Part shown: positions 1-64,000 of the stretch, piece after piece
How the letters are laid out: the number at the start of each line of letters is the position of its first letter
Position numbering within the stretch: the first letter of the stretch is position 1
Assembly: GCF_000004825.1 (NCBI RefSeq)
Contig: NW_008805064.1
Coordinates: forward strand, 2,542,001 to 2,606,000
Direction of reading: 5' to 3'
Length of the DNA stretch: 64,000 bases
DNA from: Heterostelium album PN500
Lineage: Eukaryota > Evosea > Eumycetozoa > Acytosteliales > Acytosteliaceae
Translations under genes and position numbers: made by a program
Notes under the pieces: model-generated
The model's input: the letters and a program-made list of their open reading frames with translations, nothing else
Told to the model about the DNA's origin: nothing
Databases searched by the model: none

Positions 1-31
1 TATAGATATTAATAATACAAAGACAAAGACG

Positions 32-3000
32 ATGGAAAATGGAAGTAATGCAGTAAATATAAAGATACCGAAAACACAACAACAAGAGTTACAAAATATT
101 ACTGCTGCTTATTCATCACCACAACAACAACAACAATCAGCACCATTATTAGCATATCCTCATACAATTGTACCATATACATTACCACCAGCTTCCAATG
201 TAATTAGCGAGTTAAAGACATTGGAGCCACCCGATCCCAATCAACTGCCACAATCCTATTTGTCCACAGTAAAGTCAGCGTATGCTTCGCAGGACAGACC
301 TGTCGGTGGTTATTCCAGCGAGGAGTACAACGAAAAGGAATCGATTCTTAGGCCAATCGCAAAGCCTTTATCCACAGCCAAAGACTGGAATGCCGAGTTC
401 CAAACACTGGTAAACAACAACCGTATGGAAGGTTATCGTGAGATCTCAAAGTTGGCACACGACTTTGTATACACTGCCAAGATCTACGGTAAAGTAATCA
501 TTTCCGAGCTAACACTACCACTTCACCTTAAAACCATCAAACCGATTAACATTGGTGGTGTTGCCGGTGGACACAAATATATTGCATTGGGTATTTTATT
601 TAAAGTAAGTAAATCAATATCTTTGTTTTCACCAATATCTTTCAATCAACTAACTTATTACTATTTTTATTTGTAGCTTGCATTAGATTCACAAGGACTC
701 TATGTTGGAGATCAAAACGCTATGAAAGCAGCAGGACATGAATTGAAAGGTTTGATGAGTTATTACAATGCTAGAGTGGAGGGATTACACCATCCACTGA
801 TGGCATTGATCGATTATCGTGGTTATCGTTTGGTTGCCATGTCACTGCTGCCCATCACCGGTGAGACAATCGTCTATGGTAGTAGCGATGGTGGTATCAC
901 TGTACATAGTGACAATGAACTGTTCAATCAAAAGATGAAAAAGTCTGCATCGATTTTGAATATCAAAGGACATGTCGTCGGTCGTGACACTCCCAAGCTA
1001 CTGCATTCCTGTGGTGATATCGAAGGTCACATTGGTTCCGACGGTAACTTTTACCTGTTGGATTTCGCACGTGTATTCCCACCCATCGTTAAAATCAATG
1101 ACAATGGTCCACCTAGTCATCTTTATGAATTAATAAGAGTAAGTTAAACTTCTTAAATCTTGATTGATTTAACCAATTCGAAAAAGTCAAATTTGAATAC
1201 TAACTTTTTTTTTATGCAGCCAGAGTTGGTAAAATCCAATCATAAGCCTTTGTCATCTGATGCTCTTACTGGTTGGGGAAAGTTTGATACCAACGCGGTC
1301 GAACATAACTATGAAGTAAAAGAGGCTTCCTATCGATTGTTCTTACAGGTTATGCCAAGGTTTATCAAGTATTTGGATAGTTTGGAGGTTTGCGAGAAGA
1401 GAGAGTTGCATTTCACTCAGGAGTTGCATCGTGTCGGTATAAATTGTAGATATTTCGGTTTGATTAGAAGAGAGCTCAGATGTTCGTCGTTGAGAAAGCT
1501 GCTGCTTGCAGAAATCTTGGCACGTACGATGAAGTCAGAGATTATGGCTTTGTTCAGAGGCAAGATGAAGACTGCCGACACACCATCGGAAGAGCCATTC
1601 AAAGAGGTGGTAGTCCAGTACTTGAACACCATTTTCAAGTATGAGAACACTACCAAAGGAAAGATATGGCCAGCCAGTCTGAAAGCATCGATCACCAGAA
1701 AATTCATGGGTACCTTCCAGATCGTTCCATTGAATCGTGAAGTCATCACATTTGAATCGATTCAAAACAAAAAGTTTGACGAGGAAGCATTGAAGCGTTA
1801 TATCCGCGCCAGCGAATTGGAGGAAGAGGAGATGTTTGCTGACGACGTCGATGTCCAAGCAGTGATGAAGCGTTTCAATCAGTTGACTGGTGTCGGTTTG
1901 ACAAAGCGTGCAATGAAAGAGTTGCTCAAGAAGGACGGTATCATTCGTTTGGTGCAATCCGATGTCAAGAGAATGAAAGCCAAGGTCAAGGCTCATCATT
2001 TGGTTGAGTTTGCCGAGGGTATGGTTCTCTGGGACGAGGCCAAGAAAGAGCGAAAGATGAATCTCGACCCACAAACACCAGCCGGTGGTTTGCCAGGTTC
2101 CGAACCAGAGAGCAGCGATCGTATTGCCGAACGTCTCATGGTGCTTGCCGACGACCATTTCCGATCTGCACTTTCTGTCTCGCCACATTCCGGTGAGGTC
2201 TCTGCCAACTGGGCATTGATGTTGGTGGAGCGTGCCAGAATGAACAGAATCAGCAATCCAATGGAGGCGTACTTCCACTATCACGCAGCTGAAGAGAAGT
2301 TGAGAACGAGCGTGTGTGATGGTGGCAAGCCAAAGATCACTCTCGACAATGTCCTGCTAGAGTATGCCGAGTTCCTTTGTATTTGGGGAACTCACAGTCA
2401 TTTGGAGCTTGACATGAACGAGGCAAATGGTTTGCGTGGCAAACTGTTTTCTCGTGCCAACCGTAAGATCTACGAGGCAATCGAAATCAACCCATCGAAA
2501 TTCACAGTTGTCTTGCAAAAGGCCAAGTTTTTGGAAAAAGGATTCCACGACTCTATCAGTTTCAAAGAGGCTGCCGCTTACTATGCCGGTGCATCTACTA
2601 TTCTCAATTGCTTGATTCAAAGTTTTGAGAAACTTCCTGCCTCTCATTACCGTGAGATTGCCGAGGCAATCACACAGAATCTCTCACCCTACGAGTTGAT
2701 GATGAAGGAGAAAGAAGTTGCTGAGGCGCCAGACTTGATCCACCGTTCTCTCGATGACACTGTCGGACACAAGTCGTCGATCTCCAAGAGAAAAGACGAA
2801 GAAGAGATTCAAAAGATCCTAGAATCCGATCCATTTGCAATCATCCGTATCGAAATGGGATGTGTGTATATTCGTTATGCTTATATCTCACATGTCTATG
2901 GTATTATGTGCTCAAAGCGTAACCATACCAAGATGGCCAGCATCAAACTCCTCAAGAAATCGGGATCTCTCTTCCAGAAGGGTATCGACTTGGATCCATA

Positions 3001-4870
3001 TAACCGTGATGTTCTTGTCGACCATATCAAGAAGTTCACACAATCCAGTCAATTCGTAGAGTTCTACCAAACCGCTATTGGATGTCCATCGATTCTCGAC
3101 TTTGTCGAAGACAGATTGCTGCGAATTGCACACATGTCACTCAAGAACTGCTCTCATTTGCCAATCGAGTTTATCGAGGGTATCATTGAGTACTCGCCAA
3201 AAGTCAGGATGTTGGTCCTCGATGGTTGCACTCAGATCACCGATTCAACAATCGAGTTGATCGTCAGAAAGCTGCCACACCTCGAAACTCTCAGTCTCAG
3301 TGGTTGTGTCAAGGTAACAACTATCATTCCAAACTCAATGTTGAAAGAGTGCCTAAGCGAGCGTGCAAGCACACCATCACTGATCGGTCATCAACACCAT
3401 AGCTATGGATCACTCAACGATATTATCCACCACCCCGAGAAGGAGAAGAAATGTATATTCGATCGTCACCGTAGTTCTACTTCCAATCCTATTCAATCGA
3501 ATGTCCTAATGAGTTCGTTGAACAATATTCTGATGGCATCGGCTATCTCACCACAAGCTTCAATTCCATTGAAACCATTGACATTCCTTCAGAATATCAA
3601 CCTCAACAAGTGTAGAGCCGTCACCGACGATAAGATCATTGCCATTGCCAATATGCAACTCCCACTTGTTAATGTTTACCTCAAGAAATGTAACATCACA
3701 GACAATGCTATTATCCATTTGACTCAGAGCTGTCCAAAGATAGCAGCACTGCAACTCTCGGGATGCAAGAACCTTGGCGATGCCAGTATCAATGCAATTG
3801 CCACCAATTGTCTTGGACTTCGTGAACTGAGAATGAAGCGTTGCCCGTTGGTTACATCAAACTCTATCGATAAGATGTTTAGATTGCTTCACAATATCCA
3901 CATCGTGACACTTGCCGAATCACCAATGGCCGTCAGTGATAATACTTTGCGTCTCATGGGCAAATACTGTACAGAAATCCAATGTGTCAATGTTTCGCAC
4001 AATAGCATTATCACCGATGTCGGTCTTATCAATCTCGTTAAGTTCACCAACACCATTCAAGAGTTGAATATTTCACAGTGCGTCAATATCACTGACATTG
4101 GTATTCAACACATTGCCCAAGCATGTGGTAAACTCCGTATCCTCAGAATGTCTGGATTGAACAACGTCACTTCACTCAAGCCAATCGGAAAGAGCTGTGC
4201 CGATCTTGTCGAGCTCGACATCTCAGAGTGCCACAAGATTTCGTCGGATCTCGGATATATCACCAAGGGTTGCCCCAAGTTAACAAGCTTCAAGCTACGT
4301 CGTTGCTACGGTCTTCAAGATGTCTCTCTGCTCAGCGAAGACGGTGAGATTCACGCCATGTCCAAACTATCGGTGCTCGATTGGAGCTATGGAAACATCG
4401 AATTCCAAACAATCCATTCGATTACCCACTCTTGTAAATCTTTGACCTCACTCAACATCTCTTATTGCAAGAGTCTCACTGACACCTCGATTGAGAGAAT
4501 TGCATCATCACTGTCAAACTTGAAGAAGCTAAAGATGGATTCCGTTGTAAATATCACTGACGATGGTATCAAGGCTTTGTCTGAAGCACCGATTGCATCG
4601 TCTATCGAAGATCTATCGCTTGTTGGTTGTAGAAAGATCAGTGATGTCTCTGCACAATACATTCTACGTTTCCACAACCTAAAGAAGCTTTCGTTGGGTG
4701 GTTGCTTAATGACAACCGCAGGTGTCGAATCAATTGCAGCAGAATCATTTGAATTGGTCAAGATCAGCATACGTAATTGTCTAAACATTAACCCGGCAGC
4801 TATCAAAGAGAAGCATCCACATATGAACATCGACACAACTCAAAAGGATAATGCATTTTTCTCTGAATAA
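32..4870 (+). CDS. CLU-domain and leucine-rich-repeat fusion protein
   Basis: Three exons: 32-604, 677-1138 and 1220-4870, both introns phase 0 with GTAAGT donors; about 1561 residues. Residues about 100-400 resemble the CLU/eIF3-p135 domain: exon 2 has a GSDGNFYLLDFARVFPP block and the exon 2/3 join restores the LIR-PELV motif of CLU proteins, which supports the splicing. The middle (about 650-1000) is helical and TPR-like. From about residue 1000 a long run of cysteine-containing LRRs of the AMN1/F-box-LRR kind follows (CTQITDSTIE, CVNITDIGIQ and similar). In CLU1/CluA the CLU domain supports mitochondrial distribution and binds mRNA, but those proteins end in TPRs, not LRRs, so the role here is inferred. 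The ATG at 32 lies close to the window edge, so an upstream exon cannot be excluded. It ends 75 bp from the convergent gene at 4946. Confidence 0.85.
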
Positions 4871-4945
4871 AAAAAATAACTGTTCAACAATAAAACAAGC
4901 TTAAGGTTTTGTTATAACCCAAATAATAATATAATAATAATGAGT

Positions 4946-6472
4946 TTATTGTTTGTTCTTTACATCTCGCCTCACGTAGAGTTGTCTGTATTGTAGAAAT
5001 TCTTTATAAACTACATGATGGTTAGATCGAAGATTTTCAGGGATAAAATCTTCAAGTTGATGTTCTTCAAACAATATCGCAACTTTAATTTCAGATAAAG
5101 TATTATTATCGTCTAAACTCGTCAAGAATTCAGCGAATGCTTCTTTTTGATGGGGATCTGCATAGGATGATATATTTAAATATTGAATTGTGTTATTTGT
5201 CTTTAGAGCTGCACAAAGAAATTGAAGGTGTAATTGAGTTAAATCATAGAGTTTAAGACTATTGATTGATTTATACTGCGAAAGTGATTGAAAGAATGCT
5301 TCGTCTAGTACATAGCATGATATTGCTAATGATTTCAATGTGTTATTGCTTGTGAGTGATTGGCTGAGTAGATATGATATCTGAGTAACATCTTGGCTTT
5401 TAATTACGTGTGCTTTGCAATAGTTGCTCAATGATAGTTTCTCTAGTGTTTTGTTTGTGGCAAGTTTAGAGCAAAAGTCTACCCAATGCGATAATCTGTG
5501 AGTTGAGATTATTTCAGTCTTGTGATTATACATGTTGTCGCACATGTTGCAATACTCTTTGCTCTCTTCATCATCGACATAGCTAACATTATCCTCTTCT
5601 TCCAAACTGAATCCACTAAATAAAACAGAGATCTTCAGTCTTACCAGATGATCATTGATCGAATCAACAAGTTCACTGGCATTGACATGATCGACCTTAT
5701 CTATTGTAAGATAACGTAATGTTTGAATTTGAAAGAGTTTAGAGTATGAGATATGATAAACACCACCTCCACATGCTTCATCATACTCTAAAAACATTGA
5801 ATTTACTCTCCACCTATCGAAAATACTGAAATCCAATTCGAATCCAGGTCCATCATAAATGATTTCTCTTGCTAAATCATTGATATCCATGTGAACAAAT
5901 TCAATCGAATCTAAGTTGCTAAAGCTAAAGTCCTCCATGATATAATCAATCAAAACCAATTGAAGTTTTAAATGTGGGAATGTTCTATTGATCTCTGTAG
6001 CAAGCTCATAATTAACTGTGTGTAAATTGATTCTTTCTAATGATGTTAATTTTCGAATGTGCTCCAAAGCAGTACCAATGGATTTGTGATAATCAGTGTC
6101 AAAGAAAAACAATTCTTTGATATTGGCAACTTGAAACAAAGAGAAAATACTCTCTTTAATTTTACTTAGGTACTGATTGTTTCTACTATTATAGGCCAAG
6201 TAGTGAGCATTAAAATAGTTGATTGATACATATTGAAACCAATTTTTACAAACTAAAGCATAGTCGAGAAGTTGATTTCTTAGCGTGAAACATTCAAAGT
6301 AAACCTCTTGATTACCTGTTCGGCCATATGTTTCATCTTCATAATACTCTTTGAATGACTTTGGTTTACTGAATAATTCTAATTGTGAATCGATTGTATT
6401 CTTTAAAATCTGTAATTGTATAAGTTTCATTGATCTCTTATTTTTTGTTGTATTACAATAACTACAATTCAA
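4946..6472 (-). CDS. F-box/LRR-like protein, paralogue of 7461-9047
   Basis: Single-exon gene of 508 residues. The N-terminal third contains LLDYALVCKNWFQYVS, the second half of a dictyostelid F-box. The rest is weak leucine-rich repeats (for example TLEKLSLSNYC, TLKSLAISCYVLD, SINSLKLYDLTQLHL). It is clearly related to the product of 7461-9047: both share the F-box remnant, a CNMC/CDLC cysteine pair near the middle and the same LRR order. The likely role is substrate recognition in an SCF ubiquitin ligase, inferred only from the F-box-like segment. No intron is needed. It lies tail-to-tail with the CLU/LRR gene. Confidence 0.8.
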   Translation of the reverse strand: MNCSYCNTTKNKRSMKLIQLQILKNTIDSQLELFSKPKSFKEYYEDETYGRTGNQEVYFECFTLRNQLLDYALVCKNWFQYVSINYFNAHYLAYNSRNNQYLSKIKESIFSLFQVANIKELFFFDTDYHKSIGTALEHIRKLTSLERINLHTVNYELATEINRTFPHLKLQLVLIDYIMEDFSFSNLDSIEFVHMDINDLAREIIYDGPGFELDFSIFDRWRVNSMFLEYDEACGGGVYHISYSKLFQIQTLRYLTIDKVDHVNASELVDSINDHLVRLKISVLFSGFSLEEEDNVSYVDDEESKEYCNMCDNMYNHKTEIISTHRLSHWVDFCSKLATNKTLEKLSLSNYCKAHVIKSQDVTQISYLLSQSLTSNNTLKSLAISCYVLDEAFFQSLSQYKSINSLKLYDLTQLHLQFLCAALKTNNTIQYLNISSYADPHQKEAFAEFLTSLDDNNTLSEIKVAILFEEHQLEDFIPENLRSNHHVVYKEFLQYRQLYVRRDVKNKQ

Positions 6473-6900
6473 TTCAATATCTTTTCAAAAATTTTCAGTA
6501 AGATTTTTGGAAAAAAAGAAAAAGCAATATCTCTCATTTTTTATTATTTGTTCTGCTGAATTCAACGTTTTCTCAATAAGAGAGCTCATTCCAACTAGTG
6601 TATGGTTACAGGTGAGAATGAATGTCGAAGAGCTCAGTTTAGGACATACATAGAGAATATATATTTTTATTGTACGAAATTATAAACCAATGAAAATGTA
6701 GTTCTTATTTGGTATTGTATTGAATCTTAGGAGAGTAGCAACTGCGAAACTTAATAATCAAGTTAAACCAAATGATAGTGTCATCAAACATTTTTTATGT
6801 TTCTTTTTTATTTCCAATCATGCTAAAAAAATTCATCTTATTTTTAAAAAAAAACGAAGATTGCTTACTAATTAAGTGGCACTTCATTATTTCTAATAAT

Positions 6901-7041
6901 AAATGCTAATTATTAATAAATATTAACTTTTTCAACATTAGCTATACGGTTCAGAATTATTATACTCTATTTAAATGTCTATTATTAATAAGATATTAAC
7001 TTTTTCAACTTTAGCTGTATATGGTCCAACTTTATTATATA
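6901..7041 (+). repeat. Imperfect tandem duplication of a gene start
   Basis: About 70 bp at 6901-6967 is repeated with scattered differences at 6973-7041. The second copy holds the start codon and first codons of the membrane-protein gene at 6975. In the first copy the matching ATG opens a frame that stops after a few codons. The shared core reads ATTAACTTTTTCAAC, then TTAGCT. The rest of the 6473-6900 gap is AT-rich and shows no further gene. Confidence 0.6.
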
Positions 7042-7319
7042 CACCCTATGGGCTTTATATTTTATCTGAAATACCACTTGCAATAAGTGATAAAAAAACG
7101 GAATATTGGCATATAGGATGTTGGCTTTCGGCGGCATCTTTACCATTCTACATGGGATCATCATTTGCTAAAACATTCCTCTATGGATTCAATTATAAAA
7201 CAGCAGGTAAACCTTTCATACCACTGACGGTATATGCTGCTTTTCTTGGTATTGGAAAGTTAACAGTCGAATATAGAAAGAGACCGAGATATGTACAAGA
7301 TAATAAAATAAGAATATAA
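6975..7319 (+). CDS. Small multi-pass membrane protein, unknown function
   Basis: Intronless, 114 residues. Hydrophobic stretches at about residues 8-30 (YGPTLLYTPYGLYILSEIPL), 46-70 and 82-95 suggest three membrane segments, ending in a basic tail (EYRKRPRY). I do not recognise the family. Reading-frame openness, composition and the ATG position in an AT-rich background support a real gene. The start region is duplicated just upstream. A mitochondrial or ER membrane location is possible but unproven. Confidence 0.6.
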   Translation: MSIINKILTFSTLAVYGPTLLYTPYGLYILSEIPLAISDKKTEYWHIGCWLSAASLPFYMGSSFAKTFLYGFNYKTAGKPFIPLTVYAAFLGIGKLTVEYRKRPRYVQDNKIRI

Positions 7320-7460
7320 AAAAAAATTGTAAATAATAATAAATATGTAAAAACAAAACTTCTTTATTTAAGATTATTCGTTTTATCACTATCACTTTTT
7401 TCTGTCTACTAAAACAGAAGAGGTTCGATGTGGGACATCGATTCGGTGTGTTGTTGTATA

Positions 7461-9047
7461 TTAATGGTTCTTCCTCTTAATATATAAAATTCTACAACTA
7501 TCATCTTTTCGAATGCTGGTCAATGTTTGGTGAGATGTTAATGAGCTTTTGAATATCTTTTCAATTGCATCGACTGTCGTTTTATTGTGCCAATTGTAGA
7601 TCTTACTAGCTTTAATTTTCCTAAGAATCTGATTTTCGTTGAGATCAATGTTGAATTGAGTGACTGTGCTTTCCATCTCTGCCAAAAGATGGTTGTAATG
7701 GTACAATGATTTGTTTAATGAATAGAGAGAAACGATATTCAAATATTTGATCGATCTATTGATCCTGAGCGTTTCTCCTGCCAGCAGTAAGTGCTCGTCG
7801 TTCAGACCAAAGAGTTTTAAATGTTGAATTGTTTGGCTCATTGAGAGCGCGTCGTAGAATGGTCGATCTAAAGTCGTACAGGATAAAGAGAGTTTCGTTA
7901 GAGTGTCGTTGGTCGAGAGTGCTGAGCCGAGATACTGTGAGAGTTGATGCAATTCCGTAGATCTAAGAGCGTGAGCAATACAGTAGTTGGGCAGCGACAA
8001 TGATTTCACTGACTTGTTGCTCGACAGTAGGTGGCAGAATTCACTCCAATCGCTCATTTTGTTATTTTTCATAACTATATTCTTTGAGTGTGTATAGCTT
8101 TGACATAGATCGCAATAGTCACATGAATAAGAGAATGATGTGTTCTCTGAGTTTTCCAAACTTAATCCACCATACTGTATGGCAGCTTTGAAGCTAACGA
8201 TACGATCGTTGTTCACAATGTATTTGAGTTCGTCTAGATCGACATAGTCACATCTAACTATAGAGATAAACTTGAGTGATCCTATTTTGAACAGTCTTTC
8301 GTAGGATATGTGTTCGACTTGATATTCATCTGGAAGGTCGTATTTAAAGTTGATGGAAGTGACACCCCATTTCTCTATTTCCGAGCAATAATCGATATTG
8401 TTTGGTATTCTTGAGAGCACAGGTGTATTTAAATGTATGAATTCGACTGCCGATACCTCTGGCTCCACCAACCTCTCACCATAACAATCGGATTTAAAAT
8501 CAGGTGTATCTAGCAAAAGTTGAATCTTTACAGTCGGTCGATGATGCAAGATCTCTCGAAACAACACTTGACTATTCGATATCAAGTGTATTCTCTGTAG
8601 TCTTGCGCCAAACATATCGAGGAAATCTAGGAGGTTCTTATATACATTGGGTTTCGAGTCATAGCCAGGGTGTAGCGATTTAATATAAAGCTGCCTTACA
8701 TTGCCAAACTGATACAACGAGTATCTACTGTAGAGCCTGGTAATATGAGATTGTAGCTGATGGCCGGTCGGTGCCATCAGCATACTAAAGTTGATTGCAC
8801 ATTCCTTTGAGATATATTGAAACCATTCCTTGGAAACCAAAGAGTACTCCAAGATAGAGGAATCTAGATTACTGATAGATCTCAGTTTTGAAATCATGTA
8901 ATGCTCTTTCTTTGTCATATCACCCTTATTCAAATCTTGAAATGAAAATACATCTTTTTCTACATCTTCTGCCACCAAATCAATAATTCTAGTTTGAATT
9001 GGCATAAAAGGTAAAATACAATTGTTACTACACATTTTTAATGACAA
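7461..9047 (-). CDS. F-box/LRR-like protein, paralogue of 4946-6472
   Basis: Single exon, 528 residues. An F-box-like block (SILEYSLVSKEWFQYIS, about residues 60-76) is followed by degenerate LRRs (SVKSLSLPNYCIAH, TLTKLSLSCTTLD, IQHLKLFGL) and a cysteine-rich insert (CDYCDLCQSY, about residues 315-325). Organisation matches the neighbour at 4946-6472, so the two are a local duplicate pair separated by the small membrane-protein gene on the other strand. The C-terminal extension past the LRRs is longer than in its paralogue. An SCF-adaptor role is inferred from the F-box-like segment only. Confidence 0.8.
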   Translation of the reverse strand: MSLKMCSNNCILPFMPIQTRIIDLVAEDVEKDVFSFQDLNKGDMTKKEHYMISKLRSISNLDSSILEYSLVSKEWFQYISKECAINFSMLMAPTGHQLQSHITRLYSRYSLYQFGNVRQLYIKSLHPGYDSKPNVYKNLLDFLDMFGARLQRIHLISNSQVLFREILHHRPTVKIQLLLDTPDFKSDCYGERLVEPEVSAVEFIHLNTPVLSRIPNNIDYCSEIEKWGVTSINFKYDLPDEYQVEHISYERLFKIGSLKFISIVRCDYVDLDELKYIVNNDRIVSFKAAIQYGGLSLENSENTSFSYSCDYCDLCQSYTHSKNIVMKNNKMSDWSEFCHLLSSNKSVKSLSLPNYCIAHALRSTELHQLSQYLGSALSTNDTLTKLSLSCTTLDRPFYDALSMSQTIQHLKLFGLNDEHLLLAGETLRINRSIKYLNIVSLYSLNKSLYHYNHLLAEMESTVTQFNIDLNENQILRKIKASKIYNWHNKTTVDAIEKIFKSSLTSHQTLTSIRKDDSCRILYIKRKNH

Positions 9048-9964
9048 ATAAAATACAAATCATATTAATTATAATGGCTCATTCATTGTAAAAAAATCAT
9101 TTGATCATGAAAACCAAAAAAAAAAAAAAAAATCTTGTTCTCTATTTTAGCGATGGAATCTATTAAGATCAGATCAATACTTTTGGAATCTTCTAAACAT
9201 GATTTATTCTATTGAGAAAAAGAAAAAAAAGTAACCAGACTTATCTGTATTGATATTATATTTTAACTGATAACGTATGAAGTCAACTGAAGGATTTGGG
9301 TGAATTCATATTTTTTTATTTTCAATTGTTTGTTATAAAAACCATGCTATTATTGCCTAAAAGATCAATTCCTCTATATAGGTTGATCAATGATTTTTAT
9401 TGCAAATAATTTTTAATCAAAAATTATATTACAATATTCTGTATTCACATATGAACTGTTTATAAATATTATTTAATAAAATTCAAAAAATACAAATCTT
9501 CTCATTATTATTTGGGTATCAAATTTTGGTGTTAGAATTACAATCCTATGTGTGAATAACATGAATAAAAAATGTGTTGAAATAAAATAGTAAAATTGTG
9601 TTAATATTTGTAATATTTACCTAGTATTTTTGATGGTAATTATGGATCTCATTAAAAATAGCACGTCTGATTTTGTTCTAATGAATACATGATCTACAAG
9701 TGTTATAAATTGCTATATTAATTCCATTGGTCAACCAAAATACTATGATTCTTTTAAAAAAATTAATTTAATTTATTCTACGAAACTTTGTAATGTCTTT
9801 GATATTTAGTATTATACAATTATTTATCTATATGAAGTCTACATAAACCAATGATAATTTACAATATTTAAAAAACTATAAATACTATGGAAATTCTTCC
9901 ATTTTATATCATCAAATCAAAATCTGATATTTTATAAATATAATCAAAATAATAAAATCTAAAA
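9048..9964. other. Intergenic, AT-rich, no gene seen
   Basis: About 0.9 kb of very A+T-rich DNA with poly-A/T runs. It is shared upstream space for the divergent genes at 7461-9047 (minus) and 9965 (plus). I see no open frame of useful length and no tRNA-like fold. Confidence 0.6.
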
Positions 9965-10231
9965 ATGTTAATTAGTAAATATAGTTTACTTTCAGATACT
10001 ATTTAAAATAATATTAATTAAAATTCTTTTTTTTTAGATGCTATTTCATCTTTGTTCGGAGCTTCTAACTCCTCTGTTACCAATACAATCAAATCAAGTG
10101 GTACTGGTGCAATGGTATCTCAAGGAACCAATCATCTTTCATTAGTTAGTACAAACATTCAACATGCTACTCAAATTAATGCTGCTGGTACCAATACCAA
10201 CGTAGCCGGTGCTCACCAAATAGATGTTTAA
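9965..10231 (+). CDS. Tiny two-exon dictyostelid protein (67 aa)
   Basis: Exon 1 is only 10 nt (9965-9974: three codons plus one base). A 63-bp intron with GTAAAT donor and T-rich AG acceptor follows, then exon 2 at 10038-10231. The spliced frame gives MLINAISSLFGASNSS followed by a Ser/Thr/Asn/Gly-rich tail ending HQIDV. The layout (intron after about three codons, small Ser/Gly-rich product starting MxxxAISS) recalls the hssA/2C/7E and related small-gene families of dictyostelids. The gene at 52060-52299 has the same architecture with a different tail. Function unknown. Confidence 0.65.
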
Positions 10232-10465
10232 AACAATTAAAGATTTAAAAAAAAAATTAATTGCAATTACAAAATGTAAAAACAACAATCAAACAATTTT
10301 AATTAAATAAATTTTGTACAAATCTCTATAATATTTTTAAAATAAGTTTACTTTGTCTTGCTAATGACCTACCAGTTAAAAATATTAGTAAAATAGGTTT
10401 GGTTGATTTTAATATATTTTTATTTATTTTTTTTTTGGAAATTTATAATTATGATTTAAATTTTT

Positions 10466-12418
10466 TTAAATTATTACTGATCCAGTTAAACATCTTGGGA
10501 ATTGATCGGCATAGAAGTTTACCCATTCATTATTTTCGATGGAGTATCTTAGATTCTGATGAACCTCTCCACCCATTAAGTAGATATAACTCTCGCTTTC
10601 CGATATTCTGTCATAAACCATTGAAGTAAAGTATGCCAACTCTATTGTGTCCTTTAAATTGTCTACACCATTCAACATTGAGTCGATGCAGAATCTTATG
10701 AATTTACCTTCGTGCGATAGAACGTAGATCATTCCATTGCCATCGGAGCAAGCAGCAGCAGGATGTTCTAAAAATTCAGCACATTGGATGATCATCGATG
10801 TCTTTCTTTCAATGTTGAACGCAATTACTTTCTTTTGGTTGTAAGGAATGGAGATCAATTGATTCTTGTGGTAGAATAGAAAAAGTCTGGAAGTTGAAGT
10901 GATCTGCCGATTCGTGGTATTTCTCGAAAGTAGTTGTTGTGACATTGAATCGGTCGATTCTTAGCAGATTTCCACCGTTGCGATTACCACCGATCAGATA
11001 GATGTAGTTTTGACCATCATGACATGCAGAAATGCAGCAACCGGCATCACCAACAATATCACCACTTTGATCGATGGTCTTTGTTTCCAGGGAGAATCTG
11101 TGGAATTTAGATCCACTAAATATGTATACTAGGTTACCAACGACAGCCATCGAGTTGAATGTTAATTCGAATTCATTATTATTAAAGTACAATTGTTCAC
11201 TGGCATAGTTGTTTTTTAAATCGATGAGAGTTGCACCTTTTTTCTGATGTGTTGAAAAGATGTATTTTCCTGGTGAGGTTGTACTGTTCGAGTTGAAAGA
11301 ATTATGGCTGCTTTCAGTGGATATTGGAGGGTATGCTAAAAAAGACGAAAATCTAGGTTGACTGGGGTTTGAAAGATGAATTTTGCGTGGACTTCTACTT
11401 GGTACCCATGACGATACAAGTGGTGGACTTGAGAGTGGACTGGCTGACGATGCTCCACCGAGATTGTCTAATGGAGAATCGACTGCGATAACGGAATTGG
11501 ATGATGCTGATCCTCCCATTGATACTTGATCTAAAGAGGAATGGATGTTGTTTTGGTTTGTAGTAGATTCAGAAGTAATACTCTTCACCTCTACTTCAAC
11601 AACATCTTCTTCTTCTTCTTCCTCTGGTACTTCGTTGGATTGAGAAAAGTCTGGTTCTTTTGAAAGAGAGATGGATCTACTTAGAAGTGATTTCGATTGA
11701 CTTAAAAGGTTTTGGTCAAAAGAAAGATTAAGTTGATCCTTTTGAGCTTGACCTGAATGTTCTGAAGTGTATTCTTCACAGTATTCCAAGATTTTCTGGG
11801 AAATCGATAAATTCAATTGGCTAGCTTCTGAGTATTCGAAAAGGAAGAACGAATTGGAGTATTGTTGAATGAAGTCTCTAAGCGAAGGAGATTCAACAAT
11901 CGTGGCAATCAGTGCTTCTGGACGGATGGGTTGGGGGGGAAATTCAGGCTCGGCGTAGCAGTTGATATCGTTATGATTTGAATTGATATGAAGAATCTCT
12001 ACCAATTTTACCAGTTCTCCTCGGCAAATTTCCAATATTTCTATTACACAATTCGAGTTGTCTTCTATTTTCTGGAGATGGAGGGTTGACTCTGTATCTA
12101 CGAATTGCTTGATATCACGGAAATACTCAAAGACTTGTTTCTTTTGGGTTTGCATCCTCTGGAACAAGTGAGCTGTCTCTTTGATTCTTGTCCACAGTGT
12201 TAGAATTCGGTGGTTGATAAAACAATCTTTTCCAGACAAAATAAGATCTACCAAGTCTGGAGGTTGAAACAAAACACCTTTCATGCGCTTTAATTCTTCA
12301 AATTTATGATCTCCATGTAGTTGTTTTTGTTCTTCCCAACAAACTTCACACAACAAAATTTTACAACTTAAACATATTATATTATGATTATTATCATGAA
12401 TACAACTTATTGAAACTC

Positions 12419-12460
<42 letters not shown>

Positions 12461-12479
12461 CTTGATTATTAGAATTCAT
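10466..12479 (-). CDS. B-box zinc-finger / kelch-like protein with one frame break
   Basis: The N-terminal frame (10809-12479, 556 aa) begins with an Asn run encoded by AAT repeats, then a B-box-type zinc finger (CIHDN...CLSC...CEVC...H...H, about residues 25-60), a helical region, an acidic/Ser-rich linker and kelch-like beta repeats (VYIFSGSKFHRFSLE, YIYLIGGNRNG). The kelch repeats continue in a different frame at 10466-10945 (YIYLMGGEVHQNLRYS). The switch lies near the A5 run at 10880-10884, where a 1-nt change makes the two frames one protein of roughly 690 residues. No GT-AG intron explains it, so it is either a recent frameshift or a base-calling error. Dictyostelids have many B-box/kelch paralogues. 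Function unknown. Confidence 0.75.
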
Positions 12480-12777
12480 TGTCTTGACTATCTAAATATA
12501 TAAATACAACTTTTTCTATTGAAATTATATTTAAACTAACAAAAGACGATAAATTATGCTTTAGCGTTTGACTTTTTTTTTCTGAGGATGTTGTTTTGTT
12601 TTCGAAAAGATATTTTGACTGAAATTGATCAACTTGTGGTTCAAATCATTTTCCTTTTTGAACTAATTTTAGAAATCTGTGGGGGCGTGAGAACAGCCCT
12701 TGTGAGTTTTTTTGGGTTTTTAAAAAAAATAAAAAAAATGATAAAAGATATTTTTATTGGTTTTTTTCCTTGCACGA
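12480..12777. other. Intergenic gap with a small G+C-richer patch
   Basis: Mostly AT-rich. A short patch near 12676-12705 (GTGGGGGCGTGAGAACAGCC) stands out in base composition but forms no convincing long stem. No gene seen. Confidence 0.4.
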
Positions 12778-13093
12778 TCAAACCATCAACAACCCATTTT
12801 TAAATTGAACAAGGATTTTGTTTAATTTCGAATCTTTGTATTCTTTTATCAGCCTATCAATATCGATGTTGATGTTGTCTTTTGATTGTTGGCGAAGCAT
12901 CCACATCAGAAGGTCTTCGTCTTTGTCGATTGTCAAAATTTCGCGGATGATAGATTTTGTTGCGTGTTGGTGATCTTGTTCAGAAAGTCGATTTTCATAT
13001 ACATATTTAATGGTACTGGAGTGACCACACAAAATAGCAATCTTTATAGAGTATCGGTTGCAAGTGCGTGACTCTGTACGATTCTCCAATAGG
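12778..13093 (-). pseudogene. 3' remnant of an ankyrin gene cut by a LINE
   Basis: On the minus strand the frame reads ENRTESRTCNRYSIKIAILC then GHSSTIKYVYENR, the ENRTEG...GHxxxIKYxYENR pattern of the dictyostelid ankyrin family (compare FLHHNRTEAC at 24373-25012). The preceding half of the same repeat (ALGHLEIFRYL) lies 3.2 kb away at about 16350, on the other side of the LINE. The remaining C-terminus is about 100 residues and ends MV at 12778. This is the distal half of a gene split by insertion. Confidence 0.7.
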
Positions 13094-16000
13094 AATTTTT
13101 ATTTTAAAAGTGTTCATATTTTATTTAAATTTGTGTTTAATTAAAACAGAGTTGGTTGCTTTAGTATGTTGACTTCTATTGGACATTAGTTTGAATTTTA
13201 CAGTTTTAACCCTTGCCAGTGGCTGATCAGGCTGGCTGTTCCGGTGATTGAGGATCGGATGATCTTATTTAAAGTGTAGGAGTGGTCTCTGATGTCTAGC
13301 TGCTTCAGATAGTAGGGTAGGTCGTGGACAGTAGGTTGACCTTCTTTGGTTGTCTCTGTGTTGTATGTACCAAAGGCACCAATGATTATAGGTATGACTG
13401 CTACATTGTGGTCTGGGTTACTCTTCTTAAGTGCGGCTGCTAGTGGTTGGTATTTTTCAATCTTATCTCGGCTTCTTTTAACAATGTTGTTGTCATATGG
13501 TACTGATATTTCGATGATTTTGATTGATTTCTTGGTTCGGTTCTTAATGATTAGATCTGGTTTGTTGGTTTTGGTCAGTGCATTATCTATTCTGGCTTCA
13601 TGTAGGATCTCAATGGTGTCTGACTGGTAGACTGCGCCTGGCTTGTAAGGTATTCTGTGGAACTTCAGCATCTCTTTGAGTATCACTTTCACTACCATGT
13701 TGTGTCTTGGTACTATACATAGTAGTTTCATCGCGTGGCATGAGGATACAATGTGCTCTATGGACTCTCTTGCAATGGCACTTTCTACATTTTGGATCGG
13801 TTACGGCATTTCCCATGATTCCTTTTGCTGCAGTGCAAGCCATAGGTGGTCAACATGTCGCGGTATGAATCTCCATTGGGCTATCCAGTTTCTTGCCATG
13901 TTTTCTCTGTGTTTGATCCAGAATTTGGTTCTAGCTGTTGGTTCGATTGGGTGTTGTTCTCTATATACATTCTTGAGGTGAGCTGAAATGGTGTTTGTGA
14001 TCGTAGGGCTGCCATCGTGGTTGTGTAGTATTGTTTCTCCATCCTTATCTATTTGCCATTTTCCATCTTTACTGAATATGAGTTTGTAGTCAAATGATTC
14101 CATGTGCTGGTGTATAGTGGGTTCTTCTTTTCAAATGCATAGTTCATAAGGTCTTGGTTTCTCCTCACCGAGTGTAGTTTAACTGCTGTGATGATTTTGT
14201 AGACCTTATATTCTAGTATTAGTTCGTTGAATCCTCTTCCACCTTCTTTCCTATCCAAGTGGAGGAGATCTCTATTCATGTTTCTATGTAATAGTCCTCT
14301 CTTTGAAAGGGTCTCATTGAATTCCTTGTTAAGTGTATCTATGGTGTAGTCTGGGATGTCGATGAACCAGTAGTATCTCAGGTATCCGACTACCAAAGAG
14401 TTAAATGCCCTGGCTAGGTTCCATGCTGACAGTTTGGAGTTTAATATTAATTTAAATCTTTCTCTCGCCTCTTTCTGTATATTGAAAAGTGTTTTTTTCT
14501 GATCGACCAATCGGTGTTGTAACATTCCTAAGTATTTATATAGATTTTCCTCGTCTACTATCGGTATCTCTTTAATTTCCTCCGGTAGCATATCCTTATT
14601 AATTCCTTTTCCAAGAATTCCACATTTCTTTTTGTTGATCTTCATTCAAATTGATTTGAATGCTTTGTCTGTTTCCATGAAGGTGTTGATTATCTCTTCG
14701 GTCATACGGGAGTACATCTTGATATCGTCAATGAACATAAGGTGGGACAGTTGGGTGTTACTTATTATTGGCGCTTTAGTAATTATCTTTATATAGTATC
14801 CGACTGGGTTTATGGTAAGGCAGAACAGGAAGGGACAGAGGGCATCACCTTGGAAGATTCCATTGGTAATCGGTATTGTAGTTGTGGTTTGATTCTTGGA
14901 TATGAATAACTTGGTGTTCCATTTGCTCATGAGTTTTTCAATGATTGATCTGGCTTTCCGGTCTATCTTGTGCATTTGTAGTATGTGCTTGATCCACCTG
15001 TGCTTCGTTGAGTCATATGCTTTGGTAAGGTCTATCCATGCCACCTTGATGTCTGGGTATTTCTCACAGAATAAATTGTCTATGAAGAGGTTCTCGTATG
15101 TTCCCCATACATCGGTCATTCCACCTCTCTGTACTTCTTCCATCAGTTGGTTGTTGACTTTGGTGTGCTGGTGGAGGTGCTTGGTTACTATTCCTGTTAA
15201 TATCTTACATGTGTTGTTAATGCATGTGATTGGTCGGTAATTGGCTTCGTCCTCTTTGTCACCTCCCTTGTGGATCCGGTATGTTATTCCTTCACAGAAC
15301 CATTTAGGGAACTCCATGATATCCAAGTTTAGGTACTCATTGAAGGCTTCGGCTAAGTCCTCATGGTATCTCTTAATCCTCTTAATCCAGTAGTTGCAAA
15401 TTCCATCTGGGCCTGGAGCTGACCAGTTCTTCTTGTTTTTAGTGTAGTTGGATATGTCAGCTCCTTCGATTTCAAACTTGGTCTCTTTGATGCTCTTGAA
15501 TTGGTTGCTATCTTTCACTCTTTGTATCCATTCAAGCTCGTCGTAGTTGGTTGCTTCCGTAGATGGTGGGTTCCAGAGTTGGCTCCAGAACTCAAATGCT
15601 CTCGTTGTTGTCTGTATTTCCTGTTGTTGCGTGTTGTTTTGGTTATTGTAATGAGTATGCTTTGCTTTCATCTTTTAGCATCATTTCATTAATGTATCTA
15701 AACTTTGCTTCTTCTCTTATCTTTTTGATGTAGTCTATGTATCCAGTCTTCAACGCTTGTAAATTCTTTATCTTCGCTTCTACACAGTTCGCATTGAACG
15801 TCATATACTGTCTTTTGATTAGTTTAACTACGTATCTGGCTGGTTTCATATTCTTCTTGATCTTATCTACTGTACTCTCTAATGCTCTTCTGAGTTTGTT
15901 GATTTTCTTGATCTTATTCGCTATTTTCTTTATCAGTTTCTCTCCTTGGTCTTGTTTGATATGGCTGGCGTCTTCGTTGGCTCTAACTGCTGCTGTGGCT

Positions 16001-16349
16001 GCCGCATATAGTGCTACATTGCATGCTTCTAACATAGGTATATTCTTCGCTATTAGGTATTGGTAGCTGATTGTGTATTGAATTTCAATCTCCTCTTCTT
16101 GATCTTTAGTGCTTTGTATTTGCACCCCTTCCATTGTTGTTACCAGCTTGTTCACCTAGTGGTGTTCTTGCCTCCTGATTGGTAATGGTGGTGTTGGTGC
16201 TTTGTGTATTTCTATTTCTTCTATGATTTGTATTATTTGTGCTTGTACTGTTCATTTTTGATTTAGTTGACATATCTTAGCCTAGTCATCGACATGATCG
16301 TCGAGTTAGTTGCCCAGATTGTACCACGAGGAGGTGTATGTCTAACAAT
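13094..16349 (-). mobile_element. Non-LTR retrotransposon (LINE) with restriction-like endonuclease
   Basis: Read on the minus strand. The 5' part (15643-16155) encodes a lysine-rich, coiled-coil-like segment of about 170 aa. 14646-15671 encodes a reverse transcriptase with SAPGPDGI, NYRPITCINNTCKILTGI, DLTKAYDS, GIFQGDALCP and FIDDIKMYS. 14049-14645 carries the thumb region (KYLGML, RKEGGRGF). 13610-13843 holds a CCHC-like zinc knuckle (CRKC...H...C) split between frames. 13198-13731 holds PDLIIKN...IIEISVPYDNN followed by EKYQPLA, the restriction-like endonuclease motif of R2/R4/NeSL-type elements. Frame changes at several joins and a stop between RT blocks mark it as a dead copy. No APE endonuclease domain is present, unlike the TRE elements of D. 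discoideum. Ends are inferred from where the ankyrin reading resumes. Confidence 0.8.
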
Positions 16350-16545
16350 CCGAAGATAACGAAAAATCTCCAGGTGACCTAATGCTGCTGCTGCTGTATC
16401 CATTGCGTCGACTTACCAGTAGTTTCAATATTTCCAAATCACCATGGGTGCATGCAAGATTAATATACTTTGATTCTTCATTCGGGATATCAATAGGATG
16501 TAAATCAATCTTTTCACTGATTAACCATTTTGACAAATGGATCAT
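16350..16545 (-). pseudogene. 5' remnant of the LINE-interrupted ankyrin gene
   Basis: The frame gives SKYINLACTHGDLEILKLL. In a second frame past a CAG run at about 16382-16394 it gives DAMDTAAAALGHLEIFRYL, again dictyostelid ankyrin repeats. Between the two frames roughly nine residues of a normal repeat (the HENRTEG-like turn) are missing, so this copy has a small deletion/frameshift in addition to the LINE that begins right after FRYL. The repeat continues with ENRTES at about 13093. Confidence 0.65.
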
Positions 16546-16697
16546 TAAGTTTATTTATCTATTTATCTCTTTAACATGTTTAAATATATTATTTTTAACA
16601 ACTAAATTATTAACTAAAGATAAAAATAAACTTTTATTCATATTTATAAATCATAAATCATCTAAAAAGTTGTTTAGAAGTAAAAAGCAAAATTATC

Positions 16698-17320
16698 TTA
16701 AACATCATTGTTTGTAAAATTTTGGCAAGGATGATTATTAAAAAATTGTCTTAGTTTAACCAAAGCTACATCATTTTCAATGTATGGTATAATAAAACAA
16801 CCTATTGTTATACTGAAAAATAAAAATTAATTTATAATAGAATTGATATAAAAGGAATTTTAAACTTACTTATTTAAATTCTTTTCTTTTTCTGGTGATT
16901 TCGAATCGAAACCAATGTCGACCTATATAACAAAATATAAATATTTTATTGGATATAACTAATAATTATTGTTTTTATACATACTCTGGATCCTAGAATA
17001 TATTTAAATAAAAATTTTGCGATTATGTCATAATCGATTGTATTATACTTTATATATTCAATGAAAATTTCTTTTTTTTTTTCCTTATTTTTTATGTTAT
17101 TTTTAATTAAGAAATCATCTATTATCTTTGGTGTACTTAATGGATTATTAAATTTGATTAGTTGATTGGTTGTTATATAAAATTTATTAAAAATAGAATC
17201 ATAATGTTGTGAAAATATAAAACTCAAAAGGTTTTGGAAATCACTGAGTACAGATAATAGTTGTTTATCTGTAGTATCAATATTTAATAAAGTTGAAGTA
17301 TATTCTGTTTGATATGACAT
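16698..17320 (-). CDS. Three-exon gene, unknown protein (167 aa)
   Basis: Exons on the minus strand: 16985-17320, 16870-16922 and 16698-16812; introns of 62 and 57 bp with GTATGT and GTAAGT donors, and the frame stays open through both joins. The product starts MSYQTEYTSTLLNID and is helical (residues 20-110, rich in Ile/Asn/Lys), with a more conserved-looking tail (ITIGCFIIPYIENDVALVKL then RQFFNNHP). An upstream in-frame ATG at 17404 gives an AT-rich extension that looks like untranslated sequence, so I chose MSYQ. I do not recognise the family. Clean splicing supports a functional gene just upstream of the ankyrin remnant. Confidence 0.65.
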
Positions 17321-17599
17321 ATTAATATAATTATAAAAAAAATATAGAATATTTGATTTTAAAAAACAAAATCTTTTTAAATAAAAATAGAGTTTTAATA
17401 ACAAAATGATTAGTCATTTGTTCCACTAAATATTTGCAAATTGAAAAAAAGTGGGTGGTATTAAATAAATAGACATCACAAAAAAAGATATGGTGGGCTA
17501 TTTTCATTGTGTTTGCAAATTTTTTAAAGATCTTAAAAACAAAGGTGGATTTAGAAGAGATTTTCTAACAATTGTTTTCCTCTCTATTTATTAAATATT

Positions 17600-17693
17600 C
17601 CCCACACCCAGTTACAGATAGCGAAAATAGTCTTCTTCAAACGCCATAAATTATCTTGAAGATAATATAAAAAAATGGGTGTAGTGGTTAGCA
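17600..17693 (+). repeat. Diverged hairpin unit, copy 1
   Basis: It shares with 18016-18125, in the same order: CCCCACACC, ATAGCGAAAATAGT, TTCT, CGCCA, an A-run, GTGT and GTGGTT(A/C)GC. The 5' CCCACACCC (17601-17609) can pair with GGGTGT (17677-17682), suggesting a folded RNA or a small MITE-like unit. Confidence 0.4.
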
Positions 17694-17792
17694 AATGACA
17701 TTTGTTAAAGTATTTTTTATAATCAAAATAATATTATATATTAGAAAAAAAGGAGACAGCTAAAAAGTCAAATATATATCAAAATAAACATT

Positions 17793-17893
17793 TGTTTAAT
17801 TCCATTCAATGACAGATAAAAAACAAATTAAAATTTGGGGGTCAACCACCCAAATTTTTTTAATTTGAATCTTTTTTTCCGTGGAATTAAACA
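17793..17893. repeat. Nested inverted repeat (about 100 bp)
   Basis: Outer arms TGTTTAATTCC (17793-17803) and GGAATTAAACA (17883-17893) are perfect complements. Inside, CAAATTAAAATTTGGG (17824-17839) pairs with CCCAAATTTTTTTAATTTG (17849-17867) around a 9-nt loop. This could be a MITE or a structured transcript. No copy was seen elsewhere in the window. Confidence 0.55.
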
Positions 17894-18015
17894 TTTGAGT
17901 TATATAAAAATCTATAAATTTTATATGTGTGTGCAACAGCTTGGTCCTCTATTATTCTAAGAAATTAGAATAAATAAAAACAAATATTTAAACATATGTT
18001 AAAAATCATTTAAAA

Positions 18016-18125
18016 CCCCACACCTGACCAGACATAGCGAAAATAGTGTTCTGCAGTCGCCACAAACTTTTTTTCATGCAAAAAAAAAAAAAAATGTGTG
18101 AACAGCAAGTGGTTCGCTATGTTGG
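18016..18125 (+). repeat. Diverged hairpin unit, copy 2
   Basis: Same motif order as 17600-17693. Here ACATAGCGAA (18032-18041) is a perfect reverse complement of TTCGCTATGT (18113-18122), a 10-bp stem enclosing about 70 nt and followed at once by a T-run, as expected of a short Pol III-type transcript or a foldback element. Confidence 0.45.
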
Positions 18126-18520
18126 TTTTTTTTTGTTTTTCTCACTAGCTTTAATTGACTTTTAACATATGTAGAAAAAAATTGAACTGTTTTAAAATTT
18201 CACTTACAATGGTTTGTAAAGGATTAGTTGTTTATCTGTTTATGGGGATTGGTTGATAATGATATATTGTAAAGAGCATCATAATTTTAGCTATTGAGTG
18301 TGGTGAATTATTCTTATTCAGATTTTGATTCCTTATTGATTAGAAAGATTATATGATATATGTTAAAAAATTGATAGATTTCTAGATAACTCAAATGTTT
18401 ATTTTGTGGTTCTGGTGCATTTAATCTTTATGAATTAATGAATCCTATAAATAATCAAACAAACAAATTATTTATTTAAAGAAATTAAATAATATTTACA
18501 TTATCTACAAATATTTTTTT

Positions 18521-18736
18521 CACTTCATTTAATAAACATCATTTATTTTTTGTCATATTATATTTGTTTTTTTACACTTCATTTAATAAACATCATTAAT
18601 TTATTATAATATTAAATTGGTTTTTTTACACTTCATTTAATAAACATCATTTATTTATTATCATATTATATTTGTTTTTTTACACTTCATTTAATAAACA
18701 TCATTAATTTATTATCATATTATATTGGTTTTTTTA
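18521..18736 (+). repeat. Four-copy 54-bp tandem array upstream of the Fanzor gene
   Basis: Copies start at 18521, 18575, 18629 and 18683, each exactly 54 bp and each beginning CACTTCATTTAATAAACATC, with a T-run at the end. Copies 1 and 3 share one variant of the middle and copies 2 and 4 another, so a 108-bp dimer appears to have duplicated. The array ends about 35 bp before the ATG at 18771, placing it in the promoter/5' UTR. Confidence 0.9.
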
Positions 18737-18770
18737 TTTTATATGTGCATATTCTTTTATTTTATCTAAT

Positions 18771-21700
18771 ATGTCTGATTCAGACTTTTACTCAGAAACT
18801 GATTCAGAGTATGTATCAGAATCTGATTCGGAAACGAATTCAGAATCTGATTCGGAAACGAATTCAGAATCTAATCCACCACCACCAACCACTTGCGGAA
18901 CAAGACATCACTCACTTTTTGTTGGTCAAAATGAAGAACCTTCAAATAGACCTACTCGTTGTAAAAATTGTTTAACTCTTGCTTCTTTTCTTTCTACACA
19001 TAAACATTTAGATAAATCGTCACTTTGTTCAACTTCATATCATTCAATAATAACAGACTCACCTTCAACATCCACCAACAATAATGATATTTGTGAATTT
19101 TGTCAATCGTTTCAAACATATTTTGTTAAAAAGTTTAATACAGAACCACCTATTCAAAATAATAATAATCTTCCTCCAACTATTCATTCATCATCAAACG
19201 CTTTAAAATATCAAATATTTCAAGATTTATTACGACAACGTAATACAAATCAACTCAATCTTTTTGAAAATAAATTTTCCAATATTTTAAAAAACTCTTC
19301 AATCTCGCATGTTTTAAGAGATTTGAATGAGCAATCATCTATCATCACCAACCACCAATTAACACTATTTGGAATTTCCCCACATGAATTCCAAAATCAC
19401 CAACTTATCGAAAATCTTATTAAAGATCTATCAACTACCAAATCAGCACAATTAAACACCACACAATATCTTTCTATTCTATCAGATTTATATAATTCAC
19501 CCGATATAATTATTTCAAATAATATATTATTATCATATAAAGTTAATAGTGATAAAATAAAAAAAAGAAAACATGAGGATGAAGATGATACTAATAAGAA
19601 TAATAATAATAAGAATAATAATAATAATAATAATAATGAATTTATTGATAATAATAAAAATAAAATAAATATTATAGAAAGTAAAATAAAAACAAGAGAA
19701 CTAAATCTACGACTCATGTTGATTGGTTTACCAATTATAAGATTACATCCACTCACAAATGATAAACATATAATTGATTATTATAAATATATTAAATTAA
19801 ATAATGTTATAATAGATTATAATTATATATGTAATAATTTTATTTATATAATAAATAAACATTCATCTTCATCATTATCATTATCTTCAACAACAACAAC
19901 AACAACAACAACACAGGATTTAAATCTTATAAATAATTATATATTTAATAATATAGAAAAAAAGGATATCTCTGGTATAGATTCCTTACTTGATTTCACA
20001 AAATTTGTGCAAAAATCAATATCAAAAACACCACTCACATCATTATTGTCAAACACCATTAATAGTTTTATTAAAAAAATAAATAAATCAATAAATGTAG
20101 AACTTTTTTATGAAATTCATAAAAAAGTCTCTACTTTTTATTTATTTTTAATAATATATAATATTTTAATTGAAAGTAAAATCATTAAAATAAAATCAAA
20201 ATCAAATTATAATGGTGAGTTATTTTGTGATAATTTATAAAGTTACTTTTAAAGTAAAGCTGTGAATATACTAATAAAAATATTTAAAGATTTTATTTTA
20301 TCTTTTTTTTCAATAGATTCCACACCTCTTCAGGTGCTTGAATCCATCAATAAAGCAAATAATGTGGCTTATTTTAAGCCAAAGAGAAGCCACCAAGAAT
20401 TCGGCCACCCGATTCCCGGCTCTCACCTGTCTTCCAAATTTGTCTTGCTCAGCGAAGAGGTAGTCAAACAAATAAACAAACATGGTAACAAATATTGTCT
20501 AGAGGATAGGTTCATTGATAGAATTAGAAAGATATATCCTGGCTTATCTAGTAACCACTTGTGGAATAATTTTCACCACAAAAGACAGGATTCAGATCCC
20601 AATCCTCCAGAGTCTTCTGTTGTTACCATTGACTCGCTCCTACAGATAGCGAACAAGCACTCCATTTCTCTCCCCAAACCTACTACTAGGGAGATCACAT
20701 CATTTAAAGCCAACAGGCTTTGTCCGCACCACCTTTCATCTTCCGATAAGTGCACCAAGGATTGTCAATCAGTGTATGGCGATTATCAATGGAATTTTAA
20801 TATGTTTATTAATGGAATCACAGACAATTTTGACGAATTCAAGAAAGTGTTACCATCGTACAGATCTACATTCACAGACACCCTCAATATGGGTACTCTA
20901 CCAGAGTCACATTTGTCAACGAAAGTTAATTTTTCCAATCGATCACCAACTCTTCCAACCAATACATTCGATTTGGATAAACAACAACATGTTCCTCATC
21001 AATTAACAAATGTTCCGGCTGTTCATTCATGTGATTCCAACTTCATGCCGATCAATGTTAAAGATCATTTTGATATCTTGGTTATGACCAGTGATCCAAT
21101 ATCACAACGACATCTCGCTTTCAATAAGACGGAGAATGACATATGTCAAACCTTCAAGAGTTTGTTTATCAATTTTGGTATCCCTATGAACGTTAAGCCA
21201 AAGTCACCACCTACAAAGAAAACAACTTCATCTACGAAACCTTCGAAAGGTAAAAAGCCGGAGAGAAAGTTCAAGAAGAAGAACAAATCAAAGACAGTAA
21301 AGCAACAAATCAAGTGTCCTACAAAATCTTTAGGATTCACAGATACTTATCCACGAGCAAACGTATCTGAACTCTCGATACCTGCATCCGAGGTTGAATC
21401 AATCAACGAGTGGTGTGAATTGATAGCTGCGGGTCAACATAAAGTCATATGGTTAACAGGAGAGAACTCCCAAACACTATTCATCTCTACGATGACTGGA
21501 AAAGACGACACTCAGGTCTTTGATATCACAGAAAGACTACGTTCCCGAATTCCGATATTTTTAATGAAGCGACGACTGGTACCACTTGAAACAGAGGATT
21601 CTGTAGATTCCATTCTGATGTGCCTTCCGCATCCAGCCTACAAGAGCTACGACAAATGGTCAAAGGAGGCGATGGAATTTTCACAATGCTTTTTGGCAAA

Positions 21701-23244
21701 GAAGGGTTCACCGATCGATATCGATAGCATCCATGCAAGAATGTCGCTGAGACCATCGGTAAAGGGTATCTACCGCCCGAGTTGGATGACCAGGAAAATA
21801 GGTGACACCTCTATTTATCTGGCCGACTATGCAGGTCCAGAGTTCAGAAGTAACGGGGATACTCTTTCCATTACTAGGGCTGTTGCTAGGCCATTTAATC
21901 CTGCCGTGTCAAAGGATAAGCTTTACCTACCTTACCAAATGCCCGGGTCCAAGAGAGAAAAACAACATGTAGAAGATTTCAGGTCTATATCTGATACAGA
22001 TCCAACGTGTTACTCTGTGGATCCTGGCCGAAGTTCCCATGTCAGCTGCTCTTCACATGGTTTGGTAAGGAGAGCATCCGTAAATCAGTATTACTCTTGG
22101 AGGAGTAACAGGGCATCTAAAAAAATGCGAAGGCTTCAGAAGCGCTTTCAATTATTTGAAAGACAAAATCCCTCCTCAGAGTAGATATATAATATTTAAT
22201 TTTTTAATTTTTTTTACTAACATTTAATTTTTTTTTTTATTATCAAAGCCAATCCATTGGCTAGATTAGATTACTTTAATCTGAATTGGTCGATATTTGT
22301 AGAATATATTGCTTTCAAAATGGATCCAAGGCATAAATATCTTCGCCGAATCAATTATAGGTTTGGCCAAATCGCAAAGAGCAAGTTGGTCAAACAACTT
22401 ATTCCGACGCCAGCTTCTCATATGAGTGGAGGTTTAGTGTGTAAGTTTATTTTTCTATTTTATTTTTTTTAATTAATAAATTATTTATTATACTAACTAA
22501 TATATTCAATTTTTTTTTTTCCATCTCTCTTTTCTTCTTTTTTCTCTCAGTTTTGGGTGCTTCAGAATTCCGGCACAACTCCAAGGGCCACCGTAGTTTC
22601 ATCTCTACCAAGGGGTTGAAAAAACTCCTCGAACAACACCAATATAGAGTCGTTATGGTGAACGAATATTGTACTTCAAGAGTAAGTATTGTTTGATTTA
22701 AAAAAAAATTATATTTAAATCTAAAGATCTAAACTAATTTTATTTTTTCTTTTTTTTTTTTAAATCTCAAACTATATTTCAGGTTTATCATGGTACCTAT
22801 CTACGAGAAGAGAAGAATCTGATGGTTGCTATCAATGACCAGTGCGAACACGAGAGTCTACCAAAGGTTGAACCAACCAAATGGCCACCAGATAACATAC
22901 CGCCGGTGCCACCGACCAACCAACCATCGACTGTCTTCGAGAAAGTCAGAGCTGACTATGCCGAACTGGTCGAATTTGGTAGTGACTTGAATAGTCAAGG
23001 TTCAAAGCAGGAGAAGCTTTTGAACTACGACTACTACAGTCACTACTCTATTTACAGTACCGAGTTGAACCTTAAAAAGACTCAAGTGCCCACCAGAGAC
23101 TGGAAACGAGTTTTGGCCAAAGATGGTTTCCTATTTAATAGGGATGTGAATGCTGCCAGAAATATTCTATATTTGGGGCTATTCATGTCACTGTATTCCT
23201 TCCGTCCAAAGGTGTTCATGTCAGTACGCAAATACACAGTCTAA
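18771..23244 (+). CDS. Fanzor (eukaryotic TnpB-like RNA-guided nuclease), five exons
   Basis: Exons 18771-20214, 20317-22180, 22265-22440, 22551-22681 and 22783-23244 give about 1358 residues. Exon 1 encodes an acidic Ser/Asp/Glu start, two CxxC pairs (RCKNC, ICEFC) and Asn-rich, low-complexity sequence. Exon 2 is less AT-rich and has a Lys-rich, NLS-like patch near 21180-21310. The C-terminal half matches Fanzor/TnpB: RuvC-I SVDPG (D about 1050), a helical insert with many Arg/Lys, FISTKGLKKLLEQHQYRVVM then NEYCTS (RuvC-II E about 1200), and NRDVNAARNIL (RuvC-III D about 1326). All three acidic residues are present. The usual CxxC...CxxC knuckle between the last two motifs is not recognisable (TSRVYHG in place of TSxxCxxC). 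The exon 2/3 acceptor is uncertain: the better-looking AG at 22247-22248 would break the frame, so I used AG at 22263-22264. Family role: omega-RNA-guided DNA cleavage, often carried by transposons. Confidence 0.8.
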
Positions 23245-23345
23245 TGTCTACTCCCTAAGTTTTGCCGATAAGTCAAACGCTAACGATCATAAGATTCAAT
23301 GTCTTATAATACAGTTCGTTAGTCAAGTTAATTGCCGTTTTTAAA
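23245..23345 (+). ncRNA. Candidate guide (omega) RNA region after the Fanzor stop
   Basis: The 100 nt after the stop are clearly less AT-rich than the flanks and can fold: CTAACGA near 23280 pairs with TCGTTAG near 23318, and inside it ATAAGA pairs with TCTTAT. Characterised Fanzor and TnpB loci encode the guide RNA at the 3' end of the nuclease gene, running into the element's right end. Position and structure fit, but transcription, processing and a guide segment cannot be seen from sequence. It might also be a decayed tail of coding sequence, since another frame stays open to 23344. Confidence 0.35.
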
Positions 23346-24372
23346 ACCAATAACTGTATGTATTTTTTTTTTAATTTTTTATTAATTTAATTTTGTTTAT
23401 TAATTTTTTATAATTTGAATTTTAGTACCTCTAAGTGTCCATTTTTTATTTTTTCAAAACATTCATCCCACACGAATAAAGAAAAAAATTTTGATTTCAG
23501 AAAATAATAATTAATTTATTTAAGTTGAAATAGTTTATTTCTATAACTTTGATATGTAACAATATGAGTAGTCTACTTTTTAAATTAATTAAAAAATTAT
23601 TAACAGCATAGTCAAATGCCATAGTTGTACAACCTTCACTCCTATTCTCATTCAACCATTTTATTACTTCTAATTTAAGAATATATATTATATTATTATG
23701 AAGAAAATTAAAAGTATAAAAAGCTGTAAATCAAATCTAGATTTAAAAATGTTTTTAACTTTGATATTTTTTTTAATATCTCTATGTAGCTCTCTCTTTG
23801 CTTGTTCATTATATTAGTTTGTATTTTTGTAAAGAATTTTTTGAAAATTGTATCTGAAATTATTTATCCTATAATTTTACTTTATTTCTTATGGCGAATA
23901 AGGTACTAAAACATCTAAATTTATAGGTATTCATTTTTTTAGAAAAATATATTTTTATATTTTTTTCTTCACCAGAATTAAAGGGTAATCACTGGAAGGA
24001 GAGAAAGTTATTTATATCCCTTAACATTTTAAAAAATGAATCTTAAAATAATACAATCAAAGCTCAGTAATTTTTCTTTTTTTTTTTTCAAGAATTCTCT
24101 ATGGTTTGACTTATTTGTAGTTATACCAATTACGAACCAAACACGTTTCTATTTATACTTTTTTTTTTGCAATTTTTTTTCTTCAAATAATCAAAATGCT
24201 ATAGAATGGAATGATTGGTTAGCCAAAAAGTATAAAAGTGTATGTTTTTTTAATTTTATTTCATTGATTTTGAACATCTTTTGACTAATAAGGTAAATAA
24301 ATGTTCAAATCATACATTTCCATTTCCGTTTAAAGTAAATACAATCAAAGAACTTACCTACCTTCCTTCCTT
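23346..24372. other. Non-coding AT-rich stretch downstream of the Fanzor gene
   Basis: About 1 kb of AT-rich DNA with many T-runs. The short open frame at 24036-24284 is Phe/Asn-rich and looks like chance. I found no terminal inverted repeat matching the upstream flank by eye. Confidence 0.5.
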
Positions 24373-25012
24373 TCATTGTTGTGTGTTTATTTTATTTTTC
24401 AATTTAACTTCGTGCTCCACACAACAAAATTGACATTTACAGGCGGAATCCATCGTTATCTTTGAACAAGCTTCCGTTCGGTTGTGGTGTAAAAACTTTA
24501 CTATTGAGAAGTGACCATTGTTTGCAGCAGCATCCATAGACGAAACAGATACCATGGTACCGAACACATCCTTCTTAGTGGCATGAAGAAATTCAATGGG
24601 TTGCCAAATGGCCATATTTAATAGCGGCATCGTAGAATGCTTTATAATCGATATCCGATCGTTTTAGATCCTTGGAATACACAAACTCTATTAAATCTGT
24701 ATTGCCTTGGGTTGCTGCTGTTGAGAGTGATTGTATATAGGCATCGATATAGTCATCGAATAGTCTCTGTTCAATCGATGTTTGATTGATAATCAAATAG
24801 TTTAACACGCTCTTATATCTATCGAAACACTTATATCGAATCAACTCCTCTGGAAAGCAAGCGAGATCTTGCCAATCACATCTTAATGAATTTCTCATTA
24901 AAGCAACATAGTGAATCTCTCTAACCGATCTGAATATAAGTTTACTAATATACACTGATTTAATTATCTTTTTAAAAAGAATAGTATTTCTTATTTCTAC
25001 TTCTTTTTCCAT
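24373..25012 (-). pseudogene. Truncated, frameshifted ankyrin-family gene
   Basis: The N-terminal frame (24593-25012) starts MEKEVEIRNTILFKKIIKSV and shows the usual family leader (CFDRYKSVLNYLI) and the repeat FYDAAIKYGHLAT. The repeat continues in the other frame (24373-24630) as IEFLHATKKD...MDAAANNGHFSIVKFLHH then NRTEAC. The switch maps to the GGG run at 24598-24600, where one extra base separates the frames. After about two repeats the protein ends in unrelated sequence, whereas intact members (44034-46301) run to about 750 residues, so this is a broken or fragmentary copy. Confidence 0.7.
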
Positions 25013-25240
25013 TTATCAATCTATCTATCTACATTTAATGTATTGTTTTGAAAATAAATAAATAAAATATTAGATATTTGATTAAAAAAAAAAAAAAAAA
25101 AAGATCTATGTGATAATAATATGCGTTGAAACAATATGGCATTTTTTTTATACAATTAAAAACCAACTGGATAAAATCAACAGTTGACTTTTTTGGATAC
25201 ATTTAATATGATAATTTGTGAAAAAAGGATATTAAAATAT

Positions 25241-25436
25241 TTAGAAACACTTTCTGTTGACAATCGCAGGACCAGATTCATCGTATTCCTCCTTGGAGAT
25301 CCACATTTGTTGGAAAGTGGCGAGTGACGCCAAGATGGAACCACCAATCCAGAGAGAGTATTTACGTTCGGGAGGTGCGATGATCTTGATCTTCATGGTC
25401 AATGGAGCCAGCGCAGTCAACTCATTTTGCATACAC
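25241..25436 (-). pseudogene. Actin C-terminal fragment
   Basis: Sixty-three codons match the very end of conventional actin: [40 protein letters not shown] and [16 protein letters not shown], with a natural stop. Upstream of about 25436 the actin similarity ends abruptly in AT-rich DNA, so the other five-sixths of the gene are absent. It is closer to canonical actin than the divergent actin at 52647-53854, so it came from a different actin gene. The frame is still open, suggesting a fairly recent duplication or retro-insertion. Confidence 0.85.
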
Positions 25437-26096
25437 TACAATTTTTTCGTAATTGTCGCGAAGTTTTTACTTAGTATTCAACTCAATAAATGCAAAAAAA
25501 AAAAAATTTGTATGAAAAAGCATACTACGAATGGGATTCGTTATGCCCTTACACGTTAAATTCGTAGTTATTACGACAATTTATTTTTTAATATGTAAAA
25601 AAAATGTTAAATAACTTTAAAAAGAACACTTGCAACGATTTTATAGATAATCTATATTAAATGAGAATATTTATTTTTTTGTTAGTATTTATTCTGGTGA
25701 AGATAATTTTAAATGTAAACATACCATTTGCATTCATAGATGAATCTATTATTGCAAAAGATCGTCAATGCATCATCGATCTCTACATGTCAGTTTCATT
25801 TGTCTTTTGTATCTTTTCACCACCTTGTTTGAATTTGATACTGTATTCAAATGAATTATTGATTATACTATATACAATGTTTGTTATTGTAGCTTCCCAC
25901 CAAGTGCTATATCGACACCATCTATTTTTTTTTTTTTTGTTAGTTCACATTCTAAACATCAATTAAATGGATACACTGGAATGACATACTATCTTGATTT
26001 AGCAAAGACCTTTTGTCCTTTTTGGAATAACGATGGGCGAACATCAGATGATCGATAATTCTTCTCTCTCTTTGTGATGTTTGTCTTTGTTGTATT
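25437..26096. other. Gap with one doubtful hydrophobic ORF
   Basis: 25661-25966 (+) is open for 101 codons and strongly hydrophobic (MRIFIFLLVFILVKIILNVN at its start), which might be a small membrane protein. T-rich DNA gives such frames by chance and I see no family or splice support. The rest is AT-rich non-coding. Confidence 0.3.
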
Positions 26097-27074
26097 TCAG
26101 AAGTTCGAACGATCGTTGTTGTTGCTGTATGCCGCGTAATCCATTGCATTGACAGTTGCCGTTCCCTTTCCATTTTGGTGGAGCCATTTAAGAAGTTCTA
26201 AATGGCCGTGTTTAGCAGCGATATCCAAGTAGGCATATTCTATTTCATCGAGGTTTACATTGTGATTGATGAGCCATTCCAACATTTCAACGCTTCCACC
26301 CTTGACCGCATTGGAAATCAACGATGATTCATAACTTCGAAGTGTGATCTTACCACGTTCCATAAGTAGTTGTAATATATCCAGACGGCCAATAGACACA
26401 GCATTTGCCATCGATCGCCTTATGGTTAGCTCCAGATTCGCTTTGTTTTTAATACGTTGTTCCACTCTACCTATCAGCCACGACAACAACTCGATAGACT
26501 CTCCCATTGGCGCTAGCATCAGAGCTCGTTCATAAGATACATCGGTTATGAAATCCGCTAGTAATCCGTCCAAATACTTTACAATCTTTAATCTTCCAAG
26601 TTTGGAAGCATACTCTATCAGCTCTAACCTTATATTAACACCAATACCAATATCCAACTCCTCTAGCAGATATACCAATATTCTCATATTATCACTATAG
26701 ATCGACATGTTTATTGACTTTATAAGATCGATCTGTTGATCGTAGACCAATTGTGATATCTCTATAGATCGATTGCCAGCCATTATATTGTTCCTTGATT
26801 GTTTAACATTGAAAAAGTTGAATGGTTTCATTGCTATTCTCTTACAATAGGTGTACCAAGATTGATTCCGAAGACACTCCTGTATGATATATCGATAATA
26901 TTTAGATAGCTCGTCAAAATAACCGTATGCAACCAACATATTTGGTGTCACCAATAACTGATTCCATTTGTAGACGCGCAATCTTTCTTCAGAATTAATA
27001 AAATAAACATTGTCAAAAACTTTTATTCTCAATATTATATTGTTAAATATATCTAAAAATAATTTCTTATCCAT
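26097..27074 (-). CDS. Ankyrin-repeat protein (325 aa)
   Basis: Single exon starting MDKKLFLDIFNNIILRIKVF. The leader (to about residue 110) is typical of the dictyostelid ankyrin family. Then come diverged repeats (IEYASKLGRLKIVKYL, AVSIGRLDILQLLM, AVKGGSVEMLEWLI, IAAKHGHLELLKWLHQNG). It ends in the middle of a repeat (AMDYAAYSNNNDRSNF), shorter than the 755-residue relative at 44034-46301, so the C-terminus may be truncated. The family is greatly expanded in dictyostelids and its function is unknown; ankyrin repeats usually bind proteins. Confidence 0.75.
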   Translation of the reverse strand: MDKKLFLDIFNNIILRIKVFDNVYFINSEERLRVYKWNQLLVTPNMLVAYGYFDELSKYYRYIIQECLRNQSWYTYCKRIAMKPFNFFNVKQSRNNIMAGNRSIEISQLVYDQQIDLIKSINMSIYSDNMRILVYLLEELDIGIGVNIRLELIEYASKLGRLKIVKYLDGLLADFITDVSYERALMLAPMGESIELLSWLIGRVEQRIKNKANLELTIRRSMANAVSIGRLDILQLLMERGKITLRSYESSLISNAVKGGSVEMLEWLINHNVNLDEIEYAYLDIAAKHGHLELLKWLHQNGKGTATVNAMDYAAYSNNNDRSNF

Positions 27075-27466
27075 TTTCTATACATAAACACTTTATGAAA
27101 AAATATCTTTAACTAAAATAATTATTTATTTAATTACTTTAATTTTATTTTTTTTTTTAACTTTCTGCAGAGAATTATTTTTAGAAATTTTTTTACACTT
27201 TGACAATAAATTGCATCAGCTAGTCAACATTTTTTTATTTATTTTTATTTAATCTTTGCATTCTCTGGGATTGATAAGTATTTATCACGATATTCATGTA
27301 CAAATTAAGAATACTATTGCTTGGAATCATAATAATTAGAGAAAAATAAAATATTGACTAATCAATTACTAGACATATTTATTTAAAAAAATAATGTATA
27401 TTGATACATTAGGTTAATGATCAATAGAATGACTGAAGATAGAGTTATAAAAAATCTATTATTTTA
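27075..27466. other. Intergenic, nothing seen
   Basis: AT-rich spacer between the start of the ankyrin gene and the 3' end of the secreted-protein gene, both on the minus strand. No open frame or fold of note. Confidence 0.5.
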
Positions 27467-28506
27467 TTACATTGGAGTGAATACAACATAGGTATCATCG
27501 TTAGCATTGTTACTGAACCACAAAGCATCTCCATTACATTCGGCAATAAGATATCCAAAGCTATTTCTAACTTTGTACATATAACGCTTGTTTCCATTAT
27601 CCTCCAATGCATATTGAGAGGGAACCAAAGTTTGCTCAGGAGGATAGGATGTCTTACAATCAGATGCAATTGTGTTCCAACCTCGTGCAATTCCATTGAC
27701 ATCGGCATCCAAAATTTGCAAACCTTTTCTTGTCATCTTAAAGTTTCCGGTTACAATATCAATCAGTGACATGATCAGATCTGCAAGCCAAGCGCTACCA
27801 TCTGGTGCACTACCGTAGGTCCATGTTCCCTGATTAGCACAGCTATAGTCTTCTCTGTTAGTCTCAATGGCGATAGGACGTGAAATATCGATTGAATTCG
27901 ATGTTCTTGTACCACTGGCAACGGCCAACTTGATTGTATCTTGGTTCCATTTGTTATCTTGTTTGACTTGTCTCCAACTCTTAAAGTACAGCTTCGATTG
28001 ATACCAATAGTTACCACATTTCTTGACTATACGCATATTGGCATTCTGATCTCTACCCAAGATATAATTTTTTTCGTCGGAACCACGGATAGTATATAAT
28101 GTTCCTGCAGGTGGTGACACTTACAATAATAAAAAAAGATGTTAATAGACATAACATTAATATTTTATTACAGTTGACAATACATACATGGTGCCCAGAC
28201 AGTAGCACCTCTTCCATCGGCAAAGATATCGAAATTTTCACCATCGTCAACGGGGGCAACATAGGTTCCATTGAAATCTACAGGCTCACATATATCGGGA
28301 GTATAAGGTTGCTTCTTCCAGCTGGCTTCAATGTCACGTTTTGCTCCAGGTGCTCTTTTATTAGCAGAGAGTGTCGTAATAGGTGTTTGGCATTCTTCAT
28401 CATGACCATGGTGACCCATTCCAGCCATTTCAAGAAGTGTACCAAAGACCAAATTACCAAGACACAAAAAAATAATAATTGTAAATATTTGTTTAAAGTT
28501 TGACAT
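27467..28506 (-). CDS. Secreted protein of unknown family, two exons (323 aa)
   Basis: Exon 1 is 28188-28506 and exon 2 is 27467-28119; the 68-bp intron has a GTATGT donor and the frame joins as WAP-L-SPPAG. The N-terminus MSNFKQIFTIIIFLCLGNLV followed by FG is a clear signal peptide. Next comes a His/Cys-rich stretch (HHGHDEEC), then a Trp/Tyr-rich globular region (NYWYQSKLYFKSWRQVKQDN), a conserved-looking GTWTYGSAPDGSAW segment and a C-terminal half ending VVFTPM. At least five cysteines suggest disulphides. An upstream in-frame ATG at 28563 would hide the signal peptide, so I chose 28506. I do not recognise the family. Confidence 0.8.
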
Positions 28507-28942
28507 TTTTAATAATAAAATATTATTTAAAAAAAGAAAAGAAATTTGAAAGTTTAACTTCATTGAGTTACTTCTTTTTATAGTTTCTAGACATTCATTC
28601 TTAAATTTAATTTAATTTAAGAATCAAAATGAATTTGTATTTCTGATACCCATTATTTTTTTTGATACCAGTTTACAAAAAAAATTTAAGGTTAAATGAT
28701 TTTTTCACCACCAAATTTTCACTCTTTCTTTGAACAACAATGTCACCTTGTTAAAGTGGTCGAACAATAAAACAAGGTAATGACCAACTTACAATTTTCT
28801 CTTTGTGGCCAAAAAAATGTGCGATTTTGTTGTGAAACAAAAAATAATAAAACTCTTGAATCTGTGTTGAAATAATTTATTTGTAAAAAAAAGATTATGG
28901 CGCATTCTCTGCAAACATGTTTTCGATTTATTGTAAAATTAA
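28507..28942. other. Promoter-side spacer
   Basis: AT-rich spacer upstream of the secreted-protein gene (minus strand) and downstream of the lectin-like gene. It contains a short near-repeat around 28725-28795 (CACTTTGAACAA-like and CAACTTACAA-like stretches) but no gene. Confidence 0.4.
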
Positions 28943-29878
28943 TTAGTATCTATATATTGAACAATTCTTTATGAAAACGTTTTGTGTAAATTCCCCACAA
29001 GCCGATGTGAATCCAACAAAAGCTGAATCATCTTCACCAATGCCAATGGTATCATTGATGTCGATATTATGATTAATAACTTCATCATGATCTACTATTA
29101 CTGTTAATTGCTGCCCTATTGGTTCATAGATAATCTCGACTTGGTGATACTTGAAGTCACACAGCTTGAACGAGGGTGAAGCATAGGTCAATGCATACTT
29201 TTGTTCGGAATTGTTCAGATCGGTACCGTTGGTATGTATTGCAATATGATTGTCGTTTGGATCGTCGTTGTACTTGAAGTCGTCAAACTCTACAGCTATC
29301 GATGCTGTAATGCCACTGTAACCAAGTCCGCTGCCACCATAGTACAACCTGCTAACGGTATCGGTACCTCTTGGGTCATTGTGTATGACGAATGCAAATC
29401 CATCTGCCGGTGGACCATCATTATACTTCAGTGGATGCTTTCCCATTTTGAAATCGAATCGAACAATGAAACCACCAGAGATATACCGAACCTTTTTCCT
29501 ACTCCAACAAAAACTGTTGATAGGCGAAATAAAATGTATATCCTTTACCAATCTTAACTCTCTGTATAGATTGACATCGTCTTCTTTTTCTTGTTTTTCT
29601 TGTTTCTCTTTCTCTTTCTCTTTCTCTTTTTTATCTACGCCATTCTCCACTGCTCTCTGCTCTTCCTCTTCATCATCTTCTTCCTCTTCATTTTTAATCC
29701 ACTTTAGATTATCAAAATAAGTTGATGGGTATGCATTGATCACACAGTTCCTTTTTGTCATTACAAATAAAGGTAAACGAAAAACGATCGCATAGAGCAA
29801 TACTCTATTCTTTAGTACTCTTCCTGCAAGTTGAGAATCTATATTACTTGTTTTATCATTATCCTCCATATTTCCCAT
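28943..29878 (-). CDS. L-type (legume-like) lectin-domain protein, apparently cytosolic
   Basis: Single exon, 311 residues. Residues about 125-311 fit the L-type lectin beta-sandwich: GGFIVRFDFKMGKHP, ADGFAFVIHNDPRGT, GLGYSGITASIAVEFDDFKY, NDNHIAIHTNG and a final VGFTSACGEF strand. The VEFDxF...NDNHI block corresponds to the metal/sugar-site region of the family. The first 125 residues have no signal peptide but a mildly hydrophobic segment (VLLYAIVFRLPLFVM) and a long charged stretch (EEEEDDEEEE, then KEKEKEKEKQ). L-type lectins normally work in the secretory path, so the missing signal peptide is odd. An unseen upstream exon could supply one. Confidence 0.75.
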   Translation of the reverse strand: MGNMEDNDKTSNIDSQLAGRVLKNRVLLYAIVFRLPLFVMTKRNCVINAYPSTYFDNLKWIKNEEEEDDEEEEQRAVENGVDKKEKEKEKEKQEKQEKEDDVNLYRELRLVKDIHFISPINSFCWSRKKVRYISGGFIVRFDFKMGKHPLKYNDGPPADGFAFVIHNDPRGTDTVSRLYYGGSGLGYSGITASIAVEFDDFKYNDDPNDNHIAIHTNGTDLNNSEQKYALTYASPSFKLCDFKYHQVEIIYEPIGQQLTVIVDHDEVINHNIDINDTIGIGEDDSAFVGFTSACGEFTQNVFIKNCSIYRY

Positions 29879-30229
29879 TTTCGTTGATTTCTCAGCATTA
29901 CTATTGTATTAAATATTTATCATTTTATTTTTCGATTCTGTTTGTATGGATAACCACAAAAAAATATATATTCTATCATATGCAAAAAATAATAAGTGTT
30001 GTCGATTTCGTTCTGTATCAACACAAATTAATTAATATCCAAAAAAAAAAAAAAAAAAAAAAAAAAAAACAAAATTAAAAATAAAATATATTTTTTTATA
30101 GAATAAATCTCATTTTTTTTGTCGATTATCTTCCTAATCTTTTTGAATCTAATATATTTATTAAGATTAAGATATCAAATTCTATTTTTATTTTTCAATA
30201 TATTATATTTAATAATTAAACTGTAAAGT
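29879..30229. other. Spacer with a long poly-A tract
   Basis: AT-rich spacer containing an uninterrupted A-run of nearly 30 at about 30042-30069. No gene seen. Confidence 0.5.
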
Positions 30230-31744
30230 TTAAGGTGAAGGTGGGTCGTTTGCTATTTCAACTTTAAATTGTTTTTCTATAAAGGTTGGTATTTCTAAAA
30301 TATTTTGTATTGATATTCTCGAACTATCATTACTGTCAACTATTAAATAATTTTGATTATTATCTATTCTTCTCAGTTGGAGGTTGCCGACTGTGATTCC
30401 ACTGACTGTTGTTGGTATACTTTTAAGTTGATCAAGTTTATAGTAATCCTTTGACATTGAAATATGTTTGACTGAGGGTGGTATTGAACCAAATGGGAGT
30501 ATTGAACCATCGCTGAGGCTCATAAACTCTAATGAGTCTGGGAGTGATTCAACTTTCAAATTGAAAACTCCTCCTGTATAGAGTTTCTTTAGACCCTGTG
30601 GAAGAGCTCCTGGATTTCCAAAAATTAGATAGGTGAGATCCAATACCTCCAGGTTTGGTGGTAGCACTGCCACATTATCAAAGCTTTGATCATTCTCGGA
30701 ATGCAATGGAACCTCGATGATGCTAAGTGATTTTAAGCTTGTTGGGAAGCCAATTCTACTCAACGGGTAAATAGTTGTTACAGTTAAATTGGTCAATGTC
30801 GGTGGAAAGTCGCTTGGTTGGAGCTTTGATCCATAAGACTGATTGAGAATCATCGATTTGATTGTTGATTTCAATGTTGTTACTTTAGAGTAGTTAAAGT
30901 ACTTAAGATGCCTTGACTCTATGGAAATGGAATGAAGTGTAGCTGGTAACAATGAAATATTGGTATCGTCTAATTCTATGAGCTGATGATGTAGTACCTC
31001 TAGATTAGGTAGCTCTACATCGATTACTAATGTAACATTTCCATTAATTGTAATTGAACGCAGTGTCGTTGGTAGAGAACTCATGTTTATCTCGCAAAAA
31101 TTTGCAGTAATGGTGATCGATACCAAACTGGATTTCAAAAGTAGTGGCAGAAATGAAGTTGAACAGATTTCCAGATATTTAATATTGGTTGGCAGCCATT
31201 TAGCTTTACAATCTATGTTTGTACCACCCATAGTCAACTTTTTGACATTGGAACACTCTAACTTCTTTACAAAGCATTCATTGTAAATGAAATCAGTTCT
31301 TGCCTGATGAATGTATAAATGATTTACATTATCATATATTTCTTTTTTTTTTTTTAATAATAATATGAATTAATTATAATTAATAAGATAGATAATAAAG
31401 TTTTAAATAAAAGGAAATAAAAAGTTACTTTTGTTATTTGATTGATCACATAGATCACTGATTGATTGGGAATGATAAGCTTCGACTGGTTTACATTGGA
31501 AATAACCATAATACAGTTCTACATTTGATTTATATTGATATGATTTCTTGATTTGTTTGATATATGAATTCGGCTTAACATTATTTATATTTCTAATAGA
31601 TAGTGTATCGCTGTTGAAATTTAAATATTTATTCCTCTCTTCAAAAAATCGTGTGCAAACTAAACTAAAACAAATCTTATCTATATTTTCGGGAATAAAA
31701 TCAACTATTTTAGAAAGTAATAAAAATGATAGTTTTTCGATCAT
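30230..31744 (-). CDS. F-box / FNIP-repeat protein, two exons (475 aa)
   Basis: Exon 1 is 31429-31744 and exon 2 is 30230-31341; the 87-bp intron has a GTAACT donor and an AAG acceptor. The start MIEKLSFLLLSKIVDFIPEN and FSLVCTRFFEERNKYL form the dictyostelid F-box-like leader found on FNIP proteins. The body is FNIP-type leucine-rich repeats with recurrent LPxxLxxLxxxG units (SLPTTLRSITING, LPPNLEVLDLTYL, ALPQGLKKLYTGG, SIPPSVKHISM). The family is greatly expanded in social amoebae, and the repeats form a curved binding surface. An SCF-adaptor role is inferred. The frame across the intron (NNK-K-IYDNVNHLYIHQ) supports the join. Confidence 0.8.
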
Positions 31745-32169
31745 GATCTCTCCAATATAATAAATGATTGTTGTTTTGAATCTTTTAATTGTATTGAAAA
31801 TAAATAAATTTCTATTTCACATCAAGATGGCAAGCCATAAATAGGCGATCTTCATTTATTATTATTTAATCCTTTTTTTTTGAAATTTTTAATTTTTATT
31901 TATTTTTAATAATCATAAATATAAAAGATTTTTATGATTTTCATTTTTTAACAGTTTTGCTTAAATTTTGCTCTTTTTTTTGTTGGTGCACAAGTGGTCT
32001 ATCATCACCCATTCATCACTTGCCATGGCACCAAATTAATCAAAAAAACAAAAACCATTGCGAAATTAAAAAAATCAATTAGTCCTTTAGATTCCTATTA
32101 TTAATTCCGACATGGTGAATTGTTTTATATTTTATTTTAAATTTCATTCTTTAATTAAAAATATATATG
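31745..32169. other. Divergent promoter region
   Basis: AT-rich spacer between the starts of the FNIP gene (minus) and the fucosidase gene (plus). It should hold both promoters. A small less AT-rich patch lies near 31985-32035. No gene seen. Confidence 0.5.
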
Positions 32170-34148
32170 ATGTTAGAAAATACAAAATTAAAAGTTATAT
32201 TATTGGTTTTATCAGTTTGCTCTTGTGCTTTAGGTCAATCTTATCTACCGAATTGGGAGTATGTGTGAACATTAACAATAATTTATCTTACATATCAATA
32301 TATTTACCATATATTATTAATCATTTACAGATCTATTAATTCAAGACCATTACCAGCTTGGTATGATCAATCGAAATTTGGTATATTCATTCACTGGTAT
32401 GTAAAATAACATATTCATAATTTTACTATTTTTGCTTGATTTTAATTTCATTATATTCAATAAAAAAAAGGGGTGTATATTCGGTACCAGCTTTTGCAGT
32501 TCCTGCTGCACCAGGTGCCGAATGGTATTGGTATAATTTAGAGTATCTATTCAACATTTCCATTGGAAACAGAGGAAAAACAATTAAGAATTATCACTAA
32601 ATTGTATTCTCTGTATCTTGATTCATTTTATCAATATTCTAATCTTTCTACTTTTTATTTTTACTTTTTTAATAATAGATTCAATACTGATAATGGATCG
32701 ACTCGTGCCTATCATGATGATTCATTCGGTGCTGATTTTACTTATCAGACTTTTGCACCGATGTTCAAAGCAAATCTCTTTGACCCACAGCAATGGGCAA
32801 ATCTTTTTGTTGCCTCTGGTGCCAAGTATGTTGTGTTGACCAGTAAACATCATGAGGGTTTCACTCTTTGGCCAAACTCACAAGCCTGGGGATGGAACAG
32901 TGTTGACATCGGTCCCGGTAAGGATTTAGTCGGTTTGGTATCGAAATACGTTAAGCAAGCAGGTCTACACATGGGTCTCTATCATTCACTCTACGAATGG
33001 TTCAACCCATTGTACGATATGAACAATGCCACCACTCCACCAGTAAGTGATTCTTATGTCACCCAGGTTCTCTTGCCACAACTCTACGATGTTGTTAACT
33101 CTTATGAACCTGAAGTTGGTATGTATCAAACTTTTATTCCAAAAACAATCATAACAATATTAACTTTTTTTATCTCATATCAATCAAAAGTTTGGGCGGA
33201 TGGTGATTGGGAACAAAACTCAACCTATTGGAAATCAACAGATTTTTTGGCATGGTTATACACTAACAGCTCTGTAAAGGACACTGTTGTCACAAACGAT
33301 CGTTGGGGAAGTGATTGCGGTGGTAAAAATGGTGGTATGTATTAAAAGAACACAAGTTAATTCATTAATATCATTATACTTAAAGATTTTATTTTAAATA
33401 GGTTATTGGACACCATCTGATAGATACAATCCAGGTAAATTGATTGGACATAAATGGGAAAACTGTTACACCATAGGTAATTTTCTATATCAAGATAAAC
33501 TATTATTTGTGAAAATTATTAATTATTTAAATTTATTTTAATAATTCTTAGGAACATCATGGGGATACAATCAAAATGAAGCATTAGATCAATATCAGAA
33601 CACTACAAGTTTGATCCAAACATTGGTATCAACTGTTAGTTGTGGTGGTAATCTATTATTGGATGTTGGACCTGTATGTATTGATTTTGATTATTATTAC
33701 TCTGAAAAGAAACATTTATATTAATGTTTTTCTTTTTTTTTAATTATGATAATCATAGACTGCTGAAGGTGTTATTCCAATGTTGATGCAAGAAAGATTG
33801 ATCCAAATCGGTGAATGGCTATCGACTAATGGTGAAGCTATTTATAATACTACTTTCTGGAGAGTTCAAAACGATACCATCGATGAAAACATTTGGTACA
33901 CCACCAATGCTCACACCGGTGCTGTCTATGCCATGTCATTCTACTGGCCAACCAACTCGATCTTGACTTTGGAAGCTCCAATCGTTCAGAGAACAACCAC
34001 CATCGAACTTTTGGGCTACGGTGAATCACTCTCTTACAGCACTGCCAACGGACAGAAATCTGGTCTAAACATCAAACTTCCATTCTTGACACCCGGTCAG
34101 TATCCACCACACGGTGTATACACATTCAAACTAAGCAATGTATTATAA
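32170..34148 (+). CDS. Alpha-L-fucosidase, GH29, eight exons
   Basis: Exons 32170-32258, 32331-32396, 32471-32542, 32679-33118, 33191-33334, 33402-33476, 33552-33673 and 33759-34148 give 465 residues with every phase consistent. Residues 1-22 form a signal peptide ([14 protein letters not shown]), fitting a lysosomal or secreted hydrolase. GH29 hallmarks: [63 protein letters not shown] (the first Asp is the expected nucleophile) and VVTNDRWG. It removes alpha-linked fucose from glycoproteins. The length agrees with the family. The short C-terminal beta domain follows [12 protein letters not shown]. Confidence 0.93.
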
Positions 34149-34553
34149 AATCTATAGCTACTTTGGGATAATTTAACTTTATTTTGTTTATTTAAATTTA
34201 CTTTAATAAATATAATTATATTAAATTTTGAATTTAAAGACAATACATGCAACTCCTGGATGAAAATTGTCAATCAATTCAATGCTACCATGATAATCAC
34301 CTAACTTATTGATTGGAATGGTAACACTGAGAGTTAGACTATAATTACCCATTGGAATCAAGCATGAGCTACTAGGACAAGTCGGTTCTATACTCTATTA
34401 ATGAACTATCTCCTGAATACCATTTTTAAAATTTCCCGCTTTTTTTTAAAAAAAAAACTATAACATTTTGTTTTTTAAGAAGGTTGTTGTAGAAATGGTT
34501 TGAAATTATACATTTTATTTAAATATATATAAATTATTAATTGATTTATTATT
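34149..34553. other. Convergent 3' spacer with a possible coding relic
   Basis: It lies between the 3' ends of the fucosidase and PH-domain genes. 34230-34400, read on the minus strand, is less AT-rich and shows a short open stretch without a start. It may be a decayed exon or chance. No complete gene seen. Confidence 0.35.
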
Positions 34554-36224
34554 TTAATTTTCTAATACAGTATCGGTAGTATTATCTAAAACACCGTCTA
34601 AAATTTGGTGGAACATTTCGTTCATGTCGAAAAAGTCTTTGAGTGCAGCTGGAATCATTGATTGAAGGTTTGAAAGAATTGGTTTGGTGAGTGGATTGAG
34701 GATTTTCATTAGTGTTGGCTTGACGATAGATCTAACTGTGAAGTGGAGTTGATCTCTATATAGGATTTTGGCGTCGTGCTCCAACTTGGATAGAATCGAT
34801 TGACGTGCACTGTCAATGTTGATGACGGCACCGTCGTTCGATGATTCGGTGATCTCCTTCTCAAAGGTGTAGACTGCATTCTCAGAGATTTGATTCAACT
34901 CTCCACGAATTCCATAGACAATGGTCGATGCCCAGAAACCATCGAACACCGGGTACAAAGTCTGGAGGAATGGGTAGAGCTCGTTGATTGGATCGTGTGC
35001 CGATCTCATCGGTGAGAAATACTGTGGATACTTTCTGAGATCTGTAAACGACTTGTCACTGCCATCGCCATTGTACTTTGCGGACTGTTCATTCCAGATT
35101 TGAACTACTGCGACGAATGACTTTTCGAGTGGCTTTTTAACTTCGTCACCCAAGATGGTTGAGAGATGTGGACTTACTTGCTCACGAACAACTGGTTCAA
35201 TGACGGAAATCAATTGATCCTTCATTTTGTCGAGCATCTCTTGTTGTAATTTGGCAATTGGATCGATCTCCTCACGAATCTTGCCTTCAGCAGTTGGACG
35301 AACACCTGTTACTGTTTTATCCATTGCTATCCAGGCTGGATTGACAGCACTAGTAACGGTTCCAATGATGACTTTCATCATTTGGGTACGCAAGAAATTA
35401 CGAATAAACCATGGAGCAGAAGGGAGCTTGTAGAGAGCACGATTCAGAATGTCGTACTCCACCTCGTCAGAGATGACGTCGGCCAACACCTGTACTTCCG
35501 ATCCTCCCCAGCCAAACCAACCCCAACGACCAAGACTCCAACGAGTATTTCTAACGGCCACTCCAAATGCCTTTTGGTGGACGGCATCTGGATTCTTGAA
35601 ACCTTGAGCATGACGAACGCATGTCTTTAGAACCTCAGTCCACTCATCGAACTGCTCCTTGTTGTCGGCGGTCAAATAATAGATACGACGATACTCATGC
35701 AACAACTCAATGGTGAATGGTGGATACTCCTTTGGTTTTGGAATTGCCGAGACATCCATCTTCATTTTCTCTGCCAACTTTGTAAGTCTACCAAGGATCG
35801 ATTTATTTGGATCAGTTTCAACTTTATATCCTGCAAGAGTAATTGTACCCTTTTTCTTTGTAAGATTCTAAAATAAATATTAAAATTGAAAAGTTAGAAA
35901 TAACAGTGTTAAAATTTAGATTTTTTGTAGAATATTTACATTTTCACTTTCATAATAATCAATGGAATAATCTTGTCTGACAATGAAATATCTACGTTTT
36001 AATGACTTTCTGACTGCTCCTTCTTTTGTCAAAAATCCGGAATGTCTATCTCCTGTTAGTGGTTTCTCGCGGACACTCAATAAATAGGGTGATGGTGGTT
36101 TCTTGGCATCTTTAACACATTTTGCTGTAAGAGCAACAGTGTAGGCCTTAGTATATTCTGCAGTGAAGGTTGCTAATATTGCTTTTGTTAGATCAACCAA
36201 ATCTTGTTTTAATTGTGCGTCCAT
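34554..36224 (-). CDS. PH-domain protein, two exons (532 aa)
   Basis: Exon 1 is 35940-36224 and exon 2 is 34554-35867; the 72-bp intron has a GTAAAT donor and lies inside the PH domain. The PH domain spans about residues 60-185: SGFLTKEGAVRKSLKRRYFI, DYYESE, then after the intron KKGTITLAGYKVE and a C-terminal helix with the invariant Trp (ADNKEQFDEWTEVLKTCV). The rest is mostly helical, with IEPVVREQVSPHLSTILGDE and AHDPINELYPFLQTLYPVFD. PH domains bind phosphoinositides or proteins at membranes. The C-terminal region is not one I can name with confidence; a Niban-like helical core is one possibility. Confidence 0.8.
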
Positions 36225-37485
36225 TTTTTGATTTGTTTATTATATATATAAATATTGATTAAGAATTTTATATTAATATTAAATGGAATAAAAATAAATA
36301 AATAAATAAAATAAAATTAGTATAAATATGAAGTCAAGACAATTAGTCCAAACTATATTTGTGGAACCGATGGAACAAAAAAAGGAAAGAATAAAAAAAA
36401 AAACTATTTAAAAATAAATAAGAATTCTTGTTTGTGTATTTCTTAAAAAAAACGTTTTTTATTTTAATACCAATCAGATCAAATAGAGACAAGGATTTTT
36501 AGATATTTTTTTTTTTTTTATTTCGATTTCAAAATAGATTAGATTTATCATGTGTTCAGATGGACAATACTAGAAAAAATCCAAAAAAAACTGAGAATAA
36601 TGTCAAAATTAAGTTGATGTAAAACACGGAGACTATTTGAATTTTTACAAAATTGATGATGGCGAGTCCACATAGTGGGTTAAATTTTTCAAAAAAAAAA
36701 GATATTTTTGTAAACTTTTTAATCACATCAACAAAATACAAAACACATCAAACCAACTTACACAAAAATGAATAAAGATTTTTTTTTATTTTTTTTTTGA
36801 CATAATTGCATTGGAAGTCTGTAACAATACATACCACCATATTTATTCTATCATATGATACAATGAATGTAAATGTGGAATTAAATATATTTTAAAACTT
36901 TAGGTAATATAATTTAAAATCAAATTACAACAAATATTTATATCAGAAGAATCTATTTCGTTAAATTTTTGATTGTTTACAGAATATCCGATGACCATTT
37001 AGTTGGTCATTTACTAACCATTGTTGGTAATGAAAAGCTTGAAAAAAAAAAATAGAAAGAGAGTTGATGTGACATGTTTCAAGCATATGAATAAATTGCA
37101 AAAGAAATAGTACAATATGCTTAAATCCAACACAAACTACTCAAATCAAACACCACTATTACCATCTTATATATTTGGTAAAAGAAATCATCTACACAAA
37201 GAGAATAATCAATATACCAATATTTTTAATGTTGAAAATGTAACAAAGGCTCCAATAGCTAATGAGTTATATTAGAAGGCTTGCCTTCTCCTATCATACT
37301 TTAAACCTAAACAAATCGAAGTTATTGATTTAATGTAAATGTCTTTTTCCAATTTAAATATTAAATAAATAAATAAATATAACAATAAAATGAAAAACAA
37401 ACTTTAATTGCTAATTAGCAAAAAGAAAAGTGTTTATTTATGTTGTTTTCTGTCAGGGGATTCTTGAATTATTTAACTTATTTAC
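36225..37485. other. Long spacer with one possible small gene
   Basis: 1.26 kb, AT-rich. The only coding-like item is 37117-37275 (+), a 52-codon frame beginning MLKSNTNYSNQTPLLPSYIF and ending PIANELY, of polar, protein-like composition. It may be a small peptide gene or chance. The open frame at 36556-36741 (-) is Phe-rich and looks spurious. Confidence 0.35.
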
Positions 37486-37755
37486 TTAAACATAGACGTG
37501 CTCGTGGTGATGTGGCTTGTGCTTTAAGATGATATACACTGCGTGCACCACACCTTTATAATCAAATAAATTAGTTAGATTATCACTGAACTGTAATATT
37601 GAAAGAGTGTAATATGACTTACCTGGAATCCAACCTAAAATTGTCAATAGAATGTTGAGTAGGAATTGACTTCCACAACCTCTTCTGATCAAGACAGCAA
37701 GAGGTGGGAAAATGATAGCAACTATAATCAATCCAATCTTTGAACAAAGTCCCAT
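37486..37755 (-). CDS. PMP3/UPF0057 small membrane proteolipid, two exons (66 aa)
   Basis: Exon 1 is 37623-37755 and exon 2 is 37486-37553. The spliced product reads MGLCSKIGLIIVAIIFPPLA, VLIRRGCGSQFLLNILLTIL, GWIPGVVHAVYIILKH and a His-rich tail. This is the PMP3/SNA family: two transmembrane helices, the PPLAVL loop and the GWIPGxxHAxYII motif, which is only complete after removing the 69-bp intron. In yeast and plants such proteolipids sit in the plasma membrane and affect ion tolerance and membrane potential. Length is normal for the family. Confidence 0.92.
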   Translation of the reverse strand: MGLCSKIGLIIVAIIFPPLAVLIRRGCGSQFLLNILLTILGWIPGKSYYTLSILQFSDNLTNLFDYKGVVHAVYIILKHKPHHHEHVYV

Positions 37756-38688
37756 TGTTTTTTTTTTTAAATGTATATATTATATGTTTGAGTTTAGTTT
37801 TAAAGATAAATAAAATAAATAGCTATAATTCCAATTATTGGTTTGTTTATTAATGTTTTAATAAAATAATATAAAGTCTAGAATAAAATTTAACTTATAA
37901 CTATCAGTCATTGGATGATTTATACATTCTCATTGAATTTATTTTATTGTTATTGTAATTGTTGTCAGTTTTTTTTAGATGGAATAGAAGCACCCATATA
38001 GATTCATTGGTTGACAATAACAATTAACAATTTGTTGTTACATGTAAAGATCTAAAGTGAGGAAAAACAGAAACACAGGGAAAATAAGTGCAATGAAAAT
38101 GTAGATCCAATTAAGGGTAATATTATAATATATTATCATTACATTGAAAAGTCGTCTTTTTGCAAACACACTATTTTGTAATCCTATTTAAATAAGGTAT
38201 AAAAGTCTGTTTATTTGCTTCACACATATCTGCTAGATAATATTTCATTATTCATTTTCTATTTTTAAAGAAAAAAAAAACCAATAATTAAAAATATTTT
38301 CATTCTTTTTAATGATAATAATAACGTCAACAAAATAAATTCAAAGTTTTAATTCTTTAAATTGTTCTTCAATTAAATGAATGAAACCAATAAAAAGATA
38401 TATATATAGTTCTCTTTTTAGGTTAATTTTATAATTATCTCTTTTTAGTTTAATTTTTTCCTTACAAAAAAAAAAACCCAAAAATGAGCAAAAATTCAAA
38501 TAAAATGGAAGTGGGTTTTGAAAAATAAAAACAAAAATTAAAAATAAATAATTGAAATTGTCAACATTGTGATTGATCAGAAATATCATTAACATAGTTA
38601 TTTTATTTTAAAAGAAAGAAAAAAAAAATTATTTATTTATTATTAAAACATTTGTACAACACTACCAACATAAAACAATATTTATAAA
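37756..38688. other. Intergenic spacer
   Basis: 0.9 kb of AT-rich DNA between the divergent PMP3 and EF-hand genes. The open frame at 38341-38595 (-) is Phe/Leu/Lys-rich in a T-rich background and I do not accept it. No RNA gene recognised. Confidence 0.5.
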
Positions 38689-39111
38689 ATGGTAGGTATA
38701 TAGCAAACAGGAAAGAAGAGGAATTGAATATTTTGATTACAAAGAAGAAGTAAACAATAAATTGTTAACACTTTTTTTTTTTTTTTTTTGTAATCATAAT
38801 ATATATATATTAGTCTGATGAAAAATCACAATTGATTGAAGCTTTCTATAATTTCGATCATGATTACGATGGATTCGTCAGTGTAGAGGAGTTCAGAGGT
38901 ATCTTGAGAGATGGTTTACCAATGTCTGAAAATGAAGTATGTTGTTACGGAAAAGCATAAAGGTATAGCATTCAAATTATTAACTCTTGTGGATTTATTT
39001 TCATTTTTCTTATAGATTCAAGAGTTCTTTGCTGCAGCTGATCCATCAAACAGTGGTTTCATCGATTACAAAGCATTTGCCTCTATGTTATACTCTGTAG
39101 ATGAATCATAA
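38689..39111 (+). CDS. Short EF-hand light chain (73 aa), three exons
   Basis: Exon 1 is just the ATG (38689-38691). Exons 2 and 3 are 38814-38936 and 39016-39111. The product is MSDEKSQLIEAFYNFDHDYD, GFVSVEEFRGILRDGLPMSE, NEIQEFFAAADPSNSGFIDY, KAFASMLYSVDES. The first EF loop (DHDYDGFVSVEE) is canonical. The second (DPSNSGFIDYKA) has Ala in place of the final Glu and may bind calcium poorly. Length and two-hand layout match the unusually small light chains (MlcB/MlcC type) of dictyostelid class I myosins, so that is my preferred role. A calmodulin-like protein with an intron right after the ATG is the alternative. Confidence 0.82.
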
Positions 39112-40020
39112 ACAATACAAATAATAGGTTCAAACAAAACAAAACAAAACAAAAGGAAAAGAAAACAAAACAGATCACAATCAATCAATCAATCAATCAA
39201 TAATAATAATACACTTCACAATCTTCATTAAAAGAACGAAGATATATTTAACAAAACAAATAGTCGCAGGAAATGGAACATATAAGATTTTTTGAAGGAG
39301 TCGGTCAACATTGCTAAAACCTTTGACTCAAAATCGAATTGACATTATATTTTCTATTTCCGTTAAACTATGTACAACCAACGCACTCAACAAAAAAAAA
39401 ACATTTATTGTATTAATAATAGTAATAAATAAACTAAAATGTTATATATATTTATACCAAATAACTTATTTCGAATATCTACAAAATTTTTGTATTGGCG
39501 GGGTTAACCATTAATTTTATTTTGGTTCACCATTACCACACCACGAAAAACACTGAACCATCAAATCAGTCAGTCAGTCAATCAACAAAATAAGACAGAT
39601 AATTTATATTTGATGTGTGTGTTGTGTGATATGACGAGTGGTTTGTATTGATATTAGATTAATATAATACATATTTATATATATATTGACTATGATCATT
39701 GGAGTATCAATGATGATGGTTATACAAACTAAATTAGAAATGTAATATTGTAAGTTGTACTCCTCTACTTACAAATTTGTAGATGACAATCAGTCAAAGT
39801 TTATTGAATTTGTAATGTAATATTTATACATTGTTGATATCAATTCCATCTTACTCTTATTATTTATTTTCATTGACACAAACAATAGCTTGCTTGTCAA
39901 TACAGACAATCAAAAAAAACTATTATCAACCTATATCATTACTATTACTATTACTATTTATTTATATAGAAAAGAAATAAATATATATGTTTATTTATTT
40001 AAAAAGATAAATAAATAATA
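39112..40020. other. Spacer with simple repeats
   Basis: It holds the 3' UTR of the EF-hand gene with AACAA-rich repeats (about 39135-39155) and an ATCA tetranucleotide run (about 39179-39202), then AT-rich DNA to the glycosyltransferase start. 39311-39514 (+) is open but looks like chance. Confidence 0.5.
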
Positions 40021-43000
40021 ATGTTTTTAAGATTTCTAAAAAATAATGTTCTAAGTTTATTATTAGTATTTTTATTATGTGCTCATATATTCATTATTCA
40101 AAAGTATGCTATTTTCAGAGTGGATGAAAACAATGCTGATAGCACCGGCACAGATTCAGTTCTCAAACAAAAGTTAAAGTTGAAACAACAAAACAAGAGG
40201 AACTCCGATGGTTTCTCGAAAAGCGCTGCTATGAACAGAGTGAATCTGGGCGAGCATCTGGATTTCAGAGAGTTGTCTCTGATGTCTGCCAATCATCCAT
40301 ATTCTATATTGTCGGATCTGAAAGATACAAAGGTAGAGTTGCCCGATGTCTGTAGGTATGCCGGACTCGCCGGTACCACCAGACAGCAGGCACCGGATTT
40401 TCTTCAGCGTTGTGAGGGTGCCGATTACTATCAGCCGGTGATAACACCGACTCCCGTTCTCGACGTCGATAACATGAACTACTCGATCAAGACCGATAGT
40501 GATGCGCGTGCCCGCTATGCATATGCACCGGCCAACTACTCGGCGGAGCCAATCGTCACCATTCTAACGCCGTTCTACAATATCGGTCCGATTCTCCACG
40601 AGACTGCCAAGTCGATATTCAGACAATCGCTGCAATCGTTCCAATGGGTCATTGTCAACGATGGTTCGCCAAACAAGACACTGGTCAGAGATTCACTCGG
40701 TGTCTATCGTAATTTGAGTTTGACCGATCCTCGTATCACCATCATCGATCTACCAAAGAATCTGGGATTGCCGGGTGCTCGTAACGAAGGTTTAAAGTCG
40801 GCACGTGGTAAATACCTTCTCCTCTTGGATCCCGATGATCTCATTGAATTCACCTACCTCGAGAAAGCCGTTTGGTTCCTCGAAACACATCCACAATACT
40901 CGCTGGTAAACGGTTGGTCACTTGGTTTCGGTCACAAAGAGTATTTCTGGCAAAAAGGTTTCCAAAATGGTGATATCAATTTAAAGGAAAATTATATTAC
41001 TGTTGCTTCTGTTATGAAAGTAAGTTATAACAATAATATAACAATGATAATGATAGTGTATTGAAGTTTATTAACTTGTATTGCTATTAATAGACTGAGG
41101 TTTTAAGACAAGTAGGTGGTTTCGATGCATCACTGAGAACCGGTATGGAGGATTGGGATCTTTGGATGAGAATGGCGGATAATGGACACTGGGGACATAC
41201 TTTGGAGGAGTTCTTCTTTTGGTATCGTGTCAGTCCACCTGGAAAGTGGGCTTCCATCTACAATGAAACGAAATTCAATGCTTTCATGGATAATCAAAAG
41301 ATAAAGTACAAGACTGCCTTTAGTCGTGGTGTTCCAAAGTTGAGTCGTGCACCGCAAGACAAGATGGAGAATGTCGTCTCTGAGATAACCGTGTCCAACG
41401 TTCTGAGAAAGTGTCGTCCTCGTATCTTGATTATTCTGCCATATATGGAAATTGGTGGTGCCGATCAGTTCAACTATAACTTTGCTCAGGGATTGGTGCT
41501 CGATGGCTGGGAGGTCAGTATCGCCGGAAACAAAGAGGCCGCAAACAAGTGGCAACCGCAATTCCTGCGTGTCACACCAGATATCTTTATTATGCCACGA
41601 TTCCTGAGGGTGACCGATCAAGCTCGTTTCCTTGTCTATCTTATAAAGAGTCGTCAGTTTGATGTTGTTTTCGTAACCAACAGTGAGTCCGCTTACAACT
41701 TCCTACCATATCTACGAACACATGCACCTGGACCTGCGTATGTCGATTACATTCACTCGGAAACACCTGGCTGGAAGAATGGTGGATATGCACGTTACTC
41801 TGTGGGAGCGGAGCCATTCTTGGATCGTTCTATATTTGCTAGTGAGCATCTTCGACAGTATTGTATCGACAGGGGACACAATCCCAACAAGACTGTTACC
41901 GTGCTGATTGGTATCGACTCTGAGAAGTATCATCCAAAGCCCGAGAATAAGTTGTCGGTTCGCAAGGAGTTGGGTTTCCCAGAGGATGTTCTGCTGATTG
42001 TCTACGTATCGCGTTTGGAACACGAGAAACAACCATTGGTATTTGCAGAGGTGTTGAAGAGAGTGCACGATCTTGGTTACGACTTTAGAGCGATGGTAGT
42101 TGGTGGCGGTGCAATGTTTGACATCTTGAATGAGACTCTTCACACCGATGGAATTGCTGACAAAGTTAGAATGTTGGGTAGTGTTTCCAACAAGGAAGTT
42201 CAACGATATGTCGCCGGATCGGATGTGTTCTTCCTTCCATCGAAAATCGAGGGTATCTCACTGGCTATCTACGAAGCAATGTCAATGCAAGTGTGTGCAG
42301 TGTCTGCCAAAGTCGGTGGACAAGCTGAGCTTGTCACTCCGGAAGTAGGTTACTTGGTTAAGCCTGGCACTCCAACTGAGGTCGAGGAATACACTGATAT
42401 TCTGGCCGAGTTGGCCTCGAACCGTTCATTGGCACTGGAACTTGGAGCCAAGAGCAGAGAGCGTGTATTGAATGGTTTCTCAGTTAAAGATACCATTATC
42501 AAGTTGAAGCATGAATTCTGTAATGCTGCCATCGTCAGTAAGCTGACCAATCCGATATTTGATAACGATTTGATGCGTCGTGCCTCTAAGGAGATGGCAA
42601 TACTTGGATTCGAGTATCATCGTGCTCACGATGAGTTACTCCCACTCTGGAACGAACATGTTGCACTGACTAAACGATGCCAACCACCTGCACCTGTAAA
42701 AGTGACTAGAACCGAACGTCCTCCCTCACCATATCCTGTTCTCACACCCGAGGAAGTAATGGAAACGTTGGACTATGAGCAACTTAGACCGGTTACCGAT
42801 GTTTTCGAAGAGAAGAAAGCAATGGATCACAAGTTAAAGATTGAATTAAAGGATTATCAAGACACTCCAGTGAGAAAGAATCCAAAGATTGCCATTGAGA
42901 AATTCAAACACAACGATTTCCTCCACAAGTTTAATCATGATGTCGACGATTGGGATGATGACATTCCATATGCCTTCTCGCACCAAGAGTACATAGCCCA

Positions 43001-43928
43001 TATTCCCGATGCCTTCATATCGTCCGGTGACTCTGGAATAGTATTCGATTGGGAGAGAATGTTTTCGCTTAGTCGTGGTAGAAATCCAGTGTTCAATCCA
43101 CCACCCAATGAAATATCCAAGTGCCAGATCAGTCGCCACAAAAAGATATTCACTCTACTTCAATTGTATTTCTCATTTGGTAATTTCATTCAGGAACAAC
43201 TTCCAAAGTTGGCAATGGTTTGGGATGATCTACAAAATGACAGAGATATCAAAGTATTAGTACCAAACATCCCATATGCAAAGATAATCATGGAGGAGCT
43301 GCTTAGAATGGAACCAGATCGTGTGTTATATTTTAATCCTGGTGTTGGATGGGATCCATGTAAAATCTACTATGCCAATCATGTAATGTTGCCATCGCCA
43401 ATTCCTACTGGACATCCACCTCAAGAATTAATGTCGCAACTCAGAAACATCATTACAAAACAAGCAACTGGACACAAGAAACCAGTCAGTCACGAGAAGA
43501 TTGTAATCTATGCATCTCGATCCGGAACACCGAGCCCATTACGTAAGGTATCGAATGAAGCAGAGGTCATTGCCACCATTGAGGAGCTAATGAAGCCAAT
43601 GGGATATCAAGTCGTGGTATGGAGTGGCGAAGAGAAACTCAACTCATCTCTCGTACGAATTGCAAGTAAAGCTCAGATGCTCATTGGTATGACCGGATCA
43701 AACTTGATGCCAATGTTGGCCATGCCAAAGAAATCGATCGTTATCGAAGTGATGCACGAAAATCCGTGGTTAACTTGGTGGGCAACATCGGAATCACTGG
43801 AACATCAACACTGGATGATTCCACTACTGGGAATAGGTTCATCTCATGACAGTGAAACCATACCAATTCCATTGGATTTATTAAAAACAACTATATTACA
43901 ATCATTAAATTCGACTTTACCAAACTAA
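40021..43928 (+). CDS. Triple glycosyltransferase, GT2 + GT4 + GT61-like (1277 aa)
   Basis: Exon 1 is 40021-41019 and exon 2 is 41094-43928, with a 74-bp phase-0 intron inside the first catalytic domain. Residues about 10-28 are a signal anchor (VLSLLLVFLLCAHIFIIQ), so this is probably a type II Golgi protein. Domain 1 (about 180-380) is GT2: VTILTPFYNIGPIL, VNDGSP, NLGLPGARNEGLKSARGKYL, LDPDD and MEDWDLWMRM. Domain 2 (about 440-830) is GT4: ILIILPYMEIGGADQ, VYVSRLEHEKQP, VFFLPSKIEGISLAIYEAMS and GGQAELV. Domain 3 (about 950-1277) resembles GT61/DUF563: HKKIFTLLQLYFSFGNF, SRSGTPSPLRKVSNEAEV and LIGMTGSNLMPMLAMP. Such a chain could add successive sugars to one glycan; the substrate is unknown. 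Confidence 0.88.
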
Positions 43929-44033
43929 CTAAATAAATAATTTAAAAATCTTTTATTTTTTGTAGAAAAGAATTTTTTTTTTTTTTCAATCAAATCCCAG
44001 TTTGATGATTGATTTAAATCACTGTTTTATAAA

Positions 44034-46301
44034 ATGACATTTTCTAGAATATTAAATAACAAGTATATATTTGAAAGAGTTGTTCATTTCTTGCATGAAG
44101 GTCACCATTTATATGCTTGCAAGTACAGAAATAGAGAGATTGACGATGCATTATGGCTAGCAAAGACAGGTAGTTTTGATATCATTAGAAACAAGATAAA
44201 GTCATATAGTTCTATTACCAACGATAGTGACTATCCATTGTTGTATTGGCCTGCTAAATCATTATCTATTCTATTCGAAAAGCAGCACTATGATATCATA
44301 GAATCTTTGTTCAATCACAGGAGTGTGTCATCACGTAAATACTTGTTTCTTACTACCGATGTTGTTGATACTGCCATTCGATCACAGGTATCGATTGACA
44401 TGCTTTCTACCATCGAAAAGCTCTTCCCAGAATCAATTACTTGGCGAATCTTTACAACTGCAGCAGAGGTTGGAAGTTTACTGGTTATCGAGTGGTTGCG
44501 AAAGATAAGACCACTCATCACACCAGCGGGATCAGCAACGAATAATGCAGCACTCAACGGTCATATGCATGTTATCAAGTATTTACACGATTCTGGCAGG
44601 TGGGCAATATTCTCCAGTAGAACATTGGACTGTGCTATAAAGGGTGGAAAGCTAGAGATCGTAGAGTATATTCTCGCCAATAGAACGGAAGGACTGACTC
44701 ATGAGACAATTGACCTGCTGACTACCAACAAAGAGATGCATGATATCATTGAGAGGATTATACTGGCAAAGAAAAACCCTCTCTACGAGTCGATTCAGTG
44801 CAGTGCTAAATCATTGGTTGAAGCGAGCAGACATGGAAATCTAAAGTTATTGCGACTCCTCATTGAAAATGAAAAGCGGCTCAGTGCTATGAGAGGTATA
44901 TCAATTGTTCAACAAGATGTAGATAATGCCATTTACAAGTCATACTCGTCCGTAACAATGTCGCTGATGAATGGAAACATCAGTTGTTTCGACTACCTCT
45001 CAAAGACTCCGATCTACAGCAACTCCATCAAATACATACTCTATATGGGATGGGGACATATATTTAGGTCGTCTTCCTCCTACGAGAATGAAATTGCCTT
45101 CATTGATTACCTGAAGGATAAGAAGTATCCTCTGAACAAAGATGTACTTTTCCGTTTGGTATCCAATGGTAATATTCGACTTTTCAAGATATTACTGCCG
45201 GAATTCGATGAATCACCGTTGTTTGAGAGGAATACCAAGTTCATCACAAAGGCAATCGAGAACGGTCGTTTAGAGATGACATTGTATCTCTATGATTCGT
45301 ATTGTCTGGCATTTAATCTAGGCGATGCCATCACTCAAGGATTAATATCAGAGCACTCCGCAACTCAAAAGCAAGAGGTTTTAATCGAAATTCTGGATCG
45401 TCTTCATAAGTTTACAGGATGTCCACTGGTGTTGAATACATCTCAAGTGGAATTGATTTCCAATTCTTCTGTGGAGATGCTCAGATATCTCTTTGGTATC
45501 TACCAGCAAGATAAAAATAACTATATTTTGGCAGCAGCAAAATTTGGTTGTTTAGATATCGTACAGAAATCATACAGGAATGAACAACTCATCAAGGAAG
45601 CCTACAAGATTGCATTGAGAGCTGGTCATATAGAAATCATTGTATATCTCACAGAGACATTCCATATCAGGGCAGATTTAACGTCAGCGTATGAAGCATT
45701 TAACAGTGGTCGAGTTGCTTTGTCTTCCTATCTCCTGGAAAACAGAGATATGTTTTTTTTGGATGATTTGGCGGTGTGCTACTCAACAATGCAAAACAAT
45801 CACTACCTATTCGAGAGACTAAAAGAGAAGGTCAAAAAGACTGGAAGGCCAATCAAAGGTGTTGGCGACATTATTATTTCGAAAATCAAGAGTCTGGTTG
45901 AACTAAAAATGGTAACATCAGATTTATGTTCAACCGAGAGTCTTGGTTTAAATTATAAGGTGGACGAAAATGTTTTTTGTGAGATGGCTCACAAAAATAA
46001 GATCGATCAAATTGTTTATCTCGAAGAATCCGGTAAACTATCGTATTTTGAGAGATTTGTTGGTGCGAACGCTCTCTATCAGAACAGTATACTTATAGCC
46101 CTCCATAACGGAAAAGATGAAACTGTTTCGTACCTGGTCGATCGTTTGAAGGTTCATTACCCAAAGAATTTCCCCAAAAAATTGTATAATATATTGCTCG
46201 ATGGAGTAGATGACGATTCAAAAGAAACTAATGAAAATTATCGTTTATTTATTAATTTCAAAAAGAGATTAATTGAAGAGATACTACCATTAGTAGAATA
46301 A
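44034..46301 (+). CDS. Ankyrin-family protein, intact single exon (755 aa)
   Basis: It begins MTFSRILNNKYIFERVVHFL, the usual family leader, and continues as a solenoid of degenerate ankyrin repeats (AAEVGSLLVIEWLRKI, NNAALNGHMHVIKYLHDSGR, CAIKGGKLEIVEYILANRTE, ASRHGNLKLLRLLIENEK, AAKFGCLDIVQKSY, RAGHIEIIVYLTETF). No frame break. This is the complete relative of the broken copies at 12778-13093/16350-16545 and 24373-25012. Function unknown. Its stop lies 11 bp from the stop of the convergent MSH5 gene, so their 3' UTRs must overlap. Confidence 0.88.
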   Translation: MTFSRILNNKYIFERVVHFLHEGHHLYACKYRNREIDDALWLAKTGSFDIIRNKIKSYSSITNDSDYPLLYWPAKSLSILFEKQHYDIIESLFNHRSVSSRKYLFLTTDVVDTAIRSQVSIDMLSTIEKLFPESITWRIFTTAAEVGSLLVIEWLRKIRPLITPAGSATNNAALNGHMHVIKYLHDSGRWAIFSSRTLDCAIKGGKLEIVEYILANRTEGLTHETIDLLTTNKEMHDIIERIILAKKNPLYESIQCSAKSLVEASRHGNLKLLRLLIENEKRLSAMRGISIVQQDVDNAIYKSYSSVTMSLMNGNISCFDYLSKTPIYSNSIKYILYMGWGHIFRSSSSYENEIAFIDYLKDKKYPLNKDVLFRLVSNGNIRLFKILLPEFDESPLFERNTKFITKAIENGRLEMTLYLYDSYCLAFNLGDAITQGLISEHSATQKQEVLIEILDRLHKFTGCPLVLNTSQVELISNSSVEMLRYLFGIYQQDKNNYILAAAKFGCLDIVQKSYRNEQLIKEAYKIALRAGHIEIIVYLTETFHIRADLTSAYEAFNSGRVALSSYLLENRDMFFLDDLAVCYSTMQNNHYLFERLKEKVKKTGRPIKGVGDIIISKIKSLVELKMVTSDLCSTESLGLNYKVDENVFCEMAHKNKIDQIVYLEESGKLSYFERFVGANALYQNSILIALHNGKDETVSYLVDRLKVHYPKNFPKKLYNILLDGVDDDSKETNENYRLFINFKKRLIEEILPLVE

Positions 46302-46311
46302 AGTTGTAAAT

Positions 46312-49300
46312 TTAATCTATTTTAATTCTCTCTAAAATTGGTGCTATGCCTTGTTTTTCAGAATTAACAAACAGTTCAATAATTTCATTGTATTTCTTCA
46401 ATCGTTTAGCATAGAGTGTACTATTGACTGTAGAGAGTCTCTGGCAATCGATTCTGTTGTATTTTTGTTGGTGCTCAACTAAACTTTGTGCTCTCAAGAG
46501 AACATCATTGGGAACTCCAGCAAGATATGCACATGATAATCCAAAACTACAATATGATTTGGTTTGAATTATTCTTAAAAAATAAATTAAGTTAATTAGT
46601 TTTTTCAATCAGCAACATTAAACAAACTAAATTATACTTGTAAAGTGGTATAAATGTGTCAAATGTAATATTGTTGTTTGTGTTTGAGTTGGCTTTCTCA
46701 ATAAGAAATTGAGTAGAGTTGAAAGAAATTCTATCTGCATGTTTCTCTGAAATCAATTTAAATATTTCATAGAAATGAGTGCTCAATAGTATTTTGGGTG
46801 ATCTATCTTTAACTATAAAGTGTATTATCAAACCATATAATAGTGAAATTCCATCTTGTGGTATTGTTCCTTTTCCATACTCTAGAGTATTAAGTGGAGG
46901 GTGTTAGTCAATTTTAATTATGAAATATATAAATATTTTACCATCAATTAAAAGAAGTGAGTTGGAGGTTGCGAATTTGGTCATTTGGGCAACTTGTTTA
47001 CAGTCAATCATAAAAGATGATTCTGAAATTGAGTTGCTTTCTCTAGTTGAGATTCTAGTAAATATCTTGTCACACAAAGATATATTGGCACTCTCTGCAG
47101 GTACGAAGCAGCCAAGATGAGCTAAATAAACAATGATTCCAACCTGTTTTAAATAAATAGATTTTCCACTTTGATTTGGTCCAGTTATTATCATTGTTGA
47201 TTTTGATTCTGATAAATTTGTTAATTGACTATCTTTAGAGTTAATGGTGATATATTTATATTTACCAGTAAGTTCAGTGTCATTTGGTATAAAAGTGTTT
47301 GTACATAGTTCTTGTAATGGATGTCTACCATTTTTTATTTCCAAAATACTCTCAGAGTTGATGGTAGGTCTGACAAAGTTGGATTCCTTTGATACAATGG
47401 CCATAGAAATGATGGCATCCAACTCTGAACAATAATTTGAAACTTCAATGAGAGCATTGGAAATCTTTAAAATTTCATCGATAACAACTCTCTGAATCCT
47501 TCCTTCAATATCCAATATATCATTATGAATATCACCAAAATAATCATCCAATTCTTTTGTTTTTTGATTTTGAAAGTAAATATATTGTGATGTCTGAAAC
47601 TATGATATTTAATTTAAAAAAATAAATTAATTAAATTCCAAAAAAATAGAACAATAATAATTATTAGCTAATAGCTTACAATAAAATCTAATCCTTTTAA
47701 ATCTTTTTGTTGAGGTAATGGATAGTTTGGATTGATTGGCACACAAATTAGACATCCTAATTGTGGGTAATAAACAAAGTGAAATGATGTAATCCATGGA
47801 ATGCCTCCAAAATATGATTTCTCCTCTTCACCGCTTTGAGTCTTTTTTAAAAAAAAATGAATGAGAAATTAATTAATTAATTTAAATAAAAAACTTACCA
47901 AGATTGAACCCATTGAGTTATAAACTTCTCTAAGTTTATCTAATTGACTATCTATTCCATATTTAATATTTAATACATTCTTATGTAAATCATCTATAAT
48001 AAATGTATTTTCGTATTGTTGTAATAATGTTATTATTGGTTCTAATGATAGTGTCACTATCTGCATAAAAAATAATTAATAGGAAATACTAAAAGAAATA
48101 TATTATTATTATTATTACCTTTACTAAAAATGAAATAGTTGGAGAATTCTGTTCAATTAATATTCCAATTCTCAAGAATGATTGTAAGCTCTTTATTTTT
48201 TAATAATGTTCTAGTTTTTTTTTTTTTTTTTTTGTTTATTAGAATTATTTTTAAATAAACTTACCGTATATATATTAATTAAATATCTTTCTGGGTTTTG
48301 AGATAAGCTTTAATCTAAGTTAATAAAGTTGTTTGGTTATTTCGTATAAGTTAATACATTACTTTAACTTGTTTAAAATCATATGTAAATCTTTGATGTT
48401 GGATAGACAACCAACCAAACTCAAAGTCAACGGAGTATTTGAGTTATCGGTAAAGTATGATATGAGATCATATCTCTCTTCGATGATCTCTCTATTGCGT
48501 GGAGGTCTCATAAACCATGACTTTAACTTTCTTTTACCAATAACAGACTTTGTTCTATTCAGAATCCCAAACAAAGATAGTCCTTCCTTTGAATTACCAA
48601 CCGAATAGCAACTTGGGTGGCTAAATTTAACCATTAATAAAAGTAATCATATTACATGGATAGAATACATACTTTTCATTTGCAAAAATTTGTAAAGAAT
48701 ATAAAGAGTTTGTATTAATACTCAAGAATTGATCACTGTTTGAATAGTATTAATATTAAGATGTGTTAGTAGTAAAACTGATTATATTAATATAAAAGAT
48801 ATCTATACATACAAAGAGAAACAGATAATTTCATTTAGTTTGAAATTCTCTAATGTTTCGAATTCATCAAGAGCAAGATACTTTGGAAGATAAACCAATA
48901 GACCACCAATTGCTTTAATCTATAAGATGATAAACATTATTAGTATTGGTTAAAGGTTTTTAATTATCTAATTTAGTTTACCATTTCACTTTGACTAAAA
49001 TCTAATATTCTCTCTAGATATAGTTGCTTTTGATGAAAGTCATTGCTGTCAATTGGTAACTTGATGTTAAGTAGCTTGTTCTTTCCGTTGTCAAAGCTGA
49101 AATCGTTTGACTTTGAGAAATGAACGTTGAAAGACTGCCCTTCTTCCATCTTGTGCACTGCATCTATAAACTTCTCTGGCATTCTAGAGGGTATAATGAT
49201 CGTCTTTGGACATACTTGTTGTTTGACTAAAGTAATGAATGTGTTAAACAACAAAAAAAAAATAATTAAATTTATTTTGATCTCTAAATTGAAAGTTGTA

Positions 49301-49835
49301 AGGATAAATAGATGGATGAACAGTTTATGTATTATATTATAAATAATATAAAGTAGCTACCCATTGAAAGACAAGTGAAAGTGTCATCCTCCCAACATTC
49401 AGATACATATAGAATCGATAGATTCGAATCGTAATAAGCTATACCCAGTTTAAGTTTAAAATAAATGACAGCAAGAATATTATTATTCTACAATCAATCA
49501 TTTGATTTATTAGTAATAATGTTATTTAATAATAGATTGATAATTGTATGTTTGTTTGTTTGTTAATGATTTTGAAAGTAATCAAATTCTAAAATTACAT
49601 TATAGTTCATTATGTTCATTAGAGTATCATTATCATCATCTACCTGATATTCATCATTATCTATATTATATTTGGCAATGCTGTTGTTATATTGCTCATC
49701 TTTATTGAAGGGTGGTATGGGAGGTGATAATGTTGTTTCATTATTCTTATTCGCTTTGTTATTATTGTTTTTGAAGTTCAATATAATGTTATCATCAGGT
49801 TGTTCATTATCTATCCAATTATATATATTATTCAT
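46312..49835 (-). CDS. msh5: MSH5, meiotic MutS homologue, 13 exons (879 aa)
   Basis: Minus-strand exons: 49599-49835, 49361-49487, 48982-49226, 48813-48919, 48673-48735, 48363-48620, 48265-48307, 48119-48190, 47899-48060, 47680-47841, 46942-47599, 46638-46881 and 46312-46573; all phases agree and the total is 879 residues. The Asn/Asp-rich leader is followed by LGIAYYDSNLSILYVSE (MutS domain I/II-like), GLSLFGILNRTKSVIGKRKL then KSWFMRPP (the MSH5 signature), a lever/clamp region, NGRHPLQELC, Walker A TGPNQSGKSIYLKQVG, a FTRIST...SSFMIDC block, Walker B LLLIDEYGKGT and a C-terminal AGVPNDVLLRAQ. MSH5 pairs with MSH4 to stabilise meiotic crossover intermediates. The assignment rests on the MSH5-type lever and ATPase motifs. 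The exon 7 acceptor (48307) is the least certain boundary. Confidence 0.9.
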
Positions 49836-49844
49836 CTCAATCTT

Positions 49845-49881
<37 letters not shown>

Positions 49882-49952
49882 CAAAATTTTTGTGAAGATT
49901 ATAATGTTTTTGAAATTCAAAAATTGTTTTTTTTTTAATTTATTTTATTTGA

Positions 49953-50828
49953 TTAAACACCATATACTTTGATGTCTTCATTTATAACAAGAGATATTAA
50001 ATGAAAAGCTTGCAGGTGATAGGTTTGGTTTGATTTCCACGGAGTAGAAAAACACTTAAAATCTTTAAACCGTTTGTTAACATTCTCGATGATGATTATT
50101 TTCGAAGATAAGAAAGCATTGAATTCCTTTTCCAAAGGAGTAAGTGAACCGCCTCTTGGTCTCTTTATCATTGCTTTGAATGATTCTCTCTCACCTTGAT
50201 AAGATTTATCTCCAATGAATCTTTCTTTATTTTGTAGTATTTCACTTGAAAGAATTCCCTCTTCCGATCGAGCTATGTCAATGTCTGCCTTGCTTCCTGG
50301 ATATGGTCCAGACCACCAAATAATTTCACCATTGTGGATACTGCAGGTGACTTCATATTTGAAACCAAAATGCTTTTTATCTTCGTTCCAATACTTGTCA
50401 TTTTTAGTTTCATATAAACATAATGTTGTATCTGTTACAAAACGATTGAAATGATGTTTGCCTCTCTCTACATCTTTTACAGGAGGGTAGTCTTTAGTCT
50501 CATCCTATATAATAGTTAATATTTGATATTAAAATATAAATCAAATAGAATTCAAATTACTTACATAAGATAGATAATCTACTTTTTCGTAACATTGATT
50601 CAATACTTCTTTGACTATGTTTTTTACAGTTGACTCTGAACATCCATGAACCAATGAACGATCTAAATATGAAGTATAGAATCTAAGATAATTTAAACAA
50701 ATCAATATCTTAGACTCACTGCATCCAATTAGATTCATGATTGCAGACACTGAACTTTTATGAACACCAAAATGTCTTTTAAATTCTCTTTCTGAATATT
50801 GATCAAATCTAGGTGTATTTATTGTCAT
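49953..50828 (-). CDS. Harbinger-like DDE transposase, two exons (271 aa)
   Basis: Exon 1 is 50565-50828 and exon 2 is 49953-50504; the 60-bp intron is phase 0 with a GTAAGT donor. The N-terminus (EREFKRHFGVHKSSVSAIMN then LIGCSESK) is a helix-turn-helix. The catalytic part fits DDE_Tnp_4/PIF-Harbinger: first Asp in NRFVTDTTLCLYE, then EVTCSIHNGEIIWWSGPYPG SK, second Asp in FIGDKSYQG, then LTPLEKEFNAFLSSKIIIIE with the Glu. All three acidic positions and the open frame are kept, yet it is shorter than typical Harbinger transposases and I see no terminal inverted repeats. It could be a domesticated transposase or a recently inactive element. It starts 118 bp upstream of msh5 on the same strand order. 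Confidence 0.75.
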
Positions 50829-52059
50829 TTTGATTTCTTATATTTTTTAATTTATCTAGTAGTTCTTTGGATAAAAATTTATACGAGCGCAATATAGATT
50901 TAAATCAAATATTCAAACTTAATTTTAGAGTAAAGTTAAATTCCTACTTCTTATTTGGTATTTTCCAATTTATTAATTTATATGAGAAATTTTACCAAAG
51001 AAAATGAAGGGGGTAAAAAATAATTGGCAATTTTTAAGAGGGGTAATTGCAAGGTAAAAACCTATATAGGAATTTAACATTGTTTTTCTCTATTTTTATT
51101 AAGAGAAAAACCAAGATAATTAAATCATCTTCTCATATTATTTTTAATTTACAAAACCATAACAAATAATTAATATTTTAATATTTAGAAAAATGGGATC
51201 AAAAAAGTCAAAAGGTGACAATATCAAATGCAGAATCTTTATATATATGAAATTGGTTCAAAAAAAAAAAAAAAGGCCAAATTCATATAAATCTAAAGTA
51301 CATAATCCTGATCTTATAGTTAGAATATATTAAGTAAATTAGATTCTTTAGACTTGACACTACATTGGTTTTAAAATTAATATAATTAATATCAATTTAT
51401 TTTAAATTATATTATTTTTTGTACAAAGGGGGTTAAAAAAGTGTATAAACAAAGAAGTAAAATAAATATCTGTGGGGTTGTGTATTATTTATTGATTTAT
51501 TTGTTTTTTTATAAATAAAAGTAAATCGATTCTAATTTGATTGATATCAAGATTGGAATAATATAATTATTTCTCTACGGGAATTTATTTGATGACATCA
51601 TTCAGAAACACCATTTAATTGATGATTATTGTAAAATGCTGAATGATGTCATTTTTCTAATTTCAATACATTTAGCTGATGATTTAAATTATCATTATAT
51701 TTTGAATTGTGAGGAGTTATTTTTTGATGACAACAACATCTTTAAAATGACAATACTCAAATTTCATAAATTTATTGTGAAAATATCAATAAGTTTAAAT
51801 TTATTTGTCAAAAATAGTATATTTAAAACAATGAACTTGAGATCATCGAATTTATTTAATAATAACTTAACCCAATACAATATATCGCTTTCAAACACAG
51901 TGTTCTCTTCTTTAAAACAAAGAAAGTGTTTACCTACTATAAATATTAATTTTCATCCAATCATTCTGAAAAACCATCAAATCAATTTAGTATACTAAAT
52001 TAAAAACAAAAAACTAAAGACTTTAAAGTTTATTATTTACAATTAAATTTAAATTAAAA
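50829..52059. other. AT-rich 1.2-kb gap
   Basis: Apart from the foldback unit at 50935-51078 it contains only 51636-51998 (+), open for 120 codons (MLNDVIFLISIHLADDLNYH at its start). Asn/Leu/Phe-rich composition and no start context or intron support leave it doubtful. Confidence 0.4.
50935..51078. repeat. 144-bp MITE-like unit with 12-bp terminal inverted repeats
   Basis: GTTAAATTCCTA (50935-50946) is the exact reverse complement of TAGGAATTTAAC (51067-51078). Similarity between the ends fades beyond 12 bp. No clear target-site duplication is visible. It lies just upstream of the Harbinger-like gene, which could mobilise such units, but its ends cannot be linked to that transposase from this window. 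Confidence 0.45.
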
Positions 52060-52299
52060 ATGTTATTCAGTAAGTACTACTTGAATATAAACCATTTAAA
52101 TCAAAAAACAATTTATTAATTAATCTTTTTTTCAAAAATAGAATCATTAAGAAATATCCAATTCTCCTCAAACATGTCCAATTTTCAAATTTTAAATACT
52201 CATACTGTTGGATCAAGTTTGAATACTAATGGATTGGAATCTTCAGTTAATACTACAGCAACACCTGTTTTCAGTAAACCATTCTATGCTGTATGGTAA
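52060..52299 (+). CDS. Tiny two-exon protein (55 aa)
   Basis: Exon 1 is 52060-52069 (three codons plus one base), the intron is 72 bp with a GTAAGT donor, and exon 2 is 52142-52299. The product begins MLFKSLRNIQFSSNMSN and ends KPFYAVW. The architecture is the same as at 9965-10231. A second AATAG-AATCATT acceptor-like sequence at about 52325, followed by about 30 open codons ending LNSKF, may be a relic of a duplicated second exon. Family and function unknown. Confidence 0.55.
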
Positions 52300-52646
52300 A
52301 AAACAGTAAAGATAAAATATTAACAATAGAATCATTTGATCAAATTTCAGTCATTCCAAGAGAAAAACAAAAAGGTTCACATGATAGATTATATTTCTAT
52401 CTAAATTCTAAATTTTAAATATTTAGTTTTTGTATTCAAGTAACCTATTCATTCAGTTCTTCTTCCCATTGAAAATTTTACTATTTTAATCACATTTAAA
52501 GTAAAATTAATATATATATTAATTTAATATTAAGATTAAAATTGATAAAATTTAAATAAAATTAATTTATTTAACATTAAATTACTATAAATACTATTAT
52601 TTTACTTTTTTTTTTAATTAAATATTTGTATAATTTACAAATGATA
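52300..52646. other. Spacer
   Basis: AT-rich. It includes the possible second-exon relic mentioned for the gene at 52060. Otherwise nothing is seen. Confidence 0.4.
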
Positions 52647-53854
52647 TTAAAAGCACTTTCTATGAACTAAAGTTGGACCAATTTCATCATACTCCTCTCT
52701 TGTCATGATCATTTGTTTGAATCGTGGGTGTGCTACCAAGAGTGAACCACCTATCCAAGCAGAGTATTTTCTCTCGGGTGGTGCAATTACTCTTATCTTT
52801 GTGCCTTTTGGCGCCAGTGCTGTCAGCTCTTTACTCAATCTCTGTGGCAAACCAGGGAACATCGTGTTTCCACCTGACAGTACAACATTACTAAACATTG
52901 CTGATTGAATATCTTTATCGCACTTATTAATTGAATTGAAGATAGCTTTATGAATACCAACCGTCTCAAATTCAATTAGTGACGGATCGAACAGTGGTTC
53001 CGTACATTTGAACCGTTCCAAACCGATCGTAAGTACCTGTTTATCTGGTAGATCAAATGATTTCTCTAGATCATTAGAATGCTCTGCCAGCAATTGCTGC
53101 TCAGCTTCAAAGTCAAGTGCAACATATGCCAGTTTCTCTTTGATCTCATGATAGATATCACGTTCCGATGTTCCCGTAAGAGACCAACCTCGTTCCGTTA
53201 ACAATTTTATCATATAGTTTGTGAGACAGTCACCTCCAAAACCTAAACGTGTGATGGCGTGTGACAATGCATATCCTTCGTATATAGGAACAATGTGTGT
53301 CACGTTATGACCAGATTCCACTACGACACCAGTCGATCGACCAGATGCATACAACGACAGAACTGGCTGTGTTGCAATGTACAACGCTGGCACGTTGAAG
53401 GTTTCAAACATGATCTGTGTCATCTTTTCACGATGTGCTTTCGGATTGAATGGTACCTCTGTGAGTAGAACGGTGTGTTCCTCAGGGGCACATCTAAGTT
53501 CATTGAAGAAGACATGATTCCAAAGTTTCTCCATATCATCCCAGTTGTAAACGATTCCATGTGCCACCGGGTACTTCAATACACATATTCCACGTTTAGA
53601 TATAGCCTCATCTCCAACGTAGCTATCTTTAACATTCATACCCACCATAAACGTGATGTTTCTAGGTTTACCAACCACTGTAGGTATTACAATCCTTGGT
53701 GAATCATCTCCTTCAAAACCTGCCTTAAATAAATATGATCCCTGTGCAACCAAACATTACAATAAATGTGTATTTTATATTAATTATCTAAAATCAACTA
53801 TTAATAAGATCTTTTATATACATTATCTAAAATTAAAGCAAATTCCTCATCCAT
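52647..53854 (-). CDS. Divergent actin paralogue, two exons (375 aa)
   Basis: Exon 1 (53822-53854) encodes [11 protein letters not shown] and exon 2 (52647-53741) begins [13 protein letters not shown], so splicing an 80-bp intron rebuilds a full-length actin of 375 residues. Conserved parts: [76 protein letters not shown] and the HRKCF end. Many usually invariant positions differ: [33 protein letters not shown] in place of the nucleotide-loop [20 protein letters not shown] for LAGRDLTDYL. It is therefore a divergent actin rather than an Arp. Altered nucleotide-loop residues suggest changed ATP handling or polymerisation. Confidence 0.9.
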
Positions 53855-54071
53855 TTATGACTTTATATATATACTTTGTTAACAACAAAATCAAAAAAAT
53901 AAACTTAATCAGATTTGTTATTTATTTTTAGATTTTTTTTTTTTTTTTTTTGGAGTAACTTGATAGAGATTTATGAAAAGAAGTTGGAGTGTTGACACTA
54001 AAAAATTGTTGTCACTTTTGGATTTAATTGTTGTTGTTTATTTTTGATTAAATATTAAAGATATTTCACCC

Positions 54072-57000
54072 CTAATATTTTTCACTAATACTTCCTTTTA
54101 ACCATGCAATATAAAGTTGTTTTAGGAAGGACTTTCTAAGCTCAAGATTATCTTTGATTCTGGTGGATGCTTCACCAAATTTGTTAAAATAGAGATTTGA
54201 TTGTTCAACTATTTTGTTTTCAATTGATGAATGCACAGTTAGTGTTGACTCTGTAACATGTAAATACAATCCAATTCCATGTGAACAAATTGTTGTATGA
54301 AGAACCATAGCAGTTTCTTTTTCTTTATCATATTTAACACTATTTCCACAGAAGAGGCATATACCCTTTGGTGTATTTGCATTGACTGTAGATTCAACGT
54401 GTTTAACAAAGAAATCCTATGAAATTAAAATATAATTAGAAATGGGTGTACAAAGTTATTATTAATTTAAAATGTTTTTTGTAAGTTATACTTACAACGT
54501 ATTTCTGAGGTAGATCAATAAATTTCGGGGTCACAGGAGGAAGAGAAAAGGAAAGGAAATGATATTTGAATTTAGAAAAATTCTTATCTTGGTACAAAAA
54601 GTTTGGAAGTACCTCTCTCCAATTGGGAAGCTCAAGTGATTTCAGCAGAAACTCTACAGATGAGAATGTTTCCAATGTGATTGGGACTTGATGTTGGTCA
54701 ATGTTGAGTGGTTTTTCAAAATTTGTTGTAACGCAATGTTTGAAAAGCAGTGACTTTCTCAAGAATGGAGTTAATGCTTCATCCAATGTATTGGCAACCT
54801 TGGCATAGGTTTCTTTTTGATCTCCATCAGAATCCTCAATGAATTTAATGAACGATTCCATATTGCCTTTATACCAATCATCTCCTTGTTTATCTGTCAT
54901 TCTACCGCTGGGGGTTATCAATCTCTTGATGGCATTTGAAAATACAATAAAAATCAAACGCTCATATGCTTTTCTAATCTGTAGCTTTGAATCTGAGGAA
55001 TCGTTGTTGTTGAGGTAATGGTTGTAAGTTGCCAAAATGAAAGGATCGTAATCGGCAGAGGAATCTCCCCAGAGATCGAACGGTCCGGTATTCTCCAAAT
55101 CTACGAATGTCTTTATATTGAAATAGAGAAGTCTTAATGTTTTCAATCTTCTCTGGAATTCAGTTTCACTGAATACATAATATGGCACATCATATTCTTC
55201 ATTATAGTAATCTATAAGACGCGAAGTTACTTCGATACTCTCGATCAGAGTCAATGGATATTTCCATAGAAACTGTTGAACATGCTTTTCTGTAATGTCC
55301 GGCTCAGATCTGAAAACGGTATCACAGACGATAATGATTTCCATGCAGTCTTTTTGAATGTCTTTGTTGCGACTTTGGTTATCAATAGGCAAGAGAATAC
55401 AAGACACTCTGTTGCACAATGGACATTTAAAGAAAGTTCCAGGTGTTACAAAGCTATCAATACATGACTTGTGAACATAGTGATCACAACATCTTACATT
55501 CAACGGATATCCAAGTTGAGATAAAAACAATTTTTCATCTACATTCTGAGGGTCGGTTGTAGATGTATAGTAAATCGCTCCGGTATCTGTATATTCCTTT
55601 TCTACTTCCAAAGGTACAGCAGGATAATGCTTGAGAATGGTTTGTCTCTTGGATAGAGAACCTGTATGGCTTCCCTCAACTCCTCCGATGGCACAGAGTG
55701 GATCGGAACTGGAATTACGTGAACTCTTACAGGAGAGACATACAATGGCGTTGGCCTCAGTATCAGCGTTGCTAGATTCTTCATTGTCAAATTGGTCATT
55801 GTTCTGAAGGAATTGGAGTTGTTGTTGCATCATCTTCTCTTTGATCATCATTTGTCTCTTGAGTGATTCCTCCTTCTTGATTCTCTCTTCTTTTTCTGTC
55901 TCAATGTTGATTACCTCATCGATAGACATCTTACGGTTGGTGAAATATTGATTGACACTTGAATCGAATTCATTGACCGAAATCAACAAGTTGCAAATTA
56001 AATTCTTCTTGCTGATAAACTTGTGTTTGCACTCGATAATTTCAAATAGATCAGTTACCAAATCAAAGATACTGATTGGTTTGATGGTATTTGAAGTGCT
56101 GTCGACAATAACTTGATATGGTTGAACAATATTCAAAATTGAAATTGGTTTCTCCATTTGTTGATTGTTGTTGTTATTTTCATTCAATAGATAGCTCTTG
56201 AAAGTTGATCTAATGTTTGAAACTTCATCATATCGAAGAGTATTCATTGTTGATTCTTTAAAGTTTCTCATTGCCATCGACAATAAATAGAGAATATGGT
56301 TGGCAGCTTGATCCAATTCACTTTGATTGTTGGTTGGTGATGGTATAAAGTATTCAGAATCCTTAAAGTTTGACAATGATTCGAATTTAACTTTCATCTG
56401 GTAGCTTGGATGGACGAATGACAACAATGTTGAGAATGCGATCTGGTAGATCAATGGTTCATCAAACAATTGATTGACTGCCGATAGATTTGGATGAAGT
56501 GCATCTAATTTACATGGCAATGGGAACGTCGAATATTCACTCTTTTGATATTCGTGATACTTTTCTAGTGTTGATTCCGGAGTGCTACGTAAATGATATG
56601 GGTAGTAATAATCATAACGATCGAAATACTCTGGTTTCAAAGAATGTTTCTTGGAAGCACCAGATACAGTTGAAACTTCTTGGATTGCTTTCTCAACATC
56701 ACTCTCCAGATGTCTACTATAGAAATCTCTTCTATTAATTACCAATTTTGAATGATATTCAACACTGTCAAACAATGATTGAATGATACTATATCTAACT
56801 TCTTCATAACTGTGCATTGAGCTCTTTCTGAATTGTAATACTCTGATTACCAATGTCAATAAATCATTCAAACAATGTGGATATTCCTCTGTTATAAGAA
56901 AATATAAAAAAGTCAGTTACTATATTGCAAATGTAAATGTAAATTTAATATTTTTTTAATTTACTTACTTGTTGATTTATAGTTTGAAGTAAAAGTACTG

Positions 57001-59307
57001 ATGAGAACATTCAAAAAGTAGTTTGGACCAAGAAGAATAGATGAATATTGGATATTGAAAAGATCGTTCTGCAAGAATGACCATAGATGAAAGGATTTAA
57101 ACTCTTCAACATTCAAATTCTTTTGCCAATAGCGATTCTGGAATTGTGATACCAAAACAATTGGCAAAAGAGATTCACTGACAATACTTAACAATTGTTT
57201 GTTGTTGATCAAAGATTTGATTTCTGATTGGTTATAATCGGAACCATTGATCATACTCAATATTAAAATACCAATCAATCTATTCAATGGACTATGAATA
57301 GATACTGTATCAACACCATTAAAAATATCGTTCGATGGTAATTCATAACTTTAAAACAAAACAAAAATATTAGAAAACTTGTTATTTCTCTTTCCAATGG
57401 TATAGTAACTTACTTATTGAACGTAAAATATTTCTTGTTAGAGAAATTCATGTGGTCAAGTATAAGTGATATATACTTTGTTGGATTTACTAATAATATT
57501 TTTTGCTAGTTAGAATATATCTAATATTTTAAAATTAATTTGGAAAAATAACTTACATTTTAATTGTTTAAGTTTCTCAAAGAATTTATTCAAAGCATCC
57601 AACATATCACTTTCAATCGAAATGGATGAACCCATAATTGGTAGTTCAAAAGGTAAGGCAACGTCTAATGCTCTTGTGATAGGAATAAATCCCTGAATAT
57701 CACCAAGTAGACTGAGGAACTTGTTTATAATAAAATCATTGTTGTATGCATATTCCGTGACCTGTTGATGTCTAAAGTATCTGGTAAGATATTGGCTGTC
57801 AGTAAACTTGGACATGAACTCTTCAAATGATAAACGCTCACTACGATTGGACAGGTCATAGGTAAATCTATGTTCAAAACAAGATTGCTAATTTAGAAAA
57901 GTAGTAGACATATTATTAAAATTAGATCTTATTTCAATAAATGGCAATCTTTATATTTAAAGTACTTACAATTTGAGTCAAAATAGTGATAATAATGTTG
58001 CTCTTTGAATAACCTGTTGCGAATGGAACAACAATAGATGGTACCTCATACATTTGACAAGTCAAATATGATAGTCCAACGGATATGGCAGCAATATTGG
58101 GTTCCAATTTTGAATAGTACTTGAGAAACTCATCACACATAACAATCTTGAATAGAGGATTACCCATCAATGATAAGAACAGAACTTTAACTTGACTGAG
58201 GAACAATGGTCTCAATTTGATATATTGAAGCAGAATTAAAATTGGACTTTTGCTGGAAATGGGTGGCATCAACTTGGTATCAAGCTCAGTGTCACCAGTT
58301 GTTTGGAATGGAAGTGGTTGTGGTTTATGAAGATCAAAACAGGTGGCATCCAATGTCTGCAAGGTGAATTCCTCAGAGAGAATATGAGATAATGGATAGG
58401 ATTGGGTCGATACCTCTTCAATCCATTGGATAATAACAGCGAGACGTTCTTTTTTATCCATCTTTTCAGACTCGGAAATAGTAATATCTTCTTGGGCTTG
58501 AATTTCACTCAATGTGAAATCAATTAGGAATCGAACGAACAAATGTAGTCTCTTTCTTACTTCCGGTTCCAAAAGTTTGGGTGGATAGGTTGGCTTGTCA
58601 TGGAGGAAGTGATCAGAGCAGAAACCACTGGTTTTCCAGATGTCTGGGTTACCACAATCACAGCAACCGCCTTGCGATGAATTCTCAATGATGATTTCAT
58701 GATCGGTATGTTCACCTTTCTTGAAACAATCAACACAGATACAACCGAGAGCATTCTCTTCACAGTTTAGGCAACGAACGTATACTCCACCATTATCCCA
58801 CTATTTATATAAAATAATGATTATAATTAATATTTTCAAACAGAATAAATCAGATCGATCAATAAAATAACTAACCTCATACTTGCAATAAGGGAATTTG
58901 TAGAGTTCAGTTCCAACCAACTCGAGTAGCGACTCTTTGATATTGAGAAACTCTTGGATTAGTGAGCTAATGTCACTTTTGGAGGTGATCTTTTTGAGGG
59001 CTTCAGTGTAGGCACCAAAAGTGAATTCATCGGCACCATACTCTGGTACTCCTAATTTAGGTGTGGTTACAGCAGAGTTACCCAATAGTGCTCCGAGGAA
59101 GTATTGGTAGGAATTGATGAACTTCTGCTGGTGGTCATCAAATGAGAGGGCATCAGCCATAACATTAGGATCGAGTGAATCGGCTGCATCTTGAATCAAT
59201 CTAGAAAGATTCGAAAACAAGTTCGTCATGTAATCACCACCAACTTCATCCTCCTCTCCCACCTGATACTCCTCATGACCTTCATCATTAGGTTCTAATC
59301 TATCCAT
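54072..59307 (-). CDS. UBR-box/RING E3 ubiquitin ligase, copy A, seven exons (1595 aa)
   Basis: Exons on the minus strand: 58876-59307, 57970-58800, 57557-57887, 57414-57489, 56969-57348, 54496-56888 and 54072-54416; phases consistent. The UBR zinc box is in exon 2: CLNCEENALGCICVDCF, HTDHEI, GCCDCGN and FCSDHF, preceded by PYCKYE at the exon 1 end. A long helical middle follows, then a UBR-type RING in exon 6 (IVCLSCKSSRN ... CCDHYVHKSCID ... FKCPLCNRVSC) and a cysteine-rich C-terminal cap (ICLFCGN ... CSHGIGLYL). The order UBR-RING-cap matches UBR1/UBR2/UBR3-type ligases, which ubiquitinate proteins, in UBR1/2 by N-degron. Whether this one reads N-degrons cannot be told. It is a tandem paralogue of the gene starting at 59695. 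Confidence 0.9.
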
Positions 59308-59694
59308 TGATTTTTTATTTTATAATTATATATTTTACAACAAAACAATAAATTTAATAATAGTGATAATAAAGAATGTTTAATATTATGTTAAAAAATT
59401 AAATTAAAAATGAATTTTCCAATGAGGGAATCATGATGGTTCAAAATATCTTTAAAAAATTAAAAATTTAATTGTTTTTTTGATTTATCATTTTTCAAAA
59501 GATATTTTTATTTGCAATCAATTAGTTTAATTTTTGGTTTTTTTATTTAATATCTAATGGGTTACAAAATGGGTTATAGTTATGTTTTGATTAGGTGTTT
59601 GTTTTCAAAATCAAGATATAAATAGGAAAAAATAATGAAATTGATTATCTTATTTATTTAAATTTTTAGAGTTGAATTGGTAATTTACACATCA
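59308..59694. other. Spacer between tandem UBR ligases
   Basis: AT-rich, about 390 bp, holding the promoter of copy A and the 3' UTR of copy B. No gene seen. Confidence 0.6.
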
Positions 59695-62600
59695 TTAATG
59701 ATATTTTTCATGGATATTACCTTTTAACCAAGAAATATACAGTTTCTTTAATGCAGCTTTGTTTAGAGTGAGATTATCCTTAACTTTTGAACTTGCTTCA
59801 CCAAATTTGTTGAAATAGATATTGATCTTTCCTTTCATACCGCTGTTGGTATTTACTGAGAGCTGTGGTTCAACTACACTCATCAACAATGCTAGTCCGT
59901 GTTGACAATCAACGTTGTGATTGACCAACTCGTTGTCACAGCAATTCTCATAACATACAACTCTACTACAATGTAAACAAACACCTTTGGGGAACTTTGA
60001 GCAACTCCTGGCACACGGGACTGATACAAATTTAATTAAGAAATCCTATTTGTTTTTAATTGATTAAAACAATAATTATTAAATTAGTATAAATAAATTT
60101 TAATCATTACTCAAAATAAATATGAATGATTAATACTTACAATATAAAGCTCGGGGAATTTGATAAATACCGGTGTCACCAGTGGCAAACAAAAGGAAAT
60201 GTAATGATTGGAGGTGAGTAACGAGTATTTCTTTTCTTGGTACAAAAAGTTTGGAAGTACCTCTCTCCAATTGGGAAGTTCAAATGATTTCAGCAGAAAC
60301 TCTACGGATGAGAATGTTTCCAATGTGATTGGAACTTGTTGGTCATTGTTGAGTGGTGATTCGAAATTGGTTGTAACGCAATGTTTGAAAAGCAGTGACT
60401 TTCTCAAGAAGCTTGTCGTTACTCTGTCCAATGTGGATTCTACCATTGAAAATTGTTTATCCATTGATCCAGTGCCAAACACATGGGTATCCTGAGTGAA
60501 CAAGAGGAAATACTCCAAAATATATTCATATGATTCTTCTCGCTTCTGTTTGTCTGGTTCTTCGATAATATATCTGTCAATTGCACTTCCGTATGCATAG
60601 AAAATCAAACGTTCATATGCTTTTCTAATAAGTATGTTTAAGTCTGAGGAATCGTCGTTGTTGTTGTTGTTGTTGAGGTAGTGACTGTAAGTTGCCAAAA
60701 TGAATGGATCATACTCGGCATTGGAATCTGACCATGGATCGAAAGCTTCAGTATTCTCCAACTCTACAAATGTCATTATATTGAAATAGAAAAGTCTGAG
60801 TGCTTTCAATCTTTTCTGGAATTCAACCTCACTGAATACATAGTATGGCTTATCGGTATCGGTGTTTAGATAGCATAGTTGACGAGTAGTCATTTCTATG
60901 ATTTCAATGAGTACCAGTGGATACTTCCATAGAAACTTCTGAACAACTTGATCTTCGATTTTCGGAACCTGATCGTACGTGATATCGAAATCAACGATCT
61001 GTTGAAGACCAATCTTTTGCACATATTCGTTGCGACTTTGGTTATCGGTGGGCAAAATAAAGCTTGAAACTCTATTGCAAAGTGGACATTTGAATAGTGT
61101 TCCTATTGAAGAGAAGCTTTCGAAACATGATTGATGGATGTAATGATCACAAATACGAATATTAATGGGGAAGTTCTGTTGGAATAGGTATAGCAGTTCG
61201 TGGTGATTTTGATCCTTCAACTCTTTAGCTAACATCACTCCACCTAGAGTAGAGAATTCTTTTTCGATATCAGGGCCGATTCTGTCATAGTGCTTGATGA
61301 ATGTTTGTCTTTTGGAGGTAGAGGTAACGCCCATACCCTCAAAGTGTCCGATGGCACAAAGTGGATCGGAACTGGAATTACGTGAACTCTTACAGGAAAC
61401 ACATACAATATTGTCAGATTCCGTATCGTTATTGTTGGATTCTTCATTGTCCAATTGTTCATTGTTCTGAAGGAATTGGAGTTGTTGTTGCATCATCTTC
61501 TCTTTGATCATCATTTGTCTCTTGAGTGATTCCTCCTTCTTGATTCTCTCTTCTTTTTCTGTCTCAATGTTGACGACCTCATCGATAGACATCTTTCGGT
61601 TGGTGAAATATTGATTGACACTTGAATCGAATTCATTGACCGAAATCAACAAGTTGCAAATTAAATTCTTCTTGCCAGCAAACTTATTCTTTGAATCTAT
61701 GGTTTCAAATAGATCAGTTACCAAATCAAAGATACTGATTGGTTTGATGGTATTTGAAGTGCTGTCGACAATAACTTGATATGGTTGAACAATATTCAAA
61801 ATTGAAATTGGTTTCTCCATTTGTTGATTGTTGTTGCTGTTGTCATTCAATAGATAACTCTTGAAAGTTGATCTAATGTTTGAAACTTCATCGGAATGAA
61901 GAGTAGTCATTGTTGATTCTTTAAAGTTTCTCATTGCCATCGACAATAAATAGAGAATATGGTTGGCAGCTTGATCCAATTCATTTTGATTGTTGGTTGG
62001 TGATGGTATAAAGTATTCAGAATCCTTAAAGTTTGACAATGATTCGAATTTAACTTTCATCTGGTAGCTTGGATGGACGAATGACAACAATGTTGAGAAT
62101 GCAATCTGGTAGATCAATGGTTCATCAAACAATTGGTTGACTGCCAATAGATTTGGATGAAGTGCATCTAATTTACATGGCAATGGGAAAGTTGAATTGT
62201 CACTCTTGATATGTTCATTGTAGGATTCCAGTGTTGATTCTGGAGTGATACGTAAATGATATGGGTAGTAATAATCATAACGATCCCAGTACTCAGATTT
62301 CAGTGTGAGTTTCTTTTCGGTCTCTGTTGTTGCCGTTGGTGTTGAAACTTCTTGGATTGCTTTCTCCAGCTCTTCATCGAGAAGTCTGAGAAAGAATTCC
62401 TTTCTGGTGGCAATAATCTTAGAATGAGTATTGATTTTGGCAATCAATGAATTAATGACATTGTAACGAACTTCTTCATAACTAGTCATCGAACTCTTTC
62501 TCAATTGCAGTACTCGAATAACTAATGTCAACATATCATTCAAACAATGTGGATATTCCTCTGTAATAAGATAATAGATAATAGTTATTATGTCAATATT

Positions 62601-64000
62601 AGAATTCTATGAGACTATAAATATGTTGATTACTACTTACTTGTTGATTTATAGTTTGAAGTGAAGGTACTGATGAGAACATTCAAAAAGTAATTTGGAC
62701 CAAGAAGTATCGATGAATATTGGAGAGTGAAAAGATCGATTGGTTGGAACGACCACTTTTGGAAAGTAGCGACATCTGGTATGTTCAAATTCTTCTGCCA
62801 AAAACGATTCTCTGATTGGGACATCAAAACAATTGGTAGAATCGAAAGGTTGAAAATACTTATCAATTGTTGGTTGTTGATCAATGATTTGATTGCTGAC
62901 TGGCTATAATCGGAAGCATTGATCATATTCATCCATAAAACACCAATCAATCTATTCAAAGGACTATGAATCGATACAGTATCAACACCATTAAAAATAT
63001 CATTCGAAGGCAATAGGTAACTATTGTTATTTTATAAATGTAAGTAAAAAAAGATGTTTGTAGTCAATCTTATTTTTTATATTTATAACAAACTTACTTA
63101 TTGAATGTAAAATATTGTTTGTTTGTAGAATTAATATAACCAAGTATTGATGTTATATACTTTAATGGGCTTACTATTATTATTATTATTATTATTATTA
63201 ATAGTTGTTAATATAATGAATGTATTTAATATTTCGTTATATAGTTATACTTTACATTTTAGCTCGTTTAATTTTATAAAGAAAGAATTTAAAGTGTTAA
63301 TTAATGATATCTCTATCAAACCAATCGATTGTAAGACAGGTAGTTCAAACTCTAATGCTTCTGTTAACTGTCTTCTGACGGGTGCAATCTCTTGAAGGTC
63401 ACTTAGAACTTTGAGGTACTCATTGATGATTACATCATTATTGAAAGCATACTCTGTGACTTGTTGGTTCTTAAAGTATCGAACGAGCAAATGATAATCT
63501 AGAAGCTTTGTTAAATACTTATCATAAGCTTCTCTCTCCTCTGAATCATCTAAATTAAATGAATTTCTTTTTTCTAAATACTTTTTCTATAATAAAGATG
63601 ATAATAAACATATTAATACGTATGTTCTATCTGATTATCATCAACAACAACAACAACAACAACAACAATGCAACAAACACTTACAACTAATGACAGAATC
63701 GAAAGAATGATATTGTGTTTTGAGTAACCGGTATTGAATGGAACGAAAATCGATGCAAGTTCAAACATTTGACAACTTATGTAGGAATTTTCGATATCTT
63801 GGTCTACATCTGCATCCAAATCTTTGTAGTATTCGAGAAACTCGTCGCACAGGACAACTTTGTATAGTGGATTACCAATGATTGCCATTAATAACAACTT
63901 TGCCTGATTAAAGTACTCTGGTATTAAATGTAGCGATTGAAGTATAATACCTATTGGAACCTTGGTTGTAAGTCCTGGAATCGTCAACTGACTATCGATC
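59695..64000 (-). CDS. UBR-box/RING E3 ubiquitin ligase, copy B, cut by window edge
   Basis: Visible minus-strand exons: 63685-64000 (continues beyond the window), 63256-63586, 63098-63173, 62641-63020, 60141-62560 and 59695-60045. Exons of 331, 76 and 380 nt have exactly the same lengths as in copy A, and every intron phase agrees. The RING reads IVCVSCKSSRN ... ICDHYIHQSCFE ... FKCPLCNRVS and the cap reads CARSCSKFPKGVCLHC. The N-terminal UBR box should lie past 64000. The central 350 residues (about 61460-62200) are nearly identical to copy A while the ends differ much more. It is expected to act like copy A in protein ubiquitination. Confidence 0.9.

Follow-up and report, generated by a model that had tools for sequence, protein, structure and literature searches.

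Fanzors are encoded mostly by transposons (Bao and Jurka, 2013, PMC3627910), and the same paper describes seven Fanzor1 families from Polysphondylium pallidum PN500. Three of its elements, Sola2-Fanzor1 PPa-1, PPa-4 and PPa-5, are described as combining a 5' part that is nearly identical in all of them with Fanzor 3' parts that differ. The Fanzor1 motif given there runs from a RuvC-I Asp, through 125-275 residues, to [TS][TS]xx, a C4 zinc finger and the RD of RuvC-III. In the rearranged RuvC-II of Fanzors, a Glu is followed by six residues and then by the first CxxC of the zinc finger, and the WED domain of Fanzor1 carries a 'TDG' motif (PMC10711439). The catalytic residues of SpuFz1 are D383/E541/D606 (PMC10432273, PMC11423790). 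Searches of the open-licence literature for Fanzor together with Dictyostelium, amoebozoa or Sola2 gave Bao and Jurka (2013) alone, and the matches listed held no other titles on domesticated, multi-exon or amoebal Fanzors; print may hold more.

The window analysed here is a 64-kb stretch of DNA from a dictyostelid, Heterostelium album PN500. Its link to the host of Bao and Jurka (2013) is made through the strain name PN500, P. pallidum standing taxonomically under Heterostelium pallidum. The gene of interest, PPL_02292, resembles SpuFz1, PpFz1 and GtFz1 in the order of the catalytic triad (the third residue being N in GtFz1) and the D-E spacing, and possibly in the position of the RuvC-II Glu, a WED-like motif and a guide RNA on the 3' side. 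It also shares the DxNAARN motif of RuvC-III with the TnpB proteins of IS200/IS605 and IS607. It differs from TnpB in having no zinc ribbon, and from SpuFz1, which retains a CCCC zinc finger (PMC10432273), in the same respect; at 1367 aa it is also far longer than most Fz1 proteins, given as 600-700 aa (PMC11423790). We conclude that it is a genuine divergent relative of Fanzor1 without the zinc ribbon; the strain itself was known before for its many Fanzor1 families. Because the zinc finger is absent, the E-D spacing is 126 and the profile cut-offs are missed, we call it Fanzor1-derived and not a canonical Fanzor1. Our preferred reading, to which we give about an even chance, is that it is an immobilised descendant of a Fanzor1 that most likely still acts as an RNA-guided RuvC nuclease.

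Structure of the gene

PPL_02292 is the top protein match to the gene, and its public record is a hypothetical protein of 1176 aa. Our revised model has five exons, with no stop in 1367 codons. As the preliminary description had claimed, removal of four introns leaves a single frame on the plus strand that spans all three RuvC motifs. The multi-exon structure also stands, with one change: the end of intron 1 was moved from 20316, which gave a first model of 1358 aa, to 20289. The acceptor at 20316 would lose DFILSFFSI from the protein. Exon 2 of the closest paralogue, L021, begins AFILSLFDI, and because the two share the FILS.F start the acceptor at 20289 is the likelier one.

Table 1. Positions of the features discussed, in window coordinates
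Feature	Position	Strand	Remarks
Tandem repeat	18514..18736	+	4.1 copies of a 54-bp unit, directly upstream of the ATG
Exon 1	18771..20214	+	Acidic start (Ser/Asp/Glu), two CxxC pairs, middle rich in Asn, C-terminal part conserved
Intron 1	20215..20289	+	Revised acceptor TTTAAAG, from comparison with paralogue L021
Exon 2	20290..22180	+	Cys/His motif, WED-like motif, RuvC-I
Cys/His motif RLCPHHLSSSDKCTKDC	20715-20765	+	Exon 2
WED-like motif RSNGDTLSITR	21846-21878	+	Exon 2
RuvC-I SVDPG, D codon	22020-22022	+	Exon 2
Intron 2	22181..22264	+	Phase-2 donor; frame kept solely by the second AG
Exon 3	22265..22440	+	Between RuvC-I and RuvC-II
Exon 4	22551..22681	+	FLGASEFRHNS, then NEYCTSR with the RuvC-II glutamate
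RuvC-II NEYCTS, E codon	22664-22666	+	Exon 4
Exon 5	22783..23244	+	Enlarged region without C4 zinc finger, RuvC-III NRDVNAARNIL, stop
RuvC-III NRDVNAARNIL, D codon	23143-23145	+	Exon 5
Candidate guide-RNA (reRNA/omegaRNA) scaffold	23245..23356	+	Three predicted stems; defined post hoc
Compound hairpin	23279-23323	+	3' UTR, predicted
Ankyrin gene	26100-27077	-	Downstream of the gene

At intron 2 the second AG (22263-22264) is required, the first (22247-22248) leading to a stop. The donor is in phase 2, against phase 1 in L021 and in a further relative, the copy on contig C4. The record of PPL_02292 uses another donor for this intron and therefore drops 26 residues, part of which align with the paralogues; two other stretches of the revised model are also missing from it. 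Because of the phase quirk the window copy may be decaying. This is the first point in favour of a different reading, in which a dead Fanzor1 subfamily would have left this gene as its last nearly intact member, already decaying, immobile, impaired in splicing at intron 2 and now without function: the donor and the first acceptor do not agree in phase, as they do in the two relatives. Against it, an acceptor that keeps the frame does exist, and 1367 codons have remained free of stops.

Residues 137-247 and 315-479, both encoded in exon 1, match L021 with 34.5% identity (E 7e-8) and 35% identity (E 2e-18). For residues 1-136, L021 offers nothing at E<=0.01, although residues 25-64 and 87-123 recur in a decayed relic on contig C33. 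The CxxC-bearing acidic N-terminus pointed out in the preliminary description is real sequence. Exon 1 is AT-rich (GC 23.5%, GC3 0.12), and GC3 jumps at intron 1 from 0.12 to 0.40, which would fit a separate host gene misjoined to the Fanzor part. L021, however, has the same two parts, with the same position and phase of the intron between them and a similar jump (0.20 to 0.35). Since the paralogue shows the same kind of jump, exon 1 is taken to be part of the same gene; the idea of a separate gene was dropped, L021 sharing exon 1, and a misjoined model is highly improbable.

The RuvC half and the missing zinc finger

The preliminary description placed SVDPG, NEYCTS and NRDVNAARNIL in the Fanzor order. 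All three are encoded on the plus strand, and their D, E and D are invariant in the alignment of the gene with L021 and the C4-contig copy, to which its RuvC part (314 aa) is 57% and 30% identical, respectively; this shows that the motifs are no chance occurrence. The D-E spacing is 150, near the 158 of SpuFz1. The distance from the RuvC-I Asp to the TS fits the Fanzor1 motif (D6 to T159 in the numbering of the first alignment row, with 152 residues between), and the RD of RuvC-III is present near the C-terminus. From the E to the last D there are 126 residues, compared with 65 in SpuFz1. Just before RuvC-I lies the WED-like motif, which reads RTDGISLSITR in L021 and RSNGDTLSITR in the window gene; the TDG of L021 is replaced by SNG in the window gene and in a copy on contig C17, and by LNG in the C4-contig copy.

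The C4 zinc finger is absent: there is no CxxC in TSRVYHGTY... or in LAKDGFLFNRD. It is also absent in L021, and the C4-contig copy keeps one Cys after the TS together with the pair of the second half, as do the ORFs on contigs C2 and C14. The RuvC-II Glu sits in an ExxTS that is invariant in the family, and in the window gene there is no CxxC to count to; judged by the published motifs, the glutamate of NExxTS is the predicted rearranged RuvC-II position. Loss of the finger is again what would be expected of a dead relic.

A Fanzor/TnpB profile match, proposed as a check in the preliminary description, was obtained in part. With PF07282, an 877-aa protein gave E=0.43, below the curated cut-off, and the 314-aa RuvC part gave E=9.4e-4 and 19.7 bits against a curated cut-off of 26.3; a 290-aa piece of the C4-contig copy, in which part of the finger is kept, reached 25.6 bits. 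The gene also missed the cut-off of NF040570 (15.3 vs 100). When the genome was searched with PF07282, five places were found, all of the gene's own family and none over the cut-off, and the same search of 14 control genomes gave matches in nine and matches over the cut-off in six. Alignment of the family with a profile of four TnpBs (bacterial and archaeal, picked from 30 matches listed) using hhalign gave a score of 37.9, E=3e-4 and a probability of 40 over 26 columns at RuvC-III, the best of 60 column shuffles scoring 21.6. At the sequence level no similarity to TnpB turned up outside RuvC-III.

Neither the protein nor the family profile matched a Fanzor structure when the PDB was searched by sequence, and the AlphaFold model built from PPL_02292 with one relative (P0002) was unusable, with a mean pLDDT of 29.6. 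Among viral contigs, 32 pattern matches were found and none was confirmed. The kinship with Fanzor1 is accordingly argued from the motifs, their spacing, the WED-like motif and the mobile relatives, and not from profile cut-offs or fold. The identification as a Fanzor gene thus holds for kinship, for the dictyostelid host and for an intact triad, and it has to be qualified by the missing zinc finger of the published Fanzor/TnpB motif.

Relatives and genomic setting

When the genome was searched with the protein sequences of three sections of the RuvC half, there were at least ten, at least seven and at least five matches, at no fewer than six places: the window gene, L021, copies on C2, C4 and C14, and a deleted copy at C3:1.673 Mb. 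L021 lies on the same contig as the window gene (C3:1.36 Mb). Its introns are at the same four positions and its exons 2-5 are open, whereas an open exon 1 requires one further, putative intron.

DNA identity among the copies on C2, C4 and C14 is 97-99%, and their 3' end is common to many other loci. Those on C2 and C4 lie in a common transposon-like stretch of about 11.5 kb, beyond which the flanks diverge and which includes a transposase-like gene in divergent orientation. The C14 copy has a broken Fanzor-like frame and meets an assembly gap on the 5' side. A 183-aa part of the transposase-like ORFs was found 14 times in the genome and never within the window, and eight of the 14 matches extend over 163 residues or more with at least 96% identity. 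From the 5' part, a stretch of 1801 bp recurs with 98-99% identity at C14:386991, C36, C8 and C17. On C17 the shared 5' part is followed by a different 3' part with VDPGRN and an RSNG motif, which we read as Fanzor-like, the sequenced piece examined stopping before any RuvC-III. By description, the C2/C4/C14 and C17 copies fit PPa-1, PPa-4 and PPa-5, the 3' parts of C4 and C17 being different. The label 'Sola2' is that of Bao and Jurka (2013); Pfam gave nothing over cut-off for five transposase or Fanzor-like pieces, and the transposase-like ORFs have no significant Pfam match. Compared with the PPa chimeras, again by description, the window gene forms a subfamily of its own, in which neither a transposase nor ends are recognised. 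The preliminary description had foreseen neither the loss of the zinc finger nor the transposon-borne relatives in the genome, nor the seven families published in 2013.

Given that Fanzors are mostly encoded by transposons (PMC3627910) and that the relatives look mobile, the gene might be an ordinary mobile Fanzor1 copy whose ends and transposase are merely unrecognised. The DNA upstream of the gene and parts of exon 1 also recur on contig C33, in two broken relics. However, no other intact copy of its subfamily was found in the genome searches. As the preliminary description had it, no transposase partner is recognisable nearby: the transposase-like protein of the relatives gave a best match of E=0.21 in the window, and such a match is also missing in the 20 kb around L021. 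No inverted-repeat pair was found around the window gene, the only copy examined, in a test that is weak (nine of ten shuffles also gave none) and has low power for short or diverged repeats. A 5' transposon end at window position 17427 was considered and rejected, because the likeness to one of the C33 relics, relic A, extends past the gene as far as 17252. This extent also counts against a mobile copy, a reading that we consider improbable.

Three decayed relics of the subfamily were found, namely relics A and B on C33 and one on C6 with stops. The C33 relics bracket a pair of ankyrin genes that lie on the opposite strand (Pfam E 1e-22 and 3e-20), and an ankyrin gene lies downstream of the window gene. 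Shorter minus-strand ORFs at 23497-25012 resemble ankyrin genes by eye; because Pfam leaves them unconfirmed, the shared ankyrin layout is suggestive only. The relics together point to duplication of chromosome segments, probably not transposition, with one surviving copy.

All three other copies of the subfamily are thus broken, as a dead relic would predict. Against that reading is the comparison with L021 over the 861 codons of exons 2-5, which gave pN 0.37 and pS 0.80 (saturated); for the RuvC part the values were 0.29 and 0.81. Amino-acid conservation against L021 is therefore far above that of the saturated synonymous sites. Exons 2-5 are open in both genes, which implies that selection acted for long, and part of that selection on the window gene may be older than its loss of mobility. 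Among the recent copies on C2, C4 and C14 (the last up to its frameshift) dN/dS was 0.47-0.51. We regard a dead, functionless relic as unlikely, though the strongest of the alternatives to an immobilised nuclease.

The same setting bears on whether the gene has been domesticated, its RNA-guided binding or cutting serving the cell, for example against transposons. Two divergent paralogues have exons 2-5 open and no transposase match near them, the window copy (the one for which ends were sought) has no transposon ends, and the relics flanking the C33 ankyrin genes recall the window layout and segmental duplication. Exons 2 and 5, with GC3 of 0.40 and 0.49, fall inside the range of six other ORFs in the window (0.36-0.51). 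Protein searches of about 5.8 billion sequences, word-based and length-limited, speak against it, having returned only PPL_02292 and the C2 copy, with no match in other dictyostelids. A domesticated host gene is a distinctly unlikely explanation. The interpretation put forward in the preliminary description is overall partly supported: that the gene is not a simple mobile copy agrees with these results, and that it is domesticated is possible and unproven.

The 3' UTR and a possible mechanism

A three-stem shape has been reported for Fanzor1 guide RNAs (PMC10711439). In both the window gene and L021, some 100 nt directly past the stop have a visibly higher GC content than the sequence downstream and are predicted to form three stems, followed by a donor-like GTATGT or GTAAGT (GTATGT in the window). 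From the stop to the beginning of the compound hairpin there are 34 nt in the window gene and 31 nt in L021. On C2, C4 and C14 there is by eye no comparable stretch after the stop, and a donor-like GTAAGT follows it at about 22 nt. Rfam and tRNA scans of the 64-kb window gave no matches.

The hairpin core by itself gave very low z-scores, but its borders had been picked after the structure was viewed; these scores were set aside, and we rely on position-scan and architecture tests. When 52-nt pieces were scanned over 600 nt, offset 30 was the best of 96 in the window gene (z -4.0); in L021 it ranked third among 81 (z -4.6), behind two pieces at offsets 294 and 300 that overlap each other. Shuffled UTRs had the same architecture at the same position in 18 of 4000 cases for the window gene and 14 of 4000 for L021, and it occurred anywhere in 98 of 4408 window pieces, the architecture having been defined post hoc, after both UTRs were viewed. 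Folding of the whole UTR was significant in L021 (z -4.0) and not in the window gene (z -1.1 and z -1.8). The overall structural likeness of the two UTRs is weak at best and was dropped as proof, since controls reach the observed value in 13/300, 23/300, 429/5000 (shuffled pairs equally alike) and 58/600 cases (random window pieces matching the L021 structure equally). The RNA of the window 3' UTR is a candidate guide RNA on these predictions, a lead and not proof.

The immobilised nuclease that we prefer may have arisen and worked as follows. Its ancestor would have been a Fanzor1 gene like those that Sola2-type DNA transposons carry in the PN500 genome, and the gene would since have become immobilised. 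The REC/WED part at the N-terminus would bind a guide RNA whose source is the gene's own transcribed 3' UTR, and the D-E-D site of RuvC would cut matching DNA. Loss of the zinc finger would be tolerated because the enlarged region between the E and the last D may take over its role. The fuller proposal, in which the host has retained a transposon-free descendant of Fanzor1 that cuts with its D-E-D, is guided from its own 3' UTR and has no zinc ribbon, in an independent eukaryotic parallel to the path from TnpB to Cas12, is speculative, and we think it a little less probable even than domestication as such.

What makes the gene of interest is the combination of an intact triad, a lost zinc finger, its size and a non-transposon setting, and in a social amoeba the question is open to a knockout test. 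If the protein is active, it would show that the cutting site of a Fanzor can survive loss of the zinc ribbon, a doubling in size and departure from the transposon, and the gene would bear on how RNA-guided nucleases escape from mobile elements in eukaryotes.

Surroundings of the Fanzor-like gene

The reverse transcriptase ORF upstream of the Fanzor-like gene probably belongs to a non-LTR retroelement. Between the two lie a pair of short dispersed repeats, of which the one nearer the gene accounts for 25 of the 57 rows of the similarity search and the other for 16, with a further 7 weak rows on the opposite strand. The 80-bp stretch a short way 3' of the gene matches at many places in the genome. 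Judged by eye only, this stretch shows a likeness to ankyrin-family genes.

Features in the window and beside related copies
Feature	Location	Strand	Remarks
Reverse transcriptase ORF	window 14646-15674	-	PF00078, E 2e-17
Second short dispersed repeat	window about 17790-17894		MITE-like; upstream region
Short dispersed repeat	window about 17994-18181		MITE-like; upstream region
80-bp stretch	window 23598-23677		
Long ORF	window 54436-56916	-	
Long ORF	window 60111-62606	-	
Transposase-resembling ORFs, other families (adjoin C4 and C14 copies)	L023 2563-3592; L024 6372-8534	+; -	

Paired long ORFs

The two long ORFs have starts that appear similar to each other, and are perhaps tandem duplicates. 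UBR1/PRT6-like matches, weak and under the cut-offs, are found only in the second, not in the first.

Transposon-borne relatives on other contigs

P0002, the transposon-borne Fanzor-like protein of the C2 copy, is publicly annotated as 'proteophosphoglycan ppg4'. The transposase-resembling ORFs adjoining the C4 and C14 copies (in DNA pieces L023 and L024) may be Harbinger-like and piggyBac-like. A second type of very long Fanzor-like gene, with VDPGRN, ORFs of 719 and 723 aa and extra CxxC pairs, is present on another contig (C17:527501-535400, pieces L067/L068), where it sits on the same transposon 5' part as the C2, C4 and C14 copies.
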